DNA of 45,237 bases. It comes from an uncultured bacterium (lineage in GTDB: Bacteria > Armatimonadota > JACIXR01). The notes under the pieces were generated by a model. The model was not told the DNA's origin and did no database searches. It saw only the letters and a program-made list of their open reading frames with translations. This document shows positions 1 through 45,237 of this stretch, piece after piece. Location of the stretch: assembly GCA_938041455.1 (NCBI GenBank), contig CALITO010000017.1:1-45237 (forward strand), read 5' to 3'. A program made the position numbers and the translations under genes. Numbering within the stretch: the stretch's first letter is position 1; the number at the start of each line of letters is the position of its first letter.

Positions 1-37
1 TCATGGTGGTAATGAGACGAGAAGCATATTATAAAGC

Positions 38-66
38 TTGACTTTATATTGGATTTGGGTTATTAT
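38..66 (+). promoter_or_regulatory. sigma-70-type promoter P1
   Basis: TTGACT at 38-43 and TATTAT at 61-66 are separated by exactly 17 bases, one mismatch from consensus in each hexamer. It points towards the sugar-utilisation operon that begins at 214 and is the upstream member of a tandem pair. No start site has been measured. Confidence 0.6.
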
Positions 67-81
67 TTTTAAAAACAGATG

Positions 82-110
82 TTGACGAAAGGAGGCAGGG
101 CGGTTATAAT
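82..110 (+). promoter_or_regulatory. sigma-70-type promoter P2
   Basis: TTGACG at 82-87 and a perfect TATAAT at 105-110 are spaced by 17 bases, the best promoter match upstream of the first operon. The predicted start site near 117 gives a leader of about 97 bases before the gene at 214. That leader contains an 18-codon open frame at 117-173. Confidence 0.75.
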
Positions 111-213
111 TTTTAAATGAAAATGTTTATTCAACAAAACACAAATTTTGGTTTAATTTTATATTTGCCTTAGGAAGACTTTATAATTATGAAAATTACC
201 ACAAGGAGGAACT

Positions 214-1221
214 ATGAATAGAACATCCTTATCCAAGCCTAAAATAGGAATTGTGGGAATGGGGGTTATGGGTTGGCAATATGCCGAGATTATAACATCT
301 TTGCCCAACGGAGAGCTCGGCTGGGTGTGTGACATAAACGAGAATAGATTACAAAGAGCCATCTCTTACTTTCCTGTAGATGGGTTTAAAGATTTTCGGG
401 AGGTCCCCTTGGAGGAGACGGAAGGAGTAATAATAGCCACTCCTGATGACTACCATCGTGAACCTGTGCTTTTCTTCGCGCAAGGGGGAAAACACATCCT
501 CGTGGAGAAGCCCTTGGCCACCAGCGTAAGGGAAGGGGAAGAGATGGTGAGGGCTTGTAAGGAGGCAGGGGTTAAACTGATGGTAGGACATATATTGAGG
601 TTCGACCCTCGTTATTTCCTGATTAAAGCGAGAATAGAAAAGGGGGAAATAGGCGAACTCATTCATCTATATGCCCGAAGGAACAACCTCCTCTCCAATG
701 CCAAGAGGGTAGGGGGTAGGACATCTCCAATTTTCTTCCTTGCTATCCACGATATAGATATCCTTTGCTGGTTGAAGAAAAGTCCGCCTAAGTGGCTGTT
801 TGCTACTGCTAATAGCAAACTGCTTTCTCATCTGGACACTTACGATTCCGCTTTTCTGCTTTTGGAGTGGGAGGATGGAACGATTGGTTGTATCGAGACC
901 TCTTGGGTGTTGCCCGATTACTCACCAAGTGGGTTGGACTGTGAGTTAGAGGTTGTGGGAAGTGAAGGGGCAGTGCATCTGAGAATAGATAATCAAAGTT
1001 TGCAAATCTATAAAGAGAGAAGCGAGTTTCCCGATACTACATACCATCTGCTTCTTTATGATAAGGCTTTCGGTATATTGAGGGCGGAGGTGGAGCATTT
1101 CGTGGATTGTTTGATAACCGATAGAGAACCGTTGATATCCGGGGAAGAAGGTTTGCTCTCCGTGAAGGTGGCTGAGGCGGCGCATAAGTCGATAGAAAAT
1201 AAAACGAGGGTGGAGATATGA
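214..1221 (+). CDS. Gfo/Idh/MocA family oxidoreductase
   Basis: This is a 335-residue NAD(P)-dependent sugar dehydrogenase-like protein. The Rossmann nucleotide-binding loop GIVGMGVMG lies at about residues 12-20. The EKPLAT motif, whose Lys is the usual active-site lysine of the family, is near residue 100, followed by a C-terminal alpha/beta substrate domain containing GHILRFDPRY and HDIDI. The ATG is preceded by a strong AAGGAGG ribosome site. Its TGA overlaps the ATG of the next gene, so it is translationally coupled to a sugar kinase and NanE. Family members oxidise sugars, inositols or glycosides; the exact substrate cannot be read from sequence. Context suggests an amino sugar or a derivative of one. 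It is not a close copy of the second family member at 27597-28631. Confidence 0.9.
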   Translation: MNRTSLSKPKIGIVGMGVMGWQYAEIITSLPNGELGWVCDINENRLQRAISYFPVDGFKDFREVPLEETEGVIIATPDDYHREPVLFFAQGGKHILVEKPLATSVREGEEMVRACKEAGVKLMVGHILRFDPRYFLIKARIEKGEIGELIHLYARRNNLLSNAKRVGGRTSPIFFLAIHDIDILCWLKKSPPKWLFATANSKLLSHLDTYDSAFLLLEWEDGTIGCIETSWVLPDYSPSGLDCELEVVGSEGAVHLRIDNQSLQIYKERSEFPDTTYHLLLYDKAFGILRAEVEHFVDCLITDREPLISGEEGLLSVKVAEAAHKSIENKTRVEI

Positions 1222-2192
1222 GATATTATTTGGGCATAGATGGCGGCCAAACAAAGACAGTCGCAGTTATAGGGGATGAGAAGGGAAATATTTTGGGTTG
1301 GGGTAAAGGGGGACCTTCCAATCACATAAGGGAGAAAGGGGGAAAGAAGAGGTTCAGGGAAGCTATAGTTGGTTCTCTGGGAGGGGCAATTAAGGAAGCA
1401 GGTTTAAAGGAGCCTATTTTTATCTCTGCTTATTTGGGAATTTCCGGGGCGTGTGAGGAGATGTTGAAAATAGCAAGGCGTATTATAAAAGCGAAAGAGA
1501 TTTACCTTGAAGGTGATGCCCTTCTTGCCCTTGCCTCCTGCACTTTGGGGAGAGAAGGTGCTGTGATAATAGCGGGAGGTGGTTCAGTTGCCTTCGCTAT
1601 GAATAAAAAAGGGGAGACCGCTTCTGCTGGAGGCTGGGGCTATTTTTTGGGGGACGAGGGCAGCGCTTTCTGGTTGGCGAAGGAGGGATTAAATGCCTGC
1701 ACGAAAGCTGTTGATGGTCGGGGTAGGGAAACGCTTATCCTCCCCTATATTCTATCCTATTTCGGTGTAAATGATTTACATTCCCTCCACCGCTTGATTT
1801 ACTCGGGGCAGGTGAGCCGTCCTCAAATAGCAGGAGCAGCGCAGGCTGTTTTGAAATCTGCGCAGGAGGGAGATGAGATAGCCTTGGATATATGCAGAAG
1901 GGGAGGGGAGGAATTGGCAATTGCTTGCCTCAGCGTTTTGAGAAAACTGAAAATGGAAGAGGAGGAAGTGATAGTGGGTTTGTTCGGAGGGGTTTTCTCC
2001 GCCGGTGATGTGATAATAAGACCGTTAAGAGAGAGGCTCCAACAGGATATACCCAAGGCAAAACTGACATTTCCCCTTCTACCTCCCGAGGGTGCTGCTC
2101 TCCTCTTAGCGATCCAGAAAAGCGGGGGGAAAATAACCCCTGACCTCGTGGACAATATAAGGAAATCGCTTTATGAAAGGGGGAGAGATTAA
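1218..2192 (+). CDS. BadF/BadG/BcrA/BcrD-type sugar kinase (GlcNAc kinase-like)
   Basis: A 324-residue ASKHA-fold ATPase. The phosphate-1 loop GIDGGQTKT is at residues 6-14, the EGDALLAL acidic segment is near 95, and the adenosine/phosphate loop IIAGGGSVA is near 118, followed by GGWGYFLGDEGSAFWL. These are the signature segments of the BadF ATPase family, which includes N-acetylglucosamine kinases. The ATG overlaps the preceding stop (ATGA), and its own TAA shares a base with the nanE ATG. Beside a ManNAc-6-P epimerase, the simplest reading is phosphorylation of a free N-acetylhexosamine to the 6-phosphate. That substrate is inferred from context; other BadF members act on different substrates. 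Confidence 0.8.
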   Translation: MRYYLGIDGGQTKTVAVIGDEKGNILGWGKGGPSNHIREKGGKKRFREAIVGSLGGAIKEAGLKEPIFISAYLGISGACEEMLKIARRIIKAKEIYLEGDALLALASCTLGREGAVIIAGGGSVAFAMNKKGETASAGGWGYFLGDEGSAFWLAKEGLNACTKAVDGRGRETLILPYILSYFGVNDLHSLHRLIYSGQVSRPQIAGAAQAVLKSAQEGDEIALDICRRGGEELAIACLSVLRKLKMEEEEVIVGLFGGVFSAGDVIIRPLRERLQQDIPKAKLTFPLLPPEGAALLLAIQKSGGKITPDLVDNIRKSLYERGRD

Positions 2193-2887
2193 TGTCTGAT
2201 GTAATAGGGAGGTTGAAAAAGGGTTTGATAGTTTCCTGCCAAGCGGATAGGAGCAGTCCCTTATTTGGTCCTTTATATATGAGCGCTATGGCTAAGGCGG
2301 CGGAGATAGGAGGGGCTGTGGGAATAAGGGCAAATGGTCCCGAGGATATAAGAGCTATAAGGTCGGTGGTTAATTTGGTAATCATCGGCATCTACAAAGT
2401 CCAGATTCCTGGTTACCCCGTATATATTACCCCCACATTTGAAACGGCGAAAGAAATTGCCGAGGCGGGAGCAGATATCATAGCTTGTGACGCTACCTTG
2501 AGGGAACGTCCTCTTCCCTTTGCCGAGTTAGTCAAGATGATACACCAAGAGTTTGGATTAAAAGTGATGGCGGATGTCTCAACAAAAGAAGAGGGCTTGA
2601 GGGCAGCCGAAGAGGGCGCAGACCTCATAGCTACAACTTTATCAGGCTATACTCCTTATTCCCCTAAGAGAAAGGGACCGGACTTCCTTCTTATAAGGGA
2701 GTTAACCAAAGAATTATCCCTGCCTGTAGTTGGAGAGGGACGATTTAGATATCCCTGGCAGGTGAGGAGGGCAATATTGGAGGGGGCTTATGCAGTGGTC
2801 GTTGGCAACGCAATAACGAATCCCATTTCTCTAACCAAGTGGTTCCGCGAAGTTTTGGTGAATAACCCCAAAAATGTTCACCTTTGA
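2192..2887 (+). CDS. nanE: N-acetylmannosamine-6-phosphate 2-epimerase
   Basis: A 231-residue TIM-barrel protein of the NanE family, which converts ManNAc-6-phosphate to GlcNAc-6-phosphate. Visible signatures are SCQA near the N-terminus, IGIYK near residue 68 (position of the family's catalytic Lys), ADIIACDAT, MADVSTKEEG, TTLSGYTPYS and GEGRF near residue 183 (position of the catalytic Glu). Length is normal for the family. The start ATG overlaps the kinase stop as TAATG, so the two are coupled. With the upstream kinase it would feed an N-acetylhexosamine into GlcNAc-6-P catabolism. NagA and NagB, needed for the next steps, are not in the window. Confidence 0.92.
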   Translation: MSDVIGRLKKGLIVSCQADRSSPLFGPLYMSAMAKAAEIGGAVGIRANGPEDIRAIRSVVNLVIIGIYKVQIPGYPVYITPTFETAKEIAEAGADIIACDATLRERPLPFAELVKMIHQEFGLKVMADVSTKEEGLRAAEEGADLIATTLSGYTPYSPKRKGPDFLLIRELTKELSLPVVGEGRFRYPWQVRRAILEGAYAVVVGNAITNPISLTKWFREVLVNNPKNVHL

Positions 2888-2929
2888 GGTAGTCCCTATC
2901 AAGGGAACAGGGTTAATATCAAATAGGTT

Positions 2930-2958
2930 TTGACAACCTTTTTATGGCAACTTATCAT
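2930..2958 (+). promoter_or_regulatory. sigma-70-type promoter
   Basis: TTGACA at 2930-2935 and TATCAT at 2953-2958 are 17 bases apart: a perfect -35 and a one-mismatch -10. The -35 lies inside a short hairpin (AGGTT-TTGAC-AACCT followed by T residues) that could also end nanE transcription. The predicted leader to the gene at 3044 is about 80 bases and contains an A/T-rich GGAAAA...TTTTCC hairpin at about 2962-2980. Confidence 0.7.
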
Positions 2959-3043
2959 CTTGGAAAAGTAGGTGTTTTCCTCTTAGCTGGCCTAAAGCAG
3001 GAAAGAGGTCCAATGTTAAACTCTATAATAAAGGTGATAGAGA

Positions 3044-6000
3044 ATGAAATTTAGGCTATTTACAATGAGCCTAATCCTCCTTTTACCTTTACTTGCCTTT
3101 TGTCAACCTCTTCTTACAATTCCCTTTGTATCTCAACCACCCCAAATAGATGGAGAAATTGAGATGGGTGAATGGGATAACGCCAGCACTGTAAGTGCCT
3201 TTGTTCCCCTCGGCAGGAAGGAACTTTTCCCTTTCTCCACCATCTTCTACCTCTCCTACGATTCCCAAAATCTCTATATAGCTTTCTCTTGTCAATCTCC
3301 CTTCAAGCCCATTGCTCAGGAGAGGGAGAGAGACGGTAATGTTTGGGAAGATGATGCGGTGGAGATATTCCTCTCTCCTTCTTTCCCTCGCTATTTTCAA
3401 TTCATAGTAAATGCAAAGAACAGCATTTGGGATAGCGAGGGCAAGGACGGCAGATGGAACTGCGATTGGAAACATAATGTATCTATAAAAGATAAGGGTT
3501 GGGAGGGAGAAATAGCCATCCCCTTCTCCAGCCTGGGCATAACGCCAGGGGAAGGGGATACCTGGCGCTTCAACCTTGCTCGTGACATCCCAGCGCCCAA
3601 AAAGGAAAACATGTCCTTTTCCTCTTGTGAGAGTTCCTTCCACGAACCCCACAATTTCGCCATCTTATCCTTCGGAGGTATTGGCGATGGATTTCGCATT
3701 TCACCTCTACCATTGGAAAATCTTCTACTACCACCTGGTCAAAAAGAGGTTGGCAAATTGTGGGTAAGGGTGGAGAGCCTGAAAGCCTCTCAGCTCAAGG
3801 TTGAACTGATGAGGGGGCAGGAGTTGAAAAAATACGAAATAGATTTGCCCTCTAAAGAGGAGAAGGAAGTTCTCTCTTTTCATTTAGCACCCAAGGAAAG
3901 GGCAGTAATTCGCCTCTCCGCTAAAAATACACTGGGAAAGGAGTTGATTGATATCCAAATGGAAATACAAAGACCCCCGCTCCTAAATGTGTCACTTACG
4001 AGGCGCTTTCTAATAAAGGGAACCCTTGATATATCCATCTCCTCTGATAGCTTTGCCCAGCAGATGAAGAGGGTTGAAGTGAGCCTGTTCAAGGAAGGGA
4101 GAGAAATACTCCGCCGGAACTGGAAGGTGGAGGGGGGAAGGACGCAGGGCGATATAAGAGTTGCTCATCTACCCCAGGGCGATTATAAACTTCTCTTTAA
4201 GGCTTACGATGAAGAGGACAACCTCCTTGTTAGTGAGGAGGAAAGCATCGCCCTTCCCGGAAGACCCACCTGGCTTGGCTCAAAAGCAGGGATAACGGAC
4301 GAGGTGCTTCCTCCTTGGACACCGGTAAAGGTCCAGGGAGACAAGGTAGAAGTATGGAATAGGAGTTACACATTTGGTGAGGATGGTCTACCAACCTCCA
4401 TAATTTCCAAGGGAAAGGAACTCCTTGCAACCCCGATGCGCTGGGAAATTGAGACGGAGGGATTGAAGGTAGATTTAAAGGGGGACAAGAGTGTGGGACA
4501 ACAAAAACCTTCAATTTATACCCAGATTCGCTCAACGAAGACTTACACCTGCAAGACAAGCGTTGAATATGATGGTATGGTTCGCTTTGATGTTTCGATT
4601 CGTTCCCCTGATGGCAAGCCCTTCGTCCTAAAAACTCTGCGTCTAATAATCCCTCTGAAAACCGCCTATGCAAAGTATCTCCACTATTACCCGGGTATAT
4701 GGGGTGGTTGTTCCAATTCATTCGGGATAAAGGGCGACTGGCAAAGTCCTTTCCGTCCCCTTGTCTTTATTGCGGACGAGGAGAAGGGTTTGACCTGGTT
4801 CTGCGAATCCGACCAGAACTTTCGCCTTGCCCATCCAGAGGGGGCGATAGAGCTTAAAAGAAGGAAAGACAAGACCTTTCTCATAATAAACATTGTGGAT
4901 TTGCCTCTTGAGACATCCACTTTCTCTCTGACCTTTGGAGTTGAGGCTACGCCTATCCGGCCCATTCCCGTAGCCTGGTGGCTTAAGGAGCGCATCTGCC
5001 ACTGGGGTTACTATGGGATGGAAAAAGCCCTTGCCCGGGGAAGCACAACCATAACCTATCCTGCTGAGGGGAATCTCGATCCTAAACGAGGTTCTCTTCA
5101 GGCTTGGGTTAGAATAGATTTTGACACGGAGGAGGAAGTGAAGGAAGGGGTCCCCCGGGGTGATTACAATCGCAACTTCCTCGCGATCTACCTTCCTAAT
5201 GGTGATACCGCAAGCCTCTATTGGAATATAGATGATAGGGGGATGCGTTTCTTCGCTTACGATGCCTCCCAGAAGACCTATCCTATTATCCTCGGTGCTC
5301 CAGCAAAGCTTGATAAAGGGTGGCATCATATTGCCCTCAGTTGGGGTGAGGAACTGAGGATTTTCGTTGACGGAGTTGAAACGGCGAGGGGAAAATTCAA
5401 CGGTCTCTTCGGGAAAGATGTTAGTTTAGAAGGGGGAAAAATAGTGCTTGGGGGAGGACGCTGTGAGATGGCCATCTCCCAATTTGCCATCTACGATGAG
5501 CCCATTGAGGACTTTTCTCTTTCTCCCTACCTATCCCAAGAGCGCGCCCTTCTCTGGGAAGATTATGGAAAGCTCTCCCCCGGTGAGAACCAAACCTCGC
5601 CACTGCGGGGGAGGAAGGGCGTTATATGGGGAATGGTAAATCTTGAGGAGGGTCCTTATGGGAAGGCTATTTGTCTTTGGAGAAGCTGGGAAGAGAGATT
5701 GATGTTGGATGTAGCGAAGGAAATGGGAGCGAGAACAATCGTGTTCCACGAGCATTGGACAGATATACAAAATTATACTGAGACGACTCACGAAGAAGAG
5801 CTTCGCTCTTTAGTGGATGCCCTTCATAAGCGGGGAATGAGACTTGCCGTCTACTTCAGTTACCATATGGCGGACATTGCACCTGAGTTTCCCTTTTATG
5901 GTCAGGAATGTCTTCGCTGGCGTCCTGGAATGTGGTTTTATACTCGCCAACCAGAGCAAAAGGACTACGACGTCTGTTATAACTCTCCCTGGGCAGATTT

Positions 6001-6838
6001 CATTGCTGATGGGATGGAAAAGGTTTTGAAGAAATACGATATAGATGGCGTTTACCTTGATGGCACCGCTGTTCCTATGGACTGTGATAACTTGCTTCAC
6101 AACTGCGGATACTATGATGAGAAGGGGAACCTCCATCCTACCTTTCCCATCTTTGCTGTCAGAGAACTTATGAAGCGCATATATACCATCTGCTATCATC
6201 ATCGTCCCTCTGAGCCCTTTGTCAATGCTCATCAATCCCTTTATTTGGGTGCTCCTACTCTCGCCTTCGTCACTTCCTATTGGGACGGCGAGCAATTTGC
6301 CGGCGCCAGAAGGGACGATAAGCATCCACTTGAGCTCCTGCCCTTGGACTCTTTCCGCTGTGAGTTTATGGGGCACAATATAGGCGTTCCCGCCGACTTC
6401 TTGGTCTATGAGAATAATCCCTTTACCTATCAAGAAGGGCTCGCCATAGCCTTAATCCACGATGTCTTCCCCCGTCCACCAGGATTAGGAAGTGAAGGAT
6501 TCGAGATAGCGAGTAAGATATGGAAAACTTTTGAGGAATTCGGAGCAACTCAGTCTCAGTGGATTCCCTACTGGCAGGAGGATAAGCCAGTCAAGGTCGA
6601 GGGAGCAGACATTTACGCCAGCACCTATTTGAAAAAGGGAGAAGGAGCGATAGTTGTGATCTCTAATCTAGGGAAGGAGGCGAGAGAAACCGTTATCCAG
6701 CTGGATGCGAAGAAACTCGGCTTTAATCCAAGAGAAGCGAGGGAGATCATTACATCAACCACTTTGCCGATCGAAAAGGGAAAACTAACCCTCTCTCTGC
6801 CAACTTTCCGAGTGAGGATTGTGCTGTTGAGGAAATAG
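3044..6838 (+). CDS. secreted glycoside-hydrolase-like protein (CBM9-like, LamG-like, TIM-barrel)
   Basis: A 1264-residue exported protein. Residues 1-20 form a signal peptide with a long Leu-rich core. Residues about 22-210 look like a CBM9-type carbohydrate-binding domain (QIDGEIEMGEWDNA start; LYIAFSC strand). A beta-rich middle follows. Residues about 670-815 resemble a LamG/concanavalin fold (RGSLQAWVRI, GWHHIALSW, IFVDGVE). About 880-1170 looks like a TIM barrel, with GARTIVFHEHW, a conserved FSYH strand and YDIDGVYLDGT near 998-1008, whose Asp residues sit where many retaining glycosidases carry acid residues. A C-terminal beta domain ends the protein. The architecture recalls DUF6067/GH123-neighbourhood proteins, but family and substrate are unproven. 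It probably releases or binds the sugar handled by the adjacent kinase/epimerase genes. Confidence 0.75.
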   Translation: MKFRLFTMSLILLLPLLAFCQPLLTIPFVSQPPQIDGEIEMGEWDNASTVSAFVPLGRKELFPFSTIFYLSYDSQNLYIAFSCQSPFKPIAQERERDGNVWEDDAVEIFLSPSFPRYFQFIVNAKNSIWDSEGKDGRWNCDWKHNVSIKDKGWEGEIAIPFSSLGITPGEGDTWRFNLARDIPAPKKENMSFSSCESSFHEPHNFAILSFGGIGDGFRISPLPLENLLLPPGQKEVGKLWVRVESLKASQLKVELMRGQELKKYEIDLPSKEEKEVLSFHLAPKERAVIRLSAKNTLGKELIDIQMEIQRPPLLNVSLTRRFLIKGTLDISISSDSFAQQMKRVEVSLFKEGREILRRNWKVEGGRTQGDIRVAHLPQGDYKLLFKAYDEEDNLLVSEEESIALPGRPTWLGSKAGITDEVLPPWTPVKVQGDKVEVWNRSYTFGEDGLPTSIISKGKELLATPMRWEIETEGLKVDLKGDKSVGQQKPSIYTQIRSTKTYTCKTSVEYDGMVRFDVSIRSPDGKPFVLKTLRLIIPLKTAYAKYLHYYPGIWGGCSNSFGIKGDWQSPFRPLVFIADEEKGLTWFCESDQNFRLAHPEGAIELKRRKDKTFLIINIVDLPLETSTFSLTFGVEATPIRPIPVAWWLKERICHWGYYGMEKALARGSTTITYPAEGNLDPKRGSLQAWVRIDFDTEEEVKEGVPRGDYNRNFLAIYLPNGDTASLYWNIDDRGMRFFAYDASQKTYPIILGAPAKLDKGWHHIALSWGEELRIFVDGVETARGKFNGLFGKDVSLEGGKIVLGGGRCEMAISQFAIYDEPIEDFSLSPYLSQERALLWEDYGKLSPGENQTSPLRGRKGVIWGMVNLEEGPYGKAICLWRSWEERLMLDVAKEMGARTIVFHEHWTDIQNYTETTHEEELRSLVDALHKRGMRLAVYFSYHMADIAPEFPFYGQECLRWRPGMWFYTRQPEQKDYDVCYNSPWADFIADGMEKVLKKYDIDGVYLDGTAVPMDCDNLLHNCGYYDEKGNLHPTFPIFAVRELMKRIYTICYHHRPSEPFVNAHQSLYLGAPTLAFVTSYWDGEQFAGARRDDKHPLELLPLDSFRCEFMGHNIGVPADFLVYENNPFTYQEGLAIALIHDVFPRPPGLGSEGFEIASKIWKTFEEFGATQSQWIPYWQEDKPVKVEGADIYASTYLKKGEGAIVVISNLGKEARETVIQLDAKKLGFNPREAREIITSTTLPIEKGKLTLSLPTFRVRIVLLRK

Positions 6839-6843
6839 CGGAC

Positions 6844-7974
6844 TTGACGCCCAGAGAAAGATATATAAGAACACTTCTTTTCCAAAAAGTGGATAAAATC
6901 CCCTTCCAACCGGGAAGCCCAAGAGAATCGACCCTCCAAAGATGGAGGAAAGAAGGGTTACCTTCCGAGGGAGATTGGTTCTCTCATCTCTGTGAACTTT
7001 TGGGGATAGAGATTGAGGAGCCTAAGATACCCTATATAAATTTGAAAATTTCCTTTGACCTTTCTCCTCCCTTTGAGGAAAAAATCATAGAAAAGAGGGG
7101 GAATCACCTAATTGTTCAGGATTACAAAGGTGCCATAGTGGAGATAGAGGATAAATACGATTTCTCCTATTTAAGATATGCCAAGGATTTCGTCACGAGG
7201 AAATGGCACAAGTTCCCCGTGGAGACGAGGGGGGATTGGGAAGAGATGAAAGAAAGGTTCAATCCCGATAGTCCAGAGAGGATAGACGAGGAGTTGAGTA
7301 AAAAAGCGGAGCTTCTGAGGGGTAGAGACTGGGTATTGACCATCAGCATTCCCGGCCCTTTCTGGCAGATGAGGGATTGGTGCGGGTTAGAAAATCTCTG
7401 CATATTTATGGTTGAGAGTCCCGATTTCGTTTCGGAAATGAGCGATTTCTGGCGGGCTTTCGTCTCCCAAATCCTCAGAAGGTGTGTGGAAAAAGTCCAA
7501 TTTGATGCAGTAATAATAAGCGAGGATATGGCTTATAAGGGGAAGAGCCTAATTTCCCCTTTAATGGCAAGAAAATTCCTCTCACCCTGCTGGAAGGAAT
7601 GGAGCGAGATTTTGAGGAATAGCGGTTGCGAAGTGATAATCCTCGATTCCGATGGTTATATTGAGGAACTCATTCCCCTGTGGTTGGAAAGTGGTATAAA
7701 TTGCACCTTCCCTGTGGAAATAGCGGCGGGAAATGACCTGGTGGAGCTTAGGAAGAAATTTGGAAGGGGCATAGCGTTCATCGGGGGAATAGACAAGAGG
7801 AAAATAGCCAGGGGAGGAAGAGAGTTAGAAGAGGAACTGGAAAGGATTATTCCCTTTTTGCTAAAAGATGGTGGTTATATCCCTTCTTGTGACCACGCGG
7901 TCCCGCCTGATGTATCCTGGGAGAATTTCCTCCGATATTCCAGTCTTCTGGCAAAATACACTGGCTGGTTGTAA
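6844..7974 (+). CDS. uroporphyrinogen decarboxylase (URO-D) family protein, probable non-haem paralogue
   Basis: A 376-residue URO-D-fold TIM-barrel protein. The start is TTG, five bases after the previous stop, with GAGGA about 10 bases upstream. Recognisable elements are TPRERYIRTLLFQKVDKIPF at the N-terminus, ISIPGPFWQMRDWCG, ISEDMAYKGKSLISP, and the C-terminal GIDKR and GGYIPSCDH segments. Genuine HemE has an Arg/Asp pattern and gene context not seen here, and there is no haem pathway around it. Paralogues of this type include corrinoid-linked methyltransferases (MtaA/CmuA) and many uncharacterised proteins found near sugar genes. Cys and His in the IPSCDH segment could be metal ligands. 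It is probably co-transcribed with the secreted hydrolase-like gene. Substrate unknown. Confidence 0.85.
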   Translation: MTPRERYIRTLLFQKVDKIPFQPGSPRESTLQRWRKEGLPSEGDWFSHLCELLGIEIEEPKIPYINLKISFDLSPPFEEKIIEKRGNHLIVQDYKGAIVEIEDKYDFSYLRYAKDFVTRKWHKFPVETRGDWEEMKERFNPDSPERIDEELSKKAELLRGRDWVLTISIPGPFWQMRDWCGLENLCIFMVESPDFVSEMSDFWRAFVSQILRRCVEKVQFDAVIISEDMAYKGKSLISPLMARKFLSPCWKEWSEILRNSGCEVIILDSDGYIEELIPLWLESGINCTFPVEIAAGNDLVELRKKFGRGIAFIGGIDKRKIARGGRELEEELERIIPFLLKDGGYIPSCDHAVPPDVSWENFLRYSSLLAKYTGWL

Positions 7975-8004
7975 AGTTTAGATAATAGGAGACCTATTTA
8001 GTAT

Positions 8005-8490
8005 TTAGACCTTTGAAAGGGAGAGTATCCCTTCCAATTGCAAAAGAATGCGCTTCCATTCCAAACCCCAGGAGAACCCGCCCAATCTACCATCCTTGCG
8101 GATTACTCGATGGCAGGGGATGATTATTGGCAGGGGGTTCTTTGCCAAAGCCTGCCCCACCGCTCTTGCCTTCTCCCTTCCGCCAAGCAGTTCCCCTATT
8201 TCCTCATAACTCATCACTTCCCCCCACTTTGTTTTCCTAACCTCTTTCAGAACCGCTTTTTGGAAAGAGGAGAGGGCAGATAAATCAAGGGGGAAGTGGG
8301 AAAAATCCACCTTCTTTCCCGAGAGGTATAGTTCAAGCATCTCCTCAAGTTCGGCATATCTATGACCCTCGATTTTTTCCTCTCGTGGCTTGCTAAGGGA
8401 GATCAATCCTCTATGGTTGGCGTATACCTCGCTCCAACCAAAGGGGGTTCTTATAACATATCTCATAATCCCCTGATAATTACTAAGCAT
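8005..8490 (-). CDS. ogt: methylated-DNA--protein-cysteine S-methyltransferase
   Basis: A 161-residue O6-alkylguanine-DNA alkyltransferase, a suicide repair protein that takes the alkyl group from O6-alkylguanine onto its own cysteine. The active-site motif IPCHRVI is near residues 123-129, preceded by ALAKNPLPIIIP and followed by GGFSWGLEWKRILL, as expected. The helix-turn-helix part (SYEEIGELLGG...RAVGQAL) is intact. The ATG overlaps the uvrC stop by eight bases, so it is the last cistron of the minus-strand repair pair. A second in-frame ATG at 8466 could also serve as the start. Confidence 0.95.
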   Translation of the reverse strand: MLSNYQGIMRYVIRTPFGWSEVYANHRGLISLSKPREEKIEGHRYAELEEMLELYLSGKKVDFSHFPLDLSALSSFQKAVLKEVRKTKWGEVMSYEEIGELLGGREKARAVGQALAKNPLPIIIPCHRVIRKDGRLGGFSWGLEWKRILLQLEGILSLSKV

Positions 8491-10324
8491 TTTCTACCTC
8501 TCCCTCTGCTGTTTCCTTATTGAGCACTTGAAGGAGCCTTTCTGCTACTTTAAGGGGAACGCCGGCGAGCCTCGCTATCTTATCTGGGGAAGCCTTTCTC
8601 AATTCTTCCAGGGTTCCGAAGACATCCAAGAGCATTTTCCTTCTCTTTTTCCCTATTCCTTCCACTTGTTCAAGGGCAGACATAAAAGCGGCCTTCTCCC
8701 TTTTTCCTCTATGTTGAGTTAGGGCAAAGCGGTGCGCCTCGTTCCTTATCTTTTGGAGGAGATGGAGTGCCTTAGAATCGGAGGGAAGAAGAAGCGGTTC
8801 GGGGGAATGGGGGAGATAAATTTCCTCCAGACGCTTTGCCAAGCCAATAGTTGGGGGAAGGATATTTTCCTCCAAGAGGACCTCAAGTGCCCCGGAAAGG
8901 TGTCCCTTCCCTCCGTCTATCACTATCAGATCGGGAAGGGGGAGGAATTTCTCGTCGCCTTTTTTCCCTCGCTGTATCCTCCTACGAAGGACTTCCTTCA
9001 TCATCGCATAATCATCTGGCAACTTTTCAGTGTATTTTATATTGAACTTGCGATATTTAGATTTCTGGGGCTCTCCTTCCTCAAAGACCACCATGGAGCC
9101 CACTGCTTGATCACCCTTTAAATGGGATATATCGTATCCCTCGATACGGTGGGGGAGATTCTCCAGCCCCAATGCCAATCTCAAAGATTCCAAACTTTCC
9201 TTCGCTTTTCTCTTTTTCATCTCCCCCTCTTCCAGTTTTGCACGAAGGGCAAGGATGGCATTGCGTCTTGCCATCTCCACTAATTCCTCTTCCGCTTCCC
9301 CTTCTGCGCTTCTTATCACCACCTCTCTATGTTTCCTCTCGCTGAGCCAACGAGATATTAACTCTCTATCCCCCGGCACATCCTCCACTATGACAAGGGG
9401 AGGTGGCAATTCCCCTTGATAGTATTGGCGGATAAAAGAGGAGGTGATTTCCTCTCTGCTTTCTCCTCCCACCCCCTGGAGGAGGAAATGCCTTCCCCCG
9501 ATAAGCCTTCCTGCTCGCACCATAAAAACTTGGGCACCGATTACATCTTCCCGCTGTGTAAAGGATATAACATCTTCATCCACGGGCTCTGTAAAGACAA
9601 CCTTCTGCTTATCTATTACTCTATCAAGCGCCCTTATTCTGTCCCTCAACTTTGCTGCTTGTTCAAAGTTCAGTTTCTCCGCTTCCTCTTTCATTCGCTT
9701 CCATAATCTCTCTCTGAGTTCCTCGCTATGACCCTCAAGGAAAGTTATTACCTCGTTGACCGCCTCCATATACCTTTCTCGGGAGACCCCTCCTGTGCAA
9801 GGGGCAAGGCACTGCCCTATATGATAAAAAAGGCAGGGGCGAAGGTTTTCTTCCCCTGTTAGGGGAAGATTGCATTGCCTTATCTGGAAGTTCTTCCTCA
9901 ATAGTCTGAGGACTTCCTTCAGGGATTTAGAGTCAGCATAAGGACCAAAGTAGCGAGCCTCGTCCCTCTTTACCCTCCGCACTACGAGTATGCGAGGGAA
10001 GGGTTCATTTAGGGTTATTTTGACGAAAGGATAGTGCTTGTCATCCCTCATTCGAATGTTATAAGGAGGTTTGTATTTCTTAATCAAGTTAAGTTCCAAG
10101 ACGAGGGCTTCTGTCTCGGAATCTGTAGCAATCCATTCCAAATCCGCTATATTCTGACGGATGAGGGAGACCTTTAAGGAGCCATCATATTGCCCGAAAT
10201 AGGAGCGAACTCTCTCTCGCAGAGAGGCAGCCTTCCCCACATAGAGGATATTTCCCCTCTTCCCCTTGAAGATATATACCCCGGGCGAGGTAGGAACCTG
10301 CTTTAGTTTTTCCTCTAAAAGCAT
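8483..10324 (-). CDS. uvrC: excinuclease ABC subunit UvrC
   Basis: A 613-residue nucleotide-excision-repair nuclease of standard length. The N-terminal GIY-YIG nuclease has SPGVYIF and ILYVGKA (residues about 13-33). The Cys-rich segment CLFYHIGQCLAPCTG is near 165-180, a UvrB-binding UVR motif (AEKLNFEQAAKLRDRI) near 212-228, the RNase H-like second nuclease includes YDISHLKG and VIDGGKGHL, and tandem helix-hairpin-helix motifs close the protein (EQVEGIGKKRRKMLL). The protein makes the 3' and 5' incisions with UvrB. No ribosome site lies at normal spacing before the ATG; GGAGG is about 19 bases away and a TATAAT ends ten bases upstream, suggesting near-leaderless expression. It is followed directly by ogt. 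Confidence 0.97.
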   Translation of the reverse strand: MLLEEKLKQVPTSPGVYIFKGKRGNILYVGKAASLRERVRSYFGQYDGSLKVSLIRQNIADLEWIATDSETEALVLELNLIKKYKPPYNIRMRDDKHYPFVKITLNEPFPRILVVRRVKRDEARYFGPYADSKSLKEVLRLLRKNFQIRQCNLPLTGEENLRPCLFYHIGQCLAPCTGGVSRERYMEAVNEVITFLEGHSEELRERLWKRMKEEAEKLNFEQAAKLRDRIRALDRVIDKQKVVFTEPVDEDVISFTQREDVIGAQVFMVRAGRLIGGRHFLLQGVGGESREEITSSFIRQYYQGELPPPLVIVEDVPGDRELISRWLSERKHREVVIRSAEGEAEEELVEMARRNAILALRAKLEEGEMKKRKAKESLESLRLALGLENLPHRIEGYDISHLKGDQAVGSMVVFEEGEPQKSKYRKFNIKYTEKLPDDYAMMKEVLRRRIQRGKKGDEKFLPLPDLIVIDGGKGHLSGALEVLLEENILPPTIGLAKRLEEIYLPHSPEPLLLPSDSKALHLLQKIRNEAHRFALTQHRGKREKAAFMSALEQVEGIGKKRRKMLLDVFGTLEELRKASPDKIARLAGVPLKVAERLLQVLNKETAEGEVENA

Positions 10325-10334
10325 ATTTAATATA

Positions 10335-10362
10335 ATTATAATTCCTCCCTCAAAATGGACAA
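10335..10362 (-). promoter_or_regulatory. candidate uvrC promoter, near-leaderless
   Basis: On the minus strand TTGTCC (10362-10357) and TATAAT (10340-10335) are spaced by 16 bases. The -10 ends only ten bases before the uvrC ATG at 10324, so the mRNA would begin within a few bases of the start codon. Confidence 0.45.
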
Positions 10363-10400
10363 TAAGGGGAAAGTATACTTTACAAGTGATTGTGTCCTTT

Positions 10401-12812
10401 TCAGCTATCCAGACTGATACAGCTCGCTCCTTGTATGGGGATGCAGACCCCCATCAGGGGTGGGAGACCAAGAGGTTCATAATAGCCCTTAATCATAACT
10501 TGTTTGACATCATCCACCGCTTCCTCTCTCGCCAAAATCATAATGGAACCTCCTAATCCTGCTCCCAATATTTGTGCTCCTAAAACACCCTCCACTCCCA
10601 TAGCGAGGTCTACCATAAAATCTATTTTTGGCGTGCTGCAGGCATAATCGCCGGGCTGATAGGGTAGAGAAAATTCCTTACAATGGGGCTTTTTCCTTTT
10701 ATTTTTTATGAGATAATCAAGATATTCATCGGAGACATCGTTGAAATAAGGGAGCATTTGCCCATTATCAGCCAGCTTGGAGACCCTGTCGCCATTATGG
10801 GAAATATTTATTAATTCAGCAAGGGCATAGATATCTCCTTTTAAGAGCAATTCCAGGCCTTTTCTACTCCTTGCGCATTCAGCAATCCCAAAGAGGCAGA
10901 CACCTCTCACAGGATACTCCTCAAAGACGCAGTGGTGTTTGGCGAGTATTTCTTCTCCCTCTTCTCCAAGCGTAGATAACACATCCTCTCTTCGCATCTT
11001 CACAGGAAGCGATTTGAGGAGACGGAAAATTTCTCCCTCATCCATACCTATTTCCTCGCTAAGGAGGTCGCGGAGGTGTTTAATATGGGGAATCTTTTTT
11101 CTTAGCAAATGTGTCCCTATCTCGTAACAGGCGACCCTCTGGTTGAATACATCCCTCGCGTTTCCCGCCTTCTGAGCCTCCTCGTGGGAATAAGCGAAAA
11201 GGAAGGCAAAACCTTTGGGGAGTGGTGCACTATCTATGTAGGCGAAAGGATGGAAACTGAATTGATTAACGCAGGAAAGTTTTCCCATCTTTATTCCTGC
11301 ATGATCTCCCATACCTCCCCTTGTGCCCACAAACCACTCCCCTTCCCCGCAGAGGTGAACGAATTGCTCAGGAGGGAGGGAGAGCCCGTTAAGGAGGCAC
11401 AATGCTTCGGCGAAGGCTACAACTAAGGAAGAAGAGGAACTGAGTCCGGAGCCAATGGGTATATCTCCCCAGACGAGGGCTCTGAAGCCCCTGAGCTTTA
11501 TGTCTCTGAATCGTTCCTGGAACCTAAGGATAGAAGCCTTGGCATAAAGCACCCAGTCGCCTCGCAGGAAGGCTCTCCCATCAACATCTTCCCTCGGGTA
11601 TATCTCCTCCCAATTGCCCCAATAGAACTTCTCCATTTCTTCTCCGATACTGAAGGAACGAGGGGGGAAGCGTTCCTCTAAATTGAGTATTTCTACAATA
11701 TCATCCTTGCGGGGAGCAACCACCATCACGATTTCCCTATCTACCGCGATGCTGTTCACCCTTCCACCTCTGTGGTCTATATGGCGTCCCAGTATGTTGA
11801 GCTTTCCCGGTGAACGGACGAGGAAGACGAGCTCTTCAGTTCCAAATTTAACAACGAATCCTTCGAGCAGGCGAAGGAAGACCTTTATTTTCTCTTGGAC
11901 GAGTTCTTCTCTCCCATAAATTCTCTTCAAGCTCTTGAGGAGCCTCGGTTCCTTACCTTGGAAAAGGGCTAGCCATTCCCCGGCAGGTCTCAGATTCCTA
12001 TCATCAAGCAGGCGCCTTTTTTCCGAGATAAAATGCACCCTTCCTATCTTCCCTTCTATTTCCTCCAACTCCTTGGGTGTATTGAAGGTGAGGACACTTT
12101 CCTTATCAACTTGGTGAGTTTCTATCTTCCCACCCCTTTGATAGAGAACCGCCACGATATCGGTGAATTGTTCCTCACCACTGTAAAGGTCAGGAGTTAT
12201 CTTGTCTATGGACTCGTAAAGAGCCTCAGCCTTCAACATATAAATGGACTGGTTCGTTTCACCAAAATGAGGCAAATTACTTTCCCGTCCTTTGCTTTCT
12301 ATGACCGCTTTTACCTTGCCATTCTCGTCCCTAATGATTCTGCCAAAACTTTTCCCCTCGCAGAGGGAAGTAGCAAGGAGAAGGTCGTAACCTTGTGTTT
12401 CGAACCTTTTTTTCATTTCCCTCAAGTTGCCGCCATCTACTATCTTGTCGCCAGCGATTATCAGTAGATTCCCCCGGAAGTTATGAGCTTTGAGTAATTC
12501 GCAGGCACATTTCACTGCATGTCCCGTCCCCTTCTGGGGTTCTTGAAGAACAAAATTAACATCGGGGAATTCTTCTTCAACAATGGCTATAACCTCTTCA
12601 TATCTATGCCCAACAACCAGGAGAATATGGGGAAACCCCCAATTTTTAAGGGTGGCTATCGTTCTATTTATCACGGGAATCCCACCCACAAGATGGCAAA
12701 CCTTGTTTCTATCGCTATTCATCCTCGTTCCTTTTCCGGCAGCGAGGATTACACTTATCCACCCTCTCTGGGGAAGGGTAGAATTTAGCCGGGGGAAGGA
12801 GTGAACCCGCAT
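10401..12812 (-). CDS. bifunctional sugar-1-phosphate nucleotidyltransferase / GHMP sugar kinase fusion
   Basis: An 803-residue two-enzyme protein. Residues about 18-250 are a GlmU-type nucleotidyltransferase: LAAGKGTRM at 23-31, QKGTGHAV at 93-100, GDK at 121-123, with no left-handed beta-helix acyltransferase after it. A linker of about 80 residues leads to a galactokinase-like GHMP kinase at about 330-800: PGKLN at 335-339, GRHIDHRGG at 342-350, IPIGSGLSSSSS at 451-462, GGMGDHAG at 499-506 and GAGLGGS near the C-terminus. The order matches FKP (fucokinase/GDP-fucose pyrophosphorylase), so it should convert a free sugar to sugar-1-P and then NDP-sugar. Galactokinases normally read G-E-H-T/I-D in the sugar loop; here Arg replaces Glu, and HIDHxGG resembles plant galacturonokinase. 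The only suitable ATG lies inside the AMMECR1 gene (28-base overlap). Confidence 0.85.
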   Translation of the reverse strand: MRVHSFPRLNSTLPQRGWISVILAAGKGTRMNSDRNKVCHLVGGIPVINRTIATLKNWGFPHILLVVGHRYEEVIAIVEEEFPDVNFVLQEPQKGTGHAVKCACELLKAHNFRGNLLIIAGDKIVDGGNLREMKKRFETQGYDLLLATSLCEGKSFGRIIRDENGKVKAVIESKGRESNLPHFGETNQSIYMLKAEALYESIDKITPDLYSGEEQFTDIVAVLYQRGGKIETHQVDKESVLTFNTPKELEEIEGKIGRVHFISEKRRLLDDRNLRPAGEWLALFQGKEPRLLKSLKRIYGREELVQEKIKVFLRLLEGFVVKFGTEELVFLVRSPGKLNILGRHIDHRGGRVNSIAVDREIVMVVAPRKDDIVEILNLEERFPPRSFSIGEEMEKFYWGNWEEIYPREDVDGRAFLRGDWVLYAKASILRFQERFRDIKLRGFRALVWGDIPIGSGLSSSSSLVVAFAEALCLLNGLSLPPEQFVHLCGEGEWFVGTRGGMGDHAGIKMGKLSCVNQFSFHPFAYIDSAPLPKGFAFLFAYSHEEAQKAGNARDVFNQRVACYEIGTHLLRKKIPHIKHLRDLLSEEIGMDEGEIFRLLKSLPVKMRREDVLSTLGEEGEEILAKHHCVFEEYPVRGVCLFGIAECARSRKGLELLLKGDIYALAELINISHNGDRVSKLADNGQMLPYFNDVSDEYLDYLIKNKRKKPHCKEFSLPYQPGDYACSTPKIDFMVDLAMGVEGVLGAQILGAGLGGSIMILAREEAVDDVKQVMIKGYYEPLGLPPLMGVCIPIQGASCISLDS

Positions 12813-13360
12813 TCTCCTTCGCTGAAAACCTCTGCGGTGAACTTATATATCTCGGTATCCTCTTTTTGCCAGGCGTCGACGGGTAAGCCCGCCTTGAGAC
12901 AGGTGTGTTGGAGGAAGGTTTCCCTATCCCAATTATATTCAGTGGCCACCTGGGGGAGGAGAAGTCCAGCGAAAGGAGCACTCCTTATATACAGCCCATG
13001 CTTGCCCACCTCTATCTCCTCTATACTCTTCACCCGCTCCAAGGGGGAGAGCACGGATATTTCTATCTCCACAAGGGGAAGTTCCTCAGGAGTTAGAGGG
13101 GGGAAGCGAGGGTCGTCTACGGCAGCAGCAACCGCCATCTCAGCAACAGTTTGATAAAGGGGTTTGAGGGGATATATCAACCCTATACATCCCCTCAACA
13201 TACCACCCTTCTTCAAGGTGACAAAGGCACCCCTCTTTTCTTTGAGCGTCGGAGATGATACCTCAGGGAAGGAAATTCTCCCCTTAGAGAGGTATGACTC
13301 CAAAGACTTCCTCGCAATTGATAGAAGTTGTTCTTTTTCTTCCTTACTCAATTTTCCCAT
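12785..13360 (-). CDS. AMMECR1-domain protein (AmmeMemoRadiSam system protein A-like)
   Basis: A 191-residue single-domain AMMECR1 protein. The diagnostic hexapeptide LRGCIG is near residues 55-60, followed by AAAVDDPRFPPLTPEEL, the LPLVEIEISVLSP strand, GLYI, GLLLPQVA and a tail with FLQHTCLKAGLP. These are all typical of the family called protein A in AmmeMemoRadiSam gene sets. The partner Memo and radical-SAM genes are not in the window, so the set would have to be scattered or absent. The biochemical function of the family is not established. It lies between the divergent deacetylase and the kinase fusion; the next ATG falls within its last codons. Confidence 0.9.
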   Translation of the reverse strand: MGKLSKEEKEQLLSIARKSLESYLSKGRISFPEVSSPTLKEKRGAFVTLKKGGMLRGCIGLIYPLKPLYQTVAEMAVAAAVDDPRFPPLTPEELPLVEIEISVLSPLERVKSIEEIEVGKHGLYIRSAPFAGLLLPQVATEYNWDRETFLQHTCLKAGLPVDAWQKEDTEIYKFTAEVFSEGECGFTPSPG

Positions 13361-13387
13361 AGTTCACACACCTGCTTTCTTAAAATT

Positions 13388-14329
13388 TTATCTCAATAAT
13401 TCGTTTAAAGGAACAACTTCCACACCCTTTTCCTCTAAATAGGGGAGAGCGAGTTTTATACCTTCAAGGGTTGTTTCCCTTAAATGCCCTATTCCAACGG
13501 CTTTACCCCTCCTCATAGCTAAAGAAACAAGCTGTTTCATTTGTATCAGGACATATTGAGGAGAATTGTCATTATCTAAAAATACATCTCTTTTCAGGGC
13601 AGGGATGCCGGCTCTGCGGGCACTTTCATATGCTACGGAACGAGGAGTTGTTAGGCTATCGAGGAAAAAGAGGTTGTGCTTGGCGAGAGTGAACATCACT
13701 GCATCCATAATCTCCTCTTTCTCCGTAGCGAGGGAACCCATATGGTTGGACATACCCACTGCTCCTGGAACGCTTTTCAATGCTCCCTCTATTCTATCGG
13801 CAATTTCGGAAGGGGATAGATCTACGGTTATGAAGCTCTTGCCCTCAGGCACAACAGGCACAACCCTTCCCGTTTGCATTGGCATATGGAGAATGACCGT
13901 CTTCCCACTTCTTGTCACTAACCTGGCCGAGGAGGAGGAGTAGAGGAGGTTAGGAAGAACGGCAAAGGTTAAAGGAACATCAAGTTGAAGAAACTGTTGG
14001 AGTAGTTGTATGTTATAACCGACATCGTCAATGACAATGGCTACTCTTGGTTTTTGTTCAAGCGGTTTTTCTTCAGGCGGTTTTTCTTCAGGCGGTTTTT
14101 GTTCAAGTTGAGGGGAAGGATGTGGAGGGGAGGGTTCTTTGGGTAGGGATGGCACCTCTCTATGAGGGGGAAGGAAGAAGGTATTTCGTTGCCGATTCAA
14201 TGTATTATTGGCTCTCGGGGTTATGTATAGGAGGAAAAGAAAGAGGAAGGCACAAAGGAAAAGAGCCAATAAGCTCCCCTTAAGAAAAGAGCGTAAAGGT
14301 GAAGGTTTTCTCGAGCGTCTTTTTCTCAT
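13388..14329 (-). CDS. divergent polysaccharide deacetylase (YibQ family)
   Basis: A 313-residue exported or membrane-anchored protein. An N-terminal basic segment is followed by one hydrophobic helix (about residues 16-33), then a Pro/Glu/Lys-rich linker at about 60-95 with imperfect PPEEKPPEEKPLEQKP repeats. The catalytic-fold domain begins VAIVIDDVGYN and includes PLTFAVLP, VILHMPMQ, MSNHMGS and GIGHLRETT, signature segments of the divergent polysaccharide deacetylase family (PF04748). The second Asp of IDD and the His of MSNHMGS are candidate metal ligands. It sits directly behind ctpA and the M23 peptidase, an order also known from proteobacterial envC-ctpA-yibQ clusters, which points to a cell-wall or envelope polysaccharide substrate. 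The spacer to ctpA is zero bases. Confidence 0.9.
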   Translation of the reverse strand: MRKRRSRKPSPLRSFLKGSLLALFLCAFLFLFLLYITPRANNTLNRQRNTFFLPPHREVPSLPKEPSPPHPSPQLEQKPPEEKPPEEKPLEQKPRVAIVIDDVGYNIQLLQQFLQLDVPLTFAVLPNLLYSSSSARLVTRSGKTVILHMPMQTGRVVPVVPEGKSFITVDLSPSEIADRIEGALKSVPGAVGMSNHMGSLATEKEEIMDAVMFTLAKHNLFFLDSLTTPRSVAYESARRAGIPALKRDVFLDNDNSPQYVLIQMKQLVSLAMRRGKAVGIGHLRETTLEGIKLALPYLEEKGVEVVPLNELLR

Positions 14330-15805
14330 TTATTTGGTAAGGCTTTTCACAATCTCTATCGCTTTCTCCAGCTGGACATCTATCTCTTCTTTGGGAACGA
14401 GTTTGCTAAACAACTTACCGTTTCGTAAAGCTTTTAAGGTAACGGTTTTGCGAGTTTCATCAAAGAGTAGGTTGGCAATGTTGAGGAAAGGATTGACGCT
14501 GACCACCTTGTTATCTACTTGGGTGATGATATCATCAACCTGGAAGCCAGCCCTCGATAGGGGGGAACTAGGGGATAGATATATGATACGGAGGTATTTT
14601 TGCTCCCAGCGGAGGATTGCTCCATTCCAAGAGAACTCGTGTTTTGCGTCCTCTGGACCAAAGGGGATATCCGGTTGGATTCCTTCCTTGTTTATATCCT
14701 TCCCACTAGGGGTGAGGTATTTAGCAGTGGTGAGGGCAATGGCAGAGCCATCGCCCAAGGGTATAACGGTTTGCACCAATCCCTTACCAAATGTTCTCCT
14801 ACCTATGAGTTTACCCCTTTCGTGGTCCTTAATTGCTCCCGCAAATATCTCCGAGGCGCTGGCACTTCCCTCGTTGATTAAAACTACGAGGGGGATGTCC
14901 TTCTTTACACCGAGTGATTTATCAGGGTTAACTGGGGTCCTTTTACCTCCCCTTTCCTGAACTATAACTATTGGGCTGTCTTGGACAAAAACGCTGGCGG
15001 TTTTCACAGCTTCATCAAATAAGCCACCGGGATTGTTTCTCACATCTACTATCAGTCCCTTAATATTTTGTCTCTCCAATTTCTCTGCAGCTTCTCTAAG
15101 AGCAGCACCGGCGTGCTCACTGAAAGATTGTAGTTTTATATAACCCAATCCATCTGGCAACAGTTTGCTCTCTACTGGTTCTACTTTTATCAATTCTCGC
15201 CGAATGTTGAAGGTGAGGGTGCCTTTTAACCCCCGTCTCTCCACCGTTATCTTGACATATGTTCCCTGCTTTCCCCTTATTCTTGATGCTACCTCGTCTA
15301 CGGAAAGTCCCTTGACCACTTTATCATCTACTGCCACTATATAGTCTCCCGCTTTCAACCCTGCTCTTTCTGCTGGGCTTCCAGGGAGAGGAGTAATTAT
15401 GGTGACCTTATCTTCCCATTTACCGTTGACCTCTATTCTCCGCAAACCGAGCTGAGCGCCGATGCCGTAGAACTCCCCTGTGCTCTCTTCCTGGAGCATC
15501 CTACTTTGTGCTGGGTCCAGAAACCTGCTATAAGGGTCGTTAAGAGCACCAAGCATTCCCTTAATAGCACCGTGCACTAAAGGAGTGTCATCGCTTATCT
15601 TCTCCACATAATTCTCTTTGATGACTTGGAGAACCCTCCAGATAGTCTCCACTGGTTGTAGGCTTATACCTGGAGCAAATTCCTGCGCCAGCCGGAGGGG
15701 CGAGTTGGGAAGGGAGCCCCGTAATATGAAGCCCGTCAAGAAAGAGGACAACATTAAGAGGAGAAAACAGGTAATTAAAAAGGCATAGAGAAATTTCTTA
15801 TTCAT
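14330..15805 (-). CDS. ctpA: C-terminal processing peptidase (S41 family)
   Basis: A 491-residue periplasmic S41 serine protease. A signal anchor occupies residues about 7-28. A PDZ domain (GIGAQLGL to KAGDYIVAVDDKVV) comes before the protease core. The core contains YIKLQSF, LIVDVRNNPGGL, and the catalytic Ser in EGSASASEIFAGA (near residue 314) with the Lys in GRRTFGKGLVQ about 25 residues later, the Ser-Lys dyad of CtpA/Prc enzymes. A second PDZ-like module (SRAGFQVDDIITQVDNKVV) near residues 420-450 is a C-terminal extension. Such proteases trim peptidoglycan-associated proteins, often with hydrolase regulators, which fits the FtsEX/M23 neighbours. A 61-base gap separates it from the M23 gene. 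Confidence 0.94.
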   Translation of the reverse strand: MNKKFLYAFLITCFLLLMLSSFLTGFILRGSLPNSPLRLAQEFAPGISLQPVETIWRVLQVIKENYVEKISDDTPLVHGAIKGMLGALNDPYSRFLDPAQSRMLQEESTGEFYGIGAQLGLRRIEVNGKWEDKVTIITPLPGSPAERAGLKAGDYIVAVDDKVVKGLSVDEVASRIRGKQGTYVKITVERRGLKGTLTFNIRRELIKVEPVESKLLPDGLGYIKLQSFSEHAGAALREAAEKLERQNIKGLIVDVRNNPGGLFDEAVKTASVFVQDSPIVIVQERGGKRTPVNPDKSLGVKKDIPLVVLINEGSASASEIFAGAIKDHERGKLIGRRTFGKGLVQTVIPLGDGSAIALTTAKYLTPSGKDINKEGIQPDIPFGPEDAKHEFSWNGAILRWEQKYLRIIYLSPSSPLSRAGFQVDDIITQVDNKVVSVNPFLNIANLLFDETRKTVTLKALRNGKLFSKLVPKEEIDVQLEKAIEIVKSLTK

Positions 15806-15866
15806 ATTTTCACCTCTTTTGGTTTTATTGAATAATAGAAATGAGAGGGCATATTCCCCTTCTTTT

Positions 15867-17000
15867 TTATAGATAGTTTAGAGGGTCAACAGGTTTACCG
15901 TTTTTCCTCACTTCAAAATGTAGATGTGGCCCGGTAGAGAGTCCGGTTGACCCTACTGCGGCGATTACTTGACCCTGTGAAACATTTTGCCCAGTTTTAA
16001 CATATAAGGAAGAGCAATGCCCGTATAAAGTGGATATACCTCCTCCGTGGTCTATTATCACAACTTTACCGTATCCTCCCCACCAATCCGCGTAGACGAC
16101 CGTTCCCCCCGCCGATGCCCTTATCGGTGTTCCCTGGGGGGCGGAGATGTCTATACCTGTGTGCATTTTTCTTATCCCATAGATTGGATGGGTCCTCATC
16201 CCAAAACGGGATGAAAGTTCTCCCCTTAATGGGTGAATGAACCCTCCCTTCCAGGGGGTGGCCAACCGTTTTTGCCCTTCCGCTGTTTTCTCTAAGGCAA
16301 GCAACATCTGCTCTATTTCTCGGGAGTTTCTCTCTAATTCTTCAAGAGCTCTCTCGTATTCTATGCGTTTGCTCTCTATTTCTCGTAGGAGGGAAGCTCT
16401 CTGGTCTCTCTCTTGCCGGAGCAGTCGTCTGTTCTCCTCTTGCTGTTGCTTCAAGAGGAAAGATTCGTATTTTTTCCTCTCCAGAAGGGTTCTCTGGGTT
16501 TCCAGGAGAGTCTTCTCCCTCTTTATCTCCTCAAAGAGGGCTTTATCTTCTTGAAGAACCTGTTTCATATAATAGGAACGAGAGAGAAGGGAGAATGCGT
16601 CGCTAACGCCTAAGAAAACAGCAAGGAATCCACCTCTACCTCCCTGCTTATAAAATTCAAGCAACCTTTCTTCCAATTTTTGTTGACGCTGGCGAAGTTG
16701 CACCTTCTTTTGAGCAATATCGCGGGAGAGGGAATCTATGTTGTTCTGGAGGTTTTTGATTTTAATCTCGTTCTCTCGTATCGTCCTTTCTGTGATATCT
16801 AATTTTCTGCTCGTCTCTATTAATCTCTGGTAGGCGTATTTCTCTTCTTTCTTTGTTTTGCTGATGTTCGCTTTTATACTTGACATTTTTCTGCTTATCT
16901 CAGCGAGTTTCGCTTTCAGCACATCAATTGTGCCCGCCTGGGCTACTCCAAGTGCAAAGGACAAAAGTAGGGGCAAAATCCTCCTAATCAAATTGTTCAC
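15867..17000 (-). CDS. envC: FtsEX-associated murein hydrolase, EnvC-like M23 peptidase
   Basis: A 377-residue exported protein that starts at GTG, overlapping ftsX by 17 bases with AAGGAAAG upstream. A signal peptide (about residues 1-22) is followed by a long coiled coil (about 25-245, heptad-rich with many Lys, Glu, Arg and Leu) and a C-terminal LytM/M23 domain from about residue 255. The zinc ligands are all present: HTGID near 278-282 and HLHFE near 356-360. The architecture is that of EnvC, which FtsEX recruits to the septum. E. coli EnvC has a degenerate LytM domain and only activates amidases, whereas the intact ligands here suggest an active endopeptidase. Position directly after ftsEX supports the role. 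Confidence 0.92.
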   Translation of the reverse strand: MNNLIRRILPLLLSFALGVAQAGTIDVLKAKLAEISRKMSSIKANISKTKKEEKYAYQRLIETSRKLDITERTIRENEIKIKNLQNNIDSLSRDIAQKKVQLRQRQQKLEERLLEFYKQGGRGGFLAVFLGVSDAFSLLSRSYYMKQVLQEDKALFEEIKREKTLLETQRTLLERKKYESFLLKQQQEENRRLLRQERDQRASLLREIESKRIEYERALEELERNSREIEQMLLALEKTAEGQKRLATPWKGGFIHPLRGELSSRFGMRTHPIYGIRKMHTGIDISAPQGTPIRASAGGTVVYADWWGGYGKVVIIDHGGGISTLYGHCSSLYVKTGQNVSQGQVIAAVGSTGLSTGPHLHFEVRKNGKPVDPLNYL

Positions 17001-17904
17001 CTTTCCTTCCCAAAAAGTAGCGAGTGGAAATAAAACTGCTCACCATTCCAATGAATATGCCAAGCGAGAAGAGGAGAAGGAACAGGGGAAGGGTAATGCC
17101 TTCATAGGGGAGGAAAGGGAGAAAAGGGAGGGGAAAATGATTATAAAGGTAAGTATAAGCTAAAAAGAGAAGGAGGAAAGCCAATAGTCCACCAAGCATC
17201 CCGTAAATAGTTCCTTCAAGAACAAAGGGACCCATTATAAAAAGGTTAGTAGCACCTACTAATTGCATAATTCTTATCTCCTGGCGACGGGCATAGATCG
17301 CCAATCTCACTGCATTTCCTATTATAAGGAATGAAGCGACGAAAAGAAAGACACCGATTATCATACCTATCCATTTTACAATTTTATTAAGGGCTTGTAA
17401 TCTTTCCGCTACTTCTTTTCCCTCCCGCACCTCATCTACAATCTGTTCCTTCCTTAGAGCATCAGCAACAGATATTATATATTCAGGGGCTACCGTCTTT
17501 ATCCTCAAAGTATGGGGCAAGGGATTGGAAATGTCAGATAAATCTATTTCCCTTTTAAGTTCTTGCTGAAGATTCCTCCAAGCTTCTTCCCTTTTCACTA
17601 CTTGTGCCTCCTTAACCCCCTCCCAATTTCTAACCTCCTCAGCGAGTTTCTCCACCTTCTCCAATGCTACATCCCTTTTAAAGAACACTGCGACCTCCAA
17701 CTTACCAGGCAGGTTCCGGGAAGTATATTCTATATTAGCCACAGCTATTCCTAATATACCCACTACCAGTAGGGTGAAGGCAACTGTTGTTATGGAGGCG
17801 ATGCTTATCACGACGTTGCGGGAGATGTTCTTAAAAGCTTCTTCTATGAGGAATTCCAAGCTACTCAGGCGCATAGTGCTCATAAACTCCCTTTTCCTTG
17901 TCAC
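16984..17904 (-). CDS. ftsX: cell-division ABC transporter permease FtsX
   Basis: A 306-residue polytopic protein. One N-terminal membrane segment (about residues 33-58, ISIASITTVAFTLLVVGILG) precedes a periplasmic loop of about 110 residues with GKLEVAVFFKRDV and VKEAQVVKREEAW, then three more membrane segments with the conserved EIRIMQLVGATNLFIMGPFVLEG region. This is the FtsX topology, which couples FtsE ATP hydrolysis to periplasmic hydrolase activation. The reported start is a GTG overlapping ftsE by 44 bases with GGGAG eight bases upstream; ATG at 17883 is a reasonable alternative. The EnvC-like M23 peptidase that follows is the expected partner. Confidence 0.95.
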   Translation of the reverse strand: MTRKREFMSTMRLSSLEFLIEEAFKNISRNVVISIASITTVAFTLLVVGILGIAVANIEYTSRNLPGKLEVAVFFKRDVALEKVEKLAEEVRNWEGVKEAQVVKREEAWRNLQQELKREIDLSDISNPLPHTLRIKTVAPEYIISVADALRKEQIVDEVREGKEVAERLQALNKIVKWIGMIIGVFLFVASFLIIGNAVRLAIYARRQEIRIMQLVGATNLFIMGPFVLEGTIYGMLGGLLAFLLLFLAYTYLYNHFPLPFLPFLPYEGITLPLFLLLFSLGIFIGMVSSFISTRYFLGRKGEQFD

Positions 17905-18553
17905 TCACAATTCTCCCTCTATAAAGAGTTACAACTCTCTTCCTCGTGTTATCCACGATGTATTTATCGTGAGTAGCCGTGATCACCGTGGTTCCCATCA
18001 AATTTATCCGCACAAGCAGATTTACTATCTCAAGGGAGCTCTCGGGGTCCAAATTTCCCGTAGGTTCATCAGCGAGCAGGATAAGAGGATTATTGACTAT
18101 TGCCCGGGCTATCGCCACTCTTTGCTGTTCGCCTCCCGATAGTTGGGCAGGATAGACATCTGCCTTATCCGTCAAACCTACTATTTCCAAAACCTCGGGT
18201 AATTTCCTGCAGATTTCCTTCCTGCCCATTCCTATAGCCTTGAGGGCGAAGGCTATGTTCTCCCAGACTGTCCTTGATGGCAGTAGGCGGAAATCCTGGA
18301 AAACAACGCCCAAGCGGCGTCGGAGAAGGGGAATCTCCCTTGGAGAAAGGCGAGATATATCCCTACCTGCAACGATTACCCTTCCCTTTGTAGGATGCTC
18401 CGCACAGTATATGAGCTTTAAAAGGGTGGATTTTCCCGTGCCCGTGGGACCTACCAGGAAGACGAACTCTCCCTTCTCTACTCGCAGATTGATATTATGG
18501 AGAGCTTCCGTGCCGTTTGGATAAACAAAGAAAACATTATGTAATTGAATCAT
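17861..18553 (-). CDS. ftsE: cell-division ATP-binding protein FtsE
   Basis: A 230-residue ABC ATPase of normal FtsE length. Walker [16 protein letters not shown] is at residues 35-49, a Q-loop [10 protein letters not shown] near 88-97, the signature [14 protein letters not shown] near 138-151, Walker [12 protein letters not shown] near 158-168 and the switch His in TATHD near 192. It forms the cytoplasmic engine of FtsEX at the septum. Its 3' end overlaps ftsX and eleven bases separate it from dgkA upstream, so it is well inside the operon. Confidence 0.97.
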
Positions 18554-18564
18554 AATTTAGAAAA

Positions 18565-19245
18565 TTATACAACCAAAAATAAAAAGAGGGAAATAAAAAC
18601 TCCTAAAAGACTGCCAAAGGAAGCTTCCCTCAATTGATGACGGTTACCAATTTGGGGGAGAAAGAGGAGAAAAGAGAGGGAGCACATAACTATGAGGATC
18701 AAGAGATTATTAGATAGAAAAAAAAGGGAGAGGGTGAGGAAAAAAGCAAGGGCGGTTTTCCCATCTATTATTTTCCCGATGTTTCTTTTCCTATTCCCTA
18801 ATACCCTGAGTATGCCCAGGGAGGCAAACAGTAAGAAGAGACCACTCATCAGTTTTATTATTTTATGTTCAATAGGTAGCAAATAAGGAGCGGGACGAAA
18901 TATGCGATGGAGGAATATCGTGGTTGTGATGAGGGTGGTGGTCGCTAGGCTAGCGAGAACGGCGCCCGCAGCAATGTCCTTGGCAAGTTTGACAGAAGGA
19001 TTATAGTGAGGGGAGAGATGGTCCACTATCACCTCGAAAGCTGTGTTAAAGAGCTCTGTAATAACAGGAAGCGCAAGAGCGAGGAAAAGAATAAGCCACT
19101 CCGTGTAAGAAATACGAAGGTTGAGAAAGAAGACGATTACAAGGGTAATGATTATCATTAAATAAAACATATGACTTTGCTGAAAGATAGCTTGAACAAG
19201 TCCCTTATAAGCATTCTTGAAAGAGTTCTTGAGGCTCTTCCTCAT
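18565..19245 (-). CDS. dgkA: diacylglycerol/undecaprenol kinase (DgkA) fused to a degenerate PAP2-like domain
   Basis: A 226-residue membrane protein, about 100 residues longer than plain DgkA. Residues 1-118 are a complete prokaryotic DgkA domain: amphipathic start, three membrane helices, ELFNTAFEVIVDHLSP at about 64-80 and KLAKDIAAGAV at about 87-97, the ATP/Mg-binding signatures. Residues about 125-226 add three or four hydrophobic helices whose spacing matches a PAP2 phosphatase. The PAP2 residues are altered: SGH appears as DGK near 160, and the HxxxD pair as HQLRE near 203-207. In Gram-positives DgkA phosphorylates undecaprenol. The second half is probably not a phosphatase and may be structural. 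The ATG overlaps the ybeY stop by four bases. That the C-terminal half is PAP2-related is inferred by eye. Confidence 0.85.
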   Translation of the reverse strand: MRKSLKNSFKNAYKGLVQAIFQQSHMFYLMIIITLVIVFFLNLRISYTEWLILFLALALPVITELFNTAFEVIVDHLSPHYNPSVKLAKDIAAGAVLASLATTTLITTTIFLHRIFRPAPYLLPIEHKIIKLMSGLFLLFASLGILRVLGNRKRNIGKIIDGKTALAFFLTLSLFFLSNNLLILIVMCSLSFLLFLPQIGNRHQLREASFGSLLGVFISLFLFLVV

Positions 19246-19655
19246 AATTCTCCTATCCTGTTGATTATTCTATCCTGCATCTCGACCATCCTTTTCCACT
19301 CCTCCTCATTCTCGTCATTCCAACCTAATAAATGTAGCACCCCATGCACTATTAGGGTTGCCAATTCTTTGTCGAAGCTGTGCCCTTTTTCCTGAGCCTG
19401 GCGTTCGCAGGTATCAAGGGAAACGATTACCTCCCCCCATAAATCCTTTTCCCGATAGGGGAAGGAGAGCACATCAGTTGGGGAGTCTACTCCTCTATAT
19501 CGCAGATTGAGCTCCCTAAGAAGGGAGTCATTAGCTAAGACGATGTTGACTTCTTTTCCTTTAATCCCTGCTTCCTTAAAGGTTTCTATAACGATTCTTT
19601 GAAGTGTCCTCTTCTTTATTGCCCTTTTTTGTAAGGGAATTATCCTGACTGGCAA
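19242..19655 (-). CDS. ybeY: endoribonuclease YbeY (rRNA maturation factor)
   Basis: A 137-residue YbeY homologue acting in 16S rRNA 3' maturation and ribosome quality control. The family core LNLRYRGVDSPTDVLSFP (about residues 50-67) and the metal motif HGVLHLLGWND (about 103-114) are clear. The canonical motif is HGxLHLxGYDH, so the third zinc ligand His is Asp here. The TTG start at 19655, with GAAGG just upstream, gives a full-length N-terminal strand and makes an 80-base overlap with pgpH. No start downstream of the pgpH stop would keep the first strand. Closely coupled to dgkA downstream. Confidence 0.92.
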   Translation of the reverse strand: MPVRIIPLQKRAIKKRTLQRIVIETFKEAGIKGKEVNIVLANDSLLRELNLRYRGVDSPTDVLSFPYREKDLWGEVIVSLDTCERQAQEKGHSFDKELATLIVHGVLHLLGWNDENEEEWKRMVEMQDRIINRIGEL

Positions 19656-21729
19656 CCTTCATCTCCTCCCCTAAGGGATATTGCAGGCGCTTGTGGATAA
19701 GCCCTCGTAAGACGGAAAGGAAAGCGTTTTCAATCTCCTTTAAATCCTTGATGCTTAAGCCGGATTCATCAAGTTGTCCATCGTCCCATTTTAGCCTTAT
19801 TACCCTGTCCACGGTAGATTCTACATTAGAAGGGGATTTGTCCGCTAGGGAGCGCACTGCCGCCTCCACAGAATCTGCTAACATTATGATGCCTGCTTCT
19901 TTGCTTTGAGGCTTCGGTCCCTCATAGCGGAACCTTTCTTCCTCCACCGACTGAGGAGTCTCGTTTAGAGCTCTATAATAGAAATAACTGACAAGGGATG
20001 TCCCGTGGTGTTGGGCGATTATCTCTATCACCTTTGGAGGAAGCTTCGCCCTCTTCGCCATTTCCACCCCATACTTCACATGGGAAGCTATGACCAAACT
20101 GCTGAGGGAAGGGGATAGAGTTTCATGGATATTTTCGGCTAATTGATTCTCTATAAAGTAGAAGGGATGCTTTGTTTTTCCTATGTCGTGGTAGAGGGCG
20201 CTTACCCGGCAGAGCAGGGCATCTGCACCCACAGCGGTTGCGGCCGCCTCAGCAAGGTTCGCGGTTATGATGCTATGCTGATAAGACCCAGGGGCATTGA
20301 GTAAGAGTTCTCGCAAGAGGGGTTTCTCCGGGTTCGTTAGCTCTATAAGCTGAAATGTGGTAGTAATGCCGAAAAGCCTCTCCAAGATCGATACCCCCAA
20401 CCAGGATATGGCAATGCCCAGCATCCCGCTGGCTACTCCCCAGAAAATAATGCTGATGGTCCAATCTCTTTCTATAGATTCCCATCCTCTTAAGAGCAAT
20501 GTGGCGATTATTATTGTGCCCGCTAAGGCTAAGGAAGCTTTAACAAGGTCAAACCTGTCCCGTAGTCGTAAGGTGGAGATTATACCTACACCTCCCGCTA
20601 GTATGCTTATACCCGCTATCTCCATTTCTCCCCCTGCTGAGACACCCATAAGAAGGGAGGAGAGGGGTAGGACAATCGCCGCTGTTTCTCCACCCAGAAG
20701 AGAGGTTAGTGCTATCCCCAAGAAAGCGGAAACTATAGCAGGAGCATATTGAAAGGATACCCCTAATTTGAAACCCCAAAAACCCAGAAACAAAAGGAGC
20801 CATAGGAGAGATTGTAGTTTTATAGTCCGGTAAACTTCTTCCTTATACTTAGAGAGGAAGAGAAGGATTATTACATAGGATATAGCTACCAAAAGGGTGA
20901 TGGTCAAAATATCCTTTAAAGGTGGAGGGCTACCGACGATTCCCAAGGCTGAGAGTTTATCCCATATCTGGGGAGTTATCTCTTCTCCTTTGCGAGCAAT
21001 TATTTCCCCAAACATTATCCTTTCGTAGACGGGTTTTACCGAGTTTCTTGCCCTTTCCCTAAGCTTCCTCGTGGCTACCTCATCTATAGTGAGGTTTGCC
21101 TTAATGGAATTAGCAGCAATTTCTGCAACCGCGAGGGTTTCATTGGTGGGGGGGAAGGCTCTTAGTGCCAAAGTTCTCGCCTTTTCCCTTGCCACCCTAA
21201 GGTCATTTTCCTCATCCCTTATGTTTTCCTGCATCACTAAATGTAGTATCTCCAGAGTTCTTTCTTCAAGTTGGTGTAGGTCCTCCGCCGTTTGTAATAA
21301 AGAGGTGATGGTTTGGTAAGATAAGGGAATGGGCAAAAGGGAAAGGCGAGGCTGGGATTTGCCGGGGGAGGTTTCTCTCTCCTTTCTTGCTTCTCTCAAG
21401 ATTTGGAAGGTCTTTCTAACGGTGTCCTCCGCCTCCGCCTTGGCGAAGGGAAGAGGTATATACTGGGGAGAGACACGGGAAGCCACTTCTTTGCGAAGGG
21501 CTTCCGTTTTCCCTTGATCTATATATTGGACTGTGCGGAGTGCTCTTATATCAAATGGGGCTGGTTTACCCACACGGAGGAATAACAGACGAGGGGACAT
21601 AGGGAAGGAAAGGAGGACACTACTTGCTATAACCGCTATACATAAAAGAAGCAATTTCATCCCCCTCTCCCGGTTTATCCTTAGCACAATCCGTTTCTTC
21701 TGCTTCTTTTTAGGGTAGGGGAACCTCAT
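19576..21729 (-). CDS. pgpH: 7TM-HD family cyclic-di-AMP phosphodiesterase PgpH
   Basis: A 717-residue membrane phosphodiesterase. One N-terminal membrane helix (about residues 25-45) is followed by an extracytoplasmic 7TMR-HDED domain (about 50-270), seven hydrophobic segments (about 280-460) and a cytoplasmic HD domain. The HD signatures are LLNAPGSYQHSI, YHDIGKTKHP near residue 510, ASHVKYG, AQHHGT and MLADSVEAAVRSL. PgpH homologues hydrolyse the second messenger c-di-AMP. The last 27 or so residues (from EEMKVASQDN) are read from DNA that also encodes the YbeY N-terminus in another frame and look like a non-conserved tail. It lies eight bases after rpsU. The adjacency pgpH-ybeY-dgkA is common in Firmicutes and related groups. 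Confidence 0.95.
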   Translation of the reverse strand: MRFPYPKKKQKKRIVLRINRERGMKLLLLCIAVIASSVLLSFPMSPRLLFLRVGKPAPFDIRALRTVQYIDQGKTEALRKEVASRVSPQYIPLPFAKAEAEDTVRKTFQILREARKERETSPGKSQPRLSLLPIPLSYQTITSLLQTAEDLHQLEERTLEILHLVMQENIRDEENDLRVAREKARTLALRAFPPTNETLAVAEIAANSIKANLTIDEVATRKLRERARNSVKPVYERIMFGEIIARKGEEITPQIWDKLSALGIVGSPPPLKDILTITLLVAISYVIILLFLSKYKEEVYRTIKLQSLLWLLLFLGFWGFKLGVSFQYAPAIVSAFLGIALTSLLGGETAAIVLPLSSLLMGVSAGGEMEIAGISILAGGVGIISTLRLRDRFDLVKASLALAGTIIIATLLLRGWESIERDWTISIIFWGVASGMLGIAISWLGVSILERLFGITTTFQLIELTNPEKPLLRELLLNAPGSYQHSIITANLAEAAATAVGADALLCRVSALYHDIGKTKHPFYFIENQLAENIHETLSPSLSSLVIASHVKYGVEMAKRAKLPPKVIEIIAQHHGTSLVSYFYYRALNETPQSVEEERFRYEGPKPQSKEAGIIMLADSVEAAVRSLADKSPSNVESTVDRVIRLKWDDGQLDESGLSIKDLKEIENAFLSVLRGLIHKRLQYPLGEEMKVASQDNSLTKKGNKEEDTSKNRYRNL

Positions 21730-21737
21730 AGGAGAGA

Positions 21738-21899
21738 TTATCTCTGTCTTTTACCTCGTTTTCTCTTTCTCTCGCTCGGTTTAAGATAGTGCTCGTGGCG
21801 TCTTGCTTCCCTTAAGATGCCGGATTTCTGCAGTCTTTTGCGGAAACGACGCAGGGCACTCTCTATTGATTCTCCTTCTCTGACCTCTATTTTCGCCAT
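21738..21899 (-). CDS. rpsU: 30S ribosomal protein S21
   Basis: A 53-residue basic protein: MAKIEVREGESIESALRRF at the start, then the SGILREARRHEHY core and a Lys/Arg tail. The open frame extends 15 codons further upstream, but ATG at 21899 is chosen because AAGGAGG lies eight bases before it and the family begins at this point. The consensus promoter places the start site about ten bases upstream of this ATG. S21 helps expose the anti-Shine-Dalgarno end of 16S rRNA. It is the first gene of the long minus-strand operon. Confidence 0.96.
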   Translation of the reverse strand: MAKIEVREGESIESALRRFRKRLQKSGILREARRHEHYLKPSERKRKRGKRQR

Positions 21900-21915
21900 A
21901 TCAGCCTCCTTTTTT

Positions 21916-21944
21916 ATTATATTCCTCTCAATTCTAAATGTCAA
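21916..21944 (-). promoter_or_regulatory. consensus sigma-70 promoter for the rpsU operon
   Basis: On the minus strand TTGACA (21944-21939) and TATAAT (21921-21916) are both perfect and spaced by 17 bases. The predicted start near 21909 leaves a leader of about ten bases that is mostly the AAGGAGG ribosome site of rpsU. Confidence 0.85.
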
Positions 21945-21950
21945 AAATAA

Positions 21951-21979
21951 TTGGACTTCGCTAGGAGAAGTTGTAAAAT
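21951..21979 (+). promoter_or_regulatory. candidate promoter for the sugar-epimerase operon
   Basis: TTGGAC at 21951-21956 and TAAAAT at 21974-21979 are 17 bases apart. The -35 match is weak, the -10 is good. It diverges from the rpsU promoter only seven bases away, so the two -35 regions are almost back to back. Confidence 0.45.
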
Positions 21980-22039
21980 TTAAAAAATTTAACGGAATTT
22001 GGGGGATGATCTTTTTTATCTTTTAACGAGGAGGTAAAT

Positions 22040-22867
22040 ATGAAGTTCGCCCTATGCAACGAGATATTTGAAGACCGAGACTGGAGAAAAGCGTGCGAAT
22101 TCATAGCTTCTTCTGGGTACGAGGGAGTGGAGATAGCCCCCTTCACTTTCGCTGAAGATATAAGGGAACTTGAGGAAGAGAAGTGGGCCGAGATAAGGCA
22201 TATTGCAGAGAAAAACCGTCTACGAATAGTAGGTTTACATTGGCTTTTGGCTTCCCCTCCGGGACTCCACATAACCCATCCTGACCCTTCCGTGAGGGAG
22301 AACGCCGCGATATACCTGAAGCACCTCGTGAAGTTTTGCCGTAGTTTGGGGGGCGAGGTGATGGTCTTTGGTTCCCCCAAACAGCGGGCTATTTTACCTA
22401 ATGTTGAGGAAAAGGATGCTCGAAGATGGGTAAGAGATATTTTCCTTGAGGTTCTGGAGGAAGCGGAGAAGAGCAAGGTCTTCATCTGCATAGAGCCGCT
22501 TTCCCCTAAAGAGACGAATTTCATAAACACGGCGGAGGAAGCTATAAGGCTTGTAGAGGAGATATCCCATCCCTATTTTCGTCTCCATCTGGATGTGAAG
22601 GCTATGTCCTCTGAGGGTAAGGAGATAGGTGAGATAATAAGAAATTCCGCCCCTTATCTCAAACATTTCCACGCAAACGATGCCAGTGGTAAAGGACCAG
22701 GCCTCGGGGATACAGACTTTCGTCCAATTATGAAGGCTTTGAAGGAGATAAATTACCGGGGATTTGTCTCGGTTGAGATGTTTGATACTTATCCTTCGCC
22801 CGAGATTTGCGCAATCAAGAGCTTAAAATACCTGAGGGAGGTTATGGAATATGCGCTTGAAAGTTAA
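22040..22867 (+). CDS. sugar phosphate isomerase/epimerase (xylose-isomerase-like TIM barrel)
   Basis: A 275-residue AP-endonuclease-2/xylose-isomerase-like TIM-barrel protein. It begins MKFALCNEIF, and metal-site candidates on successive strands are Glu in GYEGVEIAPF, His in IVGLHWLL, Glu in ICIEPLSP (near 155), Asp/His in FRLHLDVKAM, His in LKHFHANDASG and Glu in GFVSVEMFD. This pattern of Glu-Asp-His-Glu is typical of divalent-metal ketose 3-epimerases and inosose-type enzymes. A ribosome site GAGGAGG precedes the ATG. It overlaps the DUF6807 gene by 17 bases and is followed by a sugar ABC permease, so it should act on an imported or intracellular sugar. Substrate not identifiable. Confidence 0.88.
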   Translation: MKFALCNEIFEDRDWRKACEFIASSGYEGVEIAPFTFAEDIRELEEEKWAEIRHIAEKNRLRIVGLHWLLASPPGLHITHPDPSVRENAAIYLKHLVKFCRSLGGEVMVFGSPKQRAILPNVEEKDARRWVRDIFLEVLEEAEKSKVFICIEPLSPKETNFINTAEEAIRLVEEISHPYFRLHLDVKAMSSEGKEIGEIIRNSAPYLKHFHANDASGKGPGLGDTDFRPIMKALKEINYRGFVSVEMFDTYPSPEICAIKSLKYLREVMEYALES

Positions 22868-23978
22868 AGCGGGTTCACATCACAGGATGTTCTGCCCTTT
22901 AGAAGTCGAATATGAGGGCGATTTACCTGCTTGTTTCCGATTAAGAGAGAAAGAAAGTGGTATATGCTTGCCCGCTCAATGGGAGAGGATAGAGGAAAGG
23001 AAGAGCATAGTATTCCTATTGCCCTTTCTTGGAGAAGGGGAGGAGAGGAGCTTTATAATAGAGGAGGACAATTGTGAGGAAAATGTTGAGGTAAAAATTA
23101 GAGATAGCGTTGTTGATGTCCTCCTTTGTGGCGAGCTGTTCACCAGCTATCATATAGATCCACTTTTTCCCCGTCCTTTTCTCTATCCTCTATACGGTCC
23201 GGAAGGGATACCAGTTACGCGTAATTTCCCGATGGCAGATGTAGAGGGAGAAAGCAAAGACCACAAGCATCATCGTTCCCTTTGGGTGGCTTATGGAGAT
23301 GTCAACGGCGTGGATAACTGGAGTGAGGAAGAAGGACATGGCAAGCAGGTGCATAGGGAATTCAGGGAAATCTCGGGAGGGGCGGTAAGAGGTCGCCTAA
23401 TAGATGTTGTGGACTGGGTAGATTCAAAAGGTAAAAAGGTGCTGAAGGAGGAGCGGGAAATCTTGTTTTATAATATTAGTTTACCCCTTAGGATGATGGA
23501 TTTTCGAATCTCCTTCCTTGCTGAGGAAGGAGATGTGGTATTCGGCGATACGAAGGAGGGCGGTATACTATCGATAAGGGTATCAAGCGAGATGGAGGGT
23601 AGGAGGGGTGGTAGATTAGAGAACGCTTTTGGGGGGGTAGGAGAAAAGGAGATATGGGGGAAGAGAGCTCCCTGGTGTGATTATTCCGGCTTGCTGAGAG
23701 GGAGGAGAATGGGTATCGCTATTCTTGACCATCCTTCAAATCTGCGCCATCCCACTTACTGGCATATAAGGGATTATGGACTCTTTACCGCCAACCCCTT
23801 TGGAGTTTCCCACTTCACGAGCGACCCCCGAAATAAGGGGGATTACAAGCTAAAGAAGGGAGAAAAGTTGGAATTTCGTTATCGTCTCCTCATCCACAAG
23901 GGAAATGCCCAGGAAGCAAAGATAAGGGAACATTTTCTTAATTATGCCTACCCGCCGGAGGTGGAAATATCGGAATGA
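22851..23978 (+). CDS. DUF6807 (PmoA-like) family protein
   Basis: A 375-residue protein of the family often annotated methane oxygenase PmoA, now DUF6807, which is unrelated to particulate methane monooxygenase. The hallmark DHKHHRSLWVAYGDVNGVDNW segment is split across residues about 138-158, with further conserved motifs YPLYGPEGIPVTR, GAPWCDYSG-like RAPWCDYSGLL, AILDHPSNLRHPTYWH and NPFGVSHF. Histidines of HKHH and the later DHP/RHP/WH motifs could form a metal or sugar site. No signal peptide is seen. In many sugar-degrading bacteria the family occurs with Gfo/Idh oxidoreductases and TIM-barrel epimerases, as here. Function unknown. It overlaps both neighbours (17 and 4 bases). Confidence 0.85.
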   Translation: MRLKVKAGSHHRMFCPLEVEYEGDLPACFRLREKESGICLPAQWERIEERKSIVFLLPFLGEGEERSFIIEEDNCEENVEVKIRDSVVDVLLCGELFTSYHIDPLFPRPFLYPLYGPEGIPVTRNFPMADVEGESKDHKHHRSLWVAYGDVNGVDNWSEEEGHGKQVHREFREISGGAVRGRLIDVVDWVDSKGKKVLKEEREILFYNISLPLRMMDFRISFLAEEGDVVFGDTKEGGILSIRVSSEMEGRRGGRLENAFGGVGEKEIWGKRAPWCDYSGLLRGRRMGIAILDHPSNLRHPTYWHIRDYGLFTANPFGVSHFTSDPRNKGDYKLKKGEKLEFRYRLLIHKGNAQEAKIREHFLNYAYPPEVEISE

Positions 23979-24919
23979 AGGATATTTTGAAAAGGTTGTT
24001 TGCTCTCAGGGAAGCGAATATATTACTCGCCTTGATAGTCCTCTGCATAGCTGTGTCAATCTATGCCCCCGAAAAGTTCCTTACTTCTTTTAATATAGGG
24101 AGCGTTTTGCGTCAGGTGGCTTTCTTCGGCTTGCTTTCAATAGGGGAAACATTAGTCATAATTACAGGAGGTATCGATCTTTCTCCGGGTTCAGTGATAG
24201 CTTTCATTGGGGTGGTAGTGGCTCTCCTCATAAAACAGGGTTTACCTGTGGCAATATCCGTCTCTTTGGCGTTGATTATTTCCTCTCTAATAGGGTTCTG
24301 GCATGGAGTTTTTGTCACTAAACTGCGTGTGCCTCCTTTCATCATTACACTGGGGACATTGAGTATAGGGAGAGGAGGAGCCGCGGCCTTGACCAAGGGC
24401 TGGCCGGTATCGGGATTACCCGATTCCTTCAATTTTTTAGGCAGAGCAAGCCTTTCTTTTCTTCCCTTGCCCTTCGTTATTCTTCTATTTATTTTCTTCC
24501 TTTTCCACATATTGATGAACTACACGGTGTTTGGTAGGCGTATTTATGCTATTGGGGGCAATATAGAAGCGGCAAGGTTGTCGGGCATAAATGTGGATAA
24601 AGGACGTATCATCTGCTATATGATAAGCGCCTTTTTAGCTGGACTTTCCGGCATCCTCATAGCGGCGAATATGGGGCAAGGGCATCCCGGGGTTGGTAGC
24701 GCCTATGAACTACAAGCCATTGCGGGGGCGGTAATTGGAGGGACGAGCCTGATGGGAGGGGAAGGGACAATTTTCGGAACACTGCTTGGGACCTTAATCA
24801 TAAGCGTTCTTTATAATGCCCTTATCCTTCTCAAGGTATCTGCCTATTGGCACGAAATCGTTGTCGGTAGCGTCGTTGTGATAGCAGTAACCATAGATGT
24901 TCTGAGGCGGATAAAGTAG
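23975..24919 (+). CDS. ribose/sugar-type ABC transporter permease (RbsC-like)
   Basis: A 314-residue polytopic inner-membrane protein with about eight to ten hydrophobic segments. It carries the BPD_transp_2 signatures ETLVIITGGIDLSPGSV (about 54-70), FIITLGTLSIGRG (about 126-138), GRRIYAIGGNIEAARLSGI (about 189-207) and AIAGAVIGGTSLMGGEGTIFG (about 246-266). It is the channel half of a CUT2-type monosaccharide importer. No periplasmic binding protein or RbsA-type ATPase adjoins it, so partners must be elsewhere. Its ATG overlaps the preceding stop as ATGA. The permease probably imports the substrate of the epimerase/DUF6807 pair. Confidence 0.93.
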   Translation: MKDILKRLFALREANILLALIVLCIAVSIYAPEKFLTSFNIGSVLRQVAFFGLLSIGETLVIITGGIDLSPGSVIAFIGVVVALLIKQGLPVAISVSLALIISSLIGFWHGVFVTKLRVPPFIITLGTLSIGRGGAAALTKGWPVSGLPDSFNFLGRASLSFLPLPFVILLFIFFLFHILMNYTVFGRRIYAIGGNIEAARLSGINVDKGRIICYMISAFLAGLSGILIAANMGQGHPGVGSAYELQAIAGAVIGGTSLMGGEGTIFGTLLGTLIISVLYNALILLKVSAYWHEIVVGSVVVIAVTIDVLRRIK

Positions 24920-25000
24920 AAGGATAATAATGTGTATAATAAAGTATAAGTTTTGGAAATAAACATATACTCTGTGTCGTTGATAATAAAAAGATGGAGG

Positions 25001-25489
25001 TTAGGGTATTTCTTTCTTCATTCGGAGCCAGATTCCCGCTTTATATAGGGTATGGAAACCCGCCTTTTTATACATACTTATAGCCCTTCCATTTCCCTCA
25101 CCTACCCAAAGGGTTATCTTCTTATGGTTCTTCAATAGGGCATATTCTATAGCCTTCTCAAGTAGGGTTTTGCCTATCCCTTTGCCTTGGAACTCCCTTT
25201 TAACCGCGAACTCATGGATTTCACAAACCTTTCCTTCCCTATAGTCTTCCCAACCGGCGTGACAAGCTATGAATCCTACTATTTCCTCTCCAACCTCGGT
25301 TATGAAAAAACCTTCCGGGTCCCCCTTATAAAGCCAGTCAAGGTAACTCTTCACGGACTTTCGCTTATTATAAGCATACATCGGCATAGATCGATAGGCA
25401 GAGATATAGATGTCAACCAAAAGAGATCTTTTGGCTTGGAAATCTGCTCGGCTTAAATTTAATATTTTAAGGGAATATTTTGCTTGCAT
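25001..25489 (-). CDS. GNAT family N-acetyltransferase
   Basis: A 162-residue acetyltransferase of the RimI-like GNAT superfamily. The acetyl-CoA loop FQGKGIGKTLLEKAIEYA is at about residues 98-115, preceded by the CEIHEFAVKREF strand (motif A) and followed by KKITLWVGEGNGRAISMYKKAGF (motif B). The acetyl acceptor is unknown. It is transcribed alone, convergent with the permease gene and divergent from the LysM wall-protein gene; upstream of ATG there is only a weak AAAAAG. Confidence 0.88.
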   Translation of the reverse strand: MQAKYSLKILNLSRADFQAKRSLLVDIYISAYRSMPMYAYNKRKSVKSYLDWLYKGDPEGFFITEVGEEIVGFIACHAGWEDYREGKVCEIHEFAVKREFQGKGIGKTLLEKAIEYALLKNHKKITLWVGEGNGRAISMYKKAGFHTLYKAGIWLRMKKEIP

Positions 25490-25523
25490 CTTTTTCAGGG
25501 ATGTTCTAAAATTTAAAAATCAT

Positions 25524-25551
25524 TTGACATATTTTTCAACCTTGTTATGCT
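25524..25551 (+). promoter_or_regulatory. promoter for the LysM wall-protein gene
   Basis: TTGACA at 25524-25529 is perfect; TATGCT at 25546-25551 follows after 16 bases and matches four of six positions. The leader to ATG 25587 is about 30 bases and contains GAAGGGGGTG. Confidence 0.6.
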
Positions 25552-25586
25552 ATTATTAATCAATTTTGAAGGGGGTGTTTTAATTT

Positions 25587-27452
25587 ATGTTAGCACTGAT
25601 TAAAAATAGGTCAAGCCTATATGTTGTGATATTGGTGGCAATGGTGGTTGGCATTGCCTATGCTACCACCTTCCCACCAAAGGTGTCCTTCCTTTCACCA
25701 AAGAATGGGGAAACGCTAAATGGAGAGGTAAAGCTTATCGTAGCCTTTTCCGCTACGGGTGAACATCCTGTTAGGAAAGTGGAGCTTTTCGTTGATAGAG
25801 TGCTCCTTGAAGAGACTGTTCTGACCACACCCCTTGTATCAGGGGAGCAGGTGTATTTCCTCAACACACTGATATTAGGAAATGGTCCCCATAGTCTCCT
25901 TGCCAGAGCCTACAGCGGGCCGGATGATGTAGGGGAATGTGCCATCACCGTTTATGTTAATAATGGAGTAGGAGATGTTACACCCCCTTTGGTGGAAATA
26001 CTATATCCCAAGGACCAACAGAGGGTCTCAGGGAAGGTAGAGGTGAAAATAAAGGCGCAGGATAATAACGCAGTCAAGTATGTAATGCTGTTCATAAACG
26101 ATAAGTTCAAATTCCTCAAGAACTATCCTCCCTTCAACGATATTTGGGATACTACTCGTTATCTTAACGGACCATATATTTTAAAAGCGTTCGCTTATGA
26201 TGCTGCTGATAACAAGGGCGAATCCAAGTCCGTAACGGTCATCGTTGATAATCCAACAGGGCAAACTACTCTAGGCGAGGAGAGAACGACCACAGGAGAG
26301 GAAATCACTCCCCCCTTGGTAATAACTCCACCTCCCACAACTAAGGAAGAGAAAGAGGAAGGGTTAACCGTTCTAACAAGGAGAGAGAGTGAGCCCATAG
26401 AAGCGGGTAAGGAGGAAAAGCTCAGGGTTTCCCTTCCTACTCCTGGTGAGAAAACGGTGCCTCCAACAGGCAAAGGAAAGGCCGTTGCTGCCCCAGGGGC
26501 AAAGCCAGAGGAAACAGTGAGCATAGAAGCAGAGAGGGAGAAGATAGCCCTTACTCTTAGCCTTCCGAGCAAAGGTACCCCTCCTTCCACACCTTCAAAG
26601 GGGCAGGTTGCAGTAGCTAAGGAAGCTCCTCCAAAGGAAATGGTAAAAGAGAACCAGCCAAGGGGGGAGAAAATGAGTGGCGTGCCAGTTTTGCCTCCCG
26701 TGGTTATTCCAGCACGAGCTAAAGATGCGCCTCCAGTTCCTCTAACAGCTGAGAAGGGTGCCGTAGTTACTGCAGGGGGGAAGACAATCGTTTCACCTCC
26801 TTCTCCTTCCAAGCCTTCACCTGCGGTGGGCACAGGCGCTCGGGAGGGAGAGTATGCTCCTGCTAAGGGGATAAGTGGACAGAAACCGTTGCTGATAGTG
26901 AGTAAGCCGGAGGAAAACTTAAGCCTCCTTTCACAGGCGATTTTCACCTTGGGCAGCAATTACAAGGTGCACACGATTCAAAAAGGAGAATATTTGCTGA
27001 AAATAGCGAGAGCTTACGGCGTTCCTCCGGAAACCTTGATAAGTGTAAACAATATCCGCAACCCCGACTTGATAATAGAGGGGCAAAAGCTCCTAATACC
27101 CACTGTCACAGTGCTTTATAACAATAGCGAGGTATTGTTCCCCGATGCTCGTCCATTTGTCCAGGACGGCCTTCCTCTTCTGCCCTTCCGAGCGGTATTT
27201 GAAAGGGCGGGAGGGACAGTTATTTGGCATCCTCAGAACCAAGAGGTGGAGGCACATAAGGAGGGGAAGAATATATGGTTGAAGATAGGAAGTAGGAGGG
27301 CGCAGGTCAACGATCAGACAATACTTATGGAAGTGGCAGCGTTCATAAAATTTAACAGAACTTATGTTCCTGCTACATTCTTCCATTATGCTTTGGAAGC
27401 GGAGATCCAGTGGGATCCACAGAAGGGACATCTTTACATATCAGCCCCTTGA
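25587..27452 (+). CDS. secreted Ig-like / LysM / copper-amine-oxidase-N-like wall protein
   Basis: A 621-residue exported protein. The signal peptide covers residues about 1-28 (ending near AYATTFPP). Two Ig-like beta domains follow (about 29-125 and 132-223, each with SP/YPK...G.V.....A..N..V..V.LF.ND). A long low-complexity Pro/Thr/Lys/Glu linker spans about 225-450. A LysM domain (VHTIQKGEYLLKIARAYGVP, to about 505) should bind glycan in peptidoglycan. A copper amine oxidase N-terminal-like domain (LFPDARPFVQDGLPLLPFRAV to the end) closes it; in other bacteria that domain is a stalk/wall module, not an enzyme. The protein probably spans or tethers the periplasm. Single gene with its own promoter and a strong terminator. 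Confidence 0.85.
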   Translation: MLALIKNRSSLYVVILVAMVVGIAYATTFPPKVSFLSPKNGETLNGEVKLIVAFSATGEHPVRKVELFVDRVLLEETVLTTPLVSGEQVYFLNTLILGNGPHSLLARAYSGPDDVGECAITVYVNNGVGDVTPPLVEILYPKDQQRVSGKVEVKIKAQDNNAVKYVMLFINDKFKFLKNYPPFNDIWDTTRYLNGPYILKAFAYDAADNKGESKSVTVIVDNPTGQTTLGEERTTTGEEITPPLVITPPPTTKEEKEEGLTVLTRRESEPIEAGKEEKLRVSLPTPGEKTVPPTGKGKAVAAPGAKPEETVSIEAEREKIALTLSLPSKGTPPSTPSKGQVAVAKEAPPKEMVKENQPRGEKMSGVPVLPPVVIPARAKDAPPVPLTAEKGAVVTAGGKTIVSPPSPSKPSPAVGTGAREGEYAPAKGISGQKPLLIVSKPEENLSLLSQAIFTLGSNYKVHTIQKGEYLLKIARAYGVPPETLISVNNIRNPDLIIEGQKLLIPTVTVLYNNSEVLFPDARPFVQDGLPLLPFRAVFERAGGTVIWHPQNQEVEAHKEGKNIWLKIGSRRAQVNDQTILMEVAAFIKFNRTYVPATFFHYALEAEIQWDPQKGHLYISAP

Positions 27453-27474
27453 GTGCTTTTGAAAAGTGATAAGT

Positions 27475-27511
27475 AGAAGGGGGGCTACCCCCAAGGGGTA
27501 GCCCCCCTTCT
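27475..27511 (+). terminator. strong intrinsic terminator-like hairpin
   Basis: A perfect 17-base-pair stem (27475-27491 with 27495-27511) closes a three-base CAA loop. The stem core is G6-CTA-C4. Only a short T-rich run follows, so its efficiency is uncertain, but its position 23 bases after the LysM-protein stop is right. Confidence 0.8.
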
Positions 27512-27529
27512 TATACAAATATGATAGGT

Positions 27530-27555
27530 GGATGCTTTCCAATGACGAAGCATCC
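27530..27555 (+). promoter_or_regulatory. operator-like inverted repeat
   Basis: GGATGCTT (27530-27537) and AAGCATCC (27548-27555) form a perfect 8-base inverted repeat with a ten-base centre. It covers the proposed -35 element of the downstream oxidoreductase promoter, as expected for a repressor operator. A transcript hairpin is the alternative reading. Confidence 0.5.
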
Positions 27556-27570
27556 TTAGTAATATATAAT
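27542..27570 (+). promoter_or_regulatory. candidate promoter for Gfo/Idh gene
   Basis: ATGACG at 27542-27547 and a perfect TATAAT at 27565-27570 are spaced by 17 bases. The inverted repeat 27530-27555 overlaps the -35, so binding there would block polymerase. Confidence 0.5.
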
Positions 27571-27596
27571 AGGAAAAAGGAAAGGAGGTCGTCCAA

Positions 27597-28631
27597 TTGG
27601 AGAAAATAGGCGTTGGCATTGTAGGTTGCGGTGCCATAGGACCTACTCACGCAAGAGCGGTTATGGAGATTGAAGAAGCTAAACTTGTTGCGGTGTGCGA
27701 TGCAAGGGAAGAGAGGGCGAGGAGATTAGCTGAGCAATTAGGCGTTGAATGGTATACCGATTATGAGAAGATGCTCGAGCGGGAAGACATCCAGGTTGTC
27801 TCTATATGCACTCCCTCGGGAACACATGCAGATATGGGAATTCTCGCTGCTAAAGCTGGTAAGCACATCATCTGCGAGAAGCCCCTTGATGTAACTCTTG
27901 AGAAATGCGATGCCCTGATAAGAGTAGCTAAGGAGAACAAGGTCAAATTGGGCGGAATCTTCCAGCACCGCTTTGCTGAGGAAAGCAGGCTGGTGAAGAG
28001 GCTGGTTGAGGAAGGAAACCTGGGTAAAATAGTCCTCGCAAATGTGGATATGAAGTGGTATAGGAGCCAGGCTTATTACGATAGTGATGCCTGGCGGGGC
28101 ACCTGGGCTTTGGATGGGGGAGGTTGTCTTATGAATCAGGGCGTCCATTTCGTAGACCTTCTCCTTTGGATAATGGGGCCAGTGGAGTGGGTGAGGGCGG
28201 AGACAACCACTTTAACTCATAACATAGAAGTAGAAGATACTGCTGTTGCAATACTGAAGTTCAAAAATGGAGCGTTGGGAGCGATAGAGGCTACCACATC
28301 CGCTTACCCTGGGGTCTATGCCCGGATTAGTGTTGGGGGGTATAAGGGGTCAGTTGTTTGGGAGGACGATAAGATAACTTTCCTTAAGATAGAGGGTAAG
28401 GAGGAAGAAGCGAAGGTGGAGAAGCCCGCCATTGCCTGGGGTGCCTCCGACCCAATGGCCATCCCCGCGGGATTACACACAAGGAACATCTATGATATAA
28501 TTCGGGCGATAATAGAGGATAGAGAACCTTTGATAACAGGCGAGGAGGCTCGTAAGGCAGTGGAGCTTATTTTAGCGATCTACAAATCCGCCCAGAGGGA
28601 TGAGAAAGTTTTTCTCCCCCTTACCTATTGA
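27597..28631 (+). CDS. Gfo/Idh/MocA family oxidoreductase
   Basis: A 344-residue NAD(P)-dependent dehydrogenase-like protein. The nucleotide loop GVGIVGCGAIGPTHA is at residues 5-19, the active-site Lys motif CEKPLDV is near 94-100, and the substrate-domain signature GGGCLMNQGVHFVDLLLWIMG is near 176-196, with the His common as catalytic residue in this family. The start is TTG with AAAGGAGG seven bases upstream; no ATG fits the Rossmann start. It stands alone behind an operator-like repeat, so expression is probably substrate-controlled. Substrate unknown. Confidence 0.92.
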   Translation: MEKIGVGIVGCGAIGPTHARAVMEIEEAKLVAVCDAREERARRLAEQLGVEWYTDYEKMLEREDIQVVSICTPSGTHADMGILAAKAGKHIICEKPLDVTLEKCDALIRVAKENKVKLGGIFQHRFAEESRLVKRLVEEGNLGKIVLANVDMKWYRSQAYYDSDAWRGTWALDGGGCLMNQGVHFVDLLLWIMGPVEWVRAETTTLTHNIEVEDTAVAILKFKNGALGAIEATTSAYPGVYARISVGGYKGSVVWEDDKITFLKIEGKEEEAKVEKPAIAWGASDPMAIPAGLHTRNIYDIIRAIIEDREPLITGEEARKAVELILAIYKSAQRDEKVFLPLTY

Positions 28632-28657
28632 CTTTTAAAGTTTAATTGTTATATACT
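28628..28657 (+). promoter_or_regulatory. promoter for tRNA-Leu
   Basis: TTGACT at 28628-28633 and TATACT at 28652-28657 are 18 bases apart. The -35 overlaps the stop codon of the preceding gene, and the predicted start lies about 14 bases before the tRNA. Read-through could also supply the porin-pst genes. Confidence 0.6.
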
Positions 28658-28677
28658 GAAATAGAGGTCACTGAGGT

Positions 28678-28763
28678 GCCGAGGTGGCGGAATTGGAAGA
28701 CGCGCAGGCTTGAGGGGCTTGTGGGCTTAGCCCGTGCGGGTTCAACTCCCGCCCTCGGCACCA
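28678..28763 (+). tRNA. tRNA-Leu (anticodon GAG)
   Basis: The sequence folds into a class II cloverleaf of 86 bases including encoded CCA. The acceptor stem is GCCGAGG with CCUCGGC, the D-arm starts TGGCGGAATTGG, the anticodon stem CAGGC/GCTTG encloses the loop TTGAGGG (anticodon GAG, reading CUC/CUU), the variable arm is GGGC-TTA-GCCC, and the T-arm is GCGGG-TTCAACT-CCCGC. Discriminator base A fits leucine. Confidence 0.96.
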
Positions 28764-28805
28764 TTTTTCTACATAACCACTCTCTAAAAGAGGGAGAGGA
28801 ACGAG

Positions 28806-29717
28806 TTGAAATTTTATAGGATGAGTTTCTTTACCTTTTTTCTTCTTTTCTCACAACTTTCCTTGCCTCTTCAACCTGCCCTCAGCGGCTATACAAAGAT
28901 AAGATACACCTGGGACGAAAAAAAAGACCCCCAAATGGACTTTTCTCTTAAAGATGTCAGACTGAAGAACACGCTTAATGTTACCGAACTCTCTACTTTG
29001 GTTGTGGAGTTGAATATTACTTCAAAGGTAGTGCTGAAGGAAGGTTATGTTCAGCTTAAGAGAGAAGAAGGAACATTGCGATTCGGGCAGTTCAAGATAC
29101 CGTTTGGTTACGAGATGCCCTTGAGCGGCGCTTTATTGGAGACGCCGACTATCCCTACGGTTTTCCTAAAACTTTTCCCCAATCAAACTTACGATCAGGG
29201 GCTTATATGGGTATTCGGCAAGAAGATGCAATTTGCTCTTGTCAACGGGACGGGGGAGAACACCCCAGACAACGATAATGCAAAGGACTTGGTCCTTCGT
29301 TTTTCTGATAAAGACAAGTTCTTTTCCTATGGCGCTTCTGTGTATTTGGGCAAACAAAAACAGGGAGATAAGGATTGGACTAAAAATCGCTGGGGTATGG
29401 ACTTTATCTTGAATAAGGGAAAGGGTATCATTACGAGTGAGGTCATCTGGGGAAGAGATGGGGAAGAGGATAGCAAGGGGTGGTATATCAAATATCGCTA
29501 TAATTTGCCTTCTCTATCCTATATAATAAAATACGAGTATTACGAAGGGGTCGACTCCTTTGACACCAAGATGGGAAAATGGGGGAGGATGGAGGAAAAA
29601 GCATTTATCTTTGGACCAATGTTTTACCTTGACAAGAATACCATCCTTTCTATTATGTGTAGTCGGAATCAGGGAAGGGAGAAGAAACTCGTCTTACAAT
29701 TGCAGGTGAATTATTAA
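28806..29717 (+). CDS. porin-like outer-membrane beta-barrel protein
   Basis: A 303-residue exported protein. It starts at TTG with GAGAGGA upstream (ATG five codons later is the alternative). Residues 1-24 are a signal peptide. The rest is beta-strand-like with alternating aromatic residues: LRFGQFKIPFGYEMPLSG near 91-108 is the segment typical of phosphate-selective porin O/P family proteins, followed by repeated strand-turn units and a C-terminal strand ending VNY. It is shorter than OprP/OprO (about 400 residues or more), so a smaller barrel or truncated relative is possible. It lies 31 bases before pstS, which suggests phosphate passage through the outer membrane. Phosphate selectivity is inferred from context. 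Confidence 0.75.
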   Translation: MKFYRMSFFTFFLLFSQLSLPLQPALSGYTKIRYTWDEKKDPQMDFSLKDVRLKNTLNVTELSTLVVELNITSKVVLKEGYVQLKREEGTLRFGQFKIPFGYEMPLSGALLETPTIPTVFLKLFPNQTYDQGLIWVFGKKMQFALVNGTGENTPDNDNAKDLVLRFSDKDKFFSYGASVYLGKQKQGDKDWTKNRWGMDFILNKGKGIITSEVIWGRDGEEDSKGWYIKYRYNLPSLSYIIKYEYYEGVDSFDTKMGKWGRMEEKAFIFGPMFYLDKNTILSIMCSRNQGREKKLVLQLQVNY

Positions 29718-29748
29718 TATTGACAAAAGAGGAAAAAGGAGGAACGAA

Positions 29749-30657
29749 ATGTCGGTAAGCAAAAAAGTGCTTATAATAGTTTTAATCCTGGTTGTGATTG
29801 CCTTGGCTATTTGGCTCGTAACGCGGGGGAAACAGGTTTCCCCAACTATGCCCCCACCGAAAGTGGAAAGCGCGCCGAAGGGGAAATTAGTTATAAAGGG
29901 TTCCGATACCCTTCTTCCTTTAGCACAAGCTTGGGCAGAGGAATTTATGAGGGGACACCCTGGTGTTAGCATTTCAGTAACTGGCGGGGGTTCAGGTGTG
30001 GGGATATCAGCCCTCCTGGATGGAACCTGCGATATAGCGAATTCTTCCCGTTCTCTAAAACCCTCGGAGGAAGATAGAGCAAGGAAGCTGGGGATAGAGG
30101 TCCTTGAAACAAAAGTAGCGATTGATGGAATTTCTATAATCGTCAATCCCCAAAACCCCCTCCAAAGTATCACCCTCCAACAATTAAAAGACATTTACAG
30201 GGGACGCTATGGTTCTTGGAAGGAGCTGGGCGGTCCGGATATCAAGATGACCATAGTTGGTAGGGATACACCATCTGGAACTTACGAGTTCTTTAAGGAC
30301 AAGGTCCTTGGAGGAGAAGACTATGCTCCTTCCGTCCTAAACACACCTTCCAGTAATCAAATCGCTACCATTGTTTCCCAGGATGCGGGAGCAATAGGGT
30401 ATGTAGGTGTCGCCTACGCCGAGGAATTCGCGAAGGCAGGTAAGGTTAAGATAATAGCGGTTGCGAAGGATAAAAATTCTCCTCCTCTTATGCCCACTAT
30501 GGATAACATTAAGAAGGGGGAATATCCCCTCTTTAGATATCTCTTCAACTACACAAGGGGCAAACCTACGGGAATAATTAAGGAGTATCTGGATTTCGTC
30601 ACCTCCTCTGAAGGACAAAAAATCGTGGAAAAGGTTGGTTATATTCCACTGCAATAG
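29749..30657 (+). CDS. pstS: phosphate ABC transporter substrate-binding protein
   Basis: A 302-residue PBP-like protein. Residues 5-25 form an uncleaved-looking membrane anchor (no lipobox Cys), then a short Pro-rich linker leads to the PstS domain. Ligand-binding signatures are KGSDTLLPLAQAWAEEF, SVTGGGSGVGISALLDGTCDIANSSR near 75-104 and GRDTPSGTYEFF near 165-176, where the phosphate oxyanion is held. A strong AGGAGG precedes ATG. Followed after six bases by pstC. It should capture inorganic phosphate in the periplasm for PstCA. Confidence 0.95.
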   Translation: MSVSKKVLIIVLILVVIALAIWLVTRGKQVSPTMPPPKVESAPKGKLVIKGSDTLLPLAQAWAEEFMRGHPGVSISVTGGGSGVGISALLDGTCDIANSSRSLKPSEEDRARKLGIEVLETKVAIDGISIIVNPQNPLQSITLQQLKDIYRGRYGSWKELGGPDIKMTIVGRDTPSGTYEFFKDKVLGGEDYAPSVLNTPSSNQIATIVSQDAGAIGYVGVAYAEEFAKAGKVKIIAVAKDKNSPPLMPTMDNIKKGEYPLFRYLFNYTRGKPTGIIKEYLDFVTSSEGQKIVEKVGYIPLQ

Positions 30658-30663
30658 TCTTCT

Positions 30664-31545
30664 ATGAAACAGAGAAGTGTCTGGGAAAGTTTCATAGAGA
30701 AAGTTATCTTCATAGGTGGGATAAGCGGGATAGTATTTCTCTTTCTCATCTTTGCCTTTCTCTTTAAGGAAAGCTTCCTCTTTTTCTTTCAATATCCTTG
30801 GAAGGACTTCTTTGGGGGAACCCAGTGGTATCCTACAAGTGAACCACCTCGGTTCGGTTTACTTCCCCTGTTAGCGGGTTCCCTTGTGGTGACACTGGGG
30901 GCTATTGCCATATCTGTTCCTTTGGGAATAGCCTGTGCTATCTACATAAGCGAGGTAGCACCCCCTTGGGTGAGGGAGATTTTTAAACCCCTAATGGAGC
31001 TGATAGCGGCGATACCCTCGGTTGTTTTGGGTTTCATCGGTTTAGTGGTTCTTGTTCCTTTTTTAAAGCAAGTTTTTAACCTTCCCACTGGACTCTCCGC
31101 ATTGGCGGGCTCCATCACCCTCGCCTTTATGGCTCTACCTACTATAACGAGCATTTCGGAGGACGCCCTCACCGTGCTTCCCCGAGAATATAAGGAAGCT
31201 TCTCTCGCCCTGGGAGCAACCCATTGGCAGACAATATACCACATCCTTTTGCCTGCGGCAAAGTCGGGCATTATCGCGGCAATAATGCTTGGTCTGGGTA
31301 GAGCGATAGGTGAGACTATGGCGGTGCTTATGGTAACTGGCAATGCCGCGATAATTCCCTATTCTTTCCTTCAACCTGTACGCACTATGACGGCAACTAT
31401 TGCTATAGAGATGGGGGAGATAGTGCGGGGAGGTTTGCACTATCGTGCCCTCTTCGCAATAGGGCTTTTCCTTTTCATCATAACCTTCACAGTGAATCTG
31501 ATAGCGGATTGGGTGATCCAAAGGCAAAAAAGGGTGAGCGGATGA
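30664..31545 (+). CDS. pstC: phosphate ABC transporter permease PstC
   Basis: A 293-residue inner-membrane protein with six predicted helices. The PstC signature includes GTQWYPTSEPPRFGLLPLL near residues 50-70, AAIPSVVLGFIGL, and the cytoplasmic coupling loop EASLALGATHWQTIYHILLPAA with GLGRAIGETMAVLMVTGN near 200-220. It forms the channel with PstA. Its TGA overlaps the pstA ATG. Confidence 0.96.
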   Translation: MKQRSVWESFIEKVIFIGGISGIVFLFLIFAFLFKESFLFFFQYPWKDFFGGTQWYPTSEPPRFGLLPLLAGSLVVTLGAIAISVPLGIACAIYISEVAPPWVREIFKPLMELIAAIPSVVLGFIGLVVLVPFLKQVFNLPTGLSALAGSITLAFMALPTITSISEDALTVLPREYKEASLALGATHWQTIYHILLPAAKSGIIAAIMLGLGRAIGETMAVLMVTGNAAIIPYSFLQPVRTMTATIAIEMGEIVRGGLHYRALFAIGLFLFIITFTVNLIADWVIQRQKRVSG

Positions 31546-32378
31546 GGACTCAGAAAATCGTCTTTGCCCTATTGATGATTATAACCTTACTCTGCGTTTT
31601 GCCTCTCTTCTTCATCCTTGTCCTCTTGATATATCACAGTCTACCTGTCCTCAATTTGAGATTTCTCTTAGACTATCCGAGGGAAGGAATGAGAGCGGGG
31701 GGTATATTCCCTGCTCTGGTGGGAACGCTATATCTGGCTTTAGGCACTGCTATTGTGTCTCTACCGCTGGGTGTAATAACCGCCATATATCTGAACGAAT
31801 ATGCGCCTAAGGGACGGATAGCTCGTTTGATAAGGATAGCAATTGTCAACCTTGCGGGAGTGCCTTCTGTTGTTTACGGGCTCTTTGGGTTAGCCCTATT
31901 CGTTACACTATTTCACTTTGGTGTATCACTCATTGCTGGGATTTTCACCTTGTCAATTTTGGTATTGCCAATAGTGATAACTGCGGCAGAGGAAGGCTTA
32001 CGGTCGGTTCCGATGTCTTTCAGGGAAGCAAGTTTGGCTCTTGGCGCCACAAGGTGGCAAACTATAAGGAGGGTTGTCTTGCCGAATGCCCTGCCCGGCA
32101 TCGCTACGGGAGCAATTCTCGCCCTTAGCAGGGCAGCGGGGGAAACAGCTCCTATTCTTTTCACCTGCGCAGCCTTCTATCTCCCCCGGCTACCTAAATC
32201 CCCCTTTGATGAGATTATGGCTCTTCCCTACCATGTTTATGTAATCTCCACCCAGGTGCCTCACGCTCCCTTATCCATCCAATATGGAGCAACAGTTGTC
32301 CTTATGGGGTTGGTCTTTATCCTAAATACAGTTGCTATTCTTTGGCGAATGCGTCTTCGCCGAGTCAAGAAGTGGTGA
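31542..32378 (+). CDS. pstA: phosphate ABC transporter permease PstA
   Basis: A 278-residue membrane protein with six predicted helices. Key segments are GGIFPALVGTLYLALGTAIVSLPLGV, AGVPSVVYGLFGLALF and the coupling loop EASLALGATRWQTIRRVVLPNA followed by ALSRAAGETAPILFT. A longer frame begins at 31509, but ATG 31542 is chosen because it overlaps the pstC stop as ATGA and begins at the usual N-terminus. The gene that normally follows, pstB (the ATPase), is absent, and leuC comes next. Confidence 0.95.
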   Translation: MRTQKIVFALLMIITLLCVLPLFFILVLLIYHSLPVLNLRFLLDYPREGMRAGGIFPALVGTLYLALGTAIVSLPLGVITAIYLNEYAPKGRIARLIRIAIVNLAGVPSVVYGLFGLALFVTLFHFGVSLIAGIFTLSILVLPIVITAAEEGLRSVPMSFREASLALGATRWQTIRRVVLPNALPGIATGAILALSRAAGETAPILFTCAAFYLPRLPKSPFDEIMALPYHVYVISTQVPHAPLSIQYGATVVLMGLVFILNTVAILWRMRLRRVKKW

Positions 32379-32396
32379 ACCAGCAACATATAATCC

Positions 32397-32424
32397 TTGC
32401 CTATTTGGTTTTCTCTACTAAAAT
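32397..32424 (+). promoter_or_regulatory. candidate leuCDB promoter, near-leaderless
   Basis: TTGCCT at 32397-32402 and TAAAAT at 32419-32424 are 16 bases apart. The -10 ends nine bases before the leuC ATG, and no Shine-Dalgarno sequence is visible there, so the transcript would start at or almost at the start codon. Confidence 0.45.
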
Positions 32425-32433
32425 TCTCATAAG

Positions 32434-33675
32434 ATGACATTAGCGGAGAAGATTTTATCTCAAAAGGTTGGTAGAGAAGTGCGTGCTGATGAAATCGTTA
32501 TGGCGAAGGTTGACCTCGTCCTTGCCAACGATATAACTGCGCCCCTTGCCATCAAAGAGTTCCAAAAAATGGGAGGGAAGAGGGTATTTGATGGCAACAA
32601 AATCGTCTTCGTTCCTGATCACTATACCCCTTGCAAGGATGTCCAATCCGCAGAAAATGTCAGGTTAATGCGAGAGTTCGCCAAGGAACAGGGGATAATT
32701 TTTTACGAAATAGGAAGGGGTGGGATAGAACATGCCCTTCTCCCCGATGAAGGTTTAGTCCTGCCGGGAGACCTCGTAGTAGGTGCCGATTCCCATACTT
32801 GCACATACGGTGCTCTTTCCGCCTTTGCCACGGGCGTCGGCTCCACGGACGCCGCCTATGCTATGGCTTTCGGAGAAATCTGGCTCAGGGTCCCTAAAAC
32901 GACGAGGTTTATCTACAAGGGCTATCTGCGTCCCTGGGTAGGAGGTAAGGACCTTATCCTTTTTACCATAGGCAAAATCGGAGTGGATGGCGCTCGCTAT
33001 AAAGCTATGGAGTTCACAGGGGAAGTTATAAGTAGGTTGAATATGGCGGAAAGGTTCACGATGACCAATATGGCGATAGAAGCAGGTGCCAAGACAGGGT
33101 TCATCCCCTTTGACAGCACAACTAACGATTACCTTAAAGGACGAGCTCAAAGGGAATTCACACCCTTTGATTTAGGAGAGGCTGACGAGATAATAGAGAT
33201 AGATTGTTCCCAAATAGAACCACAAGTTGCCTGTCCCTTCTCCCCTGCCAATGTCAAACCCGTCTGGGAACTGGGCAACATCAGAATAAACCAGGTAGTA
33301 ATAGGCTCCTGCACAAACGGAAGGTTAGAAGACTTAAGGGAGGCTGTAAGAGTTCTTAAAGGGAAGAAAGTTCATACAGATGTCCGCTTAATTGTAATCC
33401 CCGCTACCTATAAAATATGGGAGGATGCTCTAAGGGAAGGCTTGATAGAGATTTTCCTCTCAGCGGGTGCTGTGGTATCTCCTCCAACCTGCGGTCCTTG
33501 CTTAGGTGGACATATGGGTGTTTTAGGGAGGGGGGAAAGAGCGGTTGCCACAACAAATCGCAACTTTCCGGGAAGAATGGGACATAGGGAGAGCGAGGTC
33601 TATCTCGCCAATCCCGCGGTTGCGGCTGCCTCTGCCATTATGGGAAGGATAGCCCATCCAAAGGAGGTGCTCTAA
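32434..33675 (+). CDS. leuC: 3-isopropylmalate dehydratase large subunit
   Basis: A 413-residue aconitase-family protein of the shorter archaeal/thermophile LeuC type (about 420 residues, against about 470 in E. coli). The 4Fe-4S cluster cysteines are in VIGSCTNGR near residue 288 and PPTCGPCLGGHMG near 350-362. DSHTCTYGALSAFATGVGSTD near 123-143 is the active-site region, and the C-terminal NRNFPGRMG motif is present. With LeuD it isomerises 2- to 3-isopropylmalate in leucine biosynthesis. Relatives also act as homoaconitase or in citramalate pathways, but leuB beside it favours leucine. leuA is not in the window. Confidence 0.95.
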   Translation: MTLAEKILSQKVGREVRADEIVMAKVDLVLANDITAPLAIKEFQKMGGKRVFDGNKIVFVPDHYTPCKDVQSAENVRLMREFAKEQGIIFYEIGRGGIEHALLPDEGLVLPGDLVVGADSHTCTYGALSAFATGVGSTDAAYAMAFGEIWLRVPKTTRFIYKGYLRPWVGGKDLILFTIGKIGVDGARYKAMEFTGEVISRLNMAERFTMTNMAIEAGAKTGFIPFDSTTNDYLKGRAQREFTPFDLGEADEIIEIDCSQIEPQVACPFSPANVKPVWELGNIRINQVVIGSCTNGRLEDLREAVRVLKGKKVHTDVRLIVIPATYKIWEDALREGLIEIFLSAGAVVSPPTCGPCLGGHMGVLGRGERAVATTNRNFPGRMGHRESEVYLANPAVAAASAIMGRIAHPKEVL

Positions 33676-34173
33676 ATGAGGCTGAGGGGGAAAGCCCTTC
33701 TTCTGGGCGATGATGTTGATACAGACCAAATTATTCCTGCAGTTTACCTCACCTCTACCGACCCTCAGGAGTTAGGCAAGCACTGCCTTGAGGGTTATAG
33801 AGAAGATTTTCCCTCTCGCATAAAGCCAGGCAGTATCCTTATTGCTGGAGATAACTTTGGTTGTGGTTCTTCCAGAGAGCACGCTCCCTGGGCAATTAAG
33901 GGAGCGGGGATACAGTGCGTTATAGCTAAATCTTTTGCCCGCATATTCTATAGGAATGCGATAAACATTGGCTTGCCTATACTGGAATGTCCTGAGGGTC
34001 TTCCTGCAGATGAAGGGGATGAGATAGAGGTGGATTTGGAGGGAGGAGTTATAAGAAACATAACAAAGGGGGAAGAGCGCAGAGCTGAGCCTTTCCCCTC
34101 TTTTCTTCAAGAGATTATCCAAGCGGGCGGTTTGCTGGAATATGCGAGGAGGAGAATAAGTGGCCGGGCTTAA
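33676..34173 (+). CDS. leuD: 3-isopropylmalate dehydratase small subunit
   Basis: A 165-residue swivel-domain partner of LeuC, of the short thermophile type. Recognised by [17 protein letters not shown] near the start, [23 protein letters not shown] near 54-76 (substrate-binding Ser-Ser-Arg loop) and [16 protein letters not shown]. The ATG follows the leuC stop with no gap, and leuB overlaps its last 14 bases, so the three are translated as a coupled unit. Confidence 0.96.
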
Positions 34174-35239
34174 AGTAGCAGTTCTACCGGGGGATGGCAT
34201 CGGGCAGGAGGTCACGGAGGAGGCAGTTAAGGTCCTTGAAGTGGTGGGGAAAAGGTTCGGACATAGGTTTGTTTTCCGGGAAGCCCTTGTTGGAGGCACT
34301 GCATATGATAAGAGGGGCGTTCCTTTGCCGGAAGAAACACTTCAAATTTGCCGGGATTCCCAAGCCATACTCCTTGGAGCCGTGGGGGGCGAAAAGTGGG
34401 ATAACCTACCCCCACATCTTCGCCCTGAAGCGGCGCTATTAGCCCTGAGAAAGAACTTCCAACTCTTCGCTAACCTTCGCCCTGTTATCCTCTTTCCTCC
34501 TCTTATTTCCGCTTCCCCCATCAAAAGGAGCATTCTTAAAGGGATTGATATAATGATAGTGAGGGAGCTAACAGGAGGACTATATTTCGGCCAGCCGAAG
34601 GAAAGAAGGGAACTGGAGGGAGAAAGAGTAGCGGTGGATTCTATGGTTTACTCGGAGAGCGAGATAAAGAGGATAGCTGAGGTCGCCTTTCAAATAGCGA
34701 GAGGGAGGCGGAAACTCCTCCATTCCGTTGATAAGGCGAACATATTGGAGACATCTCGCCTTTGGAGGGAAGTCGTGAACGAGGTGGCGAAGAGCTATCC
34801 CGATGTTAAGTTCTACCATCTCTATGTTGATAATGCGGCAATGCAGTTGATAAGGAATCCCCGCCAATTCGATGTGATTCTCACAGAGAACACTTTCGGC
34901 GACATATTATCAGATGAGGCAGCTATGCTCACGGGCTCCATCGGTATGCTACCCTCTGCGAGCATCAGGGGAGATGGTTTCGGTATGTATGAACCTGTTC
35001 ATGGTTCAGCTCCCGATATAGCAGGTAAGGGGATAGCCAATCCCATAGCGAGCATTCTTTCCTCAGCGATGATGCTCCGCTTTTCCTTTGGGTTAGAAGA
35101 GGAAGCGAAAGCAATAGAGGAAGCAGTGAGGGATGTTCTGGAAATGGGCTATCGCACACCCGATATTATGAGTAAGGGAAAGATCCAGGTTTCAACCAAG
35201 GAGATGGGCGATAGAATAGCCCAAGCTATTTTCAAATGA
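34160..35239 (+). CDS. leuB: 3-isopropylmalate dehydrogenase
   Basis: A 359-residue beta-decarboxylating dehydrogenase. GTG start inside the leuD tail. Substrate and metal residues are seen in [15 protein letters not shown] (family Arg residues), [13 protein letters not shown] near 135-147, [10 protein letters not shown], the Lys/Asp of HSVDKANIL, the YVDNAAMQL segment and [21 protein letters not shown] near 250-270. The NAD-binding [17 protein letters not shown] motif is near 278-294. It oxidises 3-isopropylmalate to 2-oxoisocaproate. Thermophilic enzymes of this family have similar length. Last gene of the leuCDB run, convergent with pilQ across a 127-base gap. Confidence 0.96.
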
Positions 35240-35366
35240 TTTAACGATGTTTTTCTTCCTAAAAGGAGAGTAAGTATTCCCACCATAGATGCCTTACTGG
35301 GGGGTGGATACATCGCATCTTACCCCTCCAAAAATTGTTCCCAAATTTTCGGATTTAAGTGTTTTT

Positions 35367-37373
35367 TTACTCTAAAATAGAGGCAGTTATGAAGATGAGT
35401 AGTTCACTATGGGTTTTCGTCTTACTACGCCAGCGGAAGAGGTTGCCAAAGAAGGGGAGGTCGCCGAGGAGGGGAACCTTCCTCATCTGTTCCAGTTCTT
35501 TCTCCTGCAGGAGCCCTCCCAAGACTATGCTTTCTCCACTTTTCAACCTCAAGACCGTTTCAGCCTGGCGGGTAGCAATTAAGGGGAGGTTCTCCGGACC
35601 CCACATCCCCGCTAAGTAGCTCATCTCCGGTCTAACATAAAGAGTTATTGAATTATCTTCTGCTACCTTAGCATTGAGCCTCAGGATGACGCCCACTTGC
35701 TCCTCCGCTATCTCATAAATGGGCATACCCGTGGGTGTTATGCCTGTTCTTCTTGTATACATAATTCTTTCACCCACTAATATGTTAGCTCCCCTTCCAT
35801 CTACAAGGGCTAAACTGGGATTGGCGAGCTGGATTCCCTTGCCCTGTGAGAGTATTGCGTCCAATATAGCGCTAATCTCCAAGGGACTTCTCTCTATGCG
35901 CCCCACCTTTAATCCCGAGCCCCCCACCTCCGTAAATGTTTCGGAGATGGGGAACCCCCACTGCACGCCGATTTTCTTTGCTGCGTCCTCGCTTATATCC
36001 GTTACCCTAGCTTGAATATGTATCTGTCTTGGGGGAATATCCAGTTTCTTCAGAGCGGATTGTGCCCCCTCGACCGCACTGGCTGGTCCTATAAGGACGA
36101 GTTTGTCAGGTTTCTGTTGGAACATCGCGGGCGAGAAACCCATTCCCATACCCATACCCATGCCCATCCCAACACCGAAACCTGCCCCTGGGAAGCCAGC
36201 TCCTCCAGCTCCACCAATTCCTCCTACTCCGCCAATTCCCGGCCATCCGCCAGCCCCCCATCCACCCATTCCATAACCTCCCGCCATCGCAGCGAAGGCG
36301 GTGAAGGACTGACTTGGTGCTTTCGCTGCCTTCACTTCGGGATATAGAGTTTTAAGCATCTCTATAGCATCATCCACATCCAAATAGGAAAGGGTTACTA
36401 TCTTCGTTACCTCTTCCTCCTTTTGAGGGGGAGCTTGGATGTTGTCCAAATCCGTTACCAATTTTCTCAGTGCATCCTCGTCTCCCTTAGGAATTGTCGC
36501 AACTATGGAACCCCCTACCGCTTGAAAGCTTCCCTTGGGAAACGCTTTTTCCAAAACCGATGAAATATCAGAGGGCTTTGCATTCTTAAGGGGCAGAGTA
36601 AGAGTAATGGTTGGGATAGGGTAAAGCTTCTCCATTTCTTGGGGAGTGGCGATTATATAGCCTTCCTTCTCTTTCTTAAAAACGAGATTATTAAGCTTGC
36701 ATATGAGGGCTATCGCATCCTCAACCCTTATTCCCTCCGCCGTCAGGGTAACCTCTCCCTTCACCTCGGATGTGAGGAAGAAATTCAAACCCGTCTGCAT
36801 AGTGAGGGCTTTGAAGACATCCCTTATATCCGTCTTGAGAAAATCAAGTGATATCAATACCTCGGAGTTATCCTCAGGGGAAAGCTTCTTAGGAGGATCA
36901 TAAATAACTCTTACACTTTTTGTGGTGGATATATTCGTAGGTGGCAGGGGTAAAATGGGTGGATGGTCTCCAGGATTTTGATGAGTAGAGTTAGTGGGCG
37001 TTTCTTTCCCCCTTAGCAAAAGTTTAAATCCGTTAACTTCGCTTACTTGATATTCTGCTTTTTCCTCTGTCTCCACAACCAAGCGGACAATTGGGGGGTC
37101 CATCTGAAATTGGGAGAGTCTTATCTCCCTTACAGGGTAAAAGGAGGGCTTTTCTACGAATGTGGCTTCCTCATAAAAGGAAGAGGGGAAATCAAGAACG
37201 ATGCGGAAGGGAGCGCTCAATTCCGTTAATTTATAATTCTTTGGCACCTCTCCCTTGAGAGCAATCGCCAGAATATCTTTGTTTTCCTCCACCACGAGAC
37301 CACTTATGAGATTTTTCCCCAATAACAACTGTAACGAGAAAATCACGAGGAAAAGGGAAAATAATCGCTTCAT
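35367..37373 (-). CDS. pilQ: type IV pilus secretin PilQ
   Basis: A 668-residue outer-membrane secretin. A signal peptide (1-19) precedes an AMIN-like domain (about 25-115), secretin N-terminal domains (DIRDVFKALTMQTGLNFFLT from about 178 and an N1-type PLKNAKPSDISSVLEKAFP unit) and the secretin channel from about 445 to the end (IQLANPSLALVDGRGANILVGERI; VVLRL and ESIVLGGLLQEKE; VPLLGDLPFFGNLFR). An unusual Gly/Met-rich insertion at about 359-417 separates the N-domains. PilQ is the pore through which the pilus passes the outer membrane. The ATG overlaps the pilP-like stop by four bases. Confidence 0.95.
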   Translation of the reverse strand: MKRLFSLFLVIFSLQLLLGKNLISGLVVEENKDILAIALKGEVPKNYKLTELSAPFRIVLDFPSSFYEEATFVEKPSFYPVREIRLSQFQMDPPIVRLVVETEEKAEYQVSEVNGFKLLLRGKETPTNSTHQNPGDHPPILPLPPTNISTTKSVRVIYDPPKKLSPEDNSEVLISLDFLKTDIRDVFKALTMQTGLNFFLTSEVKGEVTLTAEGIRVEDAIALICKLNNLVFKKEKEGYIIATPQEMEKLYPIPTITLTLPLKNAKPSDISSVLEKAFPKGSFQAVGGSIVATIPKGDEDALRKLVTDLDNIQAPPQKEEEVTKIVTLSYLDVDDAIEMLKTLYPEVKAAKAPSQSFTAFAAMAGGYGMGGWGAGGWPGIGGVGGIGGAGGAGFPGAGFGVGMGMGMGMGMGFSPAMFQQKPDKLVLIGPASAVEGAQSALKKLDIPPRQIHIQARVTDISEDAAKKIGVQWGFPISETFTEVGGSGLKVGRIERSPLEISAILDAILSQGKGIQLANPSLALVDGRGANILVGERIMYTRRTGITPTGMPIYEIAEEQVGVILRLNAKVAEDNSITLYVRPEMSYLAGMWGPENLPLIATRQAETVLRLKSGESIVLGGLLQEKELEQMRKVPLLGDLPFFGNLFRWRSKTKTHSELLIFITASILE

Positions 37374-37912
37374 TCAGGTTCTCCTCCCTTCAAAGTTATT
37401 TCTCCTCCCAAGCTCTCAAGCATCACTCTACCCCTCTCCACTCTTTTCAATGTCAAGCCGTCTATATTCTCTCCCTGCTTTATTATAATGTTCTTTTCAC
37501 CTACTTTTATTATGGCTATTCTTTTTGGCCCTATGACCGTGCCCATAAGAACGAGGTTAAGAGTGGGAAGCGGTGCTTGTCCCGGAGGAACCTGGGAAAT
37601 AACCGGAGTGGGAAGGTGGGGAGGAGAAGGTTGCGGAGGGGGAGTTGGTGGGGTTGGTGTTGTCTCTGAAACGAGGGGAAGGAAAGGGTTGCGGGGCGGT
37701 AAGGCGAGGGACAAACCGCTTATAGGTTGAGGAGTTGGTGGACTAACCTCAGAGGGGGGTGGAGTGGTGGGGGTAGGGACTTTTCCCAACTCTTTCTTTT
37801 CTGCCGGTTTAGGAGGGGACACACTCTTTAGCATCAAGAAAGAGCGAACGAGAACCCCTACTAACACAATTGCCAAGACACACAGCAAAATAAGCTTCGT
37901 TCTATTACTCAT
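37370..37912 (-). CDS. pilP: PilP-like type IV pilus protein
   Basis: A 180-residue protein with a single N-terminal membrane segment (about residues 7-28). A long Pro/Thr/Ser-rich linker (about 33-110) follows, then a small beta domain (LNLVLMGTVIGPKRIAIIKVGEKN, ENIDGLTLKRVERGRVMLESL) that fits the PilP/GspC homology-region fold. No lipobox is visible, unlike proteobacterial PilP, so it may be anchored by the helix as in GspC. It should link PilMNO in the inner membrane to the PilQ secretin. Assignment rests strongly on its position between pilO and pilQ with four-base overlaps on both sides. Confidence 0.75.
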   Translation of the reverse strand: MSNRTKLILLCVLAIVLVGVLVRSFLMLKSVSPPKPAEKKELGKVPTPTTPPPSEVSPPTPQPISGLSLALPPRNPFLPLVSETTPTPPTPPPQPSPPHLPTPVISQVPPGQAPLPTLNLVLMGTVIGPKRIAIIKVGEKNIIIKQGENIDGLTLKRVERGRVMLESLGGEITLKGGEPE

Positions 37913-38568
37913 TTTGTCATCCCTCTGCTTAAAACCGATATATTTAAGAGGAGAGAAACTCTCACAGTGGGCGGTCCTTCTTTCTTTTCTTGAGGTGTTA
38001 TATCAAGCTTGGCGAGGGAGAGTGCTTTGGGAAATCTGCGAAAGCCGTCTATGAATTTATGAATACTATAGAAATTCCCCTCAACTTGAAGATTTAGGGT
38101 TATCATTTCGTAAGGAGTCAGGGGTTTCTCTTCCTCGGGTTTTGCTTCCTCTTTATATGCTCCTCTTTTTACCCCTACCTCTTCCTCAGCGGCTGCCCTT
38201 GGTATAGTTTTAGTTGGGGTGGGAACCTGCTGAGGAGATATATTAGTAACTTTGACCCTGCACTGACGAGCCCATCCCTCTATCTCGCGGAGAAAAGTAG
38301 GAATGTAAGCCTGGGAAGGAAGATTCCACTGAGTCAGTTCCAGTTGATACCTGAGGGAATTCAAGGTCCCCTCCAGTTTGGGAATCTCTCTATATAACTC
38401 GGAATATCTCGCTATTTCCTCTTTCTTTTCTTTCACATCTTGCCTAAGTTTCCCTATCATGCCTTGCTGTTTATAAACTATGAAACCCAAAAGCAACAAT
38501 TCTAAAACTAAAATAAGGATTATTATGCTCAAAGTTCTTCTTGTTATCTTAAATACTGGTAATCTCAT
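37909..38568 (-). CDS. pilO: type IV pilus inner-membrane protein PilO
   Basis: A 219-residue bitopic protein. The N-terminal cytoplasmic stub and one membrane helix (about 11-31) lead to a coiled coil (about 35-75), then a ferredoxin-like periplasmic domain with YIPTFLREIEGWARQCRVKVTNISP, and MITLNLQVEGNFYSIHKFIDGFRRFPKALSLAKLDI near 155-190, which is the PilO signature segment. An acidic Lys/Glu-rich insert at about 125-150 separates the two halves. It pairs with PilN in the alignment complex. Confidence 0.92.
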   Translation of the reverse strand: MRLPVFKITRRTLSIIILILVLELLLLGFIVYKQQGMIGKLRQDVKEKKEEIARYSELYREIPKLEGTLNSLRYQLELTQWNLPSQAYIPTFLREIEGWARQCRVKVTNISPQQVPTPTKTIPRAAAEEEVGVKRGAYKEEAKPEEEKPLTPYEMITLNLQVEGNFYSIHKFIDGFRRFPKALSLAKLDITPQEKKEGPPTVRVSLLLNISVLSRGMTK

Positions 38569-39149
38569 TTCCTTTCACCCTCAATAGGGGAGGTTTGGAG
38601 TTCCAATTGGAACTGCACCACTTCCCGTTCACCTATCTTCGCCAGGCTGGCTGATTTAAGGCTAACTGCTCGGTAATGCCCTGTTCCCTGTAATTTTAAG
38701 ATATAATCTCCTACACTCTTATAGTTGAAAGCCTTCCCACTAAGGGATATCTGGAGGTTTTTTGCTTGAGTGGGGGTGAAGGAGAGATTATCAAGCCAAG
38801 CATCTGAGGGCAAGAGCCTCAGGATTTCCAGGGATAAGCCCTGCCAGATAAAGACATTCTGCCGTAAGCCTTGGATATATTGGAGGTGAGGGGTGAGGGA
38901 GTTTATCTCATTTTGAAGTGCCTCAGCACGCTGGAAAAGGGGAGCAAGTTCCTCAGCCCTTAGCCCCAGTTCCTTCAAGTCTCCCTGCAAGGTGAATATC
39001 CTTATGGAACTGTAAAGGAAATAGAGTATGATGATGGCAAGGAGGAATGCAGAGGCCCAAATCATCTGCCTCCCTCTTCTCTCTAATAACCTGGCTCGCC
39101 TTCTTCTCTCTGCGACGAGATTTAGAAGGAGGTATTTCCTCTCCCTCAT
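38565..39149 (-). CDS. pilN: type IV pilus assembly protein PilN
   Basis: A 194-residue bitopic protein: a basic cytoplasmic N-terminus containing the conserved short KYLLLNLV segment that in other systems docks into PilM, a membrane helix at about 29-48, a coiled coil, and a ferredoxin-like periplasmic domain (WLDNLSFTPTQAKNLQISLSGKA, VGDYILKLQGTG). Four-base overlaps with pilM and pilO show translational coupling. Confidence 0.93.
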   Translation of the reverse strand: MRERKYLLLNLVAERRRRARLLERRGRQMIWASAFLLAIIILYFLYSSIRIFTLQGDLKELGLRAEELAPLFQRAEALQNEINSLTPHLQYIQGLRQNVFIWQGLSLEILRLLPSDAWLDNLSFTPTQAKNLQISLSGKAFNYKSVGDYILKLQGTGHYRAVSLKSASLAKIGEREVVQFQLELQTSPIEGERK

Positions 39150-40102
39150 TCAACAACCCCTTCAAGAATCGCCGCTCTCTCTCTCAAAGCCAATCCGTAA
39201 GCAACGACGAAGAGGGGAAAAGAAGAAATCAGGGCATTCAGAGCAGATTCGTTGCTCCTCTCGCTCAGTAGTTCTTTATCAGGGGAAGCAACCTCGCAGG
39301 GGATAGCGAGATTTTGCTCCAGGAATTGCACAAATCCGCTTATATCCTTCCTGCTTCCGGAAACTATCAACCCTTCCACGGCACCTCCTTCTTCTCTATA
39401 CTGTGCTCTGTAAAAATCGAAAAACCGCCTTACTTCTCTTGCTACCCTATCCCTATCCTCTTCTCTTCCTTCCTTAGTCGATGGTAAAGCTCTGGCGAGG
39501 GCAAATTCTCCCCTCTCCAAAATAAGCATAGTGGAATAGGAGCCACCGGTATGGAGAATTCCTATGGTTTCCGATTTTCTTCGGGGGGAGAAATCCACTA
39601 ACGCCCGCTGAATGGCGAATGGTTCCACATCAAGCGCCACAAGTTCCAAACCCAATTTTTCAGCGAGGAGAACCCTTTCCTCGATCATCGCTGTTGGGAC
39701 GACTGTAAATATCAAATCCATTTGGGGTGGTTGTCCTTCCACCATTGATACTACCTGATATTCCAAACTTGTCTCCTCAATGGGGAGGGAGGCGAGTGAT
39801 TTTGCCTCCCAGAATAATGTCTTCCTTATCTGTCCGTCGGACATTACGGGCAACTTCGTCTTTCGAACGAGGACGAGGGGATTGAAGACGGACATAACCA
39901 CTTTCTCCCCCACGAAATGCTCATCTCTTAGCAGGCTATCAAGGGCTATCGCCACCTTGTCCATATCCCTTATCCTTCCCTCACCCATTGCCTCCTCAGG
40001 TGTTGGACAAATGCTTGCCCGTAGGAGATTGACCTTATCTCCTCGGGCATCCAATTCCACTGCTCTTATAAAGCGAGAACCCAAATCTATTCCGGTATAC
40101 AT
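39146..40102 (-). CDS. pilM: type IV pilus assembly protein PilM
   Basis: A 318-residue actin-like cytoplasmic ATPase-fold protein. It begins MYTGIDLGSRFIRAVELD, which is the nucleotide-binding phosphate-1 loop, followed by VVMSVFNPLVLVRKTKLP, and IGILHTGGSYSTMLILERG near 190 as the phosphate-2 region. EGLIVSGSRKDISGFVQFLEQ near 248 is the adenosine region. It recruits PilN and forms the cytoplasmic ring of the alignment complex. It is slightly shorter than typical PilM (about 350). A consensus promoter lies upstream. Confidence 0.94.
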   Translation of the reverse strand: MYTGIDLGSRFIRAVELDARGDKVNLLRASICPTPEEAMGEGRIRDMDKVAIALDSLLRDEHFVGEKVVMSVFNPLVLVRKTKLPVMSDGQIRKTLFWEAKSLASLPIEETSLEYQVVSMVEGQPPQMDLIFTVVPTAMIEERVLLAEKLGLELVALDVEPFAIQRALVDFSPRRKSETIGILHTGGSYSTMLILERGEFALARALPSTKEGREEDRDRVAREVRRFFDFYRAQYREEGGAVEGLIVSGSRKDISGFVQFLEQNLAIPCEVASPDKELLSERSNESALNALISSFPLFVVAYGLALRERAAILEGVVE

Positions 40103-40119
40103 ATTGTTTTACCCCCCTA

Positions 40120-40148
40120 ATTGTAGAAGTTCACTTCTTCTATGTCAA
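40120..40148 (-). promoter_or_regulatory. pilMNOPQ promoter
   Basis: On the minus strand TTGACA (40148-40143, perfect) and TACAAT (40125-40120, one mismatch) are spaced by 17 bases. The spacer includes the palindrome GAAGTGAACTTC. The expected start near 40113 leaves a leader of about a dozen bases with a G-rich ribosome site before the pilM ATG. Confidence 0.75.
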
Positions 40149-40158
40149 TATCAAAAAA

Positions 40159-41601
40159 TCATTTCTCCTGCCAGGCTAAAAATGTTATGGGATAGGCGTA
40201 GCTCTCCCCGGGAAGAGGGATATTTATTTCCCTTATACGAGGGTCATATGTCACTTGCACATTTCCCTTCGTTACGATTTGGTCACTTATCACTGCTCCA
40301 TTTATGGTGACATTTCCAAGGAGGTCAACCTCAGTGGGCAGTTCCACATTGTGGGAGTAAAGTAGCCCATTCACCGTGACATTACCTGCCACCTTTATTG
40401 TGCCGACGGTTATGAAAGCGATGAAATCGTCTCCCGCTTGATACCTGACATTACCCGTCACCTTTATACCTGTAGCGGAAACTATCATTCCCTGTCCCGA
40501 TATGTTCCCCGATATGTTCACCTGACCCTCAACGAAGATAACCCCATTTAGTGTGATGTTGCCGGCGAAGGTCTTGTCGCCGGGGTAGTATTGGCTTGCG
40601 ATACTGCGATAATAGTTCAAATCTATCTCAGGAAGCGGAAGTTGGGGTTGGTTCTCAAAAATCTCCCCTTCTATAAAATTGTTCCCTCCATAAACAACCC
40701 TTCCACCTGCGGAAGCATTTCCTGAGGGAGAATCGGCTATGCCATCTCCATTTGTATCAACATAATAGATGAAAGGTCCCGAGCTTTGGACGCTATCTAC
40801 CTTACCATCTCCCTCGCTATCATAAAGTAAAGGAACACCATTCCCGTCCTTCACGACCGCATCAGGCGTTCCATCCAAGTTCGTATCAATGGCATAAGGG
40901 GTTTCTTGGGCGCCATTACCATCATAGTCTATTAATAAAGGAACCTGAAGCCCGTTTATGGTCACCCACTCTGCATCTGAGGTGATGGGATTGGAAGTTT
41001 TTAGGCTTATCCTAAGTGTAAATAAGTCGGAATTGCCGGTGAAATAGATATTTGCATTCGCTCCCACATCTCCTTTTATCCAGCTATTACCCACTATATC
41101 AAGCCTTCCGTTGCTGAAGATAGCGAAGTCGAAGACCTTCGAGCGGTGATAGCTCCAATAAATTTCAGATAAAGCCCTTACGGTTTTTTGCTCGCCCCGC
41201 GGGGCATAACCCGTGGATACAACCTCCACATAATAAGGACCGGGTGAAGGTTGATGTGGATTGAGGATTCTTGCAGTGAATTGGAAGTAGCCGGTATCAA
41301 AGCGGTCGTTGGGGTCAATTGAAGGGTCTTCCGAGTATTGTCCTGTTGTTCTGAGCGTCTCGGCGGAGTGGTTGTAGTTATTAGCTAAATTCCAGAGGCA
41401 CTTGCTAACTCCCGCATCTGCGAGGTGAAGAGCGACCGTCGTCTGGGATATCCTCGTTGAGGAGTGGAAGGATTGAACCGCATAGTTGAGGAAGAAGACC
41501 GCGATGATGGCAAGCACCGCAATGAAGATGAGGGCTGTTACAAAAGCTACCCCTTCCCTATTTTTCAATTTCTTGCCCAAGCCTTTCCTTCTAACGAACA
41601 T
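40159..41601 (-). CDS. PilX-like prepilin-type protein with calcium-loop repeats and beta-helix-like C-terminus
   Basis: A 480-residue protein. The N-terminus has a prepilin-like leader (NREG|VAFVTALIFIAVLAIIAVFF) but with Thr where most pilins carry Glu at +5, as in some PilX/GspK minor pilins. An ALHLADAGVSKCLWNLAN helix follows, typical of PilX N-terminal proteins. Residues about 222-292 hold four Asp-rich loops (DYDGNGAQE, DTNLDGTPD, DSEGDGKVD, DTNGDGIAD) resembling EF-hand/thrombospondin-3 calcium loops. Residues about 325-480 repeat short ITLNG/VNISGN/IKVTGN/VTVNG units, suggesting a beta-helix like bactofilin or DUF7305. It may be a large tip minor pilin. It overlaps the prepilin gene upstream by 37 bases with GAAGGTGA before the ATG. 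Confidence 0.8.
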   Translation of the reverse strand: MFVRRKGLGKKLKNREGVAFVTALIFIAVLAIIAVFFLNYAVQSFHSSTRISQTTVALHLADAGVSKCLWNLANNYNHSAETLRTTGQYSEDPSIDPNDRFDTGYFQFTARILNPHQPSPGPYYVEVVSTGYAPRGEQKTVRALSEIYWSYHRSKVFDFAIFSNGRLDIVGNSWIKGDVGANANIYFTGNSDLFTLRISLKTSNPITSDAEWVTINGLQVPLLIDYDGNGAQETPYAIDTNLDGTPDAVVKDGNGVPLLYDSEGDGKVDSVQSSGPFIYYVDTNGDGIADSPSGNASAGGRVVYGGNNFIEGEIFENQPQLPLPEIDLNYYRSIASQYYPGDKTFAGNITLNGVIFVEGQVNISGNISGQGMIVSATGIKVTGNVRYQAGDDFIAFITVGTIKVAGNVTVNGLLYSHNVELPTEVDLLGNVTINGAVISDQIVTKGNVQVTYDPRIREINIPLPGESYAYPITFLAWQEK

Positions 41602-42065
41602 AATTGTTCACCTTCTCTTGCAGTTATTTTCACCTCTACTATATCAGGACTTCCGCCTGTGGAGAAGGATAGATAATCTATATTCTTTGCAATTGTCCTC
41701 GTCTCTGTTCCCTTCAGGCGGACTATCCTTCCATTCTCGGAGAGATAATACACTATGGGTTCGGGGTCCCGGATTACGGGATGGATTATATCACCATTGG
41801 AATCTAAAAGAGGTTGGAAAATGGTGATGGTTGAGCCCCCTTCTACTGGGACGGTTACATCTGTAGCTATCCTTATATCCCTTAGAATCCATTCCATAGC
41901 CAATCTCGCTTTTTCCTCTGCTGAAGCCTTCTTCTCTCCCCATTGGCGTCCTCGTAGAGCAAGGAGGTAGATGTTTAACACAGAGAGAACGACAAGAAGT
42001 ATTACCAGGGAGACGACGAGGACTTCCGCTAAGGTCATACCTTTTCTTTTCGGCTTATTTGTCAT
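41565..42065 (-). CDS. minor prepilin (PilW-like)
   Basis: A 166-residue type IV pilin-like protein. The prepilin peptidase site KRKG|MTLAEVLVVSLVILL has Glu at +5 and a hydrophobic helix to about residue 30. A basic region (RGRQWGEKKASAEEKARLAMEWILRDIR) and a beta domain with VYYLSENGRIVRLKG and TIAKNIDYLSFST follow, as in PilW-type minor pilins. It lies two bases after the preceding prepilin gene. Its likely role is priming pilus assembly. Confidence 0.85.
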   Translation of the reverse strand: MTNKPKRKGMTLAEVLVVSLVILLVVLSVLNIYLLALRGRQWGEKKASAEEKARLAMEWILRDIRIATDVTVPVEGGSTITIFQPLLDSNGDIIHPVIRDPEPIVYYLSENGRIVRLKGTETRTIAKNIDYLSFSTGGSPDIVEVKITAREGEQLCSLEGKAWARN

Positions 42066-42067
42066 TT

Positions 42068-42457
42068 TTAATAATAAAGCGATATAAGGGATGAAATCTT
42101 TACTCTCCCGCTTGTGGTTCCCGTTCCTTGCCAGGTTATCTCTATCTCCACTTTGGCAAGGTTTTGAGAGGAGGCGGTGGGGTAGGGGGAAACGGTGATT
42201 ATACCCTGCCCCTTGGGGAGCTGGCTGACGGTGAATGTTTGGGTGCCGAAAGCGAGGGAATTGTATCTCGCCTTCCTCAACTCCTCCATTTTCTCCTGGG
42301 CTATATCGGTAGCGATGCTCGTGAACTCGCCTTTCTGAATGATTGCCTGCCCTCCGGGGAAGGCAGAAGCGAATATCAAAATGAGCAAAGCTACCAATAA
42401 AACGGACACAATAGCCTCTATTAAGGTCAACCCTTTCCTCTCTTTTCTCATTTCCAC
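42068..42457 (-). CDS. minor prepilin (PilV-like)
   Basis: A 129-residue prepilin. The leader ERKG|LTLIEAIVSVLLVALLILIF has Glu at +5. The helix continues into FPGGQAIIQKGEFTSIATDIAQEKMEELRKARYNSLAFG, as in PilV/GspI-type pseudopilins, and then a short beta domain ending ITWQGTGTTSGRVKISSLISLYY. A GC-rich palindrome (42480-42513) lies between it and the upstream prepilin gene. Confidence 0.85.
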   Translation of the reverse strand: MEMRKERKGLTLIEAIVSVLLVALLILIFASAFPGGQAIIQKGEFTSIATDIAQEKMEELRKARYNSLAFGTQTFTVSQLPKGQGIITVSPYPTASSQNLAKVEIEITWQGTGTTSGRVKISSLISLYY

Positions 42458-42479
42458 CTTATCTGCTTTGAATCTGGGG

Positions 42480-42513
42480 AGGCGGGGTTTTCCCAGGAGG
42501 GAAAACCCCGCCT
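42480..42513 (-). repeat. GC-rich perfect palindrome, possible terminator or intergenic repeat
   Basis: A 15-base-pair perfect stem (42480-42494 with 42499-42513) closes a four-base AGGA loop. The stem reads AGGCGGGGTTTTCCC. It lies 17 bases after the stop of the 42531-42902 prepilin gene and 22 bases before the next one, without a T-run on the minus strand. It could reduce read-through, stabilise the prepilin mRNA 3' end, or be a dispersed palindromic repeat. Confidence 0.7.
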
Positions 42514-42530
42514 ACCTTGAGACGCTGGTG

Positions 42531-42902
42531 TTAGAGAGAGCCCATAGCGTTGGCGAGGGTTCCGTGGATGTTGCAGCTGACATCGTAATTTGTGAGGTCT
42601 CCCCCAGTGTAGCTATATGTGCCACCACTGGGGCAGGTGAGATGTGCTTTGAGGTAACCATCCTCAGCCAGAGTGGCGAGCGAGGGGAAACTACTCACGG
42701 GAGCGCTTGCTGGTTGCTTAGTGGTCATAGCCCAGGTTTCTATAGCCCCTGCGATCTGCTTCATATTAGCGGCGCAAGTTCGTAGGCGGGAGGCCTCTCT
42801 TGCTCTCAAGAAGCTGGGGAGAGCGACGCTGACGAGGATCCCGATGATGAGCACGACTGTGATCATCTCCAGTAGCGCAAAGCCTCTCCTGCTTCTCACC
42901 AA
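42531..42902 (-). CDS. type IV pilin / pseudopilin
   Basis: A 123-residue prepilin. The processing site RRG|FALLEMITVVLIIGILVSVALP has Phe at +1 and Glu at +5. The N-terminal helix continues with SFLRAREASRLRTCAANMKQIAGAIETWA. The globular part has a CPSGGTYSYTG segment and later SCNIHG, a Cys pair common in major-type pilins and pseudopilins of thermophiles. The start is TTG at 42902 with AAGGAAG upstream; GTG at 42899 is equally possible. It is the best candidate for the main pilin here. It lies 29 bases after rplA, apparently in the ribosomal operon, and is followed by the palindrome. Confidence 0.88.
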   Translation of the reverse strand: MVRSRRGFALLEMITVVLIIGILVSVALPSFLRAREASRLRTCAANMKQIAGAIETWAMTTKQPASAPVSSFPSLATLAEDGYLKAHLTCPSGGTYSYTGGDLTNYDVSCNIHGTLANAMGSL

Positions 42903-42931
42903 TTTCTAAACTTCCTTTCCCTCAAGGATTA

Positions 42932-43648
42932 TCAAGTGGTTTCCACTAACTCCCTTGCTTTTTGGATGTCTACTTTGACCCCGGGTCCCATTGTAGAGGA
43001 GATGGTTATCCCCCTTATATATTGCCCTTTGAAGGAGGAGGGTCTCGCTTTCATTAATGTGGATAGTAGAGTGGCGAAATTTTGTAGTATCTCCTCAGTA
43101 GGTTGGGATACCTTCCCTATGGGCATATGGATGATTCCGTTTCTATCTACCCTGAACTCGTATAGCCTTGCTTGCTTGAAATCGCTCACTGCTTTAGCGA
43201 TATCCTGGGCAACTGTTCCTGCTTTGGGATTGGGCATCCTTGGCCCGAGGAGCTTTCCCAGGCGAGAAACAACACCCATTATATCGGGGGTAGCGAGGAG
43301 CAAATCCATCTTCTTCCATCCCTTCCATCCCTCCCTTATCTTGTTCACCAGTTCTTCGTCGCCCACTAAATCGGCTCCCGCTTCCTTTGCCCGCTCGGCG
43401 TTTTCGCCTTTGGCGAAGACTAAGACCTTGGGGGGGGAACTAGCAGGATAGGGATAGAGAATTGTTCCCCTCACCATCTGGTCACTATGGCGTGGGTCAA
43501 CTCCCAGATTTATCGCCGCCTCTATTGTCTCGTCAAATTTAGCAGATGCCAGATTTTTAACCAACTCCACCGCTTCTCGGGGTGGATATTTCGCTTGCTT
43601 ATCTAAAGTCGCAATGCTTTGCAAATACCTCCTGCTCCTCTTCGGCAT
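42932..43648 (-). CDS. rplA: 50S ribosomal protein L1
   Basis: A 238-residue L1. It starts [9 protein letters not shown]; ATG 43648 is preferred to an upstream frame start at 43669 because GAGGAGG lies eight bases before it and the family starts here. Conserved segments are [62 protein letters not shown]-like [14 protein letters not shown], and [12 protein letters not shown] at the end. The loop reads GPRMPNPK where most L1 proteins read GPRGLMPNPK, so two residues are missing there. L1 is a stalk protein and often a translational repressor of its operon. Confidence 0.96.
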   Translation of the reverse strand: [238 protein letters not shown]

Positions 43649-43661
43649 CTTCTCAACCTCC

Positions 43662-44087
43662 TCAATCAACTACCTGAATGCCCATACTGCGAGCTGTTCC
43701 CTCTATTATCCTCATTGCGGATTCTATATCACGGGCGTTCAAATCTTTGAGTTTTATCTCCGCAATCCTACGGATATCAGCCCTTGTAACCGTCCCTACT
43801 TTCTCCCTATTAGGCACTCCGGAACCTTTTTCTATACGAGCTGCCTCCTTGAGAAGAGCGGCTGCGGGAGGTGTCTTCAGGGTAATTGTGAAGGAACGGT
43901 CGGCGTATATTGTGACCTCAGCGGGAATGATTGAACCAACCTGGTTGGCTGTTGCTTCATTATATCTCTTTACGAATTCCATTATGTTGACATTATATTG
44001 ACCTAAGGCGGGACCTACCGGCGGTGCAGGGGTAGCTTTTCCAGCAGGCAACTGCAACTTAACAATAGCTACTACTTTCTTCGCCAT
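43662..44087 (-). CDS. rplK: 50S ribosomal protein L11
   Basis: A 141-residue L11 of normal length. It starts [30 protein letters not shown], and has [34 protein letters not shown] and [11 protein letters not shown], with the C-terminal 23S rRNA-binding domain. AAGGAGG precedes ATG. L11 forms the GTPase-associated stalk base with L10/L12 and is next to rplA as in most bacteria. Confidence 0.98.
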
Positions 44088-44101
44088 CCCTTAAGACCTC
44101 C

Positions 44102-44623
44102 TTAAATTTTCTCTATCTGGGAGAAATCCAATTCAACGGGCGTTTCTCTTCCGAATATGGAGAGAAGCACCTTCACCTTACCCTTATCTGCCTGCACCTC
44201 TTCCACTTTCCCTATCAAGTCGAAGAAGGGTCCGGCGGTCACCCTTATGTTCTCTCCCTTGCTCAGTGATATCCTGGGTTTCTCCCGGGCGATGCTCTCC
44301 TTTATCTTTTCTACTTCCTCCTCCTCAAGGGTAGTGGCTTCAGAACCCGCGGAGACAAATCCCACCACCCCAGGAATTGACCTGACGAGCTGCCAGGTAT
44401 CGGACTCCATAACCATATTCACCAAGATATAACCGGGAAATACCTTCCGCTTGACTATCTGCTTCTTCCCCCTAATAGGGCGCAATTCCTTCTCTATGGG
44501 AACGAAAACCTCCCATATCTTTTCTCTCAGCCCCATAGCTTCCACTTTGTTATCCAAGGCTGTTTTGACCTTCTCTTCCTTACCTGTAGCTGTGCGAACA
44601 AGATACCACCGTCTTTCCGGCAT
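44102..44623 (-). CDS. nusG: transcription termination/antitermination protein NusG
   Basis: A 173-residue NusG: MPERRWYLVRTATGKEEKV at the start of the NGN domain, KRKVFPGYILVNMVM and SIPGVVGFV in its core, and the KOW domain near the end (RVTAGPFFDLIGKVEEVQADKGKVKVLLSIFGRETPVEL). ATG 44623 with GGTGAG six bases upstream is preferred over a TTG at 44641 that would overlap secE. It couples RNA polymerase to Rho or the ribosome. Confidence 0.97.
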   Translation of the reverse strand: MPERRWYLVRTATGKEEKVKTALDNKVEAMGLREKIWEVFVPIEKELRPIRGKKQIVKRKVFPGYILVNMVMESDTWQLVRSIPGVVGFVSAGSEATTLEEEEVEKIKESIAREKPRISLSKGENIRVTAGPFFDLIGKVEEVQADKGKVKVLLSIFGRETPVELDFSQIEKI

Positions 44624-44630
44624 TTTATTC

Positions 44631-44846
44631 TCACCAGCCAAGAAATTTCTTAGTCAAGAAGCTGACCAATTGGTCAACTATAGTTATGAAGGCTCCTAAT
44701 GCGGCTATCATAAGCAGAACAACTCCAGCGTATTTTGCTACCTCCTCTTGGGAGGGCCATATAACCTTCTTAAGCTCCGCCCTCACTTCCTTGAAGAAGT
44801 CCACTACCTTCTTTATGAAGTTTTTTTTCCTCTTCGCTTTTGCCAT
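44631..44846 (-). CDS. secE: preprotein translocase subunit SecE
   Basis: A 71-residue bacterial SecE with one membrane helix. The conserved amphipathic segment FFKEVRAELKKVIWPSQEEV comes before the helix (about 42-62). ATG 44846 is used; a TTG six codons upstream almost abuts the tRNA. It stabilises SecY in the translocon. The order tRNA-Trp, secE, nusG, rplK, rplA is ancestral in bacteria. Confidence 0.95.
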   Translation of the reverse strand: MAKAKRKKNFIKKVVDFFKEVRAELKKVIWPSQEEVAKYAGVVLLMIAALGAFITIVDQLVSFLTKKFLGW

Positions 44847-44868
44847 CGGTTTTTCACGATTCAATATA

Positions 44869-44945
44869 TGGCAGGCCCGGCCGGAGTTGAACCGACAACC
44901 CCGGGATTTGGAGTCCCGTGCTCTGCCAAATTGAGCTACGGGCCT
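44869..44945 (-). tRNA. tRNA-Trp (anticodon CCA)
   Basis: A 77-base class I cloverleaf with encoded CCA. Acceptor AGGCCCG/CGGGCCT, D-stem GCTC/GAGC, anticodon stem CGGGA/TCCCG with loop CTCCAAA (anticodon CCA), T-arm GTCGG-TTCAACT-CCGGC, discriminator G. It lies between rpmG and secE, the usual place. Confidence 0.97.
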
Positions 44946-44948
44946 GCT

Positions 44949-45101
44949 TTACCTCGTCTCTCGGTGCTTGGTATGCTTTCCACACCATCTACAATACTTC
45001 CTTAGCTCCAACCTATCCTTTTGGCGGTTTCTATTCTTATCAGTTGTATAATTCCTCCGCCTGCACTCCGTGCAGGCGAGAACAACTATTTGACGAGGCA
45101 T
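44949..45101 (-). CDS. rpmG: 50S ribosomal protein L33
   Basis: A 50-residue protein too short for most gene finders. It reads [20 protein letters not shown] at the start and [14 protein letters not shown] near the end. Both zinc-binding CxxC pairs are present (CTEC and CRWC), so this is the C+ (zinc) form. It starts one base after the tuf stop, so it probably uses sequences inside the tuf tail for ribosome entry. Confidence 0.97.
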
Positions 45102-45102
45102 A

Positions 45103-45237
45103 TTATTCAAACACCTCTGTGACTACACCAGCTCCTATTGTCTTTCCGCCCTCCCTTATAGCGAAGCGCAAACCTCGCTCCAAAGCTACAGGCTTCTGCA
45201 ATACCACCTTCATATTCACATTGTCCCCGGGCATAAC
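45103..45237 (-). CDS. tuf: elongation factor Tu, C-terminal fragment (runs off the window)
   Basis: The last 44 codons of EF-Tu plus [23 protein letters not shown], then [19 protein letters not shown] at the C-terminus of domain 3. The 5' part lies beyond the right edge. It precedes rpmG by one base on the minus strand. Confidence 0.98.

Follow-up and report, generated by a model that had tools for sequence, protein, structure and literature searches.

A GlmU-type nucleotidyltransferase fused to a galactokinase-superfamily kinase as a candidate one-chain sugar-salvage enzyme of bacteria

The fusion gene and its conserved residues

The window (the whole stretch of 45,237 nucleotides that was analysed) carries on its reverse strand an intact open reading frame of 803 codons (10401..12812) that starts with ATG and has no internal stop. 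That it is a chance reading frame is excluded, since orthologues of the same genus align along their entire length at 66-67% identity and a search of GTDB (one genome per species, 84,980 species) confirmed 209 related stretches. Pfam domains NTP_transferase (residues 20-227), GalKase_gal_bdg (318-367), GHMP_kinases_N (424-510) and GHMP_kinases_C (719-777) all match above their gathering scores. Domain and profile matches together with the active-site alignment define a GlmU-type nucleotidyltransferase half at residues 18-250 (12063..12761, reverse strand), and domain, profile and fold matches define a galactokinase-superfamily GHMP kinase half at residues 318-800 (10413..11861, reverse strand). 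An earlier note on this DNA had described such a fusion, in the order of bacterial FKP (fucokinase / GDP-fucose pyrophosphorylase); the reading frame and the Pfam matches bear this out, and its coordinates, domains and sugar loop were all correct. The fusion overlaps an AMMECR1-like gene (window 12785-12840), and the small phosphatase/arsenate-reductase-like gene that separates these two genes in two relatives of the same genus (L133, L132) is missing there.

GlmU is the nearest solved nucleotidyltransferase to the N-terminal half and its best family match among curated models, at a score far below the GlmU cut-offs. The nucleotide-binding signature LAAGKGTRM lies at residues 23-31 (12720..12746, reverse strand). 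Alignment with E. coli GlmU shows that G14, K25, Q76, G81, T82, D105, G140, E154, N169, E195, T199 and N227 are kept, where K25, Q76, D105, E154, N169, E195 and N227 correspond to K37, Q90, D122, E172, N187, E213 and N244 of the fusion. The catalytic and sugar-contacting residues, the latter being what we take to be the GlcNAc contacts of GlmU, are kept in the window protein and in almost all relatives. The uridylyltransferase active site is thus present in the alignment; the left-handed beta-helix acetyltransferase domain that follows it in GlmU is absent, and the C-terminal half is by Pfam a GHMP kinase instead. An inactive nucleotidyltransferase half, which the earlier note saw as counting against its reading, was not what we found, as the GlmU active-site residues are intact. 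In at least one fusion from Lentisphaerae (L056) some catalytic residues of this half are lost, with His in place of the Mg-binding Asp and E154/N169 deleted. Many relatives have an extra stretch of ~80 residues that is missing from the window protein, at a place between residues 172 and 186 of the latter. A separate GlmU-like protein is encoded in the host genome.

The sugar loop of the kinase half, within the galactokinase GHMP superfamily, is PGKLNILGRHIDHRGG, and read from the window protein it is RSPGKLNILGRHIDHRGG. In the family alignment the loop GRHIDHRGG occupies residues 342-350 (11763..11789, reverse strand), with R343 replacing the Glu of galactokinases; neither the galactokinase-type GEHTDYN loop nor the Glu of the GALK2-type GEHID loop is found in the window protein. 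The other kinase motifs, all on the reverse strand, are PGK at residues 335-337 (11802..11810), the ATP-binding loop PIGSGLSSSSSL at 452-463 (11424..11459), the catalytic-base loop GTRGGMGDH at 496-504 (11301..11327), where D503 lines up with the catalytic Asp in the GIMDQ of galactokinase, and a family signature, SHNGDR, at 671-676 (10785..10802), which is absent from the GalK, GALK1 and galacturonokinase-like sequences aligned.

Alignment of 94 relatives gives PG[RK]xNxxGRH[IV][DE]H[RQ]GG as the motif of the fusion family, in which the ATP loop, D503, CGEGEWFVG[TS]RGG and SH[DN]GDR are near-invariant and the loop His and Asp are conserved. The replacement of the loop Glu by Arg, pointed out in the earlier note, is thus real but not peculiar to the window protein, as 92 of the 94 members share it. 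The Lys in place of the usual PGR Arg is also real; as a family trait it was rejected, since it is restricted to the window's genus (three sequences) and the remaining 91 have Arg. The curated galactokinase model TIGR00131 gives the fusion 129.1 bits against a cut-off of 226.65 (367.6 for the GalK of the same host). As the scores against curated models are far below the cut-offs, the protein belongs to neither GlmU nor galactokinase.

Kinship of the kinase half

The AlphaFold2 model of the fusion has a mean pLDDT of 89.1. Among solved structures its fold is closest to human GalNAc kinase (2a2c and 2a2d), with human galactokinase next. GALK2 also comes first in a profile search with the kinase half (191 bits), yeast Gal1 matches well, and AbGHMP (PDB 9ulx) is a distant solved relative. 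The phylogeny against galactokinase, GalNAc kinase and galacturonokinase that the earlier note proposed was run with 68 sequences, and a second, smaller tree was used for the AU test. The fusions and their sister families form a clade (support 100/99) that lies outside GalK and on the GALK2 side, so that the kinase half is not placed firmly inside the galactokinases, an outcome that the note had held against itself. This clade joins GALK2, itself a long branch, at 94/85 in the 68-sequence tree and 93/75 in the smaller one, and the split of the fusion/GALK2 side from the galactokinases has a support of 97/96 in the former. Like the fusion, GALK2 has an SSSSAL ATP loop and a GT(E/R)GG catalytic loop; unlike the fusion, it is a stand-alone enzyme with a Glu in its loop (GEHIDYCGY) and without SH(D/N)GDR, and the two are ~23% identical. 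Since the GALK2/GAL1 branch also holds galactokinases (L141, loop GEHTDYNHG), the branch by itself leaves the sugar unfixed.

The earlier note had suggested galacturonate as the substrate, with UDP-GalA as the product, partly from the HIDHxGG pattern that the fusion shares with galacturonokinases (plant GalAK and bacterial GAHIDHQ proteins). Our results do not support this suggestion. The galacturonokinase-like proteins form a group of their own (100/99) within the galactokinases of the 68-sequence tree, and a single clade of fusions and galacturonokinases was rejected in the smaller tree (p-AU 0.0227). The Arabidopsis galacturonokinase sequence in the tree serves as a lead only; three bacterial GAHIDHQ proteins taken from sequence collections group alike. 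These bacterial proteins (L158, L161, L163) have the PYRICxxGAHIDHQ motif of plant galacturonokinase and come from genomes that also have the fusion, so that at least three genomes carry both. That loop is not found in the window protein, which reads SPGKLNILGRHIDHRGG. At the position of R343 the bacterial galacturonokinase-like proteins have Ala by alignment, as presumably does the plant enzyme, and galacturonokinases are without a nucleotidyltransferase. Membership in the galacturonokinases is therefore rejected by the tree, the AU test and the motif. Nor is HIDHxGG a diagnostic hint or a uronate signature, because the variants GNHTDHN and NPHSDHQG occur in other clades: DH(Q/N) is also seen in galactokinase-like proteins, mostly clostridial, that lack the O6-binding Glu and read GNHTDHN (L145, L146, L147, L153).

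Two related families were also observed. One is a sister kinase family of ~600 residues in the window's phylum, whose loop is NPHSDHQG instead of GRHIDHRGG (L111, L112, L113, L114, L118, L130); at L114 the kinase gene directly follows a separate nucleotidyltransferase gene, and this split form supports a functional pairing of the two activities. The other, of ~622 residues, has a degenerate FLEYLDMCAGD where galactokinases show GEHTDYN (L115, L117, L119, L121, L134).

Distribution and gene neighbourhood

The fusion family is sporadic and spread over many phyla; in four phyla sampled it was found in 2/79, 1/81, 8/60 and 2/80 genomes. Our literature searches found no papers on a nucleotidyltransferase-kinase fusion of the present type, and no function is assigned to the family in the libraries searched.

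We surveyed the neighbours of 96 fusion loci (1.05 Mb of flank). A gene for a NagA-like deacetylase is adjacent and co-directional at seven of them (Acidobacteriota/Aminicenantes, Planctomycetota and the window's phylum), GlmS at four, one of them masked (Planctomycetia, Phycisphaerae and Actinomycetota), and a GalE/TviC-type UDP-sugar C4-epimerase at six. From rough gene counts, the one-sided Fisher p is 4e-5 by locus and 0.02 by lineage for NagA, and 0.012 and 0.045 for GlmS; the classes were picked post hoc, the NagA query was taken from one of the surveyed loci, and the p values at the lineage level are modest. Most of the adjacent NagA-like proteins score just below the NagA cut-off, so that their substrate is uncertain. 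Among further fusion loci from wider phylum samples a NagA neighbour was found at only one, of the Acidobacteriota type (L179), and the Hydrogenedentota fusion loci have no amino-sugar neighbours. Presence or absence of NagA-like genes across the phylum was dropped as evidence, being too common to be informative. The neighbours of the window fusion itself are housekeeping genes.

Neither galT nor fuc genes were found beside the fusion in the 96 loci. Since the same reading recovered galT at galactokinase loci, the survey is able to see a known pairing. No uronate genes are adjacent in the 96 loci, the only two being on the opposite strand and >4 kb away. The host has a canonical galK adjoining galT, and other fusion-bearing genomes also have a separate galactokinase, beside galT in some. 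In Clostridia, the fusion is flanked by a gene for an Anabaena sensory rhodopsin transducer (ASRT, PF07100) directly upstream and by GalE directly downstream (L051:1630-2031; ASRT is also upstream in L054).

Proposed activity and candidate sugars

One-chain salvage of a free sugar to an NDP-sugar, as the earlier note read it, is the natural reading of a fusion in FKP order, and it is well supported because both active sites look intact. Judged by sequence, the protein is very probably bifunctional, an anomeric sugar kinase and a UDP-sugar pyrophosphorylase in one. Its C-terminal GHMP half would phosphorylate a free hexose at C1 with ATP, with D503 as the base and the R343-H344-x-D346-H347 loop gripping the sugar, and the GlmU-like half would then convert the sugar-1-phosphate and UTP to UDP-sugar and pyrophosphate. 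Both reactions, the UTP donor, the sugar identity and any channelling between the halves are what we infer for the fusion.

The same design is known from zebrafish DrGKUP, where an N-terminal nucleotidyltransferase and a C-terminal GHMP sugar-1-kinase take a free sugar to a UDP-sugar (PMC3938481). DrGKUP resembles the present protein in domain order and salvage logic, but its kinase is of the glucuronokinase type and its nucleotidyltransferase is RmlA/GalU-like, as described in that paper (PMC3938481). Bacterial FKP shares the order and logic too; unlike FKP, the fusion does not have a GGWTD-type loop, and neither a fucokinase-family nor a fucokinase-type pyrophosphorylase Pfam domain matches it at E<=0.001.

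As the sugar we tentatively favour an N-acetylhexosamine, GalNAc more than GlcNAc, at somewhat less than an even chance; this is the likeliest of the candidates and would make the protein a 1-kinase / UDP-HexNAc pyrophosphorylase. It is suggested by the kinship on the GALK2 side and by the amino-sugar neighbours that recur in relatives, which, like the fusion itself and the intact active-site residues, are seen directly in the sequences. The enzyme would then yield UDP-GalNAc or UDP-GlcNAc and serve to salvage amino sugars that are set free from polymers or when the cell wall is turned over. The main unexplained feature is the loop Arg: as GALK2 itself retains the loop Glu (GEHIDYCG), R343 has no explanation on a sugar with a neutral C6.

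Another sugar, such as a pentose (e.g. L-arabinose), a 6-deoxysugar or an N-acetylhexosaminuronate, possibly on another nucleotide, is a less likely choice. Single loci have an arabinose-isomerase-like protein (L094) or a TviB/TviC pair (L052) as neighbours, and GDP-mannose 4,6-dehydratase-like neighbours, read by eye and indicating a general glycan context, occur at L070 and L099; all of these are seen less often than the amino-sugar genes, and the GGWTD-type loop of fucokinases is absent from the fusion. One could further speculate, although we think it rather unlikely, that a kinase of the GALK2 branch has independently changed its loop to Arg for a charged sugar (uronate or N-acetylhexosaminuronate) and hands the product in-chain to the GlmU-like domain, a UDP-uronate salvage with no kinship to either plant galacturonokinase or the zebrafish fusion.

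Arg would suit a carboxylate at the place where the galactokinase Glu contacts O6, and R343 is nearly invariant. A 1-kinase / UDP-uronate pyrophosphorylase for galacturonate or another uronate, with R343 binding the C6 carboxylate, would also be a convergent parallel to the zebrafish uronate kinase/pyrophosphorylase fusion of identical domain order (PMC3938481). We find it improbable, given the separate galacturonokinase-like clade, the Ala in its loops and the genomes that hold both proteins. The lack of adjacent uronate genes argues only weakly in the same direction, because an anabolic kinase need not neighbour catabolic genes. Galacturonate itself is possible but unsupported.

Least probable is galactose salvage without GalT by a galactokinase / UDP-galactose pyrophosphorylase (an Isselbacher-type route), which galactokinases on the GALK2/GAL1 branch and GalE beside the fusion in two Clostridia would favour, but which is opposed by the separate galactokinases of the host and other fusion-bearing genomes, which in the host and in some of the other genomes adjoin galT, by the loss of the loop Glu throughout the family and by the TIGR00131 score (129 against 226.65).

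The kind of enzyme is thus known from the zebrafish glucuronate fusion (PMC3938481), and the libraries searched offer no characterisation of the present family, which is found in many phyla that have been little studied. Annotation by similarity alone risks labelling its members as galactokinase or GlmU. Because the GRHxDHxGG loop is conserved, the question of the sugar can be put to a direct test. If the N-acetylhexosamine reading is true, a bacterial one-chain enzyme from GalNAc or GlcNAc to UDP-HexNAc would represent a salvage route that is new, and would be useful for one-pot synthesis.
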